From a virus: 64,000 nucleotides of DNA. A program made the translations under genes and the position numbers. The stretch lies in the IMG/VR virus record IMGVR_UViG_3300021185_003040, positions 59,788 through 123,787 of that record. The stretch is one strand, 5' to 3'. The notes beneath the pieces were generated by a model that saw only the letters and a list, made by a program, of their open reading frames with translations, searched no databases and had not been told where the DNA came from. Of the stretch, positions 1-64,000 are shown in pieces; the first letter of the stretch is position 1, and every line of letters begins with the position of its first letter.

Positions 1-235
1 TTTGATATGTAACTACTTCGTCTACATATTTAATAGCCATTAAAGTTTTATATCTTTCGTATAATGGAATTACTGGCTTGTATTTAGTAAATCTAGTTTC
101 CGAAGGATCTCTTTGTAGAAATACCATAAAGTAATCGCAGTGTTCTTTTGCTGTTTCGAATGTGTAAATATATCCGGGGTGAAGAAGATCGAAGTTCCCT
201 GCTGTAAATCCTATTTTACCTTTATTTTGATCCAT
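1..235 (-). CDS. Cytidylyltransferase-like nucleotidyltransferase (5' part, cut by window edge)
   Basis: The frame opens at an ATG at 233-235 and runs off the left edge, giving about 78 residues. Near the N-terminus it reads GFTAGNFDLLHPGY, the nucleotide-binding loop of the TagD/RfaE-type cytidylyltransferase family, which transfers a nucleotidyl group to a phosphorylated substrate. The family signature is HxGH; here the second histidine is a tyrosine (HPGY), which may alter activity or substrate. The later RDPSETR segment also fits the family fold. The start overlaps the end of the upstream small gene by 14 bases, so the two are translationally linked. The substrate cannot be told, because the specificity region lies outside the window. 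Confidence 0.75.
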   Translation of the reverse strand, partial: MDQNKGKIGFTAGNFDLLHPGYIYTFETAKEHCDYFMVFLQRDPSETRFTKYKPVIPLYERYKTLMAIKYVDEVVTYQ

Positions 236-467
236 TTATTTTATTTTCTTGTAACTTAATTCTGAGCCACAGTTGGTGAATAATTATTTCAATGGATTTT
301 TCATCATCCTGTTCAAGCGCAGTAATTATAGAAAATTGATCAACTAGTTTTCTAGCAGAATCTAGATGATCAAAGGTAACGCAAGAATCAATGACAGCTT
401 CGATTTTCTCTATCGCCTTAATTGACCATGTTTTATAATTTCCGGGTCTGAAGATAATGTTATCCAT
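222..467 (-). CDS. Small hypothetical protein, 81 aa
   Basis: I do not recognise this protein. It is mostly helical in character, mixed in charge, with no membrane segment and no metal-binding cysteine cluster; a single cysteine lies near residue 29. It sits between the methylglyoxal synthase gene (30 bases upstream) and the cytidylyltransferase-like gene (14-base overlap downstream), so the three probably share a transcript. The overlap and position support it being a real gene; the function is unknown. Confidence 0.6.
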   Translation of the reverse strand: MDNIIFRPGNYKTWSIKAIEKIEAVIDSCVTFDHLDSARKLVDQFSIITALEQDDEKSIEIIIHQLWLRIKLQENKINGSK

Positions 468-497
468 ATTATATTATACTTAAAAAGACTAAATTGT

Positions 498-890
498 TTA
501 TATTTTATATTTAGATCTATACCACTTGATAAGAATACTTGCAGTGCTGTAGTTGGTAGCCAAGGGGATGTCATGGACATCGCAAAGTCTCATTAGCATT
601 GATATATCTACATCATGTGGATGTTTATCGAGAGGGTCTCTCATGAATATTACGCCTGTGATTTCTCCTCTAACTACCATTGCCGCTATTTCAGCATCTC
701 CACCTAGAGGACCACTTTGAACAGTAGAAACTCTATCAATTCCAGCATGCTCTACCTTTTTCCCCGTAGTTCCTGTCGTAACTATATCCACTGCATCGCT
801 ATTAAAGAAATCTAATCTCTTAGAGACAAATGCTACCATGTCTGCTTTTTTGTTATCGTGTGCAATTAATGCGAATCTCATCTTGTCCAT
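498..890 (-). CDS. mgsA: Methylglyoxal synthase
   Basis: The 130-residue protein matches methylglyoxal synthase over its full length. This cytosolic enzyme turns dihydroxyacetone phosphate into methylglyoxal and phosphate, bypassing lower glycolysis. Visible motifs are ALIAHDNKK (residues 7-15), TTGTTG (38-43), SGPLGGD (59-65), FMRDPL (82-87) and PHDVD (91-95). The residues known to bind or act on substrate in the E. coli enzyme have clear equivalents: His11, Asp65, Asp85, His92 and Asp95. It is about 20 residues shorter than the E. coli enzyme, missing the N-terminal extension and C-terminal tail. It follows a strong terminator (901-935), so it needs its own promoter or read-through. A metabolic role during infection is inferred. 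Confidence 0.92.
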   Translation of the reverse strand: MDKMRFALIAHDNKKADMVAFVSKRLDFFNSDAVDIVTTGTTGKKVEHAGIDRVSTVQSGPLGGDAEIAAMVVRGEITGVIFMRDPLDKHPHDVDISMLMRLCDVHDIPLATNYSTASILIKWYRSKYKI

Positions 891-900
891 ATCTTATTAA

Positions 901-935
901 TAAAAAATGCTCTGTAGTTATACAGAGCATTCTTA
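901..935 (-). terminator. Rho-independent terminator after the 682-aa gene
   Basis: A perfect 11-base-pair stem (906-916 with 921-931) and a 4-base loop are followed on the minus strand by a run of T (901-907). It lies just after the stop codon at 958 and before the methylglyoxal synthase gene, closing the internal-protein transcription unit. Confidence 0.85.
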
Positions 936-957
936 AATTGTTTAAATATTTTAAAGA

Positions 958-3006
958 TTACCAGCTAGCGGCCCATACAAATTCAAAGTTATGTTTCTTA
1001 CAAAACTTTTCAATCATATCTGAAATCTTAGCTTGGGCAGCTTCGTACTTAGCGTAATCTCTTCCATCTATAATATTATAAGCACTTTCACCATATTCAT
1101 CAGGATGTCTTAATTCTCTTGGCTCGTCAGTCTTATAATAAACTTTCTTTTCAGCTGTTCTAATATAAGGCATTCTTAATTCTATTCTTCTATGTGCTTT
1201 TCTTCCGCTTGCCTTTGCGATGTCATATTGCTTTTCGATTCTTGGCTTTAATCTAGTCCATTCGGCTAATATTTTATCATTAGCTTTAAAACCTGCTAAA
1301 ATAGTTTTCATGTCAAATTCTACTCCGTTTACTCTTTTGTAATCTTTGAAAACTCCAACTACATCATCCATAAATTTATCAAAGCTAGAAATAGATTGAT
1401 ATGATCCATGGACAATTCCCATACCCCATTCATCTTCTACCTTTCCAGTTGATACTTTTTTGGTTCCATTGAATAATTTTGCAAATGAATAATTAGGTCT
1501 ACGAGTTGAGTTGTTAGAAGAAAACTTAAATACTTCATGTTTCCATGATTTTCCTCGAAGATCAATAGCTAAACACAAATTACCTCCATAATTCCATTCT
1601 GATCTATAAACTCTACATCTAAATTGAATTTTTGGAAATTCCTTTTTTAAACGCTCTGCCATTTGTAAACCATTACCGAAGTTAGATTCTCTTTTGTATG
1701 CTTCTTTACATTCTTTAGATTTTCTAGCAATAGCTAAAACCTTACTTATTGTATAGTATGTTTCTGAATCGAATATTTCATCATCTGTTTCTTTATCTAA
1801 AATAACATCTTCATTAATAGATTTTAAATGAGTCAGTTTAGTGGATGTTGATTCTGCAAATGCTTCAATATCCCATTGGATTCTTTGCATTGGATCATCA
1901 CCTCTAAAGTTTTTCTCAACCCAATCAATAAGACCTGGTTCGAATTGGGCGTTTTGTGCCATATCATAGGCATTCTTCCAACCGTCGTTTGATGCAACGT
2001 CTTCTAACCATTGGTCATATTTCCTTTGAGTCCATCTTACTTTCTTAACAGCTTTCTTATGAGGACCAGCTCCTAATGTTGACTTTACAGTATTGTAGTG
2101 TTCTGGACCTGCAAATACGCCTTCTGCCCATTCTTGATCTCTTTTATTACCGTCCCAATATTTAATTTCTTTTCTGAATCTTCTTAGTGAATAATTACCA
2201 CCTTCAATTTGTTTACGCTTTGTTACTTCTCCTTGTCTGTAACCTATTTCAATCTTCTTTTCTTCGGCAGTTTTAGGATCCATTTCGAAATGTAAAGATT
2301 TTACTAAATCTCCAATACCATCAAATTTACCTTCAGTAACTACTGATTCATCTAAACCTAATGATTTATTAACTAGATCTTCAATAACAGTAGAATAATC
2401 GTCCTTCAAAGCCCATTTAATTGTTTGACCTTGACTTCTTGCTTTTTTGTTTATCCATTTAAGATGTGTTGCATCAGTAAGAAACTCGGAAGCTTCTTTT
2501 GCAATTCTCTTTGGATCCTTTTTCCATTCTTCAATAGTAGTGCCAAAGTTATTACCGTATGTAGAACCATTAGTTCTTTTAAGGTTATTGATTCCACCAA
2601 TCTTAATGTATATGTCATTATTAATAGGCATTGCTTCAAAGAAAACTACATCTCTTTCTTCTGGGTTGTTTTCACCAGATAATTGATCAATAGCATAAGT
2701 ACTATGAACTCTCCAAGTAGGTTCGCCCTTTACATTGTATGCTGCTGAGTGCGTATCTCCACCAAATTCAGAAGCTTTTAACTTATATGCTTTAGCTTCA
2801 TTGGTGGATCCGAAAGATTCAAATGATATAATGTTTTTCATTTCGCGTTGTTTCTTTTTATTTCTCTTCTTCTTATACTCTTCTTCGGCATCTCCCTTTC
2901 CGGCTGGAATATCCCCTGATCCAACTGATGTTTCAGTTGGTAAAGAGACTTCTCCCATTCCGGCCATATCGCCAAGTGATAAGTTTTCGTTTTCGTTTAA
3001 TTCCAT
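958..3006 (-). CDS. Large tagged protein, candidate packaged internal head protein, 682 aa
   Basis: I do not recognise an enzymatic domain. The first 55 residues are low in complexity: a Gly/Ser/Pro-rich part (GMGEVSLPTE, GSGDIPAG) then a very basic run (YKKKRNKKKQRE). At residues 56-71 comes MKNIISFESF followed by STNEAK, the same tag found at the N-terminus of the neighbouring proteins. Met56 (around base 2841) could therefore be an alternative start, or the tag could be internal. A second protease-like site, ESVVTE before GKFDG, lies at residues 220-230, and SINED later may be a third. A perfect terminator follows the gene. Processing in the prohead is inferred from these motifs; the function of the modules is unknown. 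Confidence 0.75.
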   Translation of the reverse strand: MELNENENLSLGDMAGMGEVSLPTETSVGSGDIPAGKGDAEEEYKKKRNKKKQREMKNIISFESFGSTNEAKAYKLKASEFGGDTHSAAYNVKGEPTWRVHSTYAIDQLSGENNPEERDVVFFEAMPINNDIYIKIGGINNLKRTNGSTYGNNFGTTIEEWKKDPKRIAKEASEFLTDATHLKWINKKARSQGQTIKWALKDDYSTVIEDLVNKSLGLDESVVTEGKFDGIGDLVKSLHFEMDPKTAEEKKIEIGYRQGEVTKRKQIEGGNYSLRRFRKEIKYWDGNKRDQEWAEGVFAGPEHYNTVKSTLGAGPHKKAVKKVRWTQRKYDQWLEDVASNDGWKNAYDMAQNAQFEPGLIDWVEKNFRGDDPMQRIQWDIEAFAESTSTKLTHLKSINEDVILDKETDDEIFDSETYYTISKVLAIARKSKECKEAYKRESNFGNGLQMAERLKKEFPKIQFRCRVYRSEWNYGGNLCLAIDLRGKSWKHEVFKFSSNNSTRRPNYSFAKLFNGTKKVSTGKVEDEWGMGIVHGSYQSISSFDKFMDDVVGVFKDYKRVNGVEFDMKTILAGFKANDKILAEWTRLKPRIEKQYDIAKASGRKAHRRIELRMPYIRTAEKKVYYKTDEPRELRHPDEYGESAYNIIDGRDYAKYEAAQAKISDMIEKFCKKHNFEFVWAASW

Positions 3007-3009
3007 ATC

Positions 3010-3327
3010 TTAATATTCAAATGGTGGAGTTCCATAATCACCTTGTTCGATGCCATACCATACTCCTGATACTTGTAAATACCACCATCCATATTTAGTG
3101 TCGTCTACTACTTTAAATTTCTTAGGTAATTTAACAGATTTTTTTGGAGCTCTAGCAATATACTTTAAAACTGGAACACCATCATCCCATGTTTTTTTAG
3201 TAGATCTTGCTTGAACTGATTGTCCATCTGAAAACGCATCAAATGCTTTTGCATCTTCTATTTCATCTGCTAATAAATCGATAGCTGATTCATTAATGTA
3301 TTGTTCAAATAATTTTACTTTTTTCAT
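3010..3327 (-). CDS. Small tagged protein, candidate internal head protein, 105 aa
   Basis: The N-terminus reads MKKVKLFEQYINESA, which fits the tag shared by about ten proteins in this window and resembles the T4 capsid-targeting peptide MKTYQEFIAE. A cut after Glu13 would match the prohead protease rule (I-x-E before a small residue). The remainder has an acidic helix, then a basic Lys/Pro region and an aromatic C-terminal end (KYGWWYLQVSGVWYG) that may form a small beta barrel of SH3 type. It lies 3 bases upstream of the 682-aa gene and 1 base after the 444-aa gene, so all three are co-transcribed. Function unknown; delivery with DNA is inferred. Confidence 0.7.
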   Translation of the reverse strand: MKKVKLFEQYINESAIDLLADEIEDAKAFDAFSDGQSVQARSTKKTWDDGVPVLKYIARAPKKSVKLPKKFKVVDDTKYGWWYLQVSGVWYGIEQGDYGTPPFEY

Positions 3328-3328
3328 T

Positions 3329-4663
3329 TTACCAAACTATGTTTTTATTATCCCATTTAGCCATTCTTTGCTTAAGCTCTAGTGCTTTACGCTTAGCATC
3401 TCTCATATACCAAGAACTTGATGAACCGAATTTTTCTTCTTCAGTTTTCATATTAACGTATGCTGAAACATATCCTTGATAATCTGACAATATATTTGCA
3501 ATATAATTGGTTAAATCTCTAGGTCTAATTTCTCTTCCTTTAGGGTCTTTTCCTATTGTTAATTCGTTATAGTTTCCTAATTCTTTTTTAGCTAAACCAG
3601 CCATTAAGAATTGGTGTGCATCTTCGATAATTTCTTTAACTTTCTTGTCTATTTTATCTGGGTTATCAGCTTTCTTCGCAAGAATATCGTTATACCTTGT
3701 TAAGTTATCCTCTTTGATTTTCTTAGGGTTTGTAAGTGCAGTAGCTCCAGATTTTGCCTCTGCTCTTGCAGATGTCTTATCATCGGTAGATAAAGAAGCT
3801 CTTAATGTGTCTAAATTAATAATGTAACATTCGTCAGACATTTCCGCAATTCTTTTAATGTTACCTAATCCCGTTCCACTATATTGGTTGTGTGATTTGT
3901 TAACACCGACAGTATCTTTAGATCCAGGGTATTTACCCATGTTCTTAAGTCTTCTTGTGTTTTTCTTACCACCTATTGTGTCGCTGTTTCTATTCCATAT
4001 TGAATCGTTCTGAAACATTTCATTTTTTCCATTAGAAACAGCTAATAAACAATTTCCAGGAATCATTTCAACATATCTTCCGGAAGAAGGAGCATATTCA
4101 TTTTCTTTTTCATTTCTAGAAATCCAAAATACAATTACGTTTCCGAATGTTTTTGCTTTCTTATAAACTTCAACTGGGTTGCTATTAGAAATTATCATAT
4201 CATCGGTAACTTTATCTAGTGCTACTTTAGCAAGACCGTATATACCTTTAATTAATTCCTTACCACCTTTTTTGATGTCTATTAATCCTCTTAACTTGGA
4301 AGAAGCTAGAGCTTCATTAAGTTTTAAAGATTCAGTTGCTCTGTATTTTGCAAATTTACCCTTTTTAATTGTTTTAACTAATTCAGCTTCGCTATCGTCA
4401 ATATTGCCATATACATCATTATGTGTTGCTGCGTTTACTATTTCACCAGCATCACCAATAAAATAAGTTCCTCCTGCATATTCGTCTCCATCCATATCTA
4501 GATCAAAACCACCGGCATCTAATGAATTTTTAGAAATTGTGAATTCTTTTCCGTCTGCTTTTGAAAGAGCAGCTGCTAATTTTTTTGCTATTTTAGCAGT
4601 ATCTTTCTGCTTCATAACCTTTGCTTCATTGATAAAATTATCGAAGTTAGTATATAGTTTCAT
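3329..4663 (-). CDS. Tagged two-module protein, candidate internal head protein, 444 aa
   Basis: It begins MKLYTNFDNFINEAK, a clear copy of the shared tag with a predicted cut between Glu13 and Ala14. A second site, ESLKLNE before ALASS, lies at residues 111-120 and would separate a small acidic module (about 14-117, with Gly-rich FDLDMDGDEYAGGTYF) from a larger basic module (118-444). The larger module has strands around residues 170-215, a NTRRLKNMGKYPGS basic patch and a helical C-terminal part. No known enzyme family is apparent. A GATATATA promoter-like element lies 24 bases upstream of the start. Function unknown; the modular processing is inferred from the motifs. Confidence 0.75.
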   Translation of the reverse strand: MKLYTNFDNFINEAKVMKQKDTAKIAKKLAAALSKADGKEFTISKNSLDAGGFDLDMDGDEYAGGTYFIGDAGEIVNAATHNDVYGNIDDSEAELVKTIKKGKFAKYRATESLKLNEALASSKLRGLIDIKKGGKELIKGIYGLAKVALDKVTDDMIISNSNPVEVYKKAKTFGNVIVFWISRNEKENEYAPSSGRYVEMIPGNCLLAVSNGKNEMFQNDSIWNRNSDTIGGKKNTRRLKNMGKYPGSKDTVGVNKSHNQYSGTGLGNIKRIAEMSDECYIINLDTLRASLSTDDKTSARAEAKSGATALTNPKKIKEDNLTRYNDILAKKADNPDKIDKKVKEIIEDAHQFLMAGLAKKELGNYNELTIGKDPKGREIRPRDLTNYIANILSDYQGYVSAYVNMKTEEEKFGSSSSWYMRDAKRKALELKQRMAKWDNKNIVW

Positions 4664-4687
4664 TTTATATTGTTTTGTTTATAATAG

Positions 4688-4695
4688 TATATATC
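4688..4695 (-). promoter_or_regulatory. Candidate late promoter element GATATATA
   Basis: Minus-strand AGATATATAC lies between the stop of the 1072-aa gene and the start of the 444-aa gene, 24 bases before the start codon. It is one of 11 exact copies in gaps or gene ends of this window, all in the same orientation. Confidence 0.5.
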
Positions 4696-4697
4696 TT

Positions 4698-7600
4698 TTA
4701 ATGTAAGGAATCATGTGCTAATTCATTAGCTAAGTCTGGATTATCATCTGTGAAATCTGATAATTCTTCGTCAGTCATTTCTTTTCCATTAGAATATTCA
4801 CCATAACTAAAGAATGCATCTGTGAAATCTGGATAATCTTTCATATCAACATCTTCCATTTCTAATGAACTAATATCTACTTTCTTTCCTTTAAATTTAA
4901 TATAATTAGCTTCGTTAATAAAAGATTCTAATGTTAAACTAACAACTGGTTTAATTCCAGTTAATATTCTTTTTCCAAATTTAGAAAGACCAATTCCATT
5001 TTCACTTACTGTAAAGTATTTAGAATTTCTTCTCATCCATCTTTTATTATCGATTGATTTTTCTTTTAGAATATTATTGAATTCTTCTTCTGTTAATACA
5101 CCATCCGCTAATGCCTCGATCATTGCGTTTCTGACTTTAGCAGTTCTACCTGAAGTTTGTGCAGGATGATTATCGGTATATCTTCTTTTTATTTGAATTT
5201 TAGATTCTCTAAGACCCGGTTTCATTACGTTTAATTCCCACCACTGTTCTAATTGGTGATAAATATTTGCACCCATGTTTGAAATCATGAAGTCAATTAC
5301 ATCATCATAATTGTCTTTTTCATCTTGATAAAAACCAGGAGTATCGATATATTCTTTACCCATTATCTTTCTAACTGCTCTTTCTGGCATAGCATCGATT
5401 TCTTTTAAAAATTCTTCGAAATCTTCATCGTTTTTAAAACCCTTAGCTTCAATAACCATTGATTCCATTAGGCCAATAGCAATCTCTCCAACTTCTCTAT
5501 CGCCGCCGTCAACATATCTTTTGTTAAGTATTGCAAATTTAAAACCATCTGCTTTTATCGTATACATTGGCATCATACTATCACTATAGTCGTATTTGTA
5601 TTTACCTGCTTTTAATTCTTTACCGATTGCAAAGAAATCTTTAGCTTTACCTACTAAATCTGCAAGATTATCTAAGTGGTCACCAGCGTCGTCCTTTTCA
5701 TTAACTAATGATTCATAAACTCCTTTTTCAATGTTCTTGATTAAGAGTTTAGCACCCTTCTTGTCAAGTTCATTTTGAATAAAGTCCATCATTTCGTTGG
5801 GATCTTCAGCATCTATACCAAATTCAGATGCTAAGTTTTGATATGCATCAAATTCCATATTAGAAATAGTGTCTTCTAAGTCTGCATACACATCTTCATT
5901 AACTGCTGATTCTACCATTACTAGCCCTATATCCTTATATGCTATTTCATGCTCTCCACCGTCTTGATCTAGTGCAAATACTGATTTATCATGCCACATT
6001 GCAGCATTGTCATCGTTATTAGAATCAGGATTATAAATGATATATTCTTTTCCGTTTCCGGTTTGAATCATTGCATCATCTGCATCTCCTAATTTTTTTA
6101 ATAATGACTTTTTAGTATACCTTTCTTCAACAGCTTCACCTGACGTATATTCAAAATCATTATATAGTGCCTTTAACCATTCTAAAAACTCTGGAGTTTT
6201 CTTCATTACTTTCTTATGTCCGTATTCTTTAAAGAATTCTTTCTGAAAAGTATCAAATGATTTGTGATTACCTATCATTTGGTGAATGTCAGACATAACA
6301 CCCTCACTGATAACTAATTTTACATCTTTGTTTTTACCAGCTACTGCATCATCTAGTTCATTTGTAAGAGCTTTCTTTTTTGCTGTTAAATCTATTAGCT
6401 GCTGTCTAGTTGCTGCTTTCTCATCACTTCCATCTTCCGCAGCGATGTATATCTTTACAATATCTTTCATCTTATTAACTGTTTCTCCAAATTCCTTTGA
6501 AATCTTGTTAATAGATCTAGCTTCTAATATATTAGATTCTTCAATGTATTCTCCTAATTCAGGATCGTCCCATCCATTAGGATCGGCTAATACCGATTGT
6601 AAATCTTCTCTTGAACCTGTCATTTCAACTTCTGGCCAATTGCCACCAGGGCCGTTCATTGTTAAAACTTTCATTTTAACATTATATTTCTTTAAAAGCT
6701 TTTTGAGTGTTTTTGATTTAGGATCTATTGCATCCATTACTACAGTAGCTTCATTTAAATTTTCGTCTAGCTTATCAAAGAATCCACCATGTTCACTTTG
6801 TAAATCTTCACCATACTTGTCGTCCCATATTTTAGCTAATTCATCTTTAGTAATTTTACCTTTATATTTTCCCATGATTTCAACATAGACACTACCATAT
6901 TCATATTCAAAATCTTCACCATAAGAAAAATCCCATGCCTTTTCAACATCTTTAATTGTAAGCTTTTTGGCTTCAGTAACCTTTGATTCATACCATCCGT
7001 TTTCGTAATCGTCATCATCTTCATAATCATCATACTCAGGTTCTTGATACCATGATTGATTTGGATCAGATTCTGCTTCTTCAGTAAAGTCATGTCTTTT
7101 CCAATTAAATCTTGGATCTTCAACTAATGCAGGGAATAATGTCTTTTTCTTTTTATCTTTGGTCTTTATTTTACCGAATGCTAAATCAATACCAAGTTGT
7201 CTTAATTCTTTAAATGAACCTTTCATTGTTTTAACATCTTCTTCAGTATATCCATTCATTGTAGCAACAAGATCATAATAATCCATTCCACCAAATTCAC
7301 CATATCCTTCATAATCCTTTTCCGTCCACTTGTTACCCATATTATCATACATAAATACTGTAATCATGTTCTGTCTTTCAGAACCTATTTGTGTGTTTGT
7401 ATCGGATGTAAGCCATGAAAATTGACCTTCAACTATCATCTGTTCATGTAACAATTGAGCACCAGTCGTTACAATGTTTAAATAGCTTTCAGGAATTCCA
7501 TTTACAAAGTTATGTAATTCTGGTTCGAAATCTGGCATACCACATGCATATCTTGGATATGTTGCTCCTTCTGTATTTACAAGAATACTCATTCCATAAT

Positions 7601-7916
7601 ACTCTCCAAGCTCACCTGATTCAGTGTTACAATATAATACAAATACCTGTGGCACTTGAACTTTAAAGTTAGATTGTAATGGATATTCGTTATGACATCC
7701 TAATTCTTTAGTAGTGTATACGTCTAAGGAATGTAATTCTTTATCATATTTAGTTAATTCTCTATATGGAATAGAAGCTCTTTGGTTAAATAGATCTCCC
7801 CAATAAGAAGGCTTTCTCAAGGAATATTTCCCAGAAACCTTTTTGTATACTTTATATAAATCAACGTTTTCGTTCATTGAATTTACAAAGCTTTCGAATG
7901 TTTTTTTAGTGCTCAT
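4698..7916 (-). CDS. Multi-module polyprotein with repeated prohead-protease-like sites, 1072 aa
   Basis: The start MSTKKTFESFVNS is the shared tag. Protease-like sites then recur: YESKVTE/A (cut after 315), ENLNE/A (389), EESNILE/A (465), LVISE/G (538), VESAVNE/D (674), YESLVNE/K (740), MESMVIE/A (823) and LESFINE/A (1002). These fit the T4 gp21 rule (hydrophobic-x-E before A or G) and would release about nine pieces, several of only 65-80 residues. The first piece is about 300 residues with an acidic tail (EDDDDYENG). The second (316-389) contains two half repeats of W-D-x-x-Y-G-E-D. I recognise no enzyme in any module. It is the longest member of the internal-protein cluster. Packaging and processing are inferred. 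Confidence 0.8.
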   Translation of the reverse strand: MSTKKTFESFVNSMNENVDLYKVYKKVSGKYSLRKPSYWGDLFNQRASIPYRELTKYDKELHSLDVYTTKELGCHNEYPLQSNFKVQVPQVFVLYCNTESGELGEYYGMSILVNTEGATYPRYACGMPDFEPELHNFVNGIPESYLNIVTTGAQLLHEQMIVEGQFSWLTSDTNTQIGSERQNMITVFMYDNMGNKWTEKDYEGYGEFGGMDYYDLVATMNGYTEEDVKTMKGSFKELRQLGIDLAFGKIKTKDKKKKTLFPALVEDPRFNWKRHDFTEEAESDPNQSWYQEPEYDDYEDDDDYENGWYESKVTEAKKLTIKDVEKAWDFSYGEDFEYEYGSVYVEIMGKYKGKITKDELAKIWDDKYGEDLQSEHGGFFDKLDENLNEATVVMDAIDPKSKTLKKLLKKYNVKMKVLTMNGPGGNWPEVEMTGSREDLQSVLADPNGWDDPELGEYIEESNILEARSINKISKEFGETVNKMKDIVKIYIAAEDGSDEKAATRQQLIDLTAKKKALTNELDDAVAGKNKDVKLVISEGVMSDIHQMIGNHKSFDTFQKEFFKEYGHKKVMKKTPEFLEWLKALYNDFEYTSGEAVEERYTKKSLLKKLGDADDAMIQTGNGKEYIIYNPDSNNDDNAAMWHDKSVFALDQDGGEHEIAYKDIGLVMVESAVNEDVYADLEDTISNMEFDAYQNLASEFGIDAEDPNEMMDFIQNELDKKGAKLLIKNIEKGVYESLVNEKDDAGDHLDNLADLVGKAKDFFAIGKELKAGKYKYDYSDSMMPMYTIKADGFKFAILNKRYVDGGDREVGEIAIGLMESMVIEAKGFKNDEDFEEFLKEIDAMPERAVRKIMGKEYIDTPGFYQDEKDNYDDVIDFMISNMGANIYHQLEQWWELNVMKPGLRESKIQIKRRYTDNHPAQTSGRTAKVRNAMIEALADGVLTEEEFNNILKEKSIDNKRWMRRNSKYFTVSENGIGLSKFGKRILTGIKPVVSLTLESFINEANYIKFKGKKVDISSLEMEDVDMKDYPDFTDAFFSYGEYSNGKEMTDEELSDFTDDNPDLANELAHDSLH

Positions 7917-7936
7917 TTTTATTTGTATTTGTTTAT

Positions 7937-9016
7937 TTAAACTCGGTTAGGCTTTATTTTATATTTAAATTTACCTTGTGTAATAGAATATATTTGTAAT
8001 TTGCTAGTTTTTCCAGGTAATTTCTTGTAATAGTGAAAAGCTACTATTTCATGATCTTTAGACTCTATAAAAAGGAATGGAGTAGGTATATCTCCTACTG
8101 CTGAAATTACATCGTCTTGTATTTCAGTAAATGTTCTAACGGAAGGCTCAGTCTCTATTATACTTTTAATTTTTTCTGCAGTTTTAGAGTCACTTAGCTT
8201 TCCTAATTCTACGTCATTAAATTTAATTACTAATGCGCCGTTATCTTTATCTCCAGGACCTATTTTAAAATCTCTTTCACTAGAAGAAAGGGCCTGAATA
8301 TCTGTCTTAGTTAAATTTTGAATATGCTTAAATCTTTTTCCACCTACAGTTCCCCATTCATTTATCCAACCTCCACCGGCAGCCATATCTTTACCATCTC
8401 CGTCCGGGTTGATTTCTTCAATATTATATTTTACTGCGTCATATAATGCCGTTAACTTCGGTACATAAGTACTATTAATTCCCTGGTGTTTTGCACCTGT
8501 TCTCCAATTTTGTAACATGCCCTTTGACATTTGAGCTTCTTTTAACTCACATTTACCAAGGGGTGGTTTAATTGGTGACCACCTTTCATTATATAATTCT
8601 AAGTCAGTATCGGCCGCACCTCCACCTATTTTTATATTTTCTACAATATACGCTAGCATTATTTCTCCAGCACCAATTCCATTATCGTCTCTTCCAATAT
8701 TAAACAATTCGTTTGCTTCGCTTTTATTTAACATTAAATATTGAAAAACTACTCCGAATGTATCGTCATCCATTTTAGAAAGCCATAACCTACCATCAGG
8801 TTGTTGTTTAACATCCTGTGTTGAAGTAAACTTAACACCTTGCCATGGACACTTATTCTTTTTAAATGTTCTATTAATTGAATTAAATAAATTCTGTTGG
8901 GCAGCCTTACTGCCGGTTGATGCAACTCCAATATAGGATTCTATAATTAATGCTTCATTTTCAGCATTGGTTTTTGCAGCACTATGTAGTGCTCTTTCAA
9001 AATCGTACCTATCCAT
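7937..9016 (-). CDS. PD-(D/E)XK nuclease-like protein, 359 aa
   Basis: The middle of the protein carries a pattern typical of PD-(D/E)XK nucleases encoded by phages: GAGEIMLAYIV (Glu118), GGGAADTDLEL (Asp136/Asp138) and CELKEAQ (Glu157-x-Lys159). Such enzymes cut DNA using a metal ion held by the Asp and Glu. The N-terminal 30 residues include EALIIESYIGVAS, loosely like the processing sites in neighbouring genes but less convincing. The rest includes a Gly-rich segment (AAGGGWINEWG) and a C-terminal beta-rich region. It overlaps the ligase-NMNAT gene by 8 bases and precedes the 1072-aa polyprotein, so it belongs to the same late unit. The nuclease call rests on motif spacing only; an inactive or structural relative is possible. 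Confidence 0.55.
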   Translation of the reverse strand: MDRYDFERALHSAAKTNAENEALIIESYIGVASTGSKAAQQNLFNSINRTFKKNKCPWQGVKFTSTQDVKQQPDGRLWLSKMDDDTFGVVFQYLMLNKSEANELFNIGRDDNGIGAGEIMLAYIVENIKIGGGAADTDLELYNERWSPIKPPLGKCELKEAQMSKGMLQNWRTGAKHQGINSTYVPKLTALYDAVKYNIEEINPDGDGKDMAAGGGWINEWGTVGGKRFKHIQNLTKTDIQALSSSERDFKIGPGDKDNGALVIKFNDVELGKLSDSKTAEKIKSIIETEPSVRTFTEIQDDVISAVGDIPTPFLFIESKDHEIVAFHYYKKLPGKTSKLQIYSITQGKFKYKIKPNRV

Positions 9017-10880
9017 TGTTTTCTAAAAATTGTTTAAATGTTAATAATGATTCAGTGACTTCATTTGATTCTGAAGCACCTACTGAATCTTCTAATTTTT
9101 TCTTAAGTTCACCATACATTTTATGTAAGGCCTTTGGTGTTGTAGACTTAAATAGTTTTTCATCTCCGTCTAACATTGCATTTCTAACCTGAGTCGCTGA
9201 AATATTATTGTCTGTTCTTGGAATTTCAAATAATCCAAAATCACTCCTAACTCCAAGATCTTCTCTATAAGAATCTTTATTTACTTGGAATCCGTAAGTT
9301 TTCATTCTATCGCTTCCTGTTCCCCATAATACGGGTTCATAAGTTGGTCTCATTGCATTGAACATTGTATCAATACCTCCGGTTGGAATTACAAAGATTT
9401 CTTTTAAGAATGGATATTGTTTTTGAACCGCCTTAAACATATCTAATTGTGTCTTCTCATCATAAGGTCTTTTAAATGCATCTTCCTTTTTCTTATTCTT
9501 TGCTTTTACTAATAAAACAACCACAGGATATCCATTTTCTTTGTGTATAGTTTCTAATACTTTAGCATGTCCAAGTGTAAATGGTTGGAATCTACCAACA
9601 AACATATTTACTAATTCTCCTCCTTGTTCAGGATGATCTACTTTAAGTGCTTCATTTAAATTAACACTTGTCTTTACTTTATTATGTAATATGAAATTAT
9701 TAAAGTCGTATATGGAATTTTCATCGGTATTCTCTACAAATACTTTCTTATCTATAGTTTCTACTATTTGATTTAAATGCTCTAACATTTCTGCATTTAT
9801 GATATCGCTTTCCTTGCTTCTCTTTTTTCTAAAAGAACCTAAAGTTATTTTAAATAATTCTGCAAGTATTTCGTTTTCAACATAAGAAAGAGTGGTCTCG
9901 TTCTTAATGTATTTAGTATTTAGTTTAAAGGAATCTGAATCTGCAAAATCAGCTGATTCAAAGTTAACACCAATAAACTTAGCAGAGTGTTCTTTAACAT
10001 ACGTATTAAACATCACTGACATTAATTCAATATATCTCCAGTCTGCTGTTTCTTCATTTAGTTGAATGTCTTTCATTTCAAATGTAGAAATAAATTCAAT
10101 AAGACCAGCAATAGTAATTTGATACATGTGGCTTGATCTCTTATTTTCACTAACAGTTCTTGTAAAATCTTCTAATTTAAAAGATCTAGATTTTTTCTCA
10201 TCAATAAAAGAAACTATTAATCCGTCAATTTCTACTTCAAAGTCTTCATTTAACGTAGGAGAAATTGCATTTGGATTAAATGTCTTAATCATCTTTTGGG
10301 TAAAAGGTAATCTTGCATCTGTATTTGGATCATAATCAAATGCTTCAGAAAACTCCTTATCTGACATAGATAGAACAGTTATTAATTCTTCTTTTTGCAT
10401 TTGAGATAACATACCATCAAATACAATGCTAGGTCCTTGAACCTCTAATATCTTTGACCATTTATTTAATATAACTGGATCGCTAATTGTTTTTTTAATC
10501 TTACCTGATTCATTCATAGTTTGAATGTGAGTAAGTATTAAATTGTTTTTAGGCAGTTTAGTATATTTATATTCTGACACGTTTAATTCAGGTAAATATT
10601 CAAAACCAAATTTCCAATCATGTGGCATTTGTTCCTTTATACTAGGATCTAGACTTTGGATGTGCTTGACACCTGTTTCATATAAACCTACTATTGTTCT
10701 GTCTATCATGTTCATTCTAGAATCTCCAGATTTGTAATATTCAAATTTAGTCTGGTTTCTTCTAACGTGAAATGAAGCTCCTTGTATTTTTTCAGTTACT
10801 AGAACCCTGCTATTCAACATATCTTGAAATGCATTGATATTAGTTTCCTGAAATACTTGTCTTAGTTTTTTAAGTGCCAT
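9009..10880 (-). CDS. Polynucleotide ligase-like / NMN adenylyltransferase-like fusion, 623 aa
   Basis: The N-terminal half is a ligase-type nucleotidyltransferase: motif I VTEKIQG (Lys31 as the AMP acceptor), motif III FGFEYL (91-96), motif IV EIDGLIVSF (217-225) and motif V around FKLED (234-238). The C-terminal half (about 424-600) is an NMN/nicotinate nucleotide adenylyltransferase fold: VGRFQPFTLGHAK (428-440, the HxGH-type loop with TLGH) and ISATQVR (560-566, the ISxTxxR signature). Between them lies VNLNE/ALK (cut after 410), a perfect prohead-protease-like site. The C-terminus ends SLLTFKQFLENNG, an echo of the shared tag. The two enzymes could repair or use NAD and nucleic acid ends. 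Whether the ligase acts on RNA or DNA cannot be told; separation by proteolysis is inferred. Confidence 0.8.
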   Translation of the reverse strand: MALKKLRQVFQETNINAFQDMLNSRVLVTEKIQGASFHVRRNQTKFEYYKSGDSRMNMIDRTIVGLYETGVKHIQSLDPSIKEQMPHDWKFGFEYLPELNVSEYKYTKLPKNNLILTHIQTMNESGKIKKTISDPVILNKWSKILEVQGPSIVFDGMLSQMQKEELITVLSMSDKEFSEAFDYDPNTDARLPFTQKMIKTFNPNAISPTLNEDFEVEIDGLIVSFIDEKKSRSFKLEDFTRTVSENKRSSHMYQITIAGLIEFISTFEMKDIQLNEETADWRYIELMSVMFNTYVKEHSAKFIGVNFESADFADSDSFKLNTKYIKNETTLSYVENEILAELFKITLGSFRKKRSKESDIINAEMLEHLNQIVETIDKKVFVENTDENSIYDFNNFILHNKVKTSVNLNEALKVDHPEQGGELVNMFVGRFQPFTLGHAKVLETIHKENGYPVVVLLVKAKNKKKEDAFKRPYDEKTQLDMFKAVQKQYPFLKEIFVIPTGGIDTMFNAMRPTYEPVLWGTGSDRMKTYGFQVNKDSYREDLGVRSDFGLFEIPRTDNNISATQVRNAMLDGDEKLFKSTTPKALHKMYGELKKKLEDSVGASESNEVTESLLTFKQFLENNG

Positions 10881-10890
10881 ATTATATTAT

Positions 10891-12261
10891 TTATCTTCCG
10901 TACTTTATGATTCCCATCAGCTGATTGATAGCAGCAAAAGTACCTGTTAGTTTCATAGTCTTTCCTTTATATACAAAAACTATTCCTTCAGTTGGTATGA
11001 TAGATTCTACTCCTCCAATTCTATCTAATCTCTCTAGTTCTTTCATTACCTTTTCGATCTGAGTAACGCTTCCATCTTTTTTGATCTTTTCAGATTCTGA
11101 TCTAATTTGATTATGTAGTCTTTGCATCTCTTTGTCTGGATTTGCAGCTACAAAATTAGAAGCATTCATAAGAATTATAGACCCTAGTTCTAAAAATAAA
11201 TCTTCAAACGGTCTAATGTTTTCTTTATATTTCTTTTTAACATCTTCTTTGTCAAATTTCTTAACAGAAGCAGCTTCATCTTTTCCTATCTCCTTTGCAA
11301 GTGATCTCATATTTAAAGACTTTTTATCTCCATAAGCCCATCTTAATAATAAACCTTCCTTATAGTCTTGTTGTAAATCGGGGAAATTTGCATCTATTGT
11401 TTCTCTCCACCACATTTCATGATATCTAGAAACTTCGTCACCGTCTGTTAAGTTATAACGATCTCTTAATTTTTCAATCTGCTTTATAAATTTAGCTTGA
11501 TTTTTATCAAAATTAATATCTTTACCTAGTTTTAAAATCTGAGGAGGAATTATTGTAAATGTCTTTTGAACATCGGCATCTACTTCCTTTAAAGCTTTGA
11601 CTAATTCTCCTGCTATTTTTCTAGATCCTGTAATATTACCATTCCCATCAGTTTCTTGAATATCGTGAAATTGAAGAACATCTCTTTCGTAATAGATTAC
11701 ATTTGGGTTTTTAGAATAGATTAATTCTATATTTATAAAATCTTTACCGTCATTAAATATGGACTGATCTTTAATTTTTGGAAGAGCTTCATTTAGATCT
11801 TTAGCTGCAAACACGTATGTTTCTCGCACTAAAGGTACCTCATGCTTTTCAAACATTTCTATAATACCGTCTAAATCAACGGGACTAATTAATTGACCTT
11901 TATTTCTAGAAAACATCGTAACTCCGTTTTTTACGGTTGCTAATAGATTTTGACCGTCTGTTTTTTCAGTGGCTACCTCTTCAAAGTTTAATTCTCCTTG
12001 AAGACCAGACGTTACGATCTTTTTAAAATCTGCGAATGTTAAATCTTTTTCATCGAAAGGATGAGACATGTGACCAGCTGCACCGCCTTCTAAGATTAAT
12101 TCTTCTTTAAGTGTATTGTATTTTTCAACGATATATTCATCAAATGATAAAACTTTACTCTTATTTTCACTCATATAATGTGCAACATATTCCTCTCTGG
12201 TCATGCCATGTGCATCTGCGTGATGTTGAATAAAATCTACGAAGTTGTTATTTAGTTCCAT
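10891..12261 (-). CDS. ATP-dependent ligase-like nucleotidyltransferase with N-terminal propeptide, 456 aa
   Basis: The catalytic lysine motif is VATEKTDGQN (Lys100-x-Asp-Gly), followed by a FSRNKGQ strand, a motif III-like FINIELIY, a motif IV-like EGIVFVYKG near the C-terminus and motif V KTMKLTG. This is the arrangement of the RNA/DNA ligase superfamily, which seals nucleic acid ends through a lysyl-AMP intermediate. Residues 1-58 look like a removable leader: a tag-like KVLSFDEYIVEK (36-47) then ELILE/GGAAGH, a prohead-protease-like site after Glu58. It lies 10 bases before the second ligase-like gene, so the phage makes two in tandem. Substrate unknown; packaging into the head is inferred from the leader. 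Confidence 0.72.
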   Translation of the reverse strand: MELNNNFVDFIQHHADAHGMTREEYVAHYMSENKSKVLSFDEYIVEKYNTLKEELILEGGAAGHMSHPFDEKDLTFADFKKIVTSGLQGELNFEEVATEKTDGQNLLATVKNGVTMFSRNKGQLISPVDLDGIIEMFEKHEVPLVRETYVFAAKDLNEALPKIKDQSIFNDGKDFINIELIYSKNPNVIYYERDVLQFHDIQETDGNGNITGSRKIAGELVKALKEVDADVQKTFTIIPPQILKLGKDINFDKNQAKFIKQIEKLRDRYNLTDGDEVSRYHEMWWRETIDANFPDLQQDYKEGLLLRWAYGDKKSLNMRSLAKEIGKDEAASVKKFDKEDVKKKYKENIRPFEDLFLELGSIILMNASNFVAANPDKEMQRLHNQIRSESEKIKKDGSVTQIEKVMKELERLDRIGGVESIIPTEGIVFVYKGKTMKLTGTFAAINQLMGIIKYGR

Positions 12262-12280
12262 GTATATAGCTAATATAATT

Positions 12281-12310
12281 AAAAAACTTGACCCGGAAAA
12301 ATCCAGGTCA
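12281..12310 (-). terminator. Rho-independent terminator after the 708-aa gene
   Basis: An 8-base-pair stem with one G-U pair (12289-12296 with 12303-12310) and a 6-base loop are followed on the minus strand by six T (12281-12286). It lies between the stop of the 708-aa gene and the start of the 456-aa ligase-like gene. Confidence 0.75.
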
Positions 12311-12328
12311 GTTTATTTTTATTTTTTA

Positions 12329-14455
12329 TTATAAATATCTATCGATAAATTCTTCTTTGCTACCAACAAATGATCTAGTCTTTGGGCCAAAAAGAACAAT
12401 TTCAGCACCTTTTGATTTAAGCCAATCTGCGACTTTTTGAGCTTTTTTCTTATCAGCTGATAACCATACTGTGTCAAATTCAGAACCGTGAGACCTTTGC
12501 ATTACAATACCTCCTTTTTCATTTGTAAATTTAAACTTATCTCCAAGAGCAACACTTACTTTAATATTTTTATCAAAATTCTTTTTATGATTCTTAAAAG
12601 AATATGCTAAAGCACCTGAGTAACTTTTAGTGTCAGTTGTAAATTCATCTAAAGATGTAGTAGTACCTTCATAAATATTTGATTCAAATGCTGGAACTAA
12701 TCCAGTTTCTCCGTAGATATCTGCCATCATCCATTTTTTAGAACCTTCATCCCATAAATAAACGAATTCTGCACCACCTTCGTAATTTGCATCTTTAATA
12801 TATTTGTTAATATTCTTAACATTACCTTTCATCAGATTAACATCTCCGCCATAGAAATTAATTTTCTTAACGTCTTTATCTAAACCTGAATTATCTCCAT
12901 TTTTAAGAACAAAATCTACATTTTTACCACTTTTAAAGGTTGATTTAATAATAGGCAACATGTTTTCAGGATATGAATCATAGTGAGTATATACTGAAGT
13001 AATATTTCCTTTCTTGTCTATTTTACCAAATTGACCTCTAGTTCCTTCATTAATTACATAATTGATTACTTCGTTAAATTTAGATTCTTTTAAAGAAATT
13101 TCTTCTTCAGTTAATTGAAACTTAACTGATTCTTCTACTGCGTTAAATCCTGCTAATAATTTTTCAGCAAGTTTAGATTCACCAATAGATTCTAAATATA
13201 GAGCAGTGCCTTCAGCAACTCCAATACCTGACCATCCGGCAGCATTTGAAATTCTAGAATAATACTCATCTAATATCTGTGATATTTTCTTTGCTCCTAC
13301 TATAATAGCTTGTTTACCAAGAGTTAAAGGATTAACAGTAACACTTCCTAATCTTCCTTTGATAATTTTTTCAGTAGCTGTTCTTTCTCTATGGAAATTA
13401 GCATCAGTTAATGCTTCAGCATAAATATATTTAATAGCTCCTAAGTGAGAAATTTTATCAGCTGTTAAGCTTCCTAGTTCTGCAAATATTTTATTGTATT
13501 GAGTTAATACTTTCTTTGCATCTCTTTTATATTTAATATCTAAGGCCTCATTCATTAATGATTCTCCTAATCCCCAGTAATTTGCGTAATCGTATTCAAC
13601 TGGGAATATACCTAAATCACCTTCATCACCTTCTTCACTTTTAACAATTTTAGCAAGATAGTAATCTCCCTTTGCAGTATCTTCATATCCGTATGAATCT
13701 GCATCTGATCCCATTTCTTTTTTAAATTGTTTTGATATCTTTCTCCAATTATCGATAGCGATTATTTCAACTTCACTTCCAATTGAATTTTCAGTAGTAT
13801 CTCCTACTTTAAATTTAGCTTTTTCAGTAACTAAAGATTCTGAAAATTCTTCAATATGTTCCATATCGATTTCATCTTCTCCCTTTAATTCTTTTTGTAC
13901 TTCTTTAGACTTTACTAATTTTGAAAGATCTTTCATAGTGATTTCTCCATCAATGAAGTCAGCTAGTATATAGTATTGATTAGCAGAAAGTCCTTCACTG
14001 TCTCTAAAATCACCAATTTCTTCAATTGCTGCTTTAGTAACGGTCTTAGCTTCAGTAATCACTGATTCGCTTAATGAATTTCTTAGACCACAGTGTACGC
14101 ATTCTACCGTTCCGTCCTTGTCAATTTGCTTATATAAATGTCCTTTTTTATTAGTACATTTTGGTTCGTCTGATTCAGTAACTTCTTCTGATGCAGTAAC
14201 CTCTTCTACCTCTACTTCTATTTCAGCGATTTCTTCTTCTGAAACATCTCCAAATATTTTTGAGATAATTGATTCTTTCTGATCTTCTTCTAAACCTTCG
14301 AAAGAAGTTAATCCTAATTCATCTAGAATAGCAGCTATTTTACCAACTGATTCTTGTCTTTTTAAATTGTTTTCTTCTCTAAGTTTACTAACAGATTCCT
14401 GTTTTCTAATCTCTGTAAACGATTTAAATGAAGAAATTTTATTAACTTTTGCCAT
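12329..14455 (-). CDS. Multi-module tagged polyprotein with a zinc-ribbon-like segment, 708 aa
   Basis: The N-terminus holds KISSFKSFTEIRK, a variant of the shared tag, followed by a long acidic helical region. A compact C-x19-C-x2-C segment (Cys100, Cys119, Cys122, with His106 and His121 nearby) could bind zinc. Protease-like sites are LSESVITE/A (after 135), SESLVTE/K (211), GESLMNE/A (303), YVINE/G (470) and FESNIYE/G (596). They would cut the protein into six pieces of 75-170 residues. The last piece (597-708) is basic and ends in a compact alpha/beta region. I recognise no enzyme. A GATATATA element lies 34 bases upstream and a terminator follows, so it may form its own unit. Processing is inferred. 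Confidence 0.78.
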   Translation of the reverse strand: MAKVNKISSFKSFTEIRKQESVSKLREENNLKRQESVGKIAAILDELGLTSFEGLEEDQKESIISKIFGDVSEEEIAEIEVEVEEVTASEEVTESDEPKCTNKKGHLYKQIDKDGTVECVHCGLRNSLSESVITEAKTVTKAAIEEIGDFRDSEGLSANQYYILADFIDGEITMKDLSKLVKSKEVQKELKGEDEIDMEHIEEFSESLVTEKAKFKVGDTTENSIGSEVEIIAIDNWRKISKQFKKEMGSDADSYGYEDTAKGDYYLAKIVKSEEGDEGDLGIFPVEYDYANYWGLGESLMNEALDIKYKRDAKKVLTQYNKIFAELGSLTADKISHLGAIKYIYAEALTDANFHRERTATEKIIKGRLGSVTVNPLTLGKQAIIVGAKKISQILDEYYSRISNAAGWSGIGVAEGTALYLESIGESKLAEKLLAGFNAVEESVKFQLTEEEISLKESKFNEVINYVINEGTRGQFGKIDKKGNITSVYTHYDSYPENMLPIIKSTFKSGKNVDFVLKNGDNSGLDKDVKKINFYGGDVNLMKGNVKNINKYIKDANYEGGAEFVYLWDEGSKKWMMADIYGETGLVPAFESNIYEGTTTSLDEFTTDTKSYSGALAYSFKNHKKNFDKNIKVSVALGDKFKFTNEKGGIVMQRSHGSEFDTVWLSADKKKAQKVADWLKSKGAEIVLFGPKTRSFVGSKEEFIDRYL

Positions 14456-14487
14456 TTTTAATGTTTATTTAATTTAGTTTCGTTATT

Positions 14488-15996
14488 CTATATATCTCCG
14501 TCAAATTTGACTTTCTTAATACTATACTCAAATTTCTCTTGTTTATAAATTTTTTGTCTAGCTTTACTGTGTTTGTATAGGTAATTGTCCCATTCGTCGG
14601 TTCTAATGTCATCTACAAAATCGATAATTAATACAGCTTCTTTAGACTCATGCTGCCTTAGACCTCTACCAATTGACTGCCTGATGATCACCTCGGACTT
14701 AAATGACTCTGTAAAGAATATATTGTGTATTTTCTTAATGGAAATTCCAGTAGAAAATGTACCATAACTAGCTACAATAACTACTTCATCTCCTGCTTCC
14801 ATTTTCTTCTTATATTCTTCTCTAATATCTTTATCAGTTCCTCCATCTACATAAAAAACTCTTTTATCTGAGTTTTGGCGAAGTTGTTCGTATATTTTTT
14901 TACCATGTTCTATCCTATGAAACAGAACCAGAGAGTTTCTAGGAACCTTGCCAACGACATTACATATAAAATTAAGTCTACCAAAAGAATTAATAATGTA
15001 ATTTTGTTCTAGTTGAAAAACATCCTTCCTATCATACTTATTAAATGCTAATTCTTCAAATGCCTTTTTGGCGGAATCAGGTGCGTAATTCATTTCAATT
15101 ACCTTTACTTTACATTTAGCGATGTGACCCTGGCTCTGTAAAAATGCAGCCTTAACTTCGCTAATTACAGGACCCGTTTGACTCATTAGTGTTAACTTGT
15201 CTAAAGATCCATCTTTGGGAATTGTACCCGATAAACCATACTTATATTTTGCGTTAGTGCATTTTTGTAATATAGTCTTAATAGAATTAGATTTCGCCTT
15301 ATGGGTTTCATCTACGATAACAGCGTCGAACTGTTGAAAGTATTCTTTGGGCTTTTTAACTAGGGATTGATATGTACCTATTACTACATTCCGGTCTGAC
15401 TTTATTTTCTGACCAGCATATATTTGTTGTATCTTTAGTTTTATTCTATTCTTATTATTGTATTCGTGGAAATCTTCATGAGCCTGTACAACTAAAGAAA
15501 CATTAGGAACTATAAATAGTATTTTCTCTGCTCTTTCTTTTTCTAACATATAAGCTACTGTTAAAAAGCTAATAAGTGTTTTTCCAGCAGACGTTGCTAA
15601 TTCAGCTAAACATCTCCTAAACTTTAGGATATTAAATGCAGTTTCTATTTGATAATCCCTTGGAACAAATTTGCTACCCTCAAAAAATTCTAAAGCCCAT
15701 GCTTCAAATGATTCGGCTCCTATGTTTCTATCAAATAGTCTTTGAATTCCATTAAGTTTAAGATCAAACTTATATTCCTTGCAAATAAGCATAACGTATC
15801 GCCAAAGACCAGCGGGAATCCACTTATCGTCTTTGATATATGAAACATATCCGTCCCATATTCCTTTCTTGACTAAAGGATTAAATCTCCAACTATCAAT
15901 TCTTTTAGTTAAAGATATTTTAATCTGCTCTAGTTCAAGTTCCTCTGCTTCATCAATTCGTAAGAATTGATTATCATCCGTTAGAGTTAAAATCAA
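14488..15996 (-). CDS. uvsW: UvsW-type ATP-dependent DNA/RNA helicase
   Basis: At 502 residues the protein has the length of T4 UvsW. It carries superfamily 2 helicase motifs in order: LATSAGKT (Walker A, 133-140), VDETHKAK (motif II, 228-235), GLSGTIP (254-260), VASYGTFSTGI and QSIGRGLRQH (motif VI). The VASYG-FSTGIS stretch is nearly identical to T4 UvsW. UvsW unwinds R-loops and branched structures, driving the switch from origin-based to recombination-based replication and fork rescue. The frame has a stop two codons upstream of a TTG at 15994-15996, so TTG is the only plausible start; a nearby ATG is out of frame. It follows uvsY by 17 bases, as part of the recombination block. Confidence 0.95.
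   Translation of the reverse strand: MILTLTDDNQFLRIDEAEELELEQIKISLTKRIDSWRFNPLVKKGIWDGYVSYIKDDKWIPAGLWRYVMLICKEYKFDLKLNGIQRLFDRNIGAESFEAWALEFFEGSKFVPRDYQIETAFNILKFRRCLAELATSAGKTLISFLTVAYMLEKERAEKILFIVPNVSLVVQAHEDFHEYNNKNRIKLKIQQIYAGQKIKSDRNVVIGTYQSLVKKPKEYFQQFDAVIVDETHKAKSNSIKTILQKCTNAKYKYGLSGTIPKDGSLDKLTLMSQTGPVISEVKAAFLQSQGHIAKCKVKVIEMNYAPDSAKKAFEELAFNKYDRKDVFQLEQNYIINSFGRLNFICNVVGKVPRNSLVLFHRIEHGKKIYEQLRQNSDKRVFYVDGGTDKDIREEYKKKMEAGDEVVIVASYGTFSTGISIKKIHNIFFTESFKSEVIIRQSIGRGLRQHESKEAVLIIDFVDDIRTDEWDNYLYKHSKARQKIYKQEKFEYSIKKVKFDGDI
14489..14496 (-). promoter_or_regulatory. Candidate late promoter element GATATATA
   Basis: Minus-strand AGATATATAG overlaps the last codons and stop of uvsW (GAT ATA TAG) and lies 34 bases before the start of the 708-aa polyprotein gene. 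It has the same sequence and orientation as the other copies. Confidence 0.45.
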
Positions 15997-16013
15997 TTTT
16001 CATTTAACTTTTT

Positions 16014-16448
16014 TTACAGTCTCGAAATATCAAGGCGATTCTTTATTGCAAAGCCCATATTGTCGAGAGTTTTTACTGAGCCTTCAATAAAGGCCTTTTG
16101 GCTTTCAAGTAAATCCAAAATTTGCTTATCGTCTGAAAGATCTGCATCAATAAAACGTTCTCTTTGTTTATCTGTTATCTTATAATCAAACTTATAATAT
16201 TCAATCCATTTTTGTTTATATAACTTGTCTACTGTTCCTTTCTGCGTTCTAATTTTACCACCAATGGTTGCTAAATTTTCAACTAATATTTGCCTATAAC
16301 TTAATGTGTATGCGCTAACATCTTCTAGGTTAATACCTTCTTTTAAGTTTTCAGTAAGTTCTTTAATCTTTAAAGTCCATTCTGATCTTTGTTTTGCTAA
16401 ATATTCGTCTAATTGTACAATCTTAGATTTGTTTGATTGTTCTGCCAT
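16014..16448 (-). CDS. uvsY: UvsY-like recombination mediator
   Basis: The 144-residue protein is close to T4 UvsY in length (137). Its C-terminal half aligns with UvsY in pattern: an Asp-Lys-rich stretch, a long helix (DLLESQKAFIEGSVKTLDNM) and the GFAIKN signature near the end, where T4 has GFAIKH. UvsY helps the UvsX recombinase replace gp32 on single-stranded DNA during strand exchange. The N-terminal half is a basic helix. It lies directly upstream of uvsW and downstream of the primase and a small gene, matching a recombination operon. No uvsX gene is seen in the window. The call rests on length, the C-terminal motif and context. Confidence 0.78.
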   Translation of the reverse strand: MAEQSNKSKIVQLDEYLAKQRSEWTLKIKELTENLKEGINLEDVSAYTLSYRQILVENLATIGGKIRTQKGTVDKLYKQKWIEYYKFDYKITDKQRERFIDADLSDDKQILDLLESQKAFIEGSVKTLDNMGFAIKNRLDISRL

Positions 16449-16459
16449 GTGGTGTTTTT

Positions 16460-16672
16460 TTAGAATAATGAGTTGTTATTAGTATTCTTCTTAATATAAA
16501 CTTGACTCTTAAATTTTTTCTTATATTTAGGAGTTATTTTAATTTCTTTTTCATCATGTGATAAATCAGCGGCTGCAAACCCAATAATCATTTTTAGATT
16601 TTTGTGTCTTTTTCCATCTTCTTCGAATTGATCTAATTCGTCGTTTACCATTTGTACGTAATCGTCTATCAT
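16460..16672 (-). CDS. Small hypothetical protein between primase and uvsY, 70 aa
   Basis: I do not recognise it. It has an acidic N-terminal helix (residues 1-22), a short hydrophobic strand (MIIGFAAADL) and a very basic C-terminal half (TPKYKKKFKSQVYIKK). The start codon overlaps the primase stop as ATGA, indicating translational coupling. It lies 11 bases before uvsY. Its basic tail and place among replication genes suggest nucleic acid or replisome contact, but that is only inference. Confidence 0.6.
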   Translation of the reverse strand: MIDDYVQMVNDELDQFEEDGKRHKNLKMIIGFAAADLSHDEKEIKITPKYKKKFKSQVYIKKNTNNNSLF

Positions 16673-17751
16673 AAGTAATAAGCATCTAGTCGTGAATTAC
16701 TAAAATACTTATCCATTGTAGATAAACATTTATTTTTTGTTTTCCAAGCAGCGATAACTAGATCGTTTAGATCTTTAATCTTGCTAGGATATTTATCCAT
16801 CTTAGATTCAGAAAGAAATTTGTCCCATGTAAATACTTCTTTACCTCTTTTTAATTTTTGCATCATCTTTGATTTTCCTGCTTCGTCGTTATCAAACATA
16901 TATCGTATTGTTGGAATTTCGTCTAATTCTTCAGTTGATCTAGTTACAGACGCCAATGCTATAGAGTTAGGCATAAATAAGGCATCTAAGGGTCCTTCGA
17001 ATACCGTACAAGGCATTTGGAAGTTTGCAGTCATGATACCAAACAAAGTTGATAGCTTCTTAGAGGATATAAGCTGTTCATCCTGAAGAGGTATTTCTTT
17101 ATTCATTTCCTGATATATCTTTTCTATATCGTATGTTAAATATCTTGTGTTTTTACTTTTTCTTAAAGATCTACTTTGAAATCCTATAACTTTACCTTCA
17201 GGTGCTAAGTTTAAAACTAAGATTCTTTTATCTTTGGGAGAATATAAGAAGTGATTAAGTTTCTTATGTAAAAACCTGTTCTTTAAATAGAAAAAGGCAG
17301 GATCGCCTGGTTCTATTTCTACAAGTTTAAAAACTTCTTTAAGTTCCTTTCTTGTAGGTGATAAATCATATAAAGTTTTAAATACACCATGTTGTAGAGT
17401 GTCTACTTCATTAACAGATACCTTGTGTTCTTTAATATATTCTATAATTGTAATAGAATCTTGAGTATCTTGGAATTTTAGGTGATGATCTTTTAGAAAA
17501 CCATATAGATCTGAGTGTTGTCCACAATTAAAGCAGTGGAATTGTAACGTTGCCCAATATAGATTACCTCTTTTCTTATGAGTTTCACCATGTGAGTCAC
17601 CACAATAAGGGCATGCCAGGTTTAAACGACCTGGCATTTCCTTAATCATGTGTTTGTTAGGGTCAGTATGTTCTTTTACACAAACTTGTTTAACTAAACT
17701 TCTGACCTTCTGCTTTAAATCTTCTGTGATTTTTTTAGATTCCGATTTCAT
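16669..17751 (-). CDS. 61: DNA primase, T4 gp61-like
   Basis: The 360-residue protein has an N-terminal zinc ribbon (CPYC at 47-50, FHCFNC at 71-76), then a TOPRIM catalytic core with VFEGPLDAL (the conserved Glu) and MFDNDEAG (the paired Asp residues). Primases of this type make short RNA primers for lagging-strand synthesis in complex with the replicative helicase. The length is close to T4 gp61 (342). The gene overlaps the end of the single-strand binding protein gene by 17 bases and is followed at ATGA by a small gene, so these are co-expressed. No gp41-type helicase gene lies in the window. Confidence 0.9.
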   Translation of the reverse strand: MKSESKKITEDLKQKVRSLVKQVCVKEHTDPNKHMIKEMPGRLNLACPYCGDSHGETHKKRGNLYWATLQFHCFNCGQHSDLYGFLKDHHLKFQDTQDSITIIEYIKEHKVSVNEVDTLQHGVFKTLYDLSPTRKELKEVFKLVEIEPGDPAFFYLKNRFLHKKLNHFLYSPKDKRILVLNLAPEGKVIGFQSRSLRKSKNTRYLTYDIEKIYQEMNKEIPLQDEQLISSKKLSTLFGIMTANFQMPCTVFEGPLDALFMPNSIALASVTRSTEELDEIPTIRYMFDNDEAGKSKMMQKLKRGKEVFTWDKFLSESKMDKYPSKIKDLNDLVIAAWKTKNKCLSTMDKYFSNSRLDAYYL

Positions 17752-18691
17752 CTAAGAAAGAATCTAGATCATCGCTATCTGCTGATGCAGTTGAAGATTT
17801 TGTTTCTGCTGCCGTTGGAGTCGCTGTCATTGTGTCAGGGAATTCAAAGTTAGCATCATTTCCTGTTACCGGAGCTGCTTCTTTTACTGCTGCTTTTTTA
17901 GCAGCTGGTTTCGGTGTAGAAATTACAGAATCCATTGAAGAACCAGGGTTAAGATATTGTCTTAAAATACCATTGACAAAGTCAAGAGTTTCAGCATCCC
18001 ATTTCTTATATCCATAAGGATCTAAAGATGGTGCTGTATCTAATTCACCTTTAATAGATGTCATAGCTTCTTGGTTTCTTTCAGCTGGTTTTCCATCAAT
18101 TGCAATAGCTGATCTAGTTGCAGAGAATTTAGACTTATCATAGTTATTATATTCACCTTGGCGAGTAATAATAAGTTCAAAGTTCTTTCCTTCGAATAAA
18201 TCATAAATCTGAGTTGGTTCACCAAATGCAGGTTTAGTTTCTTCTTCGATCTTCTCTTTAATTTTGTAACCGAATTTAAATACTTTATAAGTACCTTCTA
18301 ATTCAGGGTTCTGAGGATCTTTCACTACTTTAATAAGTGAGTAATACTGTTCTCTACGCTTAAGCTTGTCGCTCATCTTACGGTCTACTGCTGAATCACT
18401 CTTACGAAGTTTGAAGAATGCATCTGCAATTGGACACTTATCTCCTACCGTTGAAGGTGAATCAATAAGTCTTCCATCGCCGTTAGCGTCAGTTAGCCAG
18501 TGTACATACTTTTTAACTAATGAATTTCTTGGGTTTGTTGGGTTTGGAACAAAACGAATAAGTGCTTTGTAAGTTCCGTCTTTACCATCGTCTGCTGATG
18601 GTTTGTAGATCTCATTTGTAGAGCTTGAGCTCTTTGTTTCATGAGTTTCAACGTCTGATACGCTGAGGTTAAAAATGTCAAAATCTGCCAT
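17735..18691 (-). CDS. 32: Single-stranded DNA-binding protein, T4 gp32-like
   Basis: The 318-residue protein follows the gp32 plan: a Ser/Lys-rich N-terminus for cooperativity, an OB-fold core with ALIRFVPN, YYSLIKVVKDPQNPELEG and YNNYDKSKF (closely matching T4), and an acidic tail ending DSDDLDSFLDEIGI for binding partner proteins. It coats single-stranded DNA in replication and recombination. T4 gp32 binds zinc through His64, Cys77, Cys87 and Cys90. Here only His64 and Cys86 remain, with Ser78 and Ala89 in the other places, so the zinc site appears lost. The 133-base leader contains four TTAAAG repeats that may serve as an autoregulatory operator. An Ala/Lys-rich linker joins core and tail. 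Confidence 0.93.
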   Translation of the reverse strand: MADFDIFNLSVSDVETHETKSSSSTNEIYKPSADDGKDGTYKALIRFVPNPTNPRNSLVKKYVHWLTDANGDGRLIDSPSTVGDKCPIADAFFKLRKSDSAVDRKMSDKLKRREQYYSLIKVVKDPQNPELEGTYKVFKFGYKIKEKIEEETKPAFGEPTQIYDLFEGKNFELIITRQGEYNNYDKSKFSATRSAIAIDGKPAERNQEAMTSIKGELDTAPSLDPYGYKKWDAETLDFVNGILRQYLNPGSSMDSVISTPKPAAKKAAVKEAAPVTGNDANFEFPDTMTATPTAAETKSSTASADSDDLDSFLDEIGI

Positions 18692-18735
18692 GTCTTTAAT
18701 TGCTTTAATTTACGTTAATGTCTTTAATCTTTAAA
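18692..18735 (-). promoter_or_regulatory. Candidate gp32 translational operator (TTAAAG repeats)
   Basis: Four TTAAAG repeats on the minus strand (18694-18699, 18703-18708, 18722-18727, 18729-18734) lie just before the gp32 start codon. T4 gp32 represses its own mRNA by binding an unstructured leader with UUAAA repeats, so this leader may play the same part. ATTAAAGACAT is repeated exactly twice. Confidence 0.5.
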
Positions 18736-18743
18736 AAACTTTC

Positions 18744-18790
18744 AATAGTTATACATGTAATTCCTAAAAGGTTTCACAATAATAACTATT
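18744..18790. repeat. Inverted repeat upstream of the gp32 gene
   Basis: AATAGTTAT at 18744-18752 is the exact reverse complement of ATAACTATT at 18782-18790, separated by 29 bases. It may form a hairpin or protein-binding site in the gp32 leader; in an AT-rich gap it could also arise by chance. Confidence 0.3.
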
Positions 18791-18791
18791 C

Positions 18792-18799
18792 TATATATC
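18792..18799 (-). promoter_or_regulatory. Candidate promoter element GATATATA upstream of gp32
   Basis: Minus-strand GGATATATAG lies 100 bases before the gp32 start and 25 bases after the stop of the small upstream gene. Unlike the other copies it drives a long leader, which fits a regulated mRNA. Confidence 0.45.
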
Positions 18800-18824
18800 C
18801 GTATCGCAGGGGGCAGGGGAAGAA

Positions 18825-19016
18825 TTATAGCTCTGTGTAAGTTGCACCAGATTCGTCAATCCACTTTGAAGAAGAGTTTGGAAGACGAGCTAAACCAGCC
18901 TTTCTTAACATATCTATCATTTCATTTTCTGTTATTCTATGTTGAGTTACCATATCACTTAAAATCTCTTTAAGCTTTAATAGGTGTGCCGGTATTATTT
19001 CTTTATCTGTTTGCAT
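18825..19016 (-). CDS. Small hypothetical protein, 63 aa
   Basis: I do not recognise it. It is a short, mostly helical protein (residues 8-45 predicted as two helices around TQHRITENEM) with a C-terminal SKWIDESGATYTEL end. It stands alone in its own gap, 81 bases after the resolvase gene and 133 bases before gp32. A GATATATA element lies only 5 bases before its ATG, so a transcript from it would be almost leaderless or would start at an internal codon. The downstream part of the gap holds a G-rich stretch. Confidence 0.5.
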   Translation of the reverse strand: MQTDKEIIPAHLLKLKEILSDMVTQHRITENEMIDMLRKAGLARLPNSSSKWIDESGATYTEL

Positions 19017-19021
19017 ATTTT

Positions 19022-19029
19022 TATATATC
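19022..19029 (-). promoter_or_regulatory. Candidate late promoter element GATATATA
   Basis: Minus-strand AGATATATAA lies in the gap between the resolvase gene and the 63-aa gene, 5 bases before the ATG. The short spacing is odd and may mean that the true target is gp32 downstream. Confidence 0.4.
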
Positions 19030-19097
19030 TTTTTATTTTATGAAACTTTATGGGGAAAAGACAGTATAACTTAAGACTTTAAGCCTCAGTGGTAAAT

Positions 19098-19793
19098 CTA
19101 TTCCTCAGTGGCCGACATCTTTGCTCTAACGAAGTGAGTTAAAAAGTAAGCGTCAACTAAATCGTCAAAGGGTTTTGGTATTTTTTTCGAAGGTCCAATT
19201 TCTTTCACACAAAAATCTAAAAGAGGATGTTCTGCTAAGACTTGATCTTCTAATACATTACCTAAAAAGGCATCCCATAATTGAGACTTATTCATGTTTC
19301 CTTTTCCAGCGTGTTTCTTAATTGTAGTAGGAGCAATGGTTTGAATGTCTAGGATTTCAAGTTGACTTAGCATTCTTTCTTTAAGTATTGCAGCTCCTGC
19401 AGCCATATCTATAATATTATTAGTTCCCATTTTCGAACCGAAAGAAGTTCCTTCAAAAGAAATAATATATTGCTTCTTTGTTTTTGTAATATCCGTTATT
19501 AAATTAATAATGTCATCTGCTGTTTTAGCGTATCTCTTTATCTTTGCTAATTCAACGCTTGAATAATCTGCACCATGTTTTCCCCAGTCGGGTTGATTAA
19601 TAAGAGTAACTCCCTTCAAATGAGATATGTCTTCTTGCCAAGCTCTTTCTTTCTTGGTTCCTTGGCCTTCTTTAATATAAGATATGAAATGATATTCGTT
19701 AGTTTCTTCTTGGTATATAAAAATACCTGGAGAGTTTAATGAAAAGTCTACTGATACGTAATTCAAATTAGAATGATTTTCCGATAGCAGCAC
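19098..19793 (-). CDS. RuvC-like Holliday junction resolvase
   Basis: The 231-residue protein has the RNase H-like pattern of RuvC resolvases: YVSVDFSLNSPG (Asp16), IISFEGTSFGSK (Glu114) and PFDDLVDAYFLTHF (Asp210/Asp211 and Asp214), with PTTIKKHAGKGNMNKSQ between them as in RuvC family members. Such enzymes cut branched DNA, which in phages clears junctions before packaging. It would take the place of T4 endonuclease VII, a different fold. The start is a GTG at 19791-19793, overlapping the upstream gene by 26 bases; a TTG at residue 10 is an alternative. It sits next to gp32, primase, UvsY and UvsW. The call rests on motif order and context. Confidence 0.72.
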   Translation of the reverse strand: MLLSENHSNLNYVSVDFSLNSPGIFIYQEETNEYHFISYIKEGQGTKKERAWQEDISHLKGVTLINQPDWGKHGADYSSVELAKIKRYAKTADDIINLITDITKTKKQYIISFEGTSFGSKMGTNNIIDMAAGAAILKERMLSQLEILDIQTIAPTTIKKHAGKGNMNKSQLWDAFLGNVLEDQVLAEHPLLDFCVKEIGPSKKIPKPFDDLVDAYFLTHFVRAKMSATEE

Positions 19794-20136
19794 CTAATCC
19801 AGCGCCAACTAATCTTGAGGTTAATAAATCGTAAAAAATACCTTTTTGAATTCCTAAAACTTTAGCAACTGTTTTACCAATTGTTTTACCTAAAGCAAAT
19901 CCTGTAAGGCCACCAAATATAGAACCTAAGAAACCTTCATTTGTTAATTCCTCATTAAATCTTTCAAAATCAAACGTTCCATCTTCATTTGCGTACTGTC
20001 TAGTAAATTCTTCTAATGCCGCATCAACCTTTTGCTCTAATTCGTCAGTCCATTCTGACTGTAGAGATTCTTCTAATAGAGTAATTTCCTCTTTAGTTAT
20101 ATTCTCTTCGCTTAAGTATTCAAAAAATGTTTTCAT
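19768..20136 (-). CDS. Tagged protein releasing a glycine-rich hydrophobic C-terminal peptide, 122 aa
   Basis: It begins MKTFFEYLSEEN, the shared tag and very close to the T4 capsid-targeting peptide. An acidic helical region follows (13-63). At ELTNE/GFLG (after residue 67) is a prohead-protease-like site. The predicted released piece (68-122) is rich in glycine and hydrophobic residues: GSIFGGLTGFALGKTIGK and LVGAGLGAAIGK resemble glycine-zipper membrane segments. The acidic part could keep this piece soluble until cleavage. A role in crossing the host membrane during DNA entry is possible but only inferred. A GATATATA element lies 26 bases upstream. Confidence 0.7.
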   Translation of the reverse strand: MKTFFEYLSEENITKEEITLLEESLQSEWTDELEQKVDAALEEFTRQYANEDGTFDFERFNEELTNEGFLGSIFGGLTGFALGKTIGKTVAKVLGIQKGIFYDLLTSRLVGAGLGAAIGKSF

Positions 20137-20161
20137 TATAATTGTCTATATTGTTATGGAT

Positions 20162-20169
20162 TATATATC
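20162..20169 (-). promoter_or_regulatory. Candidate late promoter element GATATATA
   Basis: Minus-strand AGATATATAA lies between the 185-aa gene and the tagged 122-aa gene, 26 bases before the ATG, a spacing typical of the set. Confidence 0.5.
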
Positions 20170-20173
20170 TCTT

Positions 20174-20731
20174 TTATTTATTATCTATTTCAGGAGTTAT
20201 ATTGAACTTGTTGTAATAAAAATTAAGGGTGAATGTAGAAAACTCCGCGACATTACTTGACATATTTAATTCCAACTCTGATATTGAATTAAGAATAGGT
20301 TTTTCGAAAACTGCACTCATTAAATGTATACCCTCAGAATCCATTATTTGAAGTTTAAGATCGTTAATAAACGGGTCTCTAACCTGTTTTGAATAATAAT
20401 ATAATAGAGTATCTTGCATTATAAAATAATTAACATATCCATCTAATAACTGAAGCTCTATAGAAAATTGTCTTTCAATAGTATTCTGTATAGGAATAGA
20501 TCCTCTGTGATATGTAATAGTTCCATCGTTAGGAGATTGTGATATTGGATCAAAATTAATCCCTGGCATACTTAAACCCTGTATTGAATAATTGATAAAA
20601 TCAATAGGTTCTTCTAGAATATTTCCCGGAATTCTATTCAAATAAGGTCTGTATTTATCAGCTACTTCCTTTGGAATAAAGGTCCTAGGGAACTTAAAGT
20701 TAAATAAGTTATTTCTACTATTTAATATCAT
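20174..20731 (-). CDS. Putative tail-tube-fold virion protein, 185 aa
   Basis: I do not recognise it with certainty. After an N-terminal NFKFPRTFIPKE and PYLNRIPG segment it has alternating strands (SIQGLSMPGINFDP, FSIELQLLDGYVNY, FSTFTLNFYYNKF) like the tail-tube or tube-initiator fold (T4 gp19/gp54 type). The length is close to T4 gp19 (163). The start overlaps the upstream 685-aa gene stop by one base (TAATG), so the two are coupled. It ends the large tail gene block before the replication block. It may be a minor tail or neck protein. Confidence 0.5.
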   Translation of the reverse strand: MILNSRNNLFNFKFPRTFIPKEVADKYRPYLNRIPGNILEEPIDFINYSIQGLSMPGINFDPISQSPNDGTITYHRGSIPIQNTIERQFSIELQLLDGYVNYFIMQDTLLYYYSKQVRDPFINDLKLQIMDSEGIHLMSAVFEKPILNSISELELNMSSNVAEFSTFTLNFYYNKFNITPEIDNK

Positions 20732-22788
20732 TATATTATTTCTACTTTTCCGTGATACAATAGGGACTCAGTTTCTCCATTCTTTATATTAATATAGAAT
20801 TTATCTTCAAATTTATTCGTATCGGTTTTATCAAATCTAACAGCGGTTGTTTTAGGTATTTTAAAAAACACCTCTCCTAATCCTAAATCTATATTAGGAA
20901 ATGATGGATCATGTGTCATTCTTTGTTCCGTAGCACCGCTTTTAATTATTAGTACTATATTTTCTGCACTTACTAATGAAACTGCTTTTTTATCGTCTCC
21001 GAATGGTTGTGCAATATTAAATTTCACAAAGTTATCAGATACCTTAGATAATGATATCGTAGCTTTACCTTCTTCAAAAAACTTAATGTTATCTAATTCT
21101 TCAGATTCTGTTAAATCTGTTGTAACATTCGTAGCGGATGCTAATATCCCATAAGTGTCTAATGCAACTGGAACATATTTAGTTTCTCCAACACTAGGTC
21201 TAATTGAATTAACAAATTGATTTAACTCTCTATTTACTGTAGTGTTAGGAAGCTTGTTATAAATAATAGTAGGATCTACATTTCTTAGATTAATCTTTTC
21301 CATTCTAGTTCCATACTTTTTAGTATTATAAGAAGTCATGGTCGCAACTTTAATAATTTGAGTATTATCGGTTTCGTTATAAATTCTCATTGTATGTCTT
21401 ATATAAAAAGAACTGGCAATGCTAGCATTAAATATGATTGGTCTAAATGGTATTGGAGCTTCATAATTTGCAGTCTGGGTAAATGTCATAGATGAAGTAT
21501 CTAAAAAATCTAAACCTATTTGCTCACTGACTTCTATATCATGAAATATTATAATGTCATCACTTGAAGTTTGTATTCTTCCATTAATGTAATTTTCAAA
21601 ACCTTGTCTAGAACCGTCTTTAGTTCCATATACTTGAAAATAATCCATGTCTTCTACTTCTTCTATGTTGGCTGCAATATCTAAATATTCATCTTCTCTA
21701 GAAACAGTAACGTCAATCGTGTCTTCGACGTTGATATATTCTACATTTCCTTCTTCAGTTAAGGTGTTTATTAATTTTAAACTTATTTCATAGTTAGTAG
21801 AATCTAATATTGCATCTTCGTTTTCTCCAAAAAATGCGTCGTGAAAATCTTTATTCTTAGTTGAAACATCAAAATAAATTAAAGAAGGTACCTTGATTTG
21901 TATGTATTTAGAATATGAAGTATCACCTAATACGAATGAATTAGGATTACTTATTTCAAAATTAGAATGATTTAAATAAACTATAGATGTAAAATAATTA
22001 TAAACCCCTGATTCTCTTTTAACTTTTACCTGAAACATAAAACCTTCTTTGCCTCTTGCAGCAAATGAAAATCCTGTTTTTAGATGCAATCTAATCGTGT
22101 CATACCAAACATCTCCTACTATATTATCATCCACGTTTGCGAGAGAAGAATCAGTACCGTTCCACTGTGAATTATCTAAATATGCCAGATCATTTTTAAG
22201 TAAAGCCCATTTACCATCACTATTTGATGGAACCCCATAATATCTTCCAACTTCACCTGTTGCGGTTTTAATACTATTTCCAGTTTCTTGTTCTGGTTCT
22301 GCAAATAAAGGGTTAGCTCTATTTCCTACATTTATTTCTCCTCCTTTAAATGTATCTCCAGCTAAATTTTCATATGAATATTCAAATCTTCCATTAGTGC
22401 CAGGGGTATATACGTATGTATTACCTATTAATTGTGTAGTTGAACCATTTATTGTGAAGCCGGCTATATTGTCTATTGTAGAATCTGATAAATTAAATTT
22501 ATAAGTTTTGCCATTTTTAAGAACTAATTGTCTCGATGCGAAGTCATTAATAAAAACATAACCATCTTGTATCTTTACACTGAAGTTAACAACATCTGCT
22601 CCTAATTCATGAATCAAGAATCTAGAGGCTGAATCATTAGATGCCTCTGTGTTTAAAAATTTAAATTGACTTCCATTGTCGTCGTTTTCTATCTTAGCAT
22701 CATCTACATAATCAATGTTTTGATCATGGTACATGAACTCCATTAGAATGTCGTCATCTAGTCTTAAGAATTTGGATGATTGTGCCAT
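20731..22788 (-). CDS. Unrecognised virion protein, 685 aa
   Basis: No family is recognised. The protein is almost wholly beta-rich with many Asn, Ser and Asp residues, no cysteine cluster and no signal peptide, as is common for phage fibre and tail surface proteins. Near residues 90-155 (YKFNLSDSTI, GFTINGSTTQ, YVYTPGTNGRFEYSYEN) it resembles a cupredoxin-like beta sandwich. Further repeated strand blocks suggest several Ig-like domains. It lies between the spanin-like gene and a tube-like gene. The leader AATAAACAATG has the A-rich form typical of the window. Function is unknown; a surface-exposed tail part is likely. Confidence 0.6.
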   Translation of the reverse strand: MAQSSKFLRLDDDILMEFMYHDQNIDYVDDAKIENDDNGSQFKFLNTEASNDSASRFLIHELGADVVNFSVKIQDGYVFINDFASRQLVLKNGKTYKFNLSDSTIDNIAGFTINGSTTQLIGNTYVYTPGTNGRFEYSYENLAGDTFKGGEINVGNRANPLFAEPEQETGNSIKTATGEVGRYYGVPSNSDGKWALLKNDLAYLDNSQWNGTDSSLANVDDNIVGDVWYDTIRLHLKTGFSFAARGKEGFMFQVKVKRESGVYNYFTSIVYLNHSNFEISNPNSFVLGDTSYSKYIQIKVPSLIYFDVSTKNKDFHDAFFGENEDAILDSTNYEISLKLINTLTEEGNVEYINVEDTIDVTVSREDEYLDIAANIEEVEDMDYFQVYGTKDGSRQGFENYINGRIQTSSDDIIIFHDIEVSEQIGLDFLDTSSMTFTQTANYEAPIPFRPIIFNASIASSFYIRHTMRIYNETDNTQIIKVATMTSYNTKKYGTRMEKINLRNVDPTIIYNKLPNTTVNRELNQFVNSIRPSVGETKYVPVALDTYGILASATNVTTDLTESEELDNIKFFEEGKATISLSKVSDNFVKFNIAQPFGDDKKAVSLVSAENIVLIIKSGATEQRMTHDPSFPNIDLGLGEVFFKIPKTTAVRFDKTDTNKFEDKFYINIKNGETESLLYHGKVEII

Positions 22789-22803
22789 TGTTTATTTATT
22801 ATT

Positions 22804-23625
22804 TTAAAATCTAAGAAATTTAGGTGACCAGTATACTCCTATACCGATTGATGGACCAGTACTTATAACTTGATTGTTATTCAAATTAATTCCATATTGA
22901 AATCCAACACCAATAGACCACCCTGCTTTTTTCTCATATTTATTATTTAATCTATCGTTAACTAAGTTTATATTTTCTATATTAGTGAACGTTACTCCTT
23001 TATATGGAGTTGTAATTTTAAGTCTGTCAAATCCTTCTTCATTAATGATGGCAGCACTTAAACCTATTCCCTGTATAATATCAAATCTAGAAGAGAATAA
23101 ATTATAATTAGTGCTATCCTTTAAAAGAGATATACTTCCTTGAAATCTTCTCCAGTTATATTTATCAAACTCCCACTTATCGTTTACGTCAACTGTTATC
23201 GTATCTATATTATTTATAGAATCTGTATCTACCGTTACAACTCCATTCGCGTTTATTATCGAATCTTTTACGTTTAGTGTTGTTGAAAGTAAATTATTAA
23301 CATTTTCTAATTCGTTATTAATATTTAATTGATTAGCATATTTAGAAACTAGTTTTTTATTGCTTTCAGTTAAAGTGTTTACATCATACTCAAAGGATCT
23401 TATACTAGAAACTAATTCTTTATTTTTATTCTTTTCAATTATAATAGTGTCTTGCGTCGCCTTATAGTTATTAAGATTTCTATCTGAAACCTGCTGAACC
23501 TGAACTATCTCTCTTTTTAAATTTTGATTAGAATTACATTGTTGTAAAAGACAGAACACCAAAATCGCAAGTCCTCCGAAAAGAATTGCGTTTTTGTAAA
23601 GTTTATATGTGTTCAGTATATTCAT
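22804..23625 (-). CDS. Membrane-anchored coiled-coil protein with outer-membrane-like C-terminus (candidate spanin), 273 aa
   Basis: An N-terminal membrane segment (AILFGGLAILVFCLL, about residues 13-27) is followed by a long coiled coil (30-125), a short acidic linker and a beta-rich C-terminal part with Gly/aromatic alternation (GWSIGVGFQYGINL, GPSIGIGVYWSPKF). The last residue is phenylalanine, like the targeting signal of outer membrane beta-barrel proteins. This layout, inner membrane anchor, periplasmic rod and outer membrane anchor, would suit a one-piece spanin that fuses the two membranes in the last step of lysis. No endolysin or holin is seen nearby, so a virion role is also possible. 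The family is not recognised; the reading is from architecture only. Confidence 0.55.
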   Translation of the reverse strand: MNILNTYKLYKNAILFGGLAILVFCLLQQCNSNQNLKREIVQVQQVSDRNLNNYKATQDTIIIEKNKNKELVSSIRSFEYDVNTLTESNKKLVSKYANQLNINNELENVNNLLSTTLNVKDSIINANGVVTVDTDSINNIDTITVDVNDKWEFDKYNWRRFQGSISLLKDSTNYNLFSSRFDIIQGIGLSAAIINEEGFDRLKITTPYKGVTFTNIENINLVNDRLNNKYEKKAGWSIGVGFQYGINLNNNQVISTGPSIGIGVYWSPKFLRF

Positions 23626-23641
23626 ATATTAAATCTAAATT

Positions 23642-26600
23642 TTATCCTGAGAACTCTCCGGTTCCGTCGCCGTTTTCTGCGCCACCGTTTGTGTTTGTTG
23701 CCTTTTTATTATTTCCTCCAAGAGGCTGTATGTTACCCGGTGCCTGTGTGGCCCAATTTGAAGCATTACTACTGTCGGTGTATTGACCTCCGTTGGCATA
23801 TAAAAAATGTCCAAATAAAAGAGCAATATTATCTCCTGGATTTGATGCATTATAATTTAGAATTTGATCTACTACTGACGAATCTAAAAGAACCTTAAAT
23901 TCCACTGTTTGATATCTTCTAAACATGATGTCTTCTTGTCCAAACCTCCATGAATGTGAATCCATGAAAGAAGTACCCGCTGCTTCTGTACTACCCACAG
24001 TCACATTATATCCTCCTTGTAGAGCCGTTCTACCTCCCATATAATTGAATCCATATTCGTATGGACCATACGGATTCGTACCGCTATTATTATTTCCTGT
24101 ACCTCTAGCTTGGCCGTCGTCATAATGTACAGCTCTCCAATGATCATCTCCTTCGTCGTATGTATATGGATCTAAATATTGTACAACATCATTTGCCGTA
24201 ATACCTAGAGAGGGGTATTGTGATTGTATTTCTGATAGGTTAAACGTAGTTATCACAGGTAATAAAATTTGATCTGCCGCACTATTCCCATTATTGGTTA
24301 TAGGGTCGATTGCAACCTGTATAGGCTGGGTGTATATTCCTTTACGACTAACTAGTGAATCTCCTGCAGAAATTGTCATAGCCGGAGGATAAATTCTTGA
24401 GATGTATGATTCACTATCATACCATTCGTCATCAGCTAAAGCATTTCCAGTTCTATCTGAATCATAACATCCGGAAAATGAGTCTGGATACATTCCACCT
24501 CCACTTGGATTTGGAAAGTTAACCCATGGAGTCGCCGGATATTGCGCATCATAGCTGCTAATTGCATTCTCATTAGAATCCGGTAATCTTACGAAATATC
24601 CCTCCACAGCAGAAAGGTTTGAAATTCCGCGCCATGATGAATCTGCTAACCTAGCTCCAACTGGATTAGGATATGCTGCGGAAGGCGTTACAGTGTTTCC
24701 ATATATGTCAGTGACACTAGAAGTTGAAACGCTCGTTAACATTGGATTTATAGTATACCAATGTCCGGTTAGACTGTAGCCGACGCCATCTGCATAATAA
24801 AATACATCACCTGCTACATAAGTAGCTCCGGTGCTAAAAGTACCTCTGTCATTCCATGTTCCAGTAACAAATGCTGGAGATGGTACTGCGTATGGTGTTG
24901 ATGTAGGCTGATTTGGATTTGGCAACCTATATTCGTTCCAATTAACAAACCATGAATAATGATCTAGTGATGAATAAAAACCCAAAAGATTACTGTTATC
25001 GTTATCACTACCTGTTTGGTACCATGCTTTTCCTTTCATTTGCACAGTTAAAATTAAATTTTCACCATACTCTAAATTATGCGATCCTATTGTGTCAACC
25101 ACATAAGTAAAATCACTTTCATCATGATCTAATATTTTTACACTTCCGAATCTATACCTAAGTTGTTTAGTCAATGCCTGGTCAGCTGTTGGTTGAGATG
25201 TGTCCATTCTAGTTTGCTCCATTGCAAACTCATATTGTGCATTAACTGGGGCCATCGATGGCTTTTGCCATCCAAGTACGCCACCGCTCTCTGGATCTAC
25301 ACCGCCTCCACTTAAAATAGTGGATTTGGTGGCATTAAAGAAATCTATTGTTGCCGGTGGAGCTCCTGCTGCTTTAAAGTAGAATCCAGGTAGACCTAAA
25401 TAAATAAGTTGTGGAGTTCTAACAATTTTATAAACTATATGATCTTCGGGTATGCTTGATGGTTCTGCCATTCCGACCGATTCATCACCTGTTACATAAG
25501 TATCTGTAAGAGTACTTCCATTTTGATTCATTGTTGCATAACTTCCTCCTAATACATTAAGAGCAACCGGTCCTGAAGTAGTATTACCGTCAGGTGTTGT
25601 TATACTATAATTAAACGAATTTAAATTTGGAACCGTATACGATTCTCCATTTTGACCTACCCATGTTTCACCATTACAGAGATACCATCCTTCATATTCA
25701 GTACCTGCAATCCCTGCTCCAATTTCTATCTCTATATTATCCGGATTTGTTCCACTATCAATATATGTTTGAATGTTCTGAGACTGTATAAAGTTATTTG
25801 TATCTTCGTAAATAGAAGGTAAGAATGATATTATCGTTCCTATTGGTATTCCTGCTCCAATTTCTTCAGGTGTTTTAAAACCTATCGTACCATCATTATC
25901 TAGAGAAACTGCTATTTTTCCTGCAGCGGGATCAGTTCCTGGGGTAGAACTAGGACCTATGTCTATTTTAAATATTGATCCAACAAAATGAGCACTTCCT
26001 GTAGAAACAAAATTACCAGTAAACAATGCACCATTATTAGCGTCCATTGTTAATATGTTGTTATCGCTTAAATCTTTAAATTTAAAAGAATCAGCTCTAT
26101 AGTTTATATTTTTTTGAACACCTGTAGTCTCATTAAACCCAATATTTAAATTATATCTGTTTAGTGAATTACCATAGCTTGCATCAAAGTAAGTATCTGT
26201 TGTTAAATCAAAATCAGCATATATTCCTTGTGAATTATTAGAAACTAATCTAATATTAGAATCTACATATTGGTCGTTTTTATTTACTACTAATTGTGCT
26301 CTATATATAGGAGAACTGGAATTTTGAATATCACCATATTCTGGATAATCGGTTGTAAATCCTAATAATACAGTAGGTGAATGATCATTCTGTGTACTGC
26401 TAATAGTATCGACTGGAACTATTGTTTGTATATTTAAGCTTGATGTTTGATACACTACACCATCTTTCCAGAAATTAGAAACAGATGTATTAATAGGTCC
26501 TTGAGGACCTTGATCTCCACCAGTACCCTGAGGGCCTTGATCACCAGCCACACCTTGCATCCCAGTTTCTCCAATTGGACCAGTAGATCCCATTGGACCA

Positions 26601-26701
26601 CCTCCATTGGCAACTAATTGATCAAAATTATAATTAATTTTATCAAGTCTTTCCTGTTGCGAATCAGATTCTAATATCTGTTTTAAATTTGGTATAGGCA
26701 T
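23642..26701 (-). CDS. Tail fibre protein with collagen-like repeats and tail collar domain, 1019 aa
   Basis: The N-terminus has an attachment helix with LDKINYNFDQLVANGG, then about 13 collagen-like Gly-x-y triplets (residues 34-72, GPMGSTGPIGETG onwards) that form trimeric stalks. A phage tail collar domain follows in the middle (GIPIGTIISFLPS, then GWYLCNGETW and YTVPNLNSF), usual in short tail fibres. The C-terminal half is Tyr/Gly/Ser/Asn-rich and is likely the receptor-binding part. The upstream gene has the same plan, so the two arose by duplication or form a joint fibre. A GATATATA element lies 24 bases before the start. It probably recognises the host surface. Confidence 0.82.
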   Translation of the reverse strand: MPIPNLKQILESDSQQERLDKINYNFDQLVANGGGPMGSTGPIGETGMQGVAGDQGPQGTGGDQGPQGPINTSVSNFWKDGVVYQTSSLNIQTIVPVDTISSTQNDHSPTVLLGFTTDYPEYGDIQNSSSPIYRAQLVVNKNDQYVDSNIRLVSNNSQGIYADFDLTTDTYFDASYGNSLNRYNLNIGFNETTGVQKNINYRADSFKFKDLSDNNILTMDANNGALFTGNFVSTGSAHFVGSIFKIDIGPSSTPGTDPAAGKIAVSLDNDGTIGFKTPEEIGAGIPIGTIISFLPSIYEDTNNFIQSQNIQTYIDSGTNPDNIEIEIGAGIAGTEYEGWYLCNGETWVGQNGESYTVPNLNSFNYSITTPDGNTTSGPVALNVLGGSYATMNQNGSTLTDTYVTGDESVGMAEPSSIPEDHIVYKIVRTPQLIYLGLPGFYFKAAGAPPATIDFFNATKSTILSGGGVDPESGGVLGWQKPSMAPVNAQYEFAMEQTRMDTSQPTADQALTKQLRYRFGSVKILDHDESDFTYVVDTIGSHNLEYGENLILTVQMKGKAWYQTGSDNDNSNLLGFYSSLDHYSWFVNWNEYRLPNPNQPTSTPYAVPSPAFVTGTWNDRGTFSTGATYVAGDVFYYADGVGYSLTGHWYTINPMLTSVSTSSVTDIYGNTVTPSAAYPNPVGARLADSSWRGISNLSAVEGYFVRLPDSNENAISSYDAQYPATPWVNFPNPSGGGMYPDSFSGCYDSDRTGNALADDEWYDSESYISRIYPPAMTISAGDSLVSRKGIYTQPIQVAIDPITNNGNSAADQILLPVITTFNLSEIQSQYPSLGITANDVVQYLDPYTYDEGDDHWRAVHYDDGQARGTGNNNSGTNPYGPYEYGFNYMGGRTALQGGYNVTVGSTEAAGTSFMDSHSWRFGQEDIMFRRYQTVEFKVLLDSSVVDQILNYNASNPGDNIALLFGHFLYANGGQYTDSSNASNWATQAPGNIQPLGGNNKKATNTNGGAENGDGTGEFSG

Positions 26702-26724
26702 TACTTAAATCTTTATTTATTTAG

Positions 26725-26732
26725 TATATATC
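26725..26732 (-). promoter_or_regulatory. Candidate late promoter element GATATATA
   Basis: Minus-strand AGATATATAC lies in the gap between the two collagen-like fibre genes, 24 bases before the ATG of the 1019-aa fibre gene. Confidence 0.5.
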
Positions 26733-26745
26733 TTAATTTATTTCT

Positions 26746-29700
26746 TTAGTCTATCGGCATTATTGTTGGGCTATCCCCGGTCATATCTTCGTCATAATAC
26801 AATTCTACATTAACGTTGCTTCCACCTATTGCATTTTGCCCAGACTGTTGCCATGATTCAACAAACTCTAGAGAAAACTCCCAATTATCGCTAAGGCTTG
26901 TATTTCCAGGAATACTACCCATAGGCAGCCATGCATTTCCACCGCCGCCAGTTGGGGATAAACATGACCCACCGCCCGTGAATATCCAATTGTTAGATGG
27001 GTTATCCTGAACACATCCATTGTTGGAACCATTACCAATAATACCTTTAATAAATTCAAATTTATATCCTGCAGCATCCGGATCCTGTATTTTAAGGAAT
27101 AAGTATACTGTATTACTAAAGTTATTAACTATTCTACCGTGCGTCATAACTGAATCTCCGGCCTGATCACCTATCGCTGGATACGATGAAGGCGAGTCAT
27201 TATCGCTATTATAGTATATTGATCCTGAAGGTGGTGGAGGCGGTCCGCCACAGCTTTCTGGCATACCAGTGAAACCTGAGTCTGTGCCTATGTTCCAATA
27301 TACTGAATCTTGTTTCTGCCCTTCTCCTATTAAAGGGAAGGCATTTGTCATGTTAGGTGATGATGTGTTATCTAATACCTTCTGTAATGGATATTTTCCT
27401 AAATCCTGAACAGAGCTTAAACCTACGATAGGAGATTGTCCTAATGGAACGTAAATTTTTACGTTTTCTCCAAGATGACCTCGAACACTATTATCTAAAT
27501 CAGTTTGATTATCATTAGATGCAAATTCATTATTATAATTAAATCTTTCTGTCATTGATGTAGGGTAATCTCCACTAAAGAAACATACATGTTTATTAAT
27601 ACCATCGCATACTGCAGTTGATGCTCCGGCTCCTGATGCTAATGTAAATTTAGTAGACCACAAATGAAAGTTACCGTGTAGAGTTTCTCCTAAGAATCCA
27701 TTCTCAGATGGTCCACCCCAATATTTAGATAGTGTAGGGTAATATGAATTTCCCGTATAAGGATCTCCATTGTATGTAAATGCATCTGTATATGCTATTG
27801 ATCTGTACCATCCCTGCGCCGGTTTAACTATTTGATTATCGTTATCTACTTTCCATATATGGGTGGCATAATCATCATACCATTCCCATGTATTTTGGCT
27901 CGTTGAAGCCGGGTGATTATCATAATTAAATGAACAATAATATTCTGTTATAGTGGCGTTTGAATAGACACTTCTTCCGGAAGCAATACCTCCATTATTT
28001 ATCGCATCAATAATAGTTTGTTCTGTCACAGGGTCTCCAGATTGATTGCTACTATTACCGGCAGACTTTCCAAACATATAGTCCTTGTCTCCTTCTACGT
28101 CTTTTATAGATTCTCCGTATGCAAAATATTTATTTTGAGGATTTGCATAAACACTATCTCCACTCGTGATTCCTTGTCCGTAAATATATTTTTTAGATTG
28201 TCCATCGATGTGAATATAACAATCCTGTAACTCTATTCCATTTTTGTAAAATCTTTCTCCAGCATTTGAGCTTCCACCCCATTCTTGTGAAATTGATTGA
28301 CCATTTTGTCCTCCGGTCCATTGTAGAGAATCAGTGGCTTTAGTAGCAGCATAAAGGGCTGAGACATCTTTTAGTGTTCCACCATAATTGCTATTTTCTA
28401 TTGGATGCCAAGACGCACTTACTCCATTTAAAGTTATTCCAGAATTATCATTACCCCATTCATACCCGACGCTCCCGAGTCTAATTATAGAAACTTGATC
28501 ACCCATTTTATCATACATGTTATGGTTTTCATCAGCTGAATTACTTTGGAGAAGATATACATAATTTGGATTAGCATTAGGATAACCATTAATTACACTA
28601 TCCGATACACCAGCTCCCATTCCAGCTCCATAAAGACCACCTAGTAATACATGTTGCTGGTGTACAAGTGTACCATTATTGACGTTATCTGTTCCATCTG
28701 GGGAAATTCCGGAAATATTATATTCAAATGTCATAATATCTGGAGTAGCATACGATATACCACCTCCATCTCCCCATGCTTGGCCGTGACATAAATACCA
28801 TCCAGAATACATACCATATCCTGCTCCAAAGTTAGATGAGAAATTATGTGCACCATTACTGTAACCTATATAAGAGGTAGTGGAGTCGTTTAAGTAAAAG
28901 TTTTGATTAAATATGTCAACGGGTATCTTTGTTATACTACCAAGCGGCATTGAATTAAATACAATTCCCGGGTTAATCCAACTTACAGTTCCTTCTGTAT
29001 CTGCAGATATTAATACGTTATTAGTATTTGCAAGCACGTCGTATTTTATATTACCTACTGTAAACTTTATTTCTTGACCATTACTTTCTACTTTTATTTT
29101 TTCTTCAAAGTTAGAAAGAGTTCCAATTGTCTGGATTACATTACTCCCGGAACTATTATATGATTCTATATTGGTAAATGTAGACTTGTGATTAATATTG
29201 TATTTTCCCCATGGTTGAGCCGGCACTGGAGTTGATATTGCAAAAGCAGCGGCGTTATCATCGACTCCTATAAATAAAGTAGAATTTGTCGGTGGATCTC
29301 CATTTACTGGGTCTACATTCTCCTGTAGCGATATTCTAAAGGATCTATATTCCCAGAAAGGATCCCATGTCGGAGATCCTGGAGGAGGTGTCATCGTTAA
29401 TTTAATAGAATCAAACTGAGATTCACTAGATTGTATTGCATATTGTCCGTCTGAAAATCTTGAATTAGTTACTACTGTTAATTGTGCCTTGGAAGATGGT
29501 GCGTTTGCAAAATCTTGATCATTATAATATGGACTTAAATACTCTCCAGTTGCACTATCTAGATGTGCACTTGCACCTATAATTACAACCGGATTAACAT
29601 TTGCAGATTGATAGAGAGTTTCGTCAGCCTTTGGATATAATATAGGATATTGTGTGCTAGCTCCATTAAGAAACCATCTTCCTCCAACTGGAGGACCTTC

Positions 29701-29922
29701 TATTCCCTGTGGACCCTGTGGACCTTGTGATCCAATCTCCCCATTTTCTCCTTTATCGCCGTCTATCCCATTATCACCTTCTAACCCTAAAGGACCAGCA
29801 GGTCCTCCATTCGCAAGAAGCTTAAAATTATAATTAATTTTATCTATTTTATGCTTTGACCACCATTCACTGCTGTTTGGATCTAGATCGCTTTTAAAAA
29901 GTTCTTTGATTCTTATATTCAT
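26746..29922 (-). CDS. Tail fibre protein with collagen-like repeats and tail collar domain (paralogue), 1058 aa
   Basis: It shares the plan of the downstream fibre: an N-terminal helix with IDKINYNFKLLANGG (nearly the same words), about 14 Gly-x-y triplets (GPAGPLGLEGDNGIDGDKG onwards), a collar domain with PLGSITKIP and SGWYLCHGQAW, and a long Tyr/Gly/Asn-rich C-terminal part. The shared N-terminal segment likely docks both on the same baseplate protein. The C-terminal regions differ, so they may bind different receptors or parts of one fibre. It starts 2 bases after the 1613-aa protein. Receptor specificity is not visible. Confidence 0.82.
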   Translation of the reverse strand: MNIRIKELFKSDLDPNSSEWWSKHKIDKINYNFKLLANGGPAGPLGLEGDNGIDGDKGENGEIGSQGPQGPQGIEGPPVGGRWFLNGASTQYPILYPKADETLYQSANVNPVVIIGASAHLDSATGEYLSPYYNDQDFANAPSSKAQLTVVTNSRFSDGQYAIQSSESQFDSIKLTMTPPPGSPTWDPFWEYRSFRISLQENVDPVNGDPPTNSTLFIGVDDNAAAFAISTPVPAQPWGKYNINHKSTFTNIESYNSSGSNVIQTIGTLSNFEEKIKVESNGQEIKFTVGNIKYDVLANTNNVLISADTEGTVSWINPGIVFNSMPLGSITKIPVDIFNQNFYLNDSTTSYIGYSNGAHNFSSNFGAGYGMYSGWYLCHGQAWGDGGGISYATPDIMTFEYNISGISPDGTDNVNNGTLVHQQHVLLGGLYGAGMGAGVSDSVINGYPNANPNYVYLLQSNSADENHNMYDKMGDQVSIIRLGSVGYEWGNDNSGITLNGVSASWHPIENSNYGGTLKDVSALYAATKATDSLQWTGGQNGQSISQEWGGSSNAGERFYKNGIELQDCYIHIDGQSKKYIYGQGITSGDSVYANPQNKYFAYGESIKDVEGDKDYMFGKSAGNSSNQSGDPVTEQTIIDAINNGGIASGRSVYSNATITEYYCSFNYDNHPASTSQNTWEWYDDYATHIWKVDNDNQIVKPAQGWYRSIAYTDAFTYNGDPYTGNSYYPTLSKYWGGPSENGFLGETLHGNFHLWSTKFTLASGAGASTAVCDGINKHVCFFSGDYPTSMTERFNYNNEFASNDNQTDLDNSVRGHLGENVKIYVPLGQSPIVGLSSVQDLGKYPLQKVLDNTSSPNMTNAFPLIGEGQKQDSVYWNIGTDSGFTGMPESCGGPPPPPSGSIYYNSDNDSPSSYPAIGDQAGDSVMTHGRIVNNFSNTVYLFLKIQDPDAAGYKFEFIKGIIGNGSNNGCVQDNPSNNWIFTGGGSCLSPTGGGGNAWLPMGSIPGNTSLSDNWEFSLEFVESWQQSGQNAIGGSNVNVELYYDEDMTGDSPTIMPID

Positions 29923-29924
29923 TA

Positions 29925-32900
29925 TTATGCAATTATTTTAGAATGGACTCTAAAGCTATAGTTATATCCAGGCTTTTTATTATATATTAATCTAAAATCT
30001 AAAGGCTTTTCTGAGAATCTACTTATTTCAAAATTAGTAAGAGGTATATGGCCATCTGACATAATATCTTCAACATGCCTCACATTGTTTAATTTTGAAT
30101 ATTCTTTTTCACCAGCTTTTTCGAACCCATATACTATAATTTCGTCTAAAATAAATCTAGGAATAATATTTTCTTTTGCGTAAATGCTTACGTCATCTTC
30201 TATTGTTGTTTTATCTCCGTAGGAATTAGCAACATTTACATATTTTCCATAATGTCCTACTATATTATCTTCTTTAAGCTCTTTAACAATCGACTCAACT
30301 ATATAAAAATCCATATACACTTTATTACGATCTTCGAATATGTATACTGTATTTACATTTTCCTTTTCGTCATATCTTACTACGTCTAAATCTCTTAAGC
30401 TAAATACTCTAGAAGTATGATATGCGGTTATGTCGTATTGGTTTTTCACTTTCATGATAGTAGAGGCAAAGAAAGATCTCTCTTCAATTGGACTTAGTGT
30501 TCCGTTTACTTTTATATTTTTACCTCCTTCATAGGATCTAGTATAATAGTCTTTAGTATATTTACTATTAAATAAATTTAGATTCTTTTTATCTATAGCT
30601 ATTTCACCAATAAGGGGGTATAGCGGTTGTTTATCTGTTTCTTGACTTAGTTTTAAAACATCACTACCTTCTTCGTTAACTTTATGATAAAAGAAATTAG
30701 GTATAATTCCAAACATATTGTCTATTTTTAAATAAGATGCAAATACACAATTTACCTCTGATAAATTGTTATATTTGGATTGTTCCCACATAAATTCATC
30801 CATTTCTTCAAGACTTCCAAATGACGGAATGGAGTCTTCTATTTTTTTACTACGATATGGTGGTGTAAATTCTATTACACTTCTAAATAAAGGGTTATAT
30901 TCTCCATTCATTCTTCTAAGATTTGTATAATATCCACCATCTTCCCTAGCAACTAGGTCATGACCAATTTCATTATTACTTAATTTAAATGCCTTAGGTT
31001 TATCATCATCCGTTTCAGCGGTAAGTATAGACGTCTTAATAAATTCTACTCCGTCCTGTATTTCTATTGTGTATAGCCCAGTAGATTCGACACCTTCTTC
31101 TGAAATGGTAGTATACGTTATATTAGAATTGCTATTTATTCTTTCTGCCATTCCAGGAGCAACTACATCTTTTAAAACATTTTCCCATCCAGATCTACCA
31201 CCTTTATCGTATGATAAGACTACTGAGTTTGAAATATTACTAGCATCAGTTGGACTAAGATTAAATGATAAATAAATAGATCCGTCATCGTTGGTTTGAA
31301 CAGCGCCAGGTGTTCCTGAAACAATAATATTATTATCATCTACGACTGATACTACTTTCATTCCAAATTGTTGACTAGAAGAATATCCAGGAATATTAAA
31401 TTTTAAATATGCATATTCTCCGTCTATCTTAAATATATCTTCCGTGAATTTAGGTTGATTATTTCCGACAGACGCAATTGAAGCTGTTAATAGCTTGGTG
31501 TCTTCTTCCCATGAAGAAGCGCCTGCTGCACCCTGACCTCCAAATTCTAAGAAACCTCTAACACTAGAATCAATGATTTCTCCAGTAGTAGCATCTTTAA
31601 TATCTGTTAATGTGTATGAAAGATATCTATCAAATTCAGTGATTTCATTTTCAGGTATTGTTAAATGTATTAGAAGGGTTATAGTTTTAAATTTATCATT
31701 TTTTATAAATTCAAAGTCAGCTCTGGATTCTGACACTATTTCTTGAGCCTTTGGCACATCCGTGTAACACAATACTGTCGAATATTTATAATCGTTTATT
31801 TCTGAAGACGCACTGAATGATATAGGTTGACTCAGAGAGAACTCCTTTCTTTCTTTATAAATATATCTAAGTCCTTTAAATACTGTAGAGGAGAAGCTCA
31901 AAGAGTCTCCTGATGTAAATGAAGTATATAGTCTCTTGGTCATTGCATCTACCCAATCTCCATTTAGATCCGATGCTCCTGTAAAGTTTAAAAACGCAGA
32001 AAAATAATCATAGTCTACATCTTTTAATTTACTAGAGATATCGCTATAAGACATTTTTTCATCAGTCGGATTAATGTAATCTCTAAGATATGGTATTTTA
32101 TCAGAATCTCTCAAATAACTAGGAATATTCCATATTAAAAAATGTTCCATGTTTAGTTTATCACTATCCCTATCATTTATTATAGAAATATCTGCAGAAA
32201 GGTTATCAATTCCAAACGCTTCATTAGCATTTAGTATATACGGTAAATTTCTTGAATTTATAGCAGTACCTTCTTTTAATGCAAATTTACATATAGTGGG
32301 AACTACTCTTGAATTAATACTTGTTTCTTTTAAAGAGTTTTCATTCAATCTATCATACTCGCTGGCTATTTCAATTTCAGAGCTGTCTCCTTCGGTCGAA
32401 TCATCTTCTATTATGTTTGCTAATTTTTTAAATTGAAATAAATCTAGATTTTCATCACCTGGAATAAATATAAATTTAGATGAGTTGTCAATATCTGATG
32501 CTAATATTGCGTATTCGGGATTAGGTTCACCTGATAATATTAGTTTAGTACTTATCTCTTGGCCATACGATAAAGAAAGGTTAGATGTAACGTTTAATAC
32601 CTTAACATATTCTTGATCTATTGCAGATTTTAAGAAATCTCCTTTTTTAATAAACTCATCGACGAATAGTCCATGGATTACTATGCTCCATTCACCTTCC
32701 GAATTTGACTGAGGAACACCAGAGAAACCGGATCCACCATTAGAGTTTATTATCTCTGTATAACTTGCAGATGAGACTGAAAATGAACTTTCATCTTCCT
32801 TATAATTCTCACTTTCAAATTCTAGATGCGTCACGTCAGAGTTAGTAGTACTATAGAAATCAAAATCAAAATCTTTAAAGTCGTATGCTGAAAATTTACC

Positions 32901-34766
32901 GAAAGGCGTCTTATATGGATTATATGTAGAGAATACCCTTCTTGTAAATTTTATAGGTTTTTCGAAAATAACTCTAAATTCTTCTGCATTTAAAGGATCT
33001 CTAATTATTTCTATAATTCTAGTAAATTTATCCTTTCTGTCATATTTTACATAATCTCCAACGTTAATGTTACCAACGTCCTTTGAAGAAACTACTAGTC
33101 CTTGGTCAATTGCACATCCACCTGACATAGTATAAATAGAATAATCTCCAATAGAAAGATCACCAGAAACTATACCACCTTCATTAATAAATTCATTATA
33201 TCTTTTAGAAAAATGAGAATCCGCTAATGTACAATCACTCATATCTAAAAACGTATAAGGATTCGAAGTATTGATACCGAATATAGTGGTATATTTATTT
33301 CTACCTTGTGAATAATCATCAATTACAATCCTACTGCGATATGATTGAGCGCTATATGGTATGATTTCCCCATTTCTTATTGCTCCTGCTAATGCAGCTG
33401 CTATTTGAGAAGTGTTTCCTTGACATGAATATCTACCCTCAGAATACGTTCCAATCGGTAATGTTTCGTCTGCTATAAATATGAAATCTCCTAGATTAAA
33501 CCTTTCTATAGAGATTTCTAAAAGATCTCCTAAAAATATTTTATCATTATGAACAGGCGGTTGCGTCAGTGAAAATTTCATAAATCCATTAAAGGCTTTC
33601 TTGTCTACGAATGGAGTTTCTATTTCATTTTCTTTCTTAGCAGTAAACTTGTTAGAATCTCCCTTAAATGAAGTAGAAATAAACATATTACCGAACGATA
33701 AATTATAATTTTCAAAAGAATTTTTTATGTGATGATAATTACCTTCATTATCTTTGACCCAGCTCAATATCGGAAGACTAGATTCAGATTCATTAGGAAT
33801 AATTTTTAAATCCTCAGATTCATCATCTATTAAATTTAAGACTCCAAATTTACTTACATTCTCAACTGAGACAGTTCCTTCTTCATGCTCATCAACATAT
33901 ATTCCAAAATATCTATAAATGTTATAATCTTCTGCATCTTCATCATCAAAGAGAAATTCAATATTCATTACATTAGCTGAAATAATACCATTTCTTTCAA
34001 AACTTGATGTAATAGCATTGTTTGCTAATATCTCTGGAAGATCTTCTCTTATATAATCATCGTCTATATAATCTATTTTATTGACAAAACCACCTATCAT
34101 CGCATCTATTCCCGAAAAATGAGTAGGTTCATCTATTTCAAAATTAAAAGAAAGGTGTGAACTTGGAAAAAGAGGATCTTCTATGTGGCTATTTAAATAT
34201 GCTCCTAATTTAGAGTTATTAGTAAGATCAAATGATTTAATAATAGTAGCCTTCGAAAGCATTTCTTGAATCCTATTATTTTGACCATCGGCATCTTCTG
34301 TATATTTTTTAGAAAAATTAACATCTTCTATTCTGTATATTATAAATTTACTGGGGACCTTGTCTTCTAACCAAATAGGAGCAAGTATTCTATATTGTTC
34401 ATCATACACTTTAGTGTAATTAAAGGATGCTCCATAGTTATATAAATTTTCATACTGTGAAGAAAAATCCGCACTAACAGCTAAATCAGTATGCTCTCTA
34501 CCTACTTGATATCTTTTATCTTTTGGTAATTTTCCATAGAAAAGAGCAACATCTCTATTATATTGACCAAAGTCAGATAGTGGATATTTTTGAAATTCAA
34601 CTTGTGAGAGAGTTCTACTAGCCTTAATAGAGCTTAGGTAAATATCTCCTAAAGAATCTGCAACTAACTTAATATTAGAAGTTAATTTTGGATTAGTTCT
34701 TAGTAAAGCAAATGATTTGTTTTTAACCAAACTATTCTTTGCCGCTGTGTTAATAATTTTCGCCAT
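29925..34766 (-). CDS. Giant baseplate or tail fibre network protein, 1613 aa
   Basis: This is the largest protein in the window and I do not recognise its family. The N-terminus is basic (AKIINTAAKNSLVKNKSF) and the rest is a long series of beta-rich blocks with many acidic residues and few cysteines, without signal peptide, membrane segment or catalytic motif. The position between the baseplate wedge genes and the collagen-like fibres suggests that it joins the fibres to the baseplate or forms the outer baseplate. Its own promoter-like element lies 29 bases upstream. Its size is larger than any T4 baseplate wedge protein (gp7, 1032 aa). Confidence 0.65.
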   Translation of the reverse strand: MAKIINTAAKNSLVKNKSFALLRTNPKLTSNIKLVADSLGDIYLSSIKASRTLSQVEFQKYPLSDFGQYNRDVALFYGKLPKDKRYQVGREHTDLAVSADFSSQYENLYNYGASFNYTKVYDEQYRILAPIWLEDKVPSKFIIYRIEDVNFSKKYTEDADGQNNRIQEMLSKATIIKSFDLTNNSKLGAYLNSHIEDPLFPSSHLSFNFEIDEPTHFSGIDAMIGGFVNKIDYIDDDYIREDLPEILANNAITSSFERNGIISANVMNIEFLFDDEDAEDYNIYRYFGIYVDEHEEGTVSVENVSKFGVLNLIDDESEDLKIIPNESESSLPILSWVKDNEGNYHHIKNSFENYNLSFGNMFISTSFKGDSNKFTAKKENEIETPFVDKKAFNGFMKFSLTQPPVHNDKIFLGDLLEISIERFNLGDFIFIADETLPIGTYSEGRYSCQGNTSQIAAALAGAIRNGEIIPYSAQSYRSRIVIDDYSQGRNKYTTIFGINTSNPYTFLDMSDCTLADSHFSKRYNEFINEGGIVSGDLSIGDYSIYTMSGGCAIDQGLVVSSKDVGNINVGDYVKYDRKDKFTRIIEIIRDPLNAEEFRVIFEKPIKFTRRVFSTYNPYKTPFGKFSAYDFKDFDFDFYSTTNSDVTHLEFESENYKEDESSFSVSSASYTEIINSNGGSGFSGVPQSNSEGEWSIVIHGLFVDEFIKKGDFLKSAIDQEYVKVLNVTSNLSLSYGQEISTKLILSGEPNPEYAILASDIDNSSKFIFIPGDENLDLFQFKKLANIIEDDSTEGDSSEIEIASEYDRLNENSLKETSINSRVVPTICKFALKEGTAINSRNLPYILNANEAFGIDNLSADISIINDRDSDKLNMEHFLIWNIPSYLRDSDKIPYLRDYINPTDEKMSYSDISSKLKDVDYDYFSAFLNFTGASDLNGDWVDAMTKRLYTSFTSGDSLSFSSTVFKGLRYIYKERKEFSLSQPISFSASSEINDYKYSTVLCYTDVPKAQEIVSESRADFEFIKNDKFKTITLLIHLTIPENEITEFDRYLSYTLTDIKDATTGEIIDSSVRGFLEFGGQGAAGASSWEEDTKLLTASIASVGNNQPKFTEDIFKIDGEYAYLKFNIPGYSSSQQFGMKVVSVVDDNNIIVSGTPGAVQTNDDGSIYLSFNLSPTDASNISNSVVLSYDKGGRSGWENVLKDVVAPGMAERINSNSNITYTTISEEGVESTGLYTIEIQDGVEFIKTSILTAETDDDKPKAFKLSNNEIGHDLVAREDGGYYTNLRRMNGEYNPLFRSVIEFTPPYRSKKIEDSIPSFGSLEEMDEFMWEQSKYNNLSEVNCVFASYLKIDNMFGIIPNFFYHKVNEEGSDVLKLSQETDKQPLYPLIGEIAIDKKNLNLFNSKYTKDYYTRSYEGGKNIKVNGTLSPIEERSFFASTIMKVKNQYDITAYHTSRVFSLRDLDVVRYDEKENVNTVYIFEDRNKVYMDFYIVESIVKELKEDNIVGHYGKYVNVANSYGDKTTIEDDVSIYAKENIIPRFILDEIIVYGFEKAGEKEYSKLNNVRHVEDIMSDGHIPLTNFEISRFSEKPLDFRLIYNKKPGYNYSFRVHSKIIA

Positions 34767-34794
34767 TTATGAATAGACTCTATTTTTGTTAGAG

Positions 34795-34802
34795 TATATA
34801 TC
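34795..34802 (-). promoter_or_regulatory. Candidate late promoter element GATATATA
   Basis: Minus-strand AGATATATAC lies 29 bases before the start of the 1613-aa gene, in the 57-base gap after the 1273-aa gene. Confidence 0.5.
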
Positions 34803-34823
34803 TTGCTTTGTTACAGCAGAATA

Positions 34824-37800
34824 TTACCTGTATGGGCGAGCGTCAAAGTCGTATAATCTAGAGGATGAAAAATCTGTATATCCGCTACTAGAGTTGAAGA
34901 ATCTTCTTCTATTCCACCACCATCCACCAGAACCTGAGCTACTTCTATAACTTTGTAGCATTACTTTATTGATACTATTCTTATTAGTACCAACTGCTCT
35001 GTATTTAGCATATACTTCGATATCAAACTTAAATTCAGATTTATACGTGTCTAAGATGTCTATCCCTATTTTTTTAGAATAAGTTAAATTAGCAAAAGAA
35101 TTTCCATATATACCACCTATTCTACCTTTACCACTTTCATCTTCTCCAAAATAATCTGTCATTCTATATTGAAATACCATATCTACTGAAACAGCATTCT
35201 GACTTCCACCTTCTACTATTTTCTTACCATACTTATTAGGTCCATCTACTGATAGGCTAGTTTGATTTATAGGTGAAAGATATAAGAAAGATCCGCACGA
35301 AAGACCACCTAATAAATATTGATCATCTTCCGTAAATGAATTCTTAACAGATTTTCTAGGAATAACCGTACCTGATTCATCCATAGGTCCGGATTCTGAT
35401 CCATCCCTAAATGTAATAGCCAAAGGCTGATATGGCGTTTGTATTTTTCCGTTTTGGTCATTGGCTCTTTTAACTGCGTACTTAGGCATTGAAACTATTC
35501 CAGTTGTCACCATTTCAAACACATTTAATCTATTGTCAGGGTCAATTCCTCCCTCATCGGCGTCTTTAATAAGTGGATGAAATTTAGATAAAAATAAACC
35601 TTTATCATATTCACTAGAACCCAGCGTTGTTATCGAAATTAAATCTAGTTCAGAATTATTAGCAGAGCTTTCTACATTACCTCCACCGTATGTTCCGTTC
35701 CATATAAAATCTGATCCGTTTGATGTTGGGCTATTAGTTAATTGACATGTCATAGTACTAGAATCAGCTCCACTAAAATCTCGTAAATGCGTTCTATCGG
35801 CAATACTACCTGGAGTAAATAGTGTATTACCACCATTGTTATTTCTTATTGGATAACTTAAACCATATTCTGCAGTAGTAACTCCGTTTGTTACGGCATG
35901 AGAAGATCCCGTATCTGCATTTGTTGTAAGGTATAAATTACCATTATTAGATATATTTTTAAATCTAGAATATATGAATTGCCCATTTAATTGTGAAGAT
36001 TGTTCTGGTGCCGTAGCAAAATAATTATAAGAATTACCATCTCCAGTTAAGTTTTGATAAACTAAAGGAACTTGATCATATTTTCCTTCTGTCATATAGT
36101 ATGTATCATTAGATATCATATCATCAGGACCAGCATTTGAAGCTAGCTTCATGTTACCTGTTTCTAGATCTATTATACCTAATCCATAATCTTGTTGACT
36201 TGTTGAAACATAGGCAGGTTGTTTAAGATCTCCAACGATTCTTGCACATAGTTCTAAGTCAGATGCCTTGGTGTTATGTAATTCAACTGTAAAGTTTTTA
36301 GTAACAACATATCCTTTGCTAATTCCCGTAGGTGCATTGTCTACATAATATCCTGCAAATATTTTAGCGGTAGTGTTGTTTTTAACCATAGTGGCAACTC
36401 CTTCTTCATCTACAATTTTAACTTGTAGTTCTCCAACAGTACCTTCTACTTTAGATTGTAATCTTTCTAATTGATTCTGTAATTCTAATAATTTTTCATA
36501 AACACTAATAGGATTCTGTTCTCCGGTTAAAAATCCTGATGCAAGGCTTTCAGCGCCATGTGCATAGTATGTATCACCTGCTGTAAAGCCAGTATCAAGG
36601 TGTGTAAATAAATTCTGAGATTCTAAATCATCATTTATTTCAACTTTAACATTATCTAGATCGTTTTGATTTACGAGTGAATTAGCTCCGTCAGTTGCTA
36701 TTACTCCTTCAGGGAATGGAATACTAATAATTTCGGACCATTCTGATTCTACTGGAGTCGTAGGAAAACCTGCTTCAGAAACAGATTTTACCATCATTTC
36801 GATAACTTCGCCTTGTCTTATCGGTAAATCTATAGAATTAAAGTTAATAGCCTGTGCATCTTCTTCAGATTCTATAATCCATCTATAACCACCGTCTGCT
36901 TGCTTTTCTCTTTTTCTAACAGGACCTTTAACTTCTACCCAGTTTGAAAATGCAGCAGTTTTTTTATTAAATTTAATTTGCTCAATCACGGAAGTTTTTC
37001 CAGTAGAAGATGCATACCTATATCTTGCGATAAACTGAACTACTTCTTGTGAAACTTCATCTCCAACTTTTTTAGCATCTGGAATTGACCAGAAACCTCT
37101 AACTCTATATTTAGGAGAAGCTTTGGGTAATTCATTAGATTCTGCAATGGCTTTAATTTCACTAACGCTAGAAGAAAATACCTTTGTCTCAGCTGCTTTT
37201 TCTCTAATTAAAGAAGATAGTTCGTTCTTCTCTCTATTTCTTTCAATTTTAGATGAGAATTTTTTAGTAGCAATTAACTTTCTTTTTTTCTTAATAGTAG
37301 AATCAAGTTTTTTAACAGCTTCCTTTGCAGCGACCTTATCTGATTTAATCTGCTTAACCTTCTGAACACTTGCGTTTTCAGTAAGGTGTTTATTTATCTG
37401 AGTAACCTTAAAGTTATCAGATTCAATAATCGGTGCATCTGGGATAAGACCTTCCGATGCAGGCGGAATATAATCTACTTTAAGTGCTTTAATGAATTGT
37501 CCAAAGTCAGCAACCTCTTCTTTGTAATATTTAGCGAGAGATGTTATTACACCTTCTTCGTTTTGAATAGTTAATTCATTGGAAAAGAACGCAATTCCTG
37601 GTGAAAAATCAGTTGAAGGAATTTTAGAAATAGGATCAATTGGCTTAACAAAAACAACTTGTCTTTCATTAAATCCAACTTTAATTTCAATATCAACAGA
37701 TAAATCAATGTCTTTATAAATTCTTAGAGAATCTGCACCAATCTTTACAGGAACATATCCTTCTAATAGTTCTAAACCTACTTGAGATGTTGAAGCATCG

Positions 37801-38645
37801 ATAGAGGTTATTTTATATCTTGTGTTATATTCTTTATTGTTTACTACTAATGAATCACCTATCTTTAAAGATTCAGTGTCTTTCATTCTTTTATTAGCAT
37901 CAGAATATGTTAACTTATTTAAAGTATAAACTTTAATCGTCTTAGTTTGACTAACACCGTCTACCATGACGGTCTTCTGAACATTCTCAACCTTTAATAC
38001 ATCTAGGCCTCCTGTATATTGAATAGACCTAATTGGCATATCAACAGTCTCTGCATCGATTCTGTATTTTAAACCAGCTTCTTCAATTTTAGAAACAAAA
38101 CTTTCGTAATTAATATCATTTTCACCTTTATAAATTTCATCAAAGGATTCAGTCGATGCAATATCTTCATGATCAAAAATAAATCTTTCAGTGTATATTC
38201 TTTCAGTGTCTACCGGAATCTGTCCTTTAACATCTAAACTTATTGTTAATAGCGGGTTTAAGAAATCTTCAAAGAAATCGTTTAATTTAGTATTAAATTC
38301 TTTAGGAGTTGCAAGAGATGTTACGGGTAAAGAAGGTCCTTTTAATTTAGAAGTATGTATTTTTCTATAAGATCCATCTTTAAGTTTAACATTTGCACTC
38401 GAAGTGTCTAGTCCACTAATTGCAGTTAAATTCTTATCAATTCTTTCAATCTCTCTTTTCAAAAATCCAAATGCTGGAATTTGAATCGCTGTCATTTTTC
38501 CTGTGCGATTATCGAATAGGTCAATGGTAACTGTTTCTTTATCTGTAGAAATAGCCTCATTGATACGCTCAAAAGTTTCTAGTGAATTAGTGTTTAATTC
38601 TAGAAACTGTTCGAGTAAATGTGATATAGAATTACTAGCGCTCAT
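34824..38645 (-). CDS. Large tail protein with coiled coil and fibronectin-III-like region, 1273 aa
   Basis: The N-terminal part is helical (SISHLLEQFLELN) and then beta-rich. A charged coiled coil lies at about 420-500 (many Lys, Glu and Ala residues). At about 510-655 comes a fibronectin-III-like region of the kind common in phage tail tips: RVRGFW, FIARYRY, FSNWVEVKGP, and SVSEAGFPTTPVESEWSE. The C-terminal half is Gly/Asn/Ser/Tyr-rich and ends in an odd tail GGWWWNRRRFF and a Ser-rich stretch. It starts 1 base after the upstream gene. It is probably an extended baseplate or fibre-linked protein; the exact T4 counterpart is not clear. Confidence 0.65.
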   Translation of the reverse strand: MSASNSISHLLEQFLELNTNSLETFERINEAISTDKETVTIDLFDNRTGKMTAIQIPAFGFLKREIERIDKNLTAISGLDTSSANVKLKDGSYRKIHTSKLKGPSLPVTSLATPKEFNTKLNDFFEDFLNPLLTISLDVKGQIPVDTERIYTERFIFDHEDIASTESFDEIYKGENDINYESFVSKIEEAGLKYRIDAETVDMPIRSIQYTGGLDVLKVENVQKTVMVDGVSQTKTIKVYTLNKLTYSDANKRMKDTESLKIGDSLVVNNKEYNTRYKITSIDASTSQVGLELLEGYVPVKIGADSLRIYKDIDLSVDIEIKVGFNERQVVFVKPIDPISKIPSTDFSPGIAFFSNELTIQNEEGVITSLAKYYKEEVADFGQFIKALKVDYIPPASEGLIPDAPIIESDNFKVTQINKHLTENASVQKVKQIKSDKVAAKEAVKKLDSTIKKKRKLIATKKFSSKIERNREKNELSSLIREKAAETKVFSSSVSEIKAIAESNELPKASPKYRVRGFWSIPDAKKVGDEVSQEVVQFIARYRYASSTGKTSVIEQIKFNKKTAAFSNWVEVKGPVRKREKQADGGYRWIIESEEDAQAINFNSIDLPIRQGEVIEMMVKSVSEAGFPTTPVESEWSEIISIPFPEGVIATDGANSLVNQNDLDNVKVEINDDLESQNLFTHLDTGFTAGDTYYAHGAESLASGFLTGEQNPISVYEKLLELQNQLERLQSKVEGTVGELQVKIVDEEGVATMVKNNTTAKIFAGYYVDNAPTGISKGYVVTKNFTVELHNTKASDLELCARIVGDLKQPAYVSTSQQDYGLGIIDLETGNMKLASNAGPDDMISNDTYYMTEGKYDQVPLVYQNLTGDGNSYNYFATAPEQSSQLNGQFIYSRFKNISNNGNLYLTTNADTGSSHAVTNGVTTAEYGLSYPIRNNNGGNTLFTPGSIADRTHLRDFSGADSSTMTCQLTNSPTSNGSDFIWNGTYGGGNVESSANNSELDLISITTLGSSEYDKGLFLSKFHPLIKDADEGGIDPDNRLNVFEMVTTGIVSMPKYAVKRANDQNGKIQTPYQPLAITFRDGSESGPMDESGTVIPRKSVKNSFTEDDQYLLGGLSCGSFLYLSPINQTSLSVDGPNKYGKKIVEGGSQNAVSVDMVFQYRMTDYFGEDESGKGRIGGIYGNSFANLTYSKKIGIDILDTYKSEFKFDIEVYAKYRAVGTNKNSINKVMLQSYRSSSGSGGWWWNRRRFFNSSSGYTDFSSSRLYDFDARPYR

Positions 38646-38646
38646 A

Positions 38647-40647
38647 TTATCTTAAAATATCGTATTCAAACGTTTTGTTTATTGAATCAATACAAACAAT
38701 TTCTATATAAGGAGTAGCACTAAGTAAAGAAGAGGCTGGAATAGTAATCTTCTGAGACCATCCATTTTCTTTATCTGTCCACATTGTTATATTATTAGAT
38801 TGTAAGTTTTTGATTTTATTTTTAAAAGTTACTCTAACAACTTGGCCTGTTTTCCATTGTGTTACAGTATCGTCTAGGTATATATTTAGATTAGAATCAA
38901 AGCTTTCGTCGAAGGCCGTATAGATTCTAACTAAGTTATCGAATTCTTTAACTCTTTGCCAAACTGCCTTTGTTGCAGATTCTGAAGGTAAGAAAGGACC
39001 ATCTGAATTTAAAACTCTTTCATTAATACCCGATATAGTATCATATACATAGGCGGGGCTTAATGAATATCCGTAATTAACGCATGAAATCTTAACTTTA
39101 CCCGTGCTTGATTGTTTGTCAATAGAGATCCCTTTATTACCGGATTCTATTACGTCTGTATTATATTGTAACTCTGCAGGTATTTCACCAGATATCACCT
39201 GATTTAATCTAGCATTGGTGTTTGTTATTAGATCTAAAAGACTTCTTTCATCTTGAAAATTAATAGTTGCATTTTCAACATCTTGTTCTATATTGTCTAA
39301 TCTTTTAGATATTCCTTGTAAATTTTGAGAACTTATAAAGAAACTTTCTAACATTTCAACTTTCTTAGAAATATCATTATATCTTGTGTTAGCATCTCTT
39401 AATAATTGAACTGCATTTTCTAAAGCACTTGTAGTGTCTAAGAAAATATCCATTGAGAATGTAGAATAATCATTAACATTCTTTTCTACTCCTACATTAT
39501 CTAAAGCTGAATTAAATTTAAGATTTAATTTAAGTGCAAATGCATTACCATTAAGACCTGTAACCTCGTTAGGCTTATACTTAGTTAATTCTGGAATATA
39601 CCATCCGTCGTTTGAAGTATCTTCTTTCCAGTTATCTAATAATATTATACCGTATAGGTTTGTCGCTTTGTTTCCAATATTAGACTTTGAATATATGTCA
39701 TAATAAACTAGAATAGCATTGAATCTAAAATCTCCACCTCTTTTAGAATAATCTAATATTGAATCTAATTTTGGATCGTTTATTATTTTAGAATATGCAG
39801 AAGCGTTAAAGTCTATTCCAAATGTTGGAATTTCATTTTCATTAATATTATAAGTTCCATCATCTTGATCAGTATAGGCTTGTAAGTCTAAAAAAGGAGC
39901 ATTTGGATGAATGTCGTCTGACGTTCTTCCTTCAACCATGCCGTCAAAGCTTGGATTAAATTTAATATTATTAGTGTTAAACTTAGATGTTTCTAATAAA
40001 ACTTCAGGTGTATATCCTACAGAAGAAGGAACATTAATAAATATTTCATTGTATTGTTGTCCTTTATAGTTCTTGTCGTTAGTTACATCAATATTTCCGA
40101 TGTATTTTATAACTTGACTATATTCAGAACCGGATTGTGTAGAGTCATCTAGCTCTATCATTCTAGAAAATCCTGTTGAAACTTCTTGTGAAGTTGCAGT
40201 TCTTACTCTTATTGCGTTGATGTGATATAAGTATTTAAAGAATATTTTTTCTGCATCACTTTCAAATAAAACATCATCAAAATCGTCGTTAACCTCAGGG
40301 TTAAGAAGCATATTCTCTAAATTAAGGGCATAACTTTGAAAAGTTTGTGCAAAATGAACATTACCATTTCCATCATGTAACGAATCATTATAAGAACTAG
40401 CATTAGAACCGCCACCTCCTTCAAATAGTCTAGAATATTCGATGTAGTTAGGTCCAGAATACTCAGGGTTATTCGGATCACTTTGAATAGAATCAGCATA
40501 TACTGGCAAGTCTAGTAATGCAAATTTAGAAAATTCAAAATTAATATCCGGATTATAATATGCACGCGTAAGATCTCTTGCTGAATTAGCAAAAGCATAC
40601 ATCGTACCTCCCTGTTCCTGTGGAATCCTTATTAGTGGTGTAGCCAT
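38647..40647 (-). CDS. Unrecognised baseplate or tail protein, 666 aa
   Basis: I do not recognise the family. It is beta-rich in the first two thirds (strands such as FNAILVYYDIYSK, GIILLDNW), has a helical coiled-coil segment around residues 410-490 (LLRDANTRYNDISKKVEML, ISKRLDNIEQDVENA) and a C-terminal beta domain. The mix suggests a trimeric or dimeric virion protein in which the coiled coil sets the oligomer. It lies between a small fibre-like protein and the fibronectin-III-like tail protein, within the baseplate block. The upstream leader holds AAATAAACA, repeated before several genes. Confidence 0.6.
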   Translation of the reverse strand: MATPLIRIPQEQGGTMYAFANSARDLTRAYYNPDINFEFSKFALLDLPVYADSIQSDPNNPEYSGPNYIEYSRLFEGGGGSNASSYNDSLHDGNGNVHFAQTFQSYALNLENMLLNPEVNDDFDDVLFESDAEKIFFKYLYHINAIRVRTATSQEVSTGFSRMIELDDSTQSGSEYSQVIKYIGNIDVTNDKNYKGQQYNEIFINVPSSVGYTPEVLLETSKFNTNNIKFNPSFDGMVEGRTSDDIHPNAPFLDLQAYTDQDDGTYNINENEIPTFGIDFNASAYSKIINDPKLDSILDYSKRGGDFRFNAILVYYDIYSKSNIGNKATNLYGIILLDNWKEDTSNDGWYIPELTKYKPNEVTGLNGNAFALKLNLKFNSALDNVGVEKNVNDYSTFSMDIFLDTTSALENAVQLLRDANTRYNDISKKVEMLESFFISSQNLQGISKRLDNIEQDVENATINFQDERSLLDLITNTNARLNQVISGEIPAELQYNTDVIESGNKGISIDKQSSTGKVKISCVNYGYSLSPAYVYDTISGINERVLNSDGPFLPSESATKAVWQRVKEFDNLVRIYTAFDESFDSNLNIYLDDTVTQWKTGQVVRVTFKNKIKNLQSNNITMWTDKENGWSQKITIPASSLLSATPYIEIVCIDSINKTFEYDILR

Positions 40648-40669
40648 CTAATTAATTGTTTATTTTTAA

Positions 40670-41236
40670 TTAAGATATTGTAGCTGAGTGTGAGCTAACA
40701 ATATACCATTTTCCTCCGTTAGAAGATTCTCCTATTAAATTAATACATCCATTCTGACCTACTGAAATAGTAGATGTTGAATCGTATCCGTGAATCGCTC
40801 CATTTGAGGCATCTATCGTAAACGCTAATTTAGCGATAATACTTAATGTTTGTCCAGGTGTAGATGCTCCTAATACTACCGATGCTGCTAATGAATTTAA
40901 TTCATAAGCTCCTAATGCAGGTGTTCCAGTTGGAAAGTTAATAGTGTCTGCTATTGAAATCTGTTGTCCTTTTTCAAAAATAACATTTTCTTTAAATGTA
41001 GCTTCAACACCAGATGTAAGCGTTGATCCATCAACTGTAAATGTAGCTAAAGTTCCATTGTTTATATTCAATGATCCAGCTCCAACCGAACTTGTTAAAA
41101 GTAAAGTGGAATTTGTCGTGTCTAGGACGTTTGCAATTAATCCTAATTCTTCATTAACGTTATCAAAATTGTTATTGATAGTAAGTCTTGAAGAAGAAAG
41201 ACTATGTGTCCCTAAAATTGTTGTAATACTTGCCAT
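40670..41236 (-). CDS. Small fibre-like virion protein, 188 aa
   Basis: The N-terminal part SSRLTINNNFDNVNEELGLI resembles the docking segments of the collagen-like fibres here (NYNF and following). The rest is made of short Ser/Thr/Gly/Ala-rich strands (FTVDGSTLTSG, ASVVLGASTPGQTLSI, CINLIGESSNGGKWYIVS) typical of a small trimeric fibre head. There is no signal peptide. It lies 1 base after the gp7-like wedge gene. It might be a short tail fibre or a baseplate decoration; the assignment is from composition and context only. Confidence 0.6.
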   Translation of the reverse strand: MASITTILGTHSLSSSRLTINNNFDNVNEELGLIANVLDTTNSTLLLTSSVGAGSLNINNGTLATFTVDGSTLTSGVEATFKENVIFEKGQQISIADTINFPTGTPALGAYELNSLAASVVLGASTPGQTLSIIAKLAFTIDASNGAIHGYDSTSTISVGQNGCINLIGESSNGGKWYIVSSHSATIS

Positions 41237-41237
41237 T

Positions 41238-44141
41238 TTATTTAATTGTTAAGATGTTTTTTCTTGTTATGTTTTTATTTCCATTCAAATCAGTTAATTC
41301 CAGCTCTAAACTATACTCTCCTTTTGTATCGAATAGGTATGTCAGCCACTGATTATCATAATATATATCTTCTTTTTTTACACTATTATTTATCAATCTC
41401 CATTTCTGCTCTATAACACCTGGCATTTTAGTTAAATCATAAGAAAACGTCATATGATTTAGTAAACTAATAGTGCCATGATCGTCTATTATATAGGTAT
41501 CGTTAAAGTTAGGATTGTATGCTTGATATTTTACAAAGCTATTAGAATCTATTATACCTGTTGTAGTTGTTGCGTTGTGAAAATCATAACTTTGATTAGG
41601 CTGTTTCGATACAACTAACATATATGTACATTCATCAACTCCATTTATTCCTGTCGAAACATTACCATCAGAATCAAAATAAATTGGATTCCAATTAAAT
41701 TTAGAAAAAATAGGATATTGATTAGGATTTAAATTATTAAGTTCTTGTTGTAAATTATTCCAAGCTGATAAATCCTGGGCATTCGTTGGGTATATTGCAG
41801 TAGGTGTGTACGATTCTACTATTTCTAATCCAGTAAATGTATCTAGTTGCGAAACTGATATAGTTCCATTTAGGTCTCCGTTTAATTCTAACTTAAATGA
41901 AGAATTTAAATCTGCACCTACTCTGGTTTGATTCCATGAAGTAGTAGGTCCGTCGTTCCATGTTTGCTTTCTTAAAGCCTTCCATTGATATGCTCCAGTT
42001 GTTTCTGCAAACCCAGTTGGAGCGGAAGGATCGGCATATCTTCTACTTATAGAAAATTCTTTTCCTAATGTTTCGTCATTAAGATAATTTGCTCTATCAA
42101 GTGTTAAATAATAAGTAGCAATACTTTCTTCGATAGTGTTTAAGTTTTCTCTACCCCATTCCCATGAAGAACCAGCTTCATCCCACTGATATTTATAGTT
42201 AGCCCAATCTAATTCTTCTGTAAGTTTCTGATAAAGTCCATATATCTGGATGTTCTTAGATTTAACCACTATCTTTTCATTGTGGCTTACACTTCTTATA
42301 TTATATAAATCCCAAAAGGCAACATCAATTGAATACTCACCTATATATGGAAGTATTATTGGCAATGTATACCAGTCGTCAATAGATCCTCTGATAGTTT
42401 TAGAGTAACCCCTAGGACCTTTAATTATCCATTCAATTTCATATACACTTCTTTTCCACCAATCATCCCATGTCAAGAAAGTGTCTTGTGGAACTATTGC
42501 AGCTGTTGGATTCCATTCAGGAGCAGGAGTACTTGGGTCTGAATCATAAACATTATTTGGGTTTACATCATTTGGTAATTCAGAAACGTTTAACTGGTTT
42601 TCACTATTATCAGCTAATGTTCCATTAGGATTATAAACTGGAAATGCAATATCGTCATCAGTGTCATTTGCATCTATAAATGTAAAATCAGCATCATCCC
42701 ATGTGTCTTTAAGTGAAGTTCCTGTTAAAATTATAGGTGCACCTATTGGAATATTTTCAATAGTATTATACGTGCTCATATCTTCATCATGCCATTCAGT
42801 ATAGAAAGATCTAATAGAATCTTCTAATTCATTTCTTTCTGTTTTATTAAAAACTTCTATCTTTTGATTACGACCTTCTAACCTATAGTCTACTTTCCTA
42901 AGATCTTCTATATAAATTGATTTAACTTCAGGAAAGACTTCATAGTGTACGTCTTGCCCTGCGAGCTGAGAATGTATTTGATGTTGGTTATTCCAAACTC
43001 TCTGATTTACTCCGTCAAAGTAATCACCTTCTGCTGTAATATCTACGATCTTTGCGTTAAGGGGTAAGTACTCTTTTTGTAGTTTACGCTTTAAAGCATA
43101 TAATTTTATTAAAATTTCATCAGGTGAAAAATCTGTAATTTCCTCTACTTCAGGTAAATCAAATTCATTTAGTCTTCCAGTGGGAACATTTAATCTATAC
43201 GCTAGTGAAAATCTAGAAGTTTTCTTTTGATTAGAATTAGGAAGGTTCTTATTTTTACTCTTCTTTGCTAAAAAACCTACTTCAGTTTGATTAGCAACAG
43301 GAACCACCATCATTTTTCCAAATCCTTCAGATTGTTCATTTATGTTTAGCCAGTATTCTCTAAGACTTACATTGTTATATCCAAAGAAATCAATAACACC
43401 TAACAGCGCTTTATACGTTCCTATGAAAGGCTTAATGGTAGAAGCCTGTAATAAAAGTTCTTTTCTTTTTCTATTTAATAGTTTATAATCTACACCAAGA
43501 TCTTTAATATCAGAATCTCTAAATATCAAATAATCCATTTCGGTAAGATTAAGAGCCATGTTAGTTAAAAGGCTTTTTAGTCTTTCATCTTCAGCAACAA
43601 TTTCACCATACACTTTAATCTCAGCAACCTTTACTTCATTGCCGTCTTCAGTTGCATATACTTCTAATTTTCTAATATGAAATCCTTCTTGATCTGAGCT
43701 CATTGCAATATTAGCAATACATGCCTGAGGACTTAGTGCGGCTGCATTTAGAGGAACTATTTTAAAACCATCTGGGTCAATTGATGTATAATAGCTATTG
43801 TCTCTCATTTCACTAATTTGAAAAGAATCTATATTTACATCATAATCCCCATTATTCATTTTACCACTATATAAAAATATATCTGTACTTTCACCATAGT
43901 CTTCTGTGAATTTAAACTTAAGCGTATTTTTATTTGCGTCTACTGATATTGGATGTACAAACCTTTGATTATCTAATTCATCCTTTACTTCTTCTAGTAC
44001 ATATAAATTTAAAGTTTCATATAAACCCGTAGATATCTCAGGTAAAAATGCATTACCTGTAGAATATCCTAAATCAGAATTATATTCTAGATTTAATTCG
44101 TTAGAATTATTATCAAAAAATCTTAGATTTTGGTATGACAT
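41238..44141 (-). CDS. Baseplate wedge protein, gp7/tail protein I-like, 967 aa
   Basis: Residues about 215-264 (LLNRKRKELLLQ, GTYKALLGVIDFFGYNNVSLREYW) resemble the GTxxALxxxLxxxGYxxxxxEW pattern of phage tail protein I, whose T4 counterpart lies in gp7, partner of gp6 in the baseplate wedge. Before it are two beta-rich domains (1-180) and after it a long series of beta domains with many Trp and Tyr residues. The gene lies directly after gp25, gp6 and a small gene, matching the gp25-gp6-gp7 wedge order. It likely forms the inner wedge with gp6. The match is short, so this is moderate. Confidence 0.6.
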   Translation of the reverse strand: MSYQNLRFFDNNSNELNLEYNSDLGYSTGNAFLPEISTGLYETLNLYVLEEVKDELDNQRFVHPISVDANKNTLKFKFTEDYGESTDIFLYSGKMNNGDYDVNIDSFQISEMRDNSYYTSIDPDGFKIVPLNAAALSPQACIANIAMSSDQEGFHIRKLEVYATEDGNEVKVAEIKVYGEIVAEDERLKSLLTNMALNLTEMDYLIFRDSDIKDLGVDYKLLNRKRKELLLQASTIKPFIGTYKALLGVIDFFGYNNVSLREYWLNINEQSEGFGKMMVVPVANQTEVGFLAKKSKNKNLPNSNQKKTSRFSLAYRLNVPTGRLNEFDLPEVEEITDFSPDEILIKLYALKRKLQKEYLPLNAKIVDITAEGDYFDGVNQRVWNNQHQIHSQLAGQDVHYEVFPEVKSIYIEDLRKVDYRLEGRNQKIEVFNKTERNELEDSIRSFYTEWHDEDMSTYNTIENIPIGAPIILTGTSLKDTWDDADFTFIDANDTDDDIAFPVYNPNGTLADNSENQLNVSELPNDVNPNNVYDSDPSTPAPEWNPTAAIVPQDTFLTWDDWWKRSVYEIEWIIKGPRGYSKTIRGSIDDWYTLPIILPYIGEYSIDVAFWDLYNIRSVSHNEKIVVKSKNIQIYGLYQKLTEELDWANYKYQWDEAGSSWEWGRENLNTIEESIATYYLTLDRANYLNDETLGKEFSISRRYADPSAPTGFAETTGAYQWKALRKQTWNDGPTTSWNQTRVGADLNSSFKLELNGDLNGTISVSQLDTFTGLEIVESYTPTAIYPTNAQDLSAWNNLQQELNNLNPNQYPIFSKFNWNPIYFDSDGNVSTGINGVDECTYMLVVSKQPNQSYDFHNATTTTGIIDSNSFVKYQAYNPNFNDTYIIDDHGTISLLNHMTFSYDLTKMPGVIEQKWRLINNSVKKEDIYYDNQWLTYLFDTKGEYSLELELTDLNGNKNITRKNILTIK

Positions 44142-44143
44142 TG

Positions 44144-44413
44144 TTATCTAATTTTTTTATCGTTCTTTTTAATAGTGTAAGATTTATAACTCTTTAAATA
44201 ATTCACAGAGTCTACCCAATCAGCCAACACCTCTTGAATAAACTTTATAAAATCATTCATTTGGTTATTTCTCCATATATGACCAGATATAGAATTCTTT
44301 AAAATGTTTTTTCTATAATCATTTCCAAGATTTTTTCTATCGTCAAATACACTTTCCCTAATAGAGTATAGCCTTTCTCTTCTGCTTTTAAAAAGATTTT
44401 TAAAAATACTCAT
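44144..44413 (-). CDS. Small hypothetical protein in the baseplate block, 89 aa
   Basis: I do not recognise it. It is highly basic and helical: FKNLFKSRRERLYSIRESVF at the N-terminus, then a helix with Trp and Phe residues, and a Lys-rich C-terminal end. The start overlaps the gp6 stop by one base (TAATG), showing close coupling, and the gp7-like gene follows after 2 bases. It might be a small wedge part or an assembly factor acting between gp6 and gp7. That is inferred from position only. Confidence 0.6.
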   Translation of the reverse strand: MSIFKNLFKSRRERLYSIRESVFDDRKNLGNDYRKNILKNSISGHIWRNNQMNDFIKFIQEVLADWVDSVNYLKSYKSYTIKKNDKKIR

Positions 44414-46233
44414 TATATAGCTTTTCTATTTTTAGCTTGAACTTTAGCAAATATGCTATTTTTCACAGCTGGTTCATCAAAGTAAATTGAAAGAGCTGCT
44501 TTTTCCCCAGTCTTTACTGAATCATCCACCATGTTTCCATTTTGATCTAACCATCCACCTCTAAACAATGCAACTTCTTCTTTTTCTAAAATTATATCTC
44601 CAAAAGAATCTAAATTAATTACATTCTCCGGAAGAGCAGCGCCTTCTTCAAAATTAACCTGTGAGGTAGTTACGTTTCTTTTAAAGAAAACCATTTTTTG
44701 TTTTCCGTTACCTATATCCTCTAATAGTGGAGTAGAAGGCGTTACGGTTACTGTTTTAGAAATATAATATCCTAATCTTCTAGCTGTTTCTTCTTTTTCA
44801 GAAGTGAATTTAACGTTAACGGAATCAATACCTTCAATACCTTCAATAATTGCTACTATATCTGATTTTGGAAGACGATCTCTTCTTGTAATATTAATTA
44901 AGTATTCAGCGACCTTAGATCTAATTTCAGATGATAGGTTATTTTTATGATATCCTTCAAAATATCTAACCTTAATATCCATTCTAAAGTATTGCGGTAA
45001 AGGATCTACTATTTTAACTTCAGTCGTTACCATCTGTCTTCCTGATTTTTCTAATAATCCCATAATTCCTTCTTTTTCTATTTCAGTAAAAAAGAATTCA
45101 GAAGTATCTAAGCTAAAATAATCTTTATTGTTTTGTAATTTTTTAAGAGTATTAGGCAACATGAATAGATAGATAACATTATCATCGTCTAAATATCCAT
45201 CGTCTGTAGTATTATATGCATCTAAATATGAAAACAAGCCGTATCTTGAAAGAAAGTGCTCATAGTTATCTGGGGTTGCTAGTACAAATGAATGTGACTG
45301 TAATGGGGCAATTAATTTTGTTAATGCAATATCTTCTGGATTTGCTCCCATTTTAGGAGCGACTGTAAACGAAAATTCTAATAATTCGTTTAAGTCATGT
45401 GTGTTTCCTAAAGAATCTGTTCCTTCAGTTTCAAACTTAAATGTCAAATCAGCTCTACCGTTTAAATTACCCATAGCACCGGAAATCTTTAAATATTCTA
45501 CTTTAATCGAAGCTCCCTTTTCAGGTATTTCTCCAAATGAACCATTACCAAAATAAAGATCTAATCCACCTGTTATACCTGTTTTCACAATGTAACCCTG
45601 TGTTCCTTTCTTCATATCATACAGTGAATCATATTTTGACCACAAATTAGAATTAACAGTTACTCTAATTTGATCATGATCAACCATTCCTTTTGTTATT
45701 ACGTTAAATGACTGAAATGACTCCCCTGTTGAAGTTAATGTTTGATCTTCATATTCTCCTTGAACTACGGGAACATATATGAAATTAGAATTAGATTTGT
45801 CTAATCTAAATTGATCATTATTGGTTCTTAAAGTATACACTAGACCATTATCATTTGATTTTATAATAGCATTAGCGGGAATGTTTAAAGCATCTCCTGC
45901 AATATCATCTAATCCCTGTACACCTAATCTCAGCTTTAATTCACCAGAAGCGGCAGCTCCTCTAAATGAATCATGTCCTGCTAATCTTGAAAGGCCATAA
46001 ATTGATTCTGGGTTTTGAGCTGTTAGTATATTTTGCTCAACCGTTGAGTCTTCTATATAGAAGAAGATTAATTTTCCTATTTCTGAAATAACATCTAGTA
46101 ATTGTGAAAAAGGAGAAGCGGTTGTAAATGCAGTTCCTACTGCACCATATACCCTGCTAACATACGATCTCACATCTGAGATCATTTCTCCAGTTTTAAT
46201 TCTAGACGTTGATAAAAAGTTATTATCTGCCAT
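44413..46233 (-). CDS. 6: Baseplate wedge subunit gp6 (baseplate J-like)
   Basis: The 606-residue protein has the baseplate J/gp6 pattern: an N-terminal helical region (MISDVRSYVSRV), then LNIPANAIIKSNDNGLVYTL, LDLYFGNGSFGEIPEKG and the IKVEYLKISGAMGNLNG segment (225-259), which is the core J-type signature. T4 gp6 is 660 residues. gp6 forms a dimer that joins wedges into the inner ring and triggers sheath contraction. It follows gp25 by 17 bases, as in many contractile phages, and is linked to the next gene by TAATG. The call is well supported by motif and neighbourhood. Confidence 0.85.
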   Translation of the reverse strand: MADNNFLSTSRIKTGEMISDVRSYVSRVYGAVGTAFTTASPFSQLLDVISEIGKLIFFYIEDSTVEQNILTAQNPESIYGLSRLAGHDSFRGAAASGELKLRLGVQGLDDIAGDALNIPANAIIKSNDNGLVYTLRTNNDQFRLDKSNSNFIYVPVVQGEYEDQTLTSTGESFQSFNVITKGMVDHDQIRVTVNSNLWSKYDSLYDMKKGTQGYIVKTGITGGLDLYFGNGSFGEIPEKGASIKVEYLKISGAMGNLNGRADLTFKFETEGTDSLGNTHDLNELLEFSFTVAPKMGANPEDIALTKLIAPLQSHSFVLATPDNYEHFLSRYGLFSYLDAYNTTDDGYLDDDNVIYLFMLPNTLKKLQNNKDYFSLDTSEFFFTEIEKEGIMGLLEKSGRQMVTTEVKIVDPLPQYFRMDIKVRYFEGYHKNNLSSEIRSKVAEYLINITRRDRLPKSDIVAIIEGIEGIDSVNVKFTSEKEETARRLGYYISKTVTVTPSTPLLEDIGNGKQKMVFFKRNVTTSQVNFEEGAALPENVINLDSFGDIILEKEEVALFRGGWLDQNGNMVDDSVKTGEKAALSIYFDEPAVKNSIFAKVQAKNRKAI

Positions 46234-46250
46234 TTTACTTTTTTGTTTTA

Positions 46251-46604
46251 TTATACATAGACACCTACTTGATATTTGTTGTCTACTCTTATATCTATAA
46301 AGACTGCATGTCTGTCGACTTCTTTAGTAAAGTCAACGTCTACAGTCACGTTAAATTTTTGCGCAAGTGGACAGAATTGAAAAATCTGTTCTGCTACCAC
46401 TTTTTTTAATAAATAGTCATTATAACTTAATGAATATACATAGTCTTCTAAATTAGCACCAAATTCTGGATTACCTAGAACATCACCCTTTCTTGTAAAA
46501 AGAACTGTTTCAATCTGCGTTAACAGTCTTGAAAGTTCTGAATAGTTTTCCATCTCAGTTGGATCGAAACCAGGATCTCCTTGCGCTTTTATATAAAACT
46601 CCAT
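46251..46604 (-). CDS. 25: Baseplate wedge subunit gp25
   Basis: The 117-residue protein matches gp25: TQIETVLFTRKGDVLGNPEFGANLEDYVY (residues about 30-58) is the conserved signature, with the Pro-x-Phe-Gly core, and a C-terminal VTVDVDF strand. gp25 holds the sheath start to the wedge; despite a lysozyme-like name it is structural. T4 gp25 is 132 residues. It is followed by gp6, the usual order. A variant promoter-like element (GAATATATA) lies 6 bases before the start. Confidence 0.85.
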   Translation of the reverse strand: MEFYIKAQGDPGFDPTEMENYSELSRLLTQIETVLFTRKGDVLGNPEFGANLEDYVYSLSYNDYLLKKVVAEQIFQFCPLAQKFNVTVDVDFTKEVDRHAVFIDIRVDNKYQVGVYV

Positions 46605-46609
46605 TTAAC

Positions 46610-46618
46610 TATATATTC
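46610..46618 (-). promoter_or_regulatory. Variant late promoter element GAATATATA
   Basis: Minus-strand GAATATATAG lies in the 16-base gap between the 277-aa gene and gp25. It shares the ATATATA core with the main set but has GA in place of AG, and is close to the start codon. Confidence 0.35.
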
Positions 46619-46620
46619 TA

Positions 46621-47454
46621 TTAAGAATGCATCATCCAATCGGTGCCTTCATCTGATTTAATTTCTTCAATAACAGCTTCTAATTCTCCTTCTCCTAATC
46701 CCTGTATTGCATCTGCATTTACCTCTATATTTCCTGGCAATGCAAATCCAAAGATACTTAACTTTTGGCCAAGTGATATTTTAATCTTTGCAGCGCAATA
46801 TCTAAAGAATGCTTCATCTTCAAATAATGCACACTCTGGAATTGTTTCATATACTTCTAATATAATATCTCTATTAGGGGTTTCTCCAGTAAATTTAATC
46901 TCATGTGTTAGTTGGTTATAGTGATAGCCAATGGGGTTTTCTAGAATTTGTCTAGCCATATCAAAGAAACTTTCATTAACCACGTAATATTGAAGGTTCT
47001 CTGCTGCATCTACTACACCATCTCCACCGAACATTCCAGTATACATCATTCTTTCGATAGCAAAATCACCTTGTGAAAATCTAATATCTGTTCCACCCGC
47101 ATACTTTGATCCGGTTTCAAAACATCCATATACTGAATAAACTTCTCCACCACCTGTAACTGGATCCATCTTTGGAAGAGTAAAGCATCTTCTAGATTTA
47201 AAAAGATTAGACTCAAAAAGTTCTTTAGGCAAAACCATAAAGTTTTCTTTCATTGAATACTCGTAATTTTTATAGAACCATTTCTTTGCTCTCTTGACAA
47301 TATTCTCTACTTCTGATTTTGGAAGATTCATAGGAATCATACAAGACCCTGTTACCTCTGATGCCAACTCATTTACAAAGTTGTTAAAGCATACATTATC
47401 ATCCCAAGTAGGCTTATTTAAATGGCTATTATTACCTATTATATTATCACTCAT
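46621..47454 (-). CDS. Unrecognised virion protein (neck- or head-associated?), 277 aa
   Basis: I do not recognise it. The protein has an N-terminal helical region (SEVENIVKRAKKWFYKNYEYS), a middle with Gly-rich loops (MDPVTGGGEVYSVYG, MFGGDGVVDA), and a helical C-terminal end (FFRYCAAKIKISLGQKLSIFGF, then an acidic helix). It is well within the structural block, 16 bases before gp25 and following the amidoligase gene. A neck, connector or baseplate assembly role is possible, but nothing visible selects one. Leader A-rich without Shine-Dalgarno. Confidence 0.55.
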   Translation of the reverse strand: MSDNIIGNNSHLNKPTWDDNVCFNNFVNELASEVTGSCMIPMNLPKSEVENIVKRAKKWFYKNYEYSMKENFMVLPKELFESNLFKSRRCFTLPKMDPVTGGGEVYSVYGCFETGSKYAGGTDIRFSQGDFAIERMMYTGMFGGDGVVDAAENLQYYVVNESFFDMARQILENPIGYHYNQLTHEIKFTGETPNRDIILEVYETIPECALFEDEAFFRYCAAKIKISLGQKLSIFGFALPGNIEVNADAIQGLGEGELEAVIEEIKSDEGTDWMMHS

Positions 47455-47470
47455 TTTATTTTAGTTATTT

Positions 47471-48766
47471 TTAAACTTCCGTATAAAGTATTTTTTCAGT
47501 GTTGTCAAACTTTGCAGTTCTTTTATCGTATTTACCGTCTCTAAATATACCTCCTTGCATCGTCCCTTTCATTATTCCATTTCCGTATACGTAACAATCT
47601 TTTAAAACACAAGACTGATGAACGTATGAACTTTCTAATTTAGATGAATTAATCTGTGTAGATTGATAAAAGTTACAAGTGTGAATATCAGATCCATTTA
47701 TGTCACAGCTAAAGAAATCACAATTTGTAAATTCTCCTCTTAAAGAACATCTTACAAATTCATATCCTTCTAATTCTACGCAATATGATAAGTTACCATG
47801 ATCTACTTGAATTGTCCCGTTATCTGCATCATAGTTAATATGTCCCTTTGTTAATTCACCATGTGTAAATAACCTAAGAACTCTTTCTCTAATATTAGGC
47901 CAGTGTAAATCTATTATTTTTTCATTGTCATTTAAATCAACCGTTAATTTAACATCTTGATTCCAACCTACATTAATAGTTTTCCAATCTTTTCTAGCCT
48001 TTATAATTCTTTCATTTTTTGCAAGAATTTTTCTAAGCTCTATTGAATTAAGATTGTCAAATTGAACACCACTAGTACTATTCCATAATTGAGTTATAAA
48101 AAGATCTAGCATTTGTAGAATCTTAGAAGTTTTCTTTTCCCAATCTGCTCCACCTAAGTATCTAAATTCTAAATAATTTTTATGTCTTTTTTCAAAGTTA
48201 ATTCCATAATATTTAGAATCGGGATATATGAAATTACTAGGAGTAATATTTAATCCATCATAGAAATAAGTATCTGACTTAGGTAAAACGAATTTAATTG
48301 ACTTTGCGTATGCAGAATCTTTTCTTTCTGGGAAAAACTTAAAAACTTGGCTTTCTTTAAAATCTAAAATAAATTTAAGAACATTCATTTTAGATATTCT
48401 GTGCTTATTCTCTATTTTATCAGTATCGAAAGAAAGGTTTAAGTGAATAGAACTTCTATCATTAGTATACCCATTTTCTTCTATCCATTTACATACTTTA
48501 ATAATCATCATTCTTGCAGCATAATACGGCTGTGCTCCCGTTACAAGTTCCATTAGTTTTTCACCACCTGACATATCAGGTTCAATTTTAAACTCATCCC
48601 TTGTAACTTCAAAGTCACTATGTGCCTTTGCCTCTACTCTAATTTTTTTACCTAAAAGACCTGCTAATTCCTTAGCAGTCGTATCGATATCCTTATTAGA
48701 ATAAAATTCAAATTCAACACCTACTAGTGCGTTCTTTAATATGTCTGAATTATTAATATTATTCAT
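47471..48766 (-). CDS. Amidoligase-like enzyme fused to pentapeptide-like repeats, 431 aa
   Basis: Residues 15-24 (VGVEFEFYSN), 60-76 (KIEPDMSGGEKLMELVT), 105-112 (SSIHLNLS) and about 198-207 (NYLEFRYLGG) follow the order of the glutamine-synthetase-fold amidoligases (COOH-NH2 ligases), which use ATP to form amide bonds to peptides or proteins. Likely metal and substrate ligands are Glu18, Glu20, Glu62 and His108. The C-terminal part (about 325-410) has pentapeptide-like units such as FVRCSLRGEF, TNCDFFSCDI, HTCNFYQSTQ and CVLKDCYVYG that should form a right-handed beta helix, as in DNA mimics. It has its own promoter-like element, and lies among structural genes. The target is unknown; the fusion is unusual. 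Confidence 0.68.
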   Translation of the reverse strand: MNNINNSDILKNALVGVEFEFYSNKDIDTTAKELAGLLGKKIRVEAKAHSDFEVTRDEFKIEPDMSGGEKLMELVTGAQPYYAARMMIIKVCKWIEENGYTNDRSSIHLNLSFDTDKIENKHRISKMNVLKFILDFKESQVFKFFPERKDSAYAKSIKFVLPKSDTYFYDGLNITPSNFIYPDSKYYGINFEKRHKNYLEFRYLGGADWEKKTSKILQMLDLFITQLWNSTSGVQFDNLNSIELRKILAKNERIIKARKDWKTINVGWNQDVKLTVDLNDNEKIIDLHWPNIRERVLRLFTHGELTKGHINYDADNGTIQVDHGNLSYCVELEGYEFVRCSLRGEFTNCDFFSCDINGSDIHTCNFYQSTQINSSKLESSYVHQSCVLKDCYVYGNGIMKGTMQGGIFRDGKYDKRTAKFDNTEKILYTEV

Positions 48767-48794
48767 TTACGTAATTATATAACTTAAGTTGGTT

Positions 48795-48802
48795 TATATA
48801 TC
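48795..48802 (-). promoter_or_regulatory. Candidate late promoter element GATATATA
   Basis: Minus-strand AGATATATAA lies 29 bases before the amidoligase gene start and just after the S1 gene terminator, exactly where a new transcription unit should begin. Confidence 0.6.
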
Positions 48803-48824
48803 TCTGTTAGATACACTATAACGT

Positions 48825-48850
48825 GAAAAAGCCCGAGTGATCGGGCTCTT
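48825..48850 (-). terminator. Rho-independent terminator after the S1-like gene
   Basis: A GC-rich stem (GCCCGA at 48831-48836 with TCGGGC at 48841-48846), with a 4-base loop, is followed on the minus strand by a T-run (48826-48830). It stands 21 bases after the S1 stop and ends that unit. Confidence 0.88.
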
Positions 48851-48871
48851 TCAACTAAATTATAGATTTGA

Positions 48872-50197
48872 TTATAGTTTAAGGAATACTTTTCTAGTGT
48901 CTTCTTCAACTCTGATCACTTGGACAGTAATATCTGCACCTTTCGATATGTCTTTAATATCTATGTTTTCAGGGAATTCAGATACATGTAAGAGTCCTAC
49001 AACACCTTCTTCTATTTCTACAAATAAACCATAGTCTTTAGTAGATTTTACCTTTCCTACTACTTCAGTTTTCTTAGTATATCTTGAAGAAATACCTTCC
49101 CATGGATCTACTTTCTTTTCAGCAGGAGAACCTTGAACAAGTGTAATTTTTCTTTCATTAATAACTTCCTTAACATAGAATTTAATTTCTGTTCCTGGCT
49201 CTAAAGATCTGTCTCTATGTGCCTTTGAAGTTTCAGTATCTAAGTCGTTAACGTGAATCATACCTGTTAAACATCCTTCAAACTCAACGAATACACCGTA
49301 TTTTGCAGAACCGGTAACATGACCTGTTCTTTCAACTGTAATATCCTCTTGTATTGTTTTAAGTGTATTAGGAATAAGTGCTCTTAAATATGCTCTATGT
49401 GAAACTACAACAGTTCCTTTTTCTTCTGAATAACTCACAGGTACTACATACATTTCTGTGCCGATGATTGATTCAAAGTCATGTAATTTATTTACACCTG
49501 CTAAAGAACCTGGCATAAAGCAATCAATTCCTTGAACCTGAACAATATATCCTCCACCTGGAATCATTTTAGAAACAATACCGCTGTATGCTGTATTCCC
49601 ATCATCAATAGATGCTACGATTTCTTTAATAACTTTAGTCTTAAGACCTTCAGTTACAGAACCTATCATATATTTCTTGACATTCATTGAAGTATCGGCA
49701 GTCAATTGAACATCAACTTCAGCTCCTTCTTTTAAAAGTTCTTTTACTTCTGCAGTTTCTCTTGACAAATCTACATAGATTAATTCTCTATACCCTACGT
49801 CAATTGACGCCCATTCAGAATCAACGCCATACACCTTTCCAGTGTAACTAGCGCCTAATTGTAAAGAATATAAAGTGTTAGAAGTTAATGAATGACCTTC
49901 CATTAGATCAAATAACTCTTGAGCATACGGCTCTCTACTATATACCTTTACTCCTTTAGGTACTTTAATATGTGGATTTGGTTTTCTAAACTTAGTGGGG
50001 CAATCCGCCTGATAAAGATCCCACATGAATTCTCCATTTTCATCTAGAAAATCAGTGTCAGGTCCTGGCGTTAATTTTTCTGGGGTTGCTTTGTTTAGAG
50101 AAGTTTCTACTTTAACTTCTGTTTCTTGATTAGCTTCTTTAAGCTGTGTAGTTGTTGAGAGTCTTGGTCTCTTTTGTTTAGTTGTCTTTGTTGACAT
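48872..50197 (-). CDS. Ribosomal protein S1-like protein with four S1 domains, 441 aa
   Basis: Four S1-type OB-fold repeats are visible: about 115-183 (LGASYTGKVYGV, WASIDVGYRELI), 203-270 (AYSGIVSKMIPGGGYIVQVQG), 289-354 (ERTGHVTGSAKYGVFVEFEG, GMIHVNDL) and 377-441 (EVVGKVKSTKDYGLFVEIEEG, GLLHVSEF). The last two are the most canonical, with GxFVE and GLxHVSE words. Bacterial S1 binds mRNA on the small ribosomal subunit and unwinds the start region; it has six repeats. The basic, Thr/Lys-rich N-terminus (1-50) has no match. In a phage this could direct ribosomes to leaders without Shine-Dalgarno sequences, which fits this genome. It has its own promoter-like element and terminator. Confidence 0.85.
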   Translation of the reverse strand: MSTKTTKQKRPRLSTTTQLKEANQETEVKVETSLNKATPEKLTPGPDTDFLDENGEFMWDLYQADCPTKFRKPNPHIKVPKGVKVYSREPYAQELFDLMEGHSLTSNTLYSLQLGASYTGKVYGVDSEWASIDVGYRELIYVDLSRETAEVKELLKEGAEVDVQLTADTSMNVKKYMIGSVTEGLKTKVIKEIVASIDDGNTAYSGIVSKMIPGGGYIVQVQGIDCFMPGSLAGVNKLHDFESIIGTEMYVVPVSYSEEKGTVVVSHRAYLRALIPNTLKTIQEDITVERTGHVTGSAKYGVFVEFEGCLTGMIHVNDLDTETSKAHRDRSLEPGTEIKFYVKEVINERKITLVQGSPAEKKVDPWEGISSRYTKKTEVVGKVKSTKDYGLFVEIEEGVVGLLHVSEFPENIDIKDISKGADITVQVIRVEEDTRKVFLKL

Positions 50198-50237
50198 TTA
50201 CTTTGTTTTTAAAAGGGTTAATGTATGTTTTACTAGT

Positions 50238-50245
50238 TATATATC
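50238..50245 (-). promoter_or_regulatory. Candidate late promoter element GATATATA
   Basis: Minus-strand TGATATATAA overlaps the stop codon of the 572-aa gene and lies 41 bases before the S1-like gene start. Confidence 0.45.
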
Positions 50246-51962
50246 AAATTACGGTGGCGTCAAATCCTATCATTGGAACGTAAGGAACAGTAGGAACTGG
50301 TATACCGCCCATATAAATAAATTTCATTTCACTAAGATGCGTAAAATAAGAATATGCAAGTGCTTTAGCCACTGCATTGGCTGCACCTTCCCTATCTAAT
50401 CCATAATCTTTACCTGAATTAAGAGCTCTTCTTAAATTATCTGCTAATTTCCTTTGATTTCCGTAACTAACTCCTATGTATTTTCCGCCTAAAGGAGGAA
50501 CAGATAGACATGGCGGTGTCGGGGGATCAGTTGCAAATGGCTGTATTGTTGCATCTTTCCAGTATTTAAGAGTTGCCTTTGCAAGTTCTTTATATGGATC
50601 ATCTTTACTTCCACCTTCTGCTAACATTGCAGCTTCAATTCCCATTTCTACTATTAAAGTATTTCTAATTTGCTTAGCTAAAGTTCCCGTCTTAGACATA
50701 TCTATATTCACAATAGAATCCTGTGTTTCGTCGTTTTCAGTAAGAGGACATCCTTGCCATTTTTTTCTTAATTCATCTTCTAGAAAAACGGGTTTAACTT
50801 TATTTTTTTTAAAACCATAGTCTTGTTTACCGTTCCACGTAAATTCTGTAATAACATACTGAGTTAATGCAGGTGGCATTTTATTATTTTCATCAAAAGG
50901 CTCCTGTATTTTTAAATTAGTTAATTTAAATGGATATCTTACTTTTAATTTTTCAGCAGGTTCCATTTCTTCATATCCTACGGGTAATGTAGTATCAAAG
51001 GGCCATGGATATTTAATAGCTTGTATAGGATCTTTCTTTAATGCAGTTTCATCATTGTATAAAAACTTTCCATCACTATCTACAGTTGGATGACACTTCC
51101 TTATTTCATCAATTACATATTTAGAAACTAGTAGATGAAATTCTCCATCACTATTTTTATTATTATTATTTACTGAAAAACCCGAGGAAGATTTAAATGA
51201 TTGCCAACCCCAGTCTAATCCCTTTAGTGTAGATATAGCCGCCTTCCTGTTATTGTTCATCTGCTGAATGTCTTGATTACTAAATCCTGAACCGCCAACC
51301 CCAGCTGTGGAATTGCTTCTAATTTCATTAGTTCCCATCCAAGTCGCCCAGTGCCAAAAATCCCATCTTTTATCTCCGTCAGAAATATCCTCAAATTGCA
51401 TTAATAATCTTGTTGCAAATATTCTAGCTAATTCATCGCCGGTTTCTTTACCATCTAAGCGATGAAACTCGAAGAATTTAAATCTATATAGGTTTTCTGC
51501 TTCGTCATCCTTAAACTCTTCCAGATACTTGTCAAGCTCTTCAGTTGGCTCGTATTGTATACCTCCTGAAATTTCACCTTCTAGTTTATTATATTCAGGA
51601 TCATTGTCTTTTCCTGCAATACTTAACCTGGAAGCTGCGCCAGCTGCACTCGCCAACCACGTTGCAATTCCTATTTTCTTTTCTTCGGTGTCTGGTGTTT
51701 CCATGACAGGTTCTCCTTTTTCAAAAAGGTCAGTGAACCAATGTTCATAGCTTGCTATGAATGCACTCTCCCCGGGTGATGATTCATGAGGTGCCATTCC
51801 TGGAATACACGTTGCATTAGGACCAGAACCTTTTTTAACATCAATCGTATATTGTGTGGCTAATAATTTACCGAATTCTGCGGCACTAGTCGGTGGGGCA
51901 GTAGGTGCGCTTAAAAGAAATCCTTCTACTTCACTAATAAAATTAGTCCAATCTGCAGCCAT
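50244..51962 (-). CDS. Unrecognised baseplate-block protein, 572 aa
   Basis: I do not recognise it. The N-terminal part is helical and Ala/Ser-rich (FGKLLATQYTID, WLASAAGAASRLS), the middle is acidic, and the C-terminal end has a Pro/Val-rich hydrophobic closing segment (GGIPVPTVPYVPMIGFD). It starts 2 bases after the gp5-like spike gene and ends within the promoter-like element of the S1 gene. Two Trp-rich stretches (RWDFWHWATWMG, LDWGWQSFK) are notable. It may be a baseplate hub or tail tape-associated part; nothing visible decides it. Confidence 0.6.
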   Translation of the reverse strand: MAADWTNFISEVEGFLLSAPTAPPTSAAEFGKLLATQYTIDVKKGSGPNATCIPGMAPHESSPGESAFIASYEHWFTDLFEKGEPVMETPDTEEKKIGIATWLASAAGAASRLSIAGKDNDPEYNKLEGEISGGIQYEPTEELDKYLEEFKDDEAENLYRFKFFEFHRLDGKETGDELARIFATRLLMQFEDISDGDKRWDFWHWATWMGTNEIRSNSTAGVGGSGFSNQDIQQMNNNRKAAISTLKGLDWGWQSFKSSSGFSVNNNNKNSDGEFHLLVSKYVIDEIRKCHPTVDSDGKFLYNDETALKKDPIQAIKYPWPFDTTLPVGYEEMEPAEKLKVRYPFKLTNLKIQEPFDENNKMPPALTQYVITEFTWNGKQDYGFKKNKVKPVFLEDELRKKWQGCPLTENDETQDSIVNIDMSKTGTLAKQIRNTLIVEMGIEAAMLAEGGSKDDPYKELAKATLKYWKDATIQPFATDPPTPPCLSVPPLGGKYIGVSYGNQRKLADNLRRALNSGKDYGLDREGAANAVAKALAYSYFTHLSEMKFIYMGGIPVPTVPYVPMIGFDATVI

Positions 51963-51964
51963 TC

Positions 51965-52690
51965 TTATTTATTTTCTTGTTGATAATCAGGGTGTTTACT
52001 TTTCAAAGATGCAACACCCGATGGGGTAGGAGGTAATGAAACCGCAGTTCCTGATGGACCAACTCCGGTTGGATGTATATGGTTTTCAAAAAGAGTTAAA
52101 TACTCGTCTAACCATGCTTCTAGTGATTTACCCCTTACAGCGGGTTCTGAAGTATCTTCTCCACTTTCACCTGTATTACTTAAATATACGTCTCCTGAAT
52201 CTATGAATATTCTATCGTCCGTAGAAATTTTAATATCGCCGGCTTCATCTATTTGTATTATAGGTCTTTCTTTTGCACCGCTTCCTCTTGTAATTATAAG
52301 ACCATCTTCTTCTGAGTGATAAATTCTTACGTTTCTTTCAGCGTCATATACTAGACTTATTACATTTTCAGCATTGCCAGCTCCTTCTAATATATCTGTT
52401 TTAAGATCTTCGTTTTGATCTATATGAAACCAATATTCAGGATGATATAAATTACCATTATCAAATCTAGCTGAAACTATATCTCCTATTCTAGGAACCT
52501 GGTGAGAACCTACTGCGTTTCTATTCATAGGAGTTGCCCATGGAATAGCATCATCTGGTAAATTATCAAACTTTCCTAAAACTTTAACCTTACATCTACC
52601 CAGTTTAAGAGGATCGACATTGTCGATAACTTCTCCTAACCAATGTGTGTCTCTAAGATTATCAGTATTTAATTCCTTTTCAGTTGACAT
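51965..52690 (-). CDS. 5: Baseplate spike/hub OB-fold protein, gp5-like without lysozyme domain
   Basis: The N-terminal domain (about 15-90) is the OB-fold of phage spike proteins: THWLGEVIDNVDPLKLGRCKVKVLG, PWATPMNR and PRIGDIVSARFDNG. This is followed by a beta region (GLIITRGSGAKERPIIQID, GDIKISTDD) that should form the triangular needle, and a C-terminal HIHPTGVGPSG segment with two histidines, typical of metal-bound spike ends. T4 gp5 is 575 residues and carries a lysozyme domain between the OB-fold and needle; it is absent here (241 aa). The neighbours, gp27-like hub and tube-like protein, fit the hub context. Confidence 0.75.
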   Translation of the reverse strand: MSTEKELNTDNLRDTHWLGEVIDNVDPLKLGRCKVKVLGKFDNLPDDAIPWATPMNRNAVGSHQVPRIGDIVSARFDNGNLYHPEYWFHIDQNEDLKTDILEGAGNAENVISLVYDAERNVRIYHSEEDGLIITRGSGAKERPIIQIDEAGDIKISTDDRIFIDSGDVYLSNTGESGEDTSEPAVRGKSLEAWLDEYLTLFENHIHPTGVGPSGTAVSLPPTPSGVASLKSKHPDYQQENK

Positions 52691-52693
52691 ATA

Positions 52694-53944
52694 TTAATCG
52701 TTTACATTACCAAGAGACTGTGCGGCTGCTTGTTCTAAAGCACTTCCAACAGTTGCACTTGTATCTACATTAAACACATTTTCTGCGATGTTAGCTCCTA
52801 TATTATCTACTCCATCTGAAACTCCCCTTAGAGCATCTTGATATATGTTTTCGAAATTAGGAACTCGTCCTCTGACACTGTCCCTTGCTCCTTGAACTAA
52901 TTCATCTTTCTTTTCTCTTGCTAATCTGTTAATATCAGTTTCTGCTCTATCTTTTAATTCTTTAAGCTTTCCTAGTGCTTTATCTTTTAAGAAACCAAGT
53001 ATACCATCTGCTTCATAATCTTCAGAATCGGGTGCTGGTGAATATCCGTTTGGAAATGTATCTGATACTATTCCATTTAAGACTCTGGCATCGACTTTAT
53101 CTATAACTTCATATTTCATTTCGACAGTTTGCCTGGTTTGTTCACCTGGATTTTTAGTAAGATCTGCAAAAGGATCTGCTCCTGAATTTAGAGAGAATTC
53201 ACATTCTCTAAATCTAAACATAAAGAAAGGTCTTGCTGCATTTCCTGAAATACCTTCATTTCCATTCTCTACACCCAATGAAGGTTTAAAATTACCAGGG
53301 AATCCTTTAATAGTCTCTAAAGATATTTTCTTAGGAATTCCTGATAATGAAATTTTAGACATATTTTTTATAGTTCTAACCTCAGTAACGTATATTGTCA
53401 TTGAAAATTTTCTAAGATTTTCAGGTAATATCCAATTATGCTTATGTTCGTCAAATACGGCCTTTCTATATAAGTGCATTAAACCCGAAACCCTAAGGTT
53501 AATTGATTCTAAGCAACTTAACGTAAGCTTTGCATCATCTCCTCCTCTATATGGATTATTTGGGTCTATGCCTGCTATAACACGATCTACTCCCTGTATT
53601 CCTTGAAAAAACCATGGAGTATTTTTATTAATATCTAATAGTGCTTTTTTAAATTTTATGAGATTAGATAATCTTTCACTATAGAATCTAGTAGTAGGAT
53701 CGTTGTCATCCGGTTTGAACGTAATAGGATCTATTTTACCAGGAGTAATCGCTGTTGAATTATCAGAACCAGTTGCTCCCAGGTGTCGAGTATAATATTC
53801 TTCGGCAGCTCCTGAAAAAATAGGAGAATGCTCATGACTATTAACGTCAAACAATATAACGAAGGACAAATATGTAGGATCCTGGTATGGAGACTGCGCT
53901 AATTTACCCTTTTTAAAATCTACTATGTTTTTAAAGTCTGACAT
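52694..53944 (-). CDS. Baseplate tube-fold protein, gp48/gp54-type candidate, 416 aa
   Basis: The N-terminal 260 residues have mixed strands in a tube-like order: PTYLSFVILFDVNS, KLTLSCLESINLRVSGL, FSMTIYVTEVRTIKN and FMFRFRECEFSLNSG. These resemble the fold of T4 gp54/gp48, which caps the baseplate and starts the tail tube. The C-terminal part (about 310-416) is a long charged helix (LGKLKELKDRAETDINRLAREKKDELV). It lies between the spike and the hub protein genes, the place expected for a tube initiator. The assignment is by pattern and context, not by a clear motif. Confidence 0.5.
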   Translation of the reverse strand: MSDFKNIVDFKKGKLAQSPYQDPTYLSFVILFDVNSHEHSPIFSGAAEEYYTRHLGATGSDNSTAITPGKIDPITFKPDDNDPTTRFYSERLSNLIKFKKALLDINKNTPWFFQGIQGVDRVIAGIDPNNPYRGGDDAKLTLSCLESINLRVSGLMHLYRKAVFDEHKHNWILPENLRKFSMTIYVTEVRTIKNMSKISLSGIPKKISLETIKGFPGNFKPSLGVENGNEGISGNAARPFFMFRFRECEFSLNSGADPFADLTKNPGEQTRQTVEMKYEVIDKVDARVLNGIVSDTFPNGYSPAPDSEDYEADGILGFLKDKALGKLKELKDRAETDINRLAREKKDELVQGARDSVRGRVPNFENIYQDALRGVSDGVDNIGANIAENVFNVDTSATVGSALEQAAAQSLGNVND

Positions 53945-53945
53945 G

Positions 53946-53954
53946 AATTATATA
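53946..53954 (-). promoter_or_regulatory. Variant late promoter element GAATATATA
   Basis: Minus-strand GAATATATAA lies in the 19-base gap between the hub gene stop and the 416-aa gene start, very near the ATG. It carries the ATATATA core. Confidence 0.3.
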
Positions 53955-53963
53955 TTCTTATTA

Positions 53964-55454
53964 TTATGATGTTGTTTCTGCGTTAACGTTATTGAGTCTA
54001 CTTGGCCATTCTCTTCTTAAAAGAGTTAGTTCTTGAGTAATTCCAGTGCTTTCTTTATACCTGTATATAATTCCAGCAATAACATAAAAACCAGTTAAAA
54101 ATTCATCTTTAATTTGTTCTGTTCCCATTTCTGAAGGATGTTCTGCCTCGGTATCTTGATCTGTATCAAATCCTTTACCTTCCTTTGATTCATTGATTCC
54201 TTGTGCAGCAGACATTTGTGTAAATCCACCTTTCAGAATCTGAACAGGTATCTTTTGCCACAGATGAATACCTGGATTAAATGTTTTAAGATTAACAACG
54301 AGCTTCATCTTATTCATTTCATCTAAGTTTTGTTGATTACTTATCGCAGAATAAGAATAATTAAGATGCGTACCGGGTGAATCATCTGATTGAATGGGAA
54401 GCCTACCTACAAATTTTGATTTTACCTCTTTAGTATATCTGTCTTCGCCTCTTCTGCCCTTTAGAGGTTCTTCAATGTCTTTCATATCATCGCTGGCAAG
54501 GGGTTCTAATTCATGAGCTACTACTCCTACGCCCGGTTCATAGTAAATCATTTTTCTTTTATATCCATTCTTTTTAGAAAGCGAGCCAGCGTTATTAACT
54601 AGAGAATAACTTTCTATAAATGTATTCGTTGAATTCATATTAGCGGCATTCGTCAATATGTTGCTTATCTCTATTTTATTAGAGCTCTGCTCTTCGCCAT
54701 CTTCATCAAAGTCCATTTCCATATTTATGAAAGTTTCATCTACGCCTTCTTCTGAATTTAATAATGAATTAATATCTACAAAACATATATTATAATAGGG
54801 ATCTATACAATATGTTTGAAAACTATTTTCACCAATATATGAGTGTTCTACTAAATTATTTAAAAATTCAATATTGGGTTGGCACGCACTAAGAGCTTTC
54901 ATTTTGTCATCAGATGCATCTATGTTTGTTGCTAATCCTAATTTTAATTTAGTTGCAAATTCTTCAATCTGTTCCCTAGAAGTTCCTTCATAGGATGCAC
55001 ATCCCTCAGAATACATTGTAGGTATTTTCATAGTTCCTTCCATGGAATATTTAGAACCATTTGTTGCTTTTTCTAAATCCCTGTTAGGAGGACCTGAAAC
55101 TTCATCTATATCAAAATCTATTCTTATGTCTCTAAAGGTATCTTGTTGTCTAGATGCAATTCTAATAGATATAACATCTCCGTCCCTAGGTGTTGAATCA
55201 CTGTCAAACGTTCCAGCAGTGTCCATTATTACAACATTGATTGTAGGAATTTTGTCATTACAGTTTATCTCTAAACGCCTTACATCTGCTTCTGAAAATG
55301 ATTTACCATTAATCACTATCATTGGAACAGGTCCTCCGATGGTGTGACTATGCTTATCTCCATCAGGTTCATCTTCTCCCATCGCATCAAACTTTATAAC
55401 ATCAAGTTCTAATGAATGATCTATTACATTTAAAATATGATTGTTTAATGGCAT
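53964..55454 (-). CDS. 27: Baseplate hub protein, gp27-like
   Basis: The N-terminal part (VRRLEINCNDKIPTINVVIMD, GDVISIRIASR) is the hub beta-barrel opening found in gp27-type proteins, with a long middle containing FATKLKLGL and the C-terminal FYVIAGIIYRYKE then TGITQELTLLRREWPSRLN, the usual end of hub proteins (sG-x-Y-x-I and the R-rich close). gp27 forms a trimer on the spike and holds the tail tube. T4 gp27 is 391 residues; this one is 496, with an acidic insertion (DEDGEEQSSN) around residue 250. It lies next to the tube-like and gp53 genes. The match is by pattern; moderate. Confidence 0.62.
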   Translation of the reverse strand: MPLNNHILNVIDHSLELDVIKFDAMGEDEPDGDKHSHTIGGPVPMIVINGKSFSEADVRRLEINCNDKIPTINVVIMDTAGTFDSDSTPRDGDVISIRIASRQQDTFRDIRIDFDIDEVSGPPNRDLEKATNGSKYSMEGTMKIPTMYSEGCASYEGTSREQIEEFATKLKLGLATNIDASDDKMKALSACQPNIEFLNNLVEHSYIGENSFQTYCIDPYYNICFVDINSLLNSEEGVDETFINMEMDFDEDGEEQSSNKIEISNILTNAANMNSTNTFIESYSLVNNAGSLSKKNGYKRKMIYYEPGVGVVAHELEPLASDDMKDIEEPLKGRRGEDRYTKEVKSKFVGRLPIQSDDSPGTHLNYSYSAISNQQNLDEMNKMKLVVNLKTFNPGIHLWQKIPVQILKGGFTQMSAAQGINESKEGKGFDTDQDTEAEHPSEMGTEQIKDEFLTGFYVIAGIIYRYKESTGITQELTLLRREWPSRLNNVNAETTS

Positions 55455-55458
55455 GCTT

Positions 55459-55926
55459 TTAAATTCTTATTTCCCCGTTACTTACTTCGATATTAACTTC
55501 TCCAGTCTTTAATATATTAGGAGGTAATATTTCTTTATTATATTTCTTACTTAAATATTCAATTCTATTTGCATCTTTAACAGGGAGCCTTTTAGTATTT
55601 ATGAATTGATCTCTTATCGGATTTTTCTCGTCTTTATTTAATGTTAATTTCCATTTCTTTTTACCATAATCTTTAGGTGGAATGTATAATACATCACCTT
55701 CTATAATAGAAAAGGGATTAGATATTCCATTAAACTTTAAAATAATGTCAATATAATCATGAGATCCATATTCTGATAAAGACACTAGATCTATTCTACC
55801 GGTCTCATCATTACTTACGATATGAATATCCTGTACTCTCGTTGAATCTGCAAAAATAAGAGTAGGAGCACTCATAGACAGTTTATTATCTATGATTTTC
55901 TTTTTATCTATAGAATATATTTTCAT
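55459..55926 (-). CDS. 53: Baseplate wedge subunit gp53-like, LysM-type domain
   Basis: The 155-residue protein has a LysM-like domain in the middle (GRIDLVSLSEYGSHDYIDII, FNGISNPFSIIEGDVLYIPP), in the form seen in gp53-type baseplate wedge proteins: R-x-D-L, YG, N-x-I-x-N-P and L-x-I-P. In T4 gp53 (196 aa) closes neighbouring wedges. The C-terminal part is basic and short (LPVKDANRIEYLSKKY). It lies 4 bases after the tube-like 591-aa gene and 4 before the hub gene. The call rests on the LysM words and the neighbourhood. Confidence 0.65.
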   Translation of the reverse strand: MKIYSIDKKKIIDNKLSMSAPTLIFADSTRVQDIHIVSNDETGRIDLVSLSEYGSHDYIDIILKFNGISNPFSIIEGDVLYIPPKDYGKKKWKLTLNKDEKNPIRDQFINTKRLPVKDANRIEYLSKKYNKEILPPNILKTGEVNIEVSNGEIRI

Positions 55927-55927
55927 C

Positions 55928-57703
55928 TTAACCGTTAGCTATTTTTCTAAATTCAGAATTAAGAGCCTTTCTTTTATCTTTACCACCATAAGCCGTTTCA
56001 ACGTACACTTTATTAACATCAACTCCGTCCTTAGGTTGAAGATAAAATCTACCTCTACCCATATTAAACATAGACTCTATATCTAATTTATCTCTTGCTC
56101 TACCTGGCTTTAATGTAATTTCAACTACCATTCTTTCAGGAAAATCCTGAACTCCCATGCCGCCTTCAAAGGTTACATTAGTTTCTCTACATGTTAGATT
56201 ACCTACCATCATTACTGGGTTTAATGGATTTCCAACTGTCAAGTGCCATGAACCGGTAGGATCTCCTGTTAATAGAGAGGCTGCGGCCTGACCACCCTGT
56301 GGAGAATTAAACATTTTCATTAAAGTACCACCTAGTATATTATTTAAAAACTTAGAATCTTTCCCATCCATTAATCCTCCTATATCTTTAGCAACTCCTT
56401 TAAACATGTCACCTAAACCAGACGCTACACTTTTGATAAATCCACTATAGTTACCAGATTTAATCATCGAAAGATCTCCTAATGGCTTTCCAGTAGAACC
56501 ATCTCCAACATATCGTACTGCTCCTCCCCAGAATGGTGCTTGACTTGAAGTCAATACCATTATATTAGCAAGTTGATCTAGCATCAATATTTTAGGGTTA
56601 GCTCCACTAAATGATCTTAACTCATATTCAAATTTAAGTTTAAATTCTTGATTAAACGTTAAACCTTGATCTCTGAAAGATACATTCTTAATAACGTTTA
56701 CCGGGCCAAAAACGTGATTAGGATAGGTATCACTATATGCATCATAACCTGCTCCACCATTTGCTCTTCTTTGGGCGGTTACTCCATCTACACCTGCATT
56801 TGCGTTTGCAGCTGCAGTACCTATTACACTTGAATCTAAAAACTGCCCAAAAGCACCTCTTCTGTTTTTATTTTGAGATTGCTTAGTCTGTACACTTGCG
56901 GTTTCATCTTTCCAATTATATCCATGGCTCCAATTAAGTATAGAGTTCATATTGTTACCGGTAACTTCACTCATCCATGTAACTGCTCTTGCAATGTCAG
57001 GCTGATCGACTGGTGTCGGATTTCCTGCTTTATCAACATCCATTGGCGCTATAATATCGTCCATTATAGGATATGGAAATCTTCTAAGAGTTAATAAATA
57101 ATTATTAGGTATTTTACCATTATATCTACACATTGCAAAATCAGCGTAATTATACATATAACCATAACCGGATCCGCCGGCAGCAGCTGCTTTTGTAACT
57201 TCTATTATTTTAGAAACAGAAGGATTATCTAATGTTTTAGGATCTATTTTATTATATTCTTTAATATCTACACCCGTCGCCTTCGCAGATCCACCGGGAG
57301 TAAAGAAACTACCTCTAAAATTTACTAAAGAATATTTATTAAATACAGAATAAGGTTTTAAACCATCGGTTATCGCAGCAGAAGCTACGCCTTCTTGTGG
57401 TTTTCCAGCATCATCTTTTTTATAGTAGATAACTGAGTCGGCTGTTTGTGTGTAATATGCATCTGCTTCTGAATTAATAGTAGGGCTAACGTTACTCAGG
57501 GGTTGACCTGTTTTCATAGCAGCATTCCTTGCATTTGGGTCTGCAAATTGACCCTTTAATATATCCTGTGGATCTACATTTCCGGCACCATTGCCGTCTG
57601 GACTAGAAAGATTAAAGAAGTTATCTACTTTATCTCCAAATCCTGAAACTGATGATTTTAAACTGGAAGCTGCTCCCGCTGATACTAATCCAAATAATGG
57701 CAT
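55928..57703 (-). CDS. Tail tube cap/initiator-type protein, 591 aa
   Basis: The middle (YLLTLRRFPYPIMDD) and second half (LKFEYELRSFSG, MLDQLANIMVLTSSQAPFWGG) and the C-terminal SWHLTVGNPLNPVMMVGNL and MVVEITLKPGRARDKLDIES belong to a tube-like virion fold; the last part is beta-rich and is followed by GRGRFYL. The N-terminus is Ala/Ser/Gly-rich (GLVSAGAASSLKSSVSGFG). These features suggest a baseplate tube cap like T4 gp48, or a related baseplate protein. A variant promoter-like element lies upstream. No catalytic motif is visible; the assignment is moderate to low. Confidence 0.5.
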   Translation of the reverse strand: MPLFGLVSAGAASSLKSSVSGFGDKVDNFFNLSSPDGNGAGNVDPQDILKGQFADPNARNAAMKTGQPLSNVSPTINSEADAYYTQTADSVIYYKKDDAGKPQEGVASAAITDGLKPYSVFNKYSLVNFRGSFFTPGGSAKATGVDIKEYNKIDPKTLDNPSVSKIIEVTKAAAAGGSGYGYMYNYADFAMCRYNGKIPNNYLLTLRRFPYPIMDDIIAPMDVDKAGNPTPVDQPDIARAVTWMSEVTGNNMNSILNWSHGYNWKDETASVQTKQSQNKNRRGAFGQFLDSSVIGTAAANANAGVDGVTAQRRANGGAGYDAYSDTYPNHVFGPVNVIKNVSFRDQGLTFNQEFKLKFEYELRSFSGANPKILMLDQLANIMVLTSSQAPFWGGAVRYVGDGSTGKPLGDLSMIKSGNYSGFIKSVASGLGDMFKGVAKDIGGLMDGKDSKFLNNILGGTLMKMFNSPQGGQAAASLLTGDPTGSWHLTVGNPLNPVMMVGNLTCRETNVTFEGGMGVQDFPERMVVEITLKPGRARDKLDIESMFNMGRGRFYLQPKDGVDVNKVYVETAYGGKDKRKALNSEFRKIANG

Positions 57704-57729
57704 ATTGTAATATTATGTTTTTACTAGGT

Positions 57730-57738
57730 TTTATATAT
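57730..57738 (-). promoter_or_regulatory. Variant late promoter element GAATATATA
   Basis: Minus-strand GAATATATAA lies in the 35-base gap between the 196-aa gene stop and the start of the 591-aa tail gene, 26 bases before the ATG, the usual spacing of the set. Confidence 0.4.
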
Positions 57739-58329
57739 TCACAATTCTATGTCATCCAGATCGTCTGACTGTGGTCTATATAAAAGCTTATCATAATATT
57801 TATCCGTCTTTGGTTCCCTATCTCCTAGAAACTTCTTAAGATGGGCAGCATATACTCCCCGTGATTGATAATAATATTTGCCAGAAGAATATACACTTCT
57901 GCTTGAGAGTTCAAATATATCTTTAAAATTCTTTTCGATTAAGAAATCTTGTATATTGTTAAATAGATCTATTACCTCTGATTTGGTTTTAACACACATT
58001 ACGGAGTCAACTGAGATCATATAAGATTCCCACTTAGAGTCTATTTGATTTTGAAAGTCTTTCATAGATTTATAGTTCTTTCTAGAAAGACCGAATGTTG
58101 TAGTTCTATTATTAAAGTCTTTTGAAAACTTCATACCGAAGAGATATCTTTTTAAGAAATCTATATTATCATGAAACTTGGTAATTCTTATTTGATATCT
58201 TGGCATATCCTCGTCGAACTTAACGTCATGAATTATTGCATAAACGGGAAATACGATATGAGAATGTCTAGTGTTGGATATAAGGGCATGTATTCTTTCA
58301 CCCTTTGAAAATAACTTATGCCTTATCAT
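57739..58329 (-). CDS. Unrecognised protein, 196 aa
   Basis: I do not recognise it. It has an N-terminal beta region (RIHALISNTRHSHIVFPVYAI), a basic centre (FSKDFNNRTTTFGLSRKNYKSMK) and helices, then a Tyr/Ser-rich part (SSRSVYSSGKYYYQSRGVY) and an acidic C-terminal end. There is one Cys only. The start overlaps the upstream stop by one base (TAATG), placing it at the end of a tightly packed run of small genes before the tail genes. It may be a chaperone or assembly factor for the baseplate, from position only. Confidence 0.55.
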   Translation of the reverse strand: MIRHKLFSKGERIHALISNTRHSHIVFPVYAIIHDVKFDEDMPRYQIRITKFHDNIDFLKRYLFGMKFSKDFNNRTTTFGLSRKNYKSMKDFQNQIDSKWESYMISVDSVMCVKTKSEVIDLFNNIQDFLIEKNFKDIFELSSRSVYSSGKYYYQSRGVYAAHLKKFLGDREPKTDKYYDKLLYRPQSDDLDDIEL

Positions 58330-58730
58330 TATAGATCGATTATCTTGACGCTTTCAAATCTTTTAAGAACGCCTTTAGGATAATCATCTCTATTAATAAC
58401 TGTTAAGTTTAGTGATGCATCGGGTTCTATTGTTTCTTGTAGAAATAATTTAAAGTTGTCAATAGTTTCTGCATCTAAATTTTTAAATAAGTAAATGATT
58501 TTTTCTAAGTCTGCATTCTTATTTAGAACATTAATGAAAGAATCTCTTATTGCAAGACCAATTACAGATCGATGTGGTTCAGTGTCATAGGGATCTGATT
58601 TAACTAGCTTATTTCTAATGCTATAAAAATCTATTACTGTTTCTCCCGGGTTGTTTCTACAGAATTTATTAAATTCCTTTCTACTGTTACACCACACGCA
58701 TTCTATTGTAATTTCGGTCGTTGTTGTCAT
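58329..58730 (-). CDS. Unrecognised protein, 133 aa
   Basis: I do not recognise it. It has a CVWCNSRKEFNKFC segment near the N-terminus (C-x2-C and a further Cys) that might bind metal but lacks a full ligand set, a central acidic helix (DLEKIIYLFKNLDAETIDNF) and a short basic close. It is linked by ATGA overlap to the upstream gene and by TAATG to the downstream one, so it is surely translated in this operon. Function unknown. Confidence 0.55.
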   Translation of the reverse strand: MTTTTEITIECVWCNSRKEFNKFCRNNPGETVIDFYSIRNKLVKSDPYDTEPHRSVIGLAIRDSFINVLNKNADLEKIIYLFKNLDAETIDNFKLFLQETIEPDASLNLTVINRDDYPKGVLKRFESVKIIDL

Positions 58731-59041
58731 CTTATCAATTTCTCCAACTCTTTAATTTTAGTTTGTAAAGTTTGGATTTTATGTTTTGTTTCGATGGTAG
58801 AGGGACTATAATTAGTTCCCCATTCAGTGACCACCTTTATTTGATTAGATTGTTTTGAATTACCAAAATCTAATCCGACATCGATACAGATATCTTTGAT
58901 AAAATTTAATCTATCATCAATACCTTTATCAAAATCATAGACAATAACTGACTCGTATTTCTCACCAGCCGCATTGATGTTATCATCTGTTACGGTTTTA
59001 ATTACACCGTTATCTGCTATCTTAAGAGTTATCTCCTGCAT
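58727..59041 (-). CDS. Small protein with C-terminal coiled coil, 104 aa
   Basis: I do not recognise it. The N-terminal part is a beta/alpha region with SVIVYDFDKGIDDR and an acidic character; the C-terminal 25 residues (KHKIQTLQTKIKELEKLIR) form a clear short coiled coil, suggesting oligomerisation. Its start lies 20 bases inside the end of the upstream gene and its stop overlaps the next start (ATGA). It is part of the run of small genes before the tail block. Confidence 0.55.
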   Translation of the reverse strand: MQEITLKIADNGVIKTVTDDNINAAGEKYESVIVYDFDKGIDDRLNFIKDICIDVGLDFGNSKQSNQIKVVTEWGTNYSPSTIETKHKIQTLQTKIKELEKLIR

Positions 59042-59408
59042 TTAATCTTTCTTCTAGGGATTCTTGAACTTTTCTGTATATTTTCCTAGCCGCTTTTCTA
59101 TCAGCTCTATAAGTTTCTTTATCTTTGATCGTAGTCATCGCGAAGGCCTCTTCTAATAAATCAATCTCTTCCTTGTTATAACCGATTTCAGTCCATGTTT
59201 CTTTTAACGATTCTAACTTAGCTCCTAGTTGAGCTTCTATTTGATCATTGACTCTATTCGTATTAGCTTCATGAAATTGCTTTCCTTCTTCTTGTTTTAA
59301 AGAATACCATGCTATTCCTTTTTCAGAGAATCTTCCCCATTCGTTTTTAGCTTTTAATAATCCAGCTTGTTTATAGGTGTCTCTTCTGTATTTTCTTGCT
59401 TGACTCAT
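59022..59408 (-). CDS. Small basic helical protein, 128 aa
   Basis: I do not recognise it. The protein is helical and rich in Lys, Arg and Glu, beginning SQARKYRRDTYKQAG and containing KDKETYRADRKAARKIYRK. This suggests nucleic acid or protein binding, but there is no known motif. It overlaps the upstream gene by 4 bases (ATGA) and the downstream gene by 20 bases, typical of coupled expression. Function unknown. Confidence 0.55.
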   Translation of the reverse strand: MSQARKYRRDTYKQAGLLKAKNEWGRFSEKGIAWYSLKQEEGKQFHEANTNRVNDQIEAQLGAKLESLKETWTEIGYNKEEIDLLEEAFAMTTIKDKETYRADRKAARKIYRKVQESLEERLNAGDNS

Positions 59409-59926
59409 ATTTTATAATAATTAGTTACAAATTCAGTTATTTGTTCGTTTAAAAATTCTTGTAGGTTATTTATCTCTATTTGAGAAACAGCTGATTTAGA
59501 GATCTCTTCTAAGATTTGTTCCTTTTCTTCTTCAGAGTTTTCAACTAACATGTTAAATATTTCTTTCTTAGGAAGATTAATTCCTACACTTAATTGAAAT
59601 GATTCAACGTTCTTAGCAGATAAAGTTTTAATTAATTGACCGAGTGGAGAATTAGTTTCTTTAACTTCTACTTTCTTTTCAATTTCTTTAATAGGAGCTT
59701 CCTTCGCTTTAGGTTTATTATTTCCAATAAGATCAACTCCAGGAAAAGGTAATCCCTCGGCGGTTACTAGTTCTAAAAACTCAGGTAATACTTTGTTGAA
59801 TATTTTAGATCCATCTTTAAAGTAAGTAAATTCAGAATCTTTAGATTCTACCTCAACCACTTTACCAAAATTATCTCCCTTTTTCCACTGATATTTTACA
59901 ATATCTTTTTCTTCAGTTGTTTGCAT
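59405..59926 (-). CDS. Unrecognised protein, 173 aa
   Basis: I do not recognise it. The N-terminal 60 residues form a small beta domain (KGDNFGKVVEVESKDSEFTYFKDG), followed by a Lys/Glu-rich linker (KEAPIKEIEKKVEVKE) and a helical C-terminal half (SPLGQLIKTLSAKNVESF, EFLNEQITEFVTNYY). The layout of a folded part, charged linker and helical part suggests an adaptor. It heads a chain of overlapping small genes; the gap upstream is 33 bases. Confidence 0.55.
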   Translation of the reverse strand: MQTTEEKDIVKYQWKKGDNFGKVVEVESKDSEFTYFKDGSKIFNKVLPEFLELVTAEGLPFPGVDLIGNNKPKAKEAPIKEIEKKVEVKETNSPLGQLIKTLSAKNVESFQLSVGINLPKKEIFNMLVENSEEEKEQILEEISKSAVSQIEINNLQEFLNEQITEFVTNYYKI

Positions 59927-59959
59927 GATTTAACCTATTTTATTATTATACACCTAAAC

Positions 59960-60175
59960 TTAGAAAAGTTTAAGCTGTGGTATAATATAGAAGGTATTAG
60001 ATTCTCCTTCTTGATAGAACTTTATAAAGTCGTTTATAAAGGCATGGGATGTAGATGGTCCTATCATTGCCTCTGTCTTTTTAATATACCTTCTAAAAAA
60101 CTCATGGCTTCCATGTTCTTTTAAATAGTCTTCTAGGCGGTTTACTTCTGGTAAGTTTATTCTATTAATGCTCAT
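59960..60175 (-). CDS. Small hypothetical protein, 71 aa
   Basis: I do not recognise it. It is short, mixed in charge, with a central helix (HEFFRRYIKKTEAMIG) and an aromatic end (FYIIPQLKLF). The start overlaps the dCMP deaminase stop by 11 bases, so it is probably translated from the same message. A link to nucleotide metabolism is possible from position but not visible in sequence. Confidence 0.5.
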   Translation of the reverse strand: MSINRINLPEVNRLEDYLKEHGSHEFFRRYIKKTEAMIGPSTSHAFINDFIKFYQEGESNTFYIIPQLKLF

Positions 60176-60671
60176 TCCATACGATTACTTGTTCAACAAT
60201 AATTCCTGCCTTTTTTAATAAAGAAATACCTGACAGATCTCTATATCCTTCACAGTAGAATACTTTTTCTACACCAGCTTGTATAATTAACTTAGCGCAT
60301 TCAAAGCATGGAGAAGTAGTAGTATATAGGATCGATCCTTTCGAAGTAAGTGTAGATTTTGAAATCTTCATTAGTGCATTTGATTCTGCATGTAAGACTT
60401 CTTGTTTAGTAACTTGTTTAGAACAACAAGTATCTTCACATTCATATCCTTTTTCTATTAGAATTTCTTTGTGGTCAGGATTATCTATATTTCTAGTTTG
60501 AGTTTCTTCACATTGATTATCAAAACCATGTGGAGTTCCATTATATCCAAATGAAACAATCTGCTCGTCTTTAACTACTATACAACCGACCTTTCTTCTC
60601 TCAGCATAACTGAGTTTAGAAATTTGATATGCTATTTGCATGTATATTACGTCTACTGAAATTCTTGGCAT
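60165..60671 (-). CDS. cd: Deoxycytidylate (dCMP) deaminase
   Basis: The 168-residue protein has the cytidine deaminase-type zinc site: LHAES (His94, Glu96) and SPCFEC (Cys122, Cys125). Other family words are VGCIVVKDEQIVSFGYNGTP and ILYTTTSPC. The enzyme turns dCMP into dUMP, the substrate for thymidylate synthesis, raising the dTTP pool for AT-rich DNA. T4 has the same activity (gene cd, 193 aa). An insertion around residues 52-84 with Cys54, Cys78, Cys82 and Cys83 could add a structural zinc, as in T4. It follows the terminator of the acidic protein gene. Confidence 0.92.
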   Translation of the reverse strand: MPRISVDVIYMQIAYQISKLSYAERRKVGCIVVKDEQIVSFGYNGTPHGFDNQCEETQTRNIDNPDHKEILIEKGYECEDTCCSKQVTKQEVLHAESNALMKISKSTLTSKGSILYTTTSPCFECAKLIIQAGVEKVFYCEGYRDLSGISLLKKAGIIVEQVIVWNEH

Positions 60672-60680
60672 ATTACTTTA

Positions 60681-60722
60681 TAAATAAAAAGGGTCCATGT
60701 ATTATACATGAACCCTTTAAAA
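60681..60722 (-). terminator. Rho-independent terminator after the acidic tagged gene
   Basis: A long hairpin (60688-60694 with 60711-60717, extended inward by CATG pairs across one mismatch) is followed on the minus strand by TTTTTATTTA (60681-60690). It lies between the stop at 60746 and the dCMP deaminase start. Confidence 0.8.
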
Positions 60723-60745
60723 AGTTTATATTGTTAATTTTAATA

Positions 60746-61648
60746 TTAAGCTTCTGGAGTTTCCTCACCAACAGCTGAATCAGACTCTTTCATCTCATTC
60801 ACTTTCTTAGAATATGATTCGATCATTTCATTACATGCAGCTTCATAAGCTTCAACTGAATAATCTTCTTTCATTTCTTTAAGAGATTGGGCAGCTAACG
60901 CTCCAACTAATGCAGCATTTTCTTTCATATATGTTTCAACAGTATGCTCATCATGTGCATCGTCTTCCCAAGCTTTAGCTTCATTTTTACATGATTCGTA
61001 AACCTCTTTTAACATATCAGAAACTAGTCTTACTTCTTCCTCTTCTTCAGCAACTTCTTCAGTTTCTTCTTCAGCAACCTCTTCAGTTTCTTCAGCTTCA
61101 GAAATTTCTTCATTTCCAGCAGCATCGACAGTGTCTTCTAATTCAGCTTCTAATTCGTCTGATTTGTCTTCAGGAGTTTCACAGTCATTGTCAACTACTT
61201 CAGTTTCATCTTTTAAATTTTCAGCAGGTAAACCAGCTTCTTCACCAGATTCAGTTACTACTTCTTCAGTTTCAACTGATTCAAATTGTAAAGAATCAAT
61301 TCTGATATTCATTGAAGCCATTTCCATCGGTTTAGTACCATCTTCATAGTCCACTGTTGCGAACATATCTCCAAGTTCTATGATTTTAAATCTTCCAGGA
61401 AATCTAACGTTTTCTCCGTAAACAGTTTCACCTTTCTTAATTGCTTTTTGAGCTTTCTTTAATTTAGGGTGTAAACCTTCGTTAAGTTCTTCAGTAGATT
61501 CTTCTACAGCATCACCGTTTCCTTGAACTTCTTCCGCCTTTTCTTCAGATTGTTCAACTGGCTCAGCTGCCGCAACTACGTCTTGTTGCACCTCCTCAGT
61601 TCTATCCATCTCAGATAAAAACTGTTCAAATGATTTTAATTTTGCCAT
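60746..61648 (-). CDS. Acidic tagged protein, candidate prohead core or internal protein, 300 aa
   Basis: It starts MAKLKSFEQFLSEMD, a clear copy of the shared tag. A protease-like site ELNE/GLHPK (after residue 57) would free a small basic beta domain (58-120, with GETVYGENVRFPGRFKII), and FESVETEEVVTE (122-133) may be another. Residues 125-206 are extremely acidic with repeats of EEVAEEETEEV, followed by a helical C-terminal part. Such acidic, helical, cleaved proteins are typical of T4 prohead core proteins. A GATATATA element 42 bases upstream and a strong terminator make it a single-gene unit, which suggests high expression. The core role is inferred. Confidence 0.72.
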   Translation of the reverse strand: MAKLKSFEQFLSEMDRTEEVQQDVVAAAEPVEQSEEKAEEVQGNGDAVEESTEELNEGLHPKLKKAQKAIKKGETVYGENVRFPGRFKIIELGDMFATVDYEDGTKPMEMASMNIRIDSLQFESVETEEVVTESGEEAGLPAENLKDETEVVDNDCETPEDKSDELEAELEDTVDAAGNEEISEAEETEEVAEEETEEVAEEEEEVRLVSDMLKEVYESCKNEAKAWEDDAHDEHTVETYMKENAALVGALAAQSLKEMKEDYSVEAYEAACNEMIESYSKKVNEMKESDSAVGEETPEA

Positions 61649-61689
61649 AATTTTTTATTTTATTTGTTTTTGTTGTATTAATTACTATC

Positions 61690-61697
61690 TATATATC
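61690..61697 (-). promoter_or_regulatory. Candidate late promoter element GATATATA
   Basis: Minus-strand GGATATATAG lies 42 bases before the acidic tagged gene, in the 55-base gap after the 160-aa gene stop. It should drive the single-gene unit that ends at the terminator near 60700. Confidence 0.5.
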
Positions 61698-61703
61698 CCT
61701 TTT

Positions 61704-62186
61704 TTATAGGGTTTTAATCTTGTTTTGTTTCATCCAGGCTTCTAGCTCTTTAACTGCTCTATCGAATACCCTGTTTCTATCAATTTTTAATTCAAATGAA
61801 TTAAAGTAATTTTTCATCATATAATATGCAGGTTCTACGCTTTCATCATTCGCTGCTAGATCTTCTACATGTTTAGAAACTTCATACGCATAATATGCAG
61901 ATTTTTCAGCCATAGGGTTTGTCATTGCTTGATAGAATTGTCCACCATAAAATTTACCTACTATGTCTCCGAATTTTTCTTTCATTTCTATCCATGAAAT
62001 TCCTTCTAATCCAATCCATAATTTGGCTTGAACAGATTTTGTATCTTTTCTAATAAAACCTGCCTTAGCCATTTCTTTAGATATATCTTTAATTTTCTTA
62101 GGAATTGGTAATTTACCAAACTCTTTTTCCCATGTAGAAATTTCTTTATCGTTTACAAAGGATTCAAATAGCTTTATGTGTTTCAT
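61704..62186 (-). CDS. Tagged helical protein, candidate internal head protein, 160 aa
   Basis: The N-terminus MKHIKLFESFVNDKE is another copy of the shared tag, though with VND in place of INE, so a cut there would be less typical. The rest is helical: KKIKDISKEMAKAGF, QAKLWIGLEGISWIEMKEKFG and AYEVSKHVEDLAAN. A Gly/Tyr-rich turn (GKFYGGQFYQ) lies in the middle. The start overlaps the upstream stop as ATGA. I recognise no family; head packaging is inferred from the tag. Confidence 0.65.
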   Translation of the reverse strand: MKHIKLFESFVNDKEISTWEKEFGKLPIPKKIKDISKEMAKAGFIRKDTKSVQAKLWIGLEGISWIEMKEKFGDIVGKFYGGQFYQAMTNPMAEKSAYYAYEVSKHVEDLAANDESVEPAYYMMKNYFNSFELKIDRNRVFDRAVKELEAWMKQNKIKTL

Positions 62187-62527
62187 TTTTTAGTTATTTG
62201 TATTTTCAAAGAAGAAGTACCCTGTATAATTCTATGATACTCTCCTGCATTTACTTCTATATATCCTTTTAATTCTATAGGGAGCTTATTATCGTATTGG
62301 AACTTCCAATCATTTTCGTTTAAAGCTTCGATAACCCTGTCCTCCTCGTCGAAGTGCCATTTAAAAAGATGTTCAGGTTGGTTTGGTAAGAATTCTCTAA
62401 TGATTATATTTTTTGAAACAGCCGTCTCCGTAAAGGGTAATGTTTTATCATCGACCATGGATATCATTTCTTCCATGGACATTTCTCCACAACCGCAACT
62501 TTTACATTTACAATCTTTATCTACCAT
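62183..62527 (-). CDS. Cysteine-rich N-terminus, cupin-like protein, about 114 aa
   Basis: The frame could start 20 codons upstream at 62587, but that lies inside the upstream gene. The ATG at 62525-62527 overlaps the upstream stop (ATGGTAG) and is the likelier start. From there the protein has DKDCKCKSCGCGE (five Cys in eight residues, possibly metal-binding), an acidic helix, then a beta domain with FKWHFDEEDRVIEA and NAGEYHRIIQG, a pattern of a small cupin-like barrel with a His pair. It is coupled by ATGA to the next gene. The role is unknown; a metal-dependent small enzyme or binding protein is possible. Confidence 0.6.
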   Translation of the reverse strand: MVDKDCKCKSCGCGEMSMEEMISMVDDKTLPFTETAVSKNIIIREFLPNQPEHLFKWHFDEEDRVIEALNENDWKFQYDNKLPIELKGYIEVNAGEYHRIIQGTSSLKIQITKK

Positions 62528-63060
62528 GGTTGATCGCTTTTTATACCAAGCTGTTTTCCAAAAAGAGTAGGTCCGTAACATGCCCAAAATCCCGCCTTAG
62601 TCGGATCCATCTTAGCCATTTTATCACAACCGTGTCTAGCCCAAAAGTTAGCTGCTCTTCCCGGGTCGTCGTTCTTAATAGTAGATGAAGGATCTCCCCA
62701 TTCTAATTTCTTAGCAATGATGTTTCCTTCTTTATCAGTTCTTCCACTATTTCTGTAAACTATGAATTTCTTATTTCCACCCCTCGTTGGTGAATCTAAT
62801 TTTACATTCTTTTGATTTCCTCCTCTAGGTTTATAGACTGCTTTAGTTCCTACTTCTAGATTTTTAGCCATCCATCCTGAAGGACCCTTTAAGATAATAT
62901 TGTTTTTATCCCAATATTGTTTTACTTCTTCAAATAATTCAATATATGCATCGCTTCCTAAACGAAAGAATGAATTAGTAAGATCTAATCCTTCTTCAAT
63001 GTGAGCTTTTAATTCGGGTGAAACTTCGTTCCAATCTTCAAATGTCTTTATAAACTTCAT
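62521..63060 (-). CDS. Tagged protein, candidate internal head protein, 179 aa
   Basis: It begins MKFIKTFEDWNEVSPELK, a variant of the shared tag with W in place of the second F. A helical region follows, then a basic beta part (GTKAVYKPRGGNQKNVKLD, GGNKKFIVYRNSGR) and a C-terminal segment with WARHGCDKMAKMD and FWACYGP. I do not recognise an enzyme. A GATATATA element lies only 5 bases before the ATG, so it may serve a downstream gene or a leaderless message. It sits directly after the UV endonuclease gene. Confidence 0.65.
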   Translation of the reverse strand: MKFIKTFEDWNEVSPELKAHIEEGLDLTNSFFRLGSDAYIELFEEVKQYWDKNNIILKGPSGWMAKNLEVGTKAVYKPRGGNQKNVKLDSPTRGGNKKFIVYRNSGRTDKEGNIIAKKLEWGDPSSTIKNDDPGRAANFWARHGCDKMAKMDPTKAGFWACYGPTLFGKQLGIKSDQPW

Positions 63061-63064
63061 AACT

Positions 63065-63072
63065 TATATATC
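63065..63072 (-). promoter_or_regulatory. Candidate late promoter element GATATATA
   Basis: Minus-strand AGATATATAA touches the stop codon of the UV endonuclease gene and lies 5 bases before the start of the 179-aa tagged gene. Confidence 0.4.
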
Positions 63073-64000
63073 TATGATAGAACGAGCTCCTTTAAAAACT
63101 CCTGCTTGTATCGCTGTAGGGCAAGTTCTTTCGCCTTTGCTTCGAGTTCGATATCTAGATCCATACCATACGTTTCAATGTGATCATATACATAATCAGC
63201 ATGTGCACGTTTATTGCCTTGTGTAGCATCTTCGTGTATTTGTTTACATGAAGAATAGTGGCATAGTTGGCGAATTCCTTTAGGCCATGATTTAGCTGCA
63301 AGTTCTAGAGCTTCTTTTTCTGGCATTGAATCTTCGTAGCACCAGTGATGATGATAGTCAAATGTTATTGGAGTTTTACCCGTTAATAGATGTATGTCAT
63401 ATAAATCCTGTACCGAATACTGTGCTGTTTTGTCATCGTTTTCGATAACTAGACGATTCGCTGCGCCTGGAGTAAGTCGCTTGAAATTTTCAGCAAATCT
63501 TTTCTTAGTAGCTTCTTTATCGTCGTAGGTTCCGCCGATGTGAATATTGATAGCAGCATAAGGAGTTTGTGGTAAATCTAGCATATCCATTATTTCGCCG
63601 TGTTGACGTAAATCTTTAAGGGCTTTGATAACTACCTTTTCATTCGGAGAAGCAAGAACATTGAAAGGACCTGGATGGAATGTCAATCTTTGGCCATATT
63701 GTTTAGCAAGTTTACCTGCACCTTTCATTAGATTACACACTTTGTCATAATCAGGAAGTTCAGATAATTCGTATTCCGACATCCATGGAAATAGATTACT
63801 TGACATACGATACATTGTTATGTCGTTCTTGTAATTCCACTTGATAATTTCTATCATGTCCTTGATATTTAACACTGCAAGTTCTGATGCGTATTTAATA
63901 CCCTTTTCCATGAAGGTTCTTTTAATCATTTTTCTACCAACATATATGTTCGATTCTTTTTTAAGAGTCATGTTGATACAACAATATCCGTAGTCTGCTG
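63072..64000 (-). CDS. uvsE: UV damage endonuclease, UvdE family (5' end cut by window edge)
   Basis: The protein matches UvdE, a TIM-barrel metal-dependent endonuclease that nicks DNA 5' of UV photoproducts and other lesions. Motifs are YRMSSNLFPW, RLTFHPGPFNVLASPNE, NIHIGGTYDDKE, RLVIENDD and TFDYHHHWC, with the metal-binding His, Glu and Asp residues. The ATG at 63969-63971 is not the true start: the frame stays open to the edge and reads GYCCINMTL, the usual first strand of UvdE (GYxCIN). The real start is thus beyond base 64000. It would repair sunlight damage, which suits a phage of surface waters. The gene ends next to a promoter-like element. Confidence 0.9.
   Translation of the reverse strand, partial: ADYGYCCINMTLKKESNIYVGRKMIKRTFMEKGIKYASELAVLNIKDMIEIIKWNYKNDITMYRMSSNLFPWMSEYELSELPDYDKVCNLMKGAGKLAKQYGQRLTFHPGPFNVLASPNEKVVIKALKDLRQHGEIMDMLDLPQTPYAAINIHIGGTYDDKEATKKRFAENFKRLTPGAANRLVIENDDKTAQYSVQDLYDIHLLTGKTPITFDYHHHWCYEDSMPEKEALELAAKSWPKGIRQLCHYSSCKQIHEDATQGNKRAHADYVYDHIETYGMDLDIELEAKAKELALQRYKQEFLKELVLS

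Follow-up and report, generated by a model that had tools for sequence, protein, structure and literature searches.

A predicted amidoligase with a pentapeptide-like beta-helix at the head of phage neck and baseplate genes

The window analysed here is a stretch of 64,000 nucleotides from the IMG/VR virus record IMGVR_UViG_3300021185_003040 (positions 59,788 to 123,787 of that record). An open reading frame at 47471..48766 (-), which starts with ATG, encodes a protein of 431 amino acids that Pfam, the alignment of its relatives and an AlphaFold model identify as a fusion of an amidoligase with a beta-helix. The protein is composed of a glutamine synthetase (GS)-fold amidoligase domain (residues 1-208, 48143..48766 (-)), a helical linker (residues 209-302, 47861..48142 (-)), which according to the model, the alignment and the dN/dS values is the poorest conserved part of the protein, and a pentapeptide-like beta-helix (residues 303-431, 47474..47860 (-)), which was delimited by the model, profiles and the alignment and ends in a conserved glycine-rich cap, G...G....G..R.G.

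An earlier note, made from the sequence alone, had proposed a GS-fold amidoligase, and the searches agree with it well beyond chance. The window protein matches Pfam Amidoligase_2 (PF12224) at 27.1 bits, above the gathering cut-off of 22, and with 27 bits it is a divergent member; the same profile finds 28 of 38 relatives at E<0.01, the best of them at 3.8e-10. The structure prediction that had been recommended was run with AlphaFold2 on the 38-member alignment of relatives and gave a GS-like fold with a mean pLDDT of 90 and a pTM of 0.79. In a Foldseek search of the PDB this model found glutamine synthetases (best E 2.7e-4), a fold similarity that is distant only, since the TM-scores against PDB entries are low (about 0.3), and no glutamine synthetase sequence match was obtained in the PDB searches. 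Among the viral models of BFVD the top match was an uncharacterised full-length relative (TM 0.87, 25% identity), followed by many phage models named "Amidoligase enzyme" (best E 7.8e-12). No specific family was found for the window protein in PHROGs, NCBIfam or PADLOC, and its relatives gave weak or unnamed PHROGs matches only, together with one "amidoligase enzyme" match.

All four motifs quoted in the note, GVEFEF (residues 16-21), EPDMSGGEKLMELVT (62-76), SSIHLNL (105-111) and LEFRYLGG (199-206), occur in the order expected of this family. In the alignment of 38 relatives, which reaches down to about 31% identity, motif 1 (48704..48721 (-)), the predicted first metal-binding strand, has G16, E18 and E20 invariant, and motif 2 (48539..48583 (-)) has E62, D64, S66, G67, G68, E73 and T76 invariant. 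Motif 3 (48434..48454 (-)) lies at the canonical HxH position and reads SSI-H108-L-N110-L, with H108 present in 37 of the 38 members (it is replaced by Q in one, L113) and N110 in all of them. In motif 4 (48149..48172 (-)) E200, R202, Y203, G205 and G206 are invariant, as are, beyond the motif residues, G77, S112, K185-G188 and N190. The ATP and metal site, whose absence the note would have counted against its proposal, is therefore represented, as far as the sequences tell, by motifs that are invariant or nearly so. Pairwise dN/dS, with one out-of-frame comparison (to L034) left out, ranges from 0.013 to 0.12 for the ligase domain and from 0.016 to 0.17 for the beta-helix, values that point to strongly purifying selection on the fusion protein and to a ligase domain no less conserved than the beta-helix. 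An ATP-driven, amide-bond-forming enzyme thus appears to be intact in this protein.

The pentapeptide-like character of the C-terminus, also suggested by the note, is borne out by several lines of evidence, with the reservation that it does not appear to be of the canonical type. The strands of the predicted beta-helix follow each other in steps of about 5 residues (350, 355, 360, 365, 371, 376 in the AlphaFold model), and the family profile matched solved pentapeptide proteins in the PDB (E 2.6e-4). Pfam Pentapeptide_4 matches 5 of the 38 members (best 5.4e-6) and the window protein alone at E 0.82. The 5-residue periodicity is borderline in the window protein (p about 0.06) and reaches p<0.05 in 15 of the 38 members. 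The repeat read from the sequences does not clearly follow the canonical A(D/N)LXX, and the term "pentapeptide-like" fits best. A match of the beta-helix to a Hailong HalA-like protein was rejected, being far below its cut-off.

Downstream of the amidoligase gene, after a gap of 16 nt, is placed a gene encoding a T4 gp13-like neck protein (46621..47454 (-)), identified by Foldseek and by a PHROG head-tail adaptor match. Its own model is modest (pLDDT 61) and its best match to the T4 portal-neck-tail complex has an E of 4.8e-10; the matched T4 chains are probably gp13, judging from chain length and from the gp13/gp14 entries lower among the matches. A homologue is annotated as "neck protein" in Tenacibaculum phage PTm1. 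The named relatives of the neck protein belong to phages of Bacteroidota (Prevotella Lak, Tenacibaculum, Chryseobacterium), which suggests a Bacteroidota host for the phage of the window. This gene is followed by one for a gp25-like baseplate wedge protein (46251..46604 (-); PHROG baseplate wedge E 1.8e-4, Pfam GPW_gp25 E 0.0031, which is below the cut-off) and by one for a gp6-like baseplate wedge subunit (44413..46233 (-); PHROG 219, E 2.3e-33).

Upstream of the amidoligase lies a gene with several S1 domains that resembles ribosomal protein S1 (48872..50197 (-); rpsA models E about 1e-41, below the cut-off), forming a separate transcription unit inside the virion structural block. Elsewhere in the window we observed genes for a UvdE-type UV endonuclease (63072-63971 (-), Pfam E 1.5e-54) and for a protein of the cytidine/deoxycytidylate deaminase family (60165-60671 (-), Pfam E 9.4e-22).

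The order S1-like gene, amidoligase, neck, gp25-like and gp6-like genes is that of the clade of the window. The next gene downstream of the amidoligase is the neck gene in 114 loci and the next upstream is the S1 gene in 108, and in a reverse search each of the 80 loci with the neck gene showed the amidoligase on its upstream side, complete in 77 and truncated by a contig end in 3; since the forward and reverse sets overlap and were drawn from the closest relatives, this test covers the clade and not all phages. In some relatives the amidoligase is separated by one or two additional genes from the terminator or S1 gene, or from the neck gene. In the distant huge phages the gene order is broken, with neck, gp25-like or tail genes at about 0.5-2.6 kb from the amidoligase in L084, L085, L086 and L116-L118 and no structural homologue detected near it in L083 and L119. 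In Lak, PTm1 and MA9V-2, which share the neck protein, neither the family profile nor Pfam Amidoligase_2 found a match (one of these searches lacked a dedicated positive control), so a modification made by this enzyme would not be universal to this neck type.

An intrinsic terminator, AGCCCGA-TCAC-TCGGGCT-TTTT, is located 3' of the S1-domain gene (48825..48847 (-)). Of 58 distinct sequences between the S1 and amidoligase genes, 41 contain a terminator, compared with a mean of 0.3 in shuffles, and its stem varies on both sides between relatives. The gaps that separate the amidoligase, neck, gp25-like and gp6-like genes have a median of 16-17 nt. The conserved terminator upstream and these short gaps downstream indicate that the amidoligase heads a transcription unit with the three structural genes, a more specific position than the setting among baseplate genes described in the note.

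A promoter-like box, GATATATA, was recognised by its conservation and by counts in the window at 48795..48802 (-), 28 nt 5' of the amidoligase ATG. Of 66 distinct upstream sequences, 58 carry the form [GA]ATATATA, in most cases 25-31 nt from the start. In the window GATATATA has 13 copies on the minus strand and none on the plus strand, a bias expected of any gene-linked signal, since all the genes used are on the minus strand. Moreover, 8 of the 13 copies are intergenic and intergenic sequence makes up 4% of the window (binomial p about 6e-9). The box also precedes tail genes and is mostly found 23-41 nt before gene starts; its intergenic sites include 4695, 20169, 26732, 34802, 48802 and 61697 (-). 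For the looser RATATATA the total count on both strands of the window is not above chance, and the signal lies in strand and position. We consider GATATATA promoter-like from its sequence and placement, and the timing of the genes behind it as probably late. The box at the amidoligase is followed by a conserved palindrome, AACTTAAGTT (48781-48802 (-) with the box), a possible operator whose CTTAAG occurs in 37 of the 66 distinct upstream sequences. The full string of box and palindrome has a single copy in the window, at the amidoligase, and only the GATATATA core recurs.

Only six of 50,697 named phage records gave a match, all from uncultured phages of 462, 635, 636, 642 and 735 kb, the last of which was deposited twice. 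Judging by length, the carriers include the four complete phage genomes of record size (634-735 kb) described by Al-Shayeb et al. 2020, in a text where S1-domain proteins are reported and the amidoligase is unmentioned (PMC7162821). At least 544 candidate stretches in IMG/VR encode relatives, and 84,980 bacterial and archaeal genomes yielded two contigs of metagenome-assembled genomes, one of which (L113) shows the phage neck and baseplate gene order. With the family profile, each of the 10 huge-phage records searched shows one copy of the gene, leaving aside a weak fragment in LR756502 and matches to the beta-helix only in LR756501. The fragment (LR756502.1, 208678-208953; E 1.4e-4) contains three in-frame TAA codons and may be a remnant or a chance match.

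We suggest that the protein is a catalytically competent, cytosolic ATP-dependent ligase, made together with the neck and baseplate proteins, which would modify a phage protein or cross-link it during assembly, and we give this reading a probability a little below one half (about 0.45). The enzyme would be expressed with these proteins from a promoter class common to phage genes and would act in the cytoplasm of the infected cell while particles are assembled. With ATP and Mg2+ or Mn2+ it would turn a carboxylate into an activated acyl-phosphate and join this to an amine by an amide or isopeptide bond. The substrate would most likely be a phage structural protein, which would be tagged or cross-linked, and the beta-helix may act in docking or oligomerisation. 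It is the coupling to the neck and baseplate genes that favours a phage protein as substrate during assembly, and the apparent lack of the enzyme in Lak, PTm1 and MA9V-2, which have the same neck family, tempers our confidence in this reading. GS-fold ligases need ATP and no export signal is evident in the window protein, which makes the assembled cell wall an unlikely target from outside. Among the targets that the note had listed, a phage protein is the one that best fits the genomic context, with a host protein as a less likely target.

The product of the enzyme could instead be a small metabolite or a cell-wall precursor with an amide link, made or attached in the cytoplasm, for instance altered peptidoglycan peptides that block superinfection, and the enzyme would merely be co-expressed with structural genes. 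Such a role was proposed for the amidoligases of phiEco32 and Marvin (PMC10580990, PMC11318856), and the family and motifs are common to phiEco32 and other phage amidoligases. This explanation is nevertheless unlikely, as the gene order is tied to a neck gene and not to a metabolic cassette, and seven other phage amidoligases showed no recognisable beta-helix. Moreover no GATase_6 glutaminase (PF13522) was found in 10 records, some of them fragments, with controls positive in 14 of 14 genomes, and a gamma-glutamyl cyclotransferase (PF06094) was present in only 3 of the 10, those of three of the largest phages, far from the amidoligase gene. A modification of the translation apparatus or another host protein, such as the phage S1-like protein or the ribosome, akin to RimK-type glutamylation and in favour of phage translation, finds some support in the rpsA-like S1-domain gene that immediately precedes the amidoligase in 108 loci, and in the S1 proteins that are encoded as well by huge phages outside the synteny group. 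The S1 and amidoligase genes are, however, split by the conserved terminator and are unlinked in the largest phages, which makes this target quite improbable.

The position within the neck and baseplate unit would also suit a protein that travels inside the virion and is released into the new host, whose proteins it would modify at the start of infection, with the beta-helix serving for packaging or docking. We find this very doubtful, because the enzyme and its beta-helix would probably have to unfold in order to pass a T4-like tail. That a catalytically dead ligase has been put to new use in the neck or baseplate, as a structural protein or a chaperone, must also be considered, given that its neighbours are structural genes, that beta-helices are common in virion proteins and that Asn replaces the second His of HxH. 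The remaining residues of the catalytic motifs are, however, invariant or nearly so in 38 divergent members, the ligase domain is conserved at least as much as the beta-helix, and HxN is also found in the amidoligase of phage Atu_ph07, so that a loss of catalysis seems very unlikely.

Returning to a ligase that acts during assembly, a more far-reaching form of the proposal is a beta-helix-guided, ATP-dependent protein ligase for virion maturation, which would install a covalent modification or an isopeptide cross-link in the neck or tail of the largest phages. We put it forward only tentatively and regard it as possible rather than probable. The HK97 cross-links are autocatalytic, unlike the enzyme-installed modification proposed here. 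Should a virion protein prove to be its substrate, the enzyme would be an ATP-dependent ligase devoted to the assembly of phage particles, the role of GS-like amidoligases would be answered for at least one phage group, and very large virions would be seen to be stabilised or finished by covalent means. Even with another substrate, the question can be tested directly thanks to the conserved gene order.

In the literature searched we found no paper on a virion-associated amidoligase or on an amidoligase-pentapeptide fusion. Both the family of the enzyme and its type of beta-helix were known before; we found no description there of their fusion, of its broad conservation among huge phages or of its position leading a neck and baseplate unit. 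The fusion may also be present elsewhere, our comparison having covered seven other phage amidoligases.

These seven, compared for motifs, show the same order as the window protein, GxExE, an acidic strand with E, HxH or HxN, and ExR; the order that the window protein has in common with Amidoligase_2 is GxExE / DxS..E..S,T / HxH,N / ExR. Phage-borne GS-like amidoligases with such motifs include those of phiEco32, mycobacteriophage Marvin and Salinivibrio phage CW02, and classical phage amidoligases have been discussed in connection with a glutaminase and with roles in the cell wall or in secondary metabolites (PMC10580990, PMC11318856). In phiEco32 the amidoligase gene adjoins a glutamine amidotransferase gene, with an ATP-grasp and a YtfP/UPF0131 gene nearby. 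The window protein differs from typical Amidoligase_2 proteins in the Asn at the second His of HxH (phiEco32, CW02 and Salgado have HxH), in the C-terminal beta-helix and in its place in a neck and baseplate unit with no GATase_6 partner found. It has the GS fold in common with glutamine synthetase, and with pentapeptide-repeat proteins (AlbG/McbG-like, Qnr, MfpA) it shares a beta-helix with a 5-residue step. Unlike in these proteins, the helix shows no clear canonical repeat and is fused to an enzyme, and gyrase targeting is not indicated. The amidoligase of the jumbo Agrobacterium phage Atu_ph07 (AUZ94978.1) has a long insert between motifs 1 and 2 and no recognised C-terminal beta-helix, and by tblastn it is similar only to a 178-aa stretch in one huge phage. 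Nevertheless it carries HxN like the window protein, and its gene is located about 2.7 kb from the portal gene of a phage whose virion proteome is given as 131 proteins (PMC6102473).
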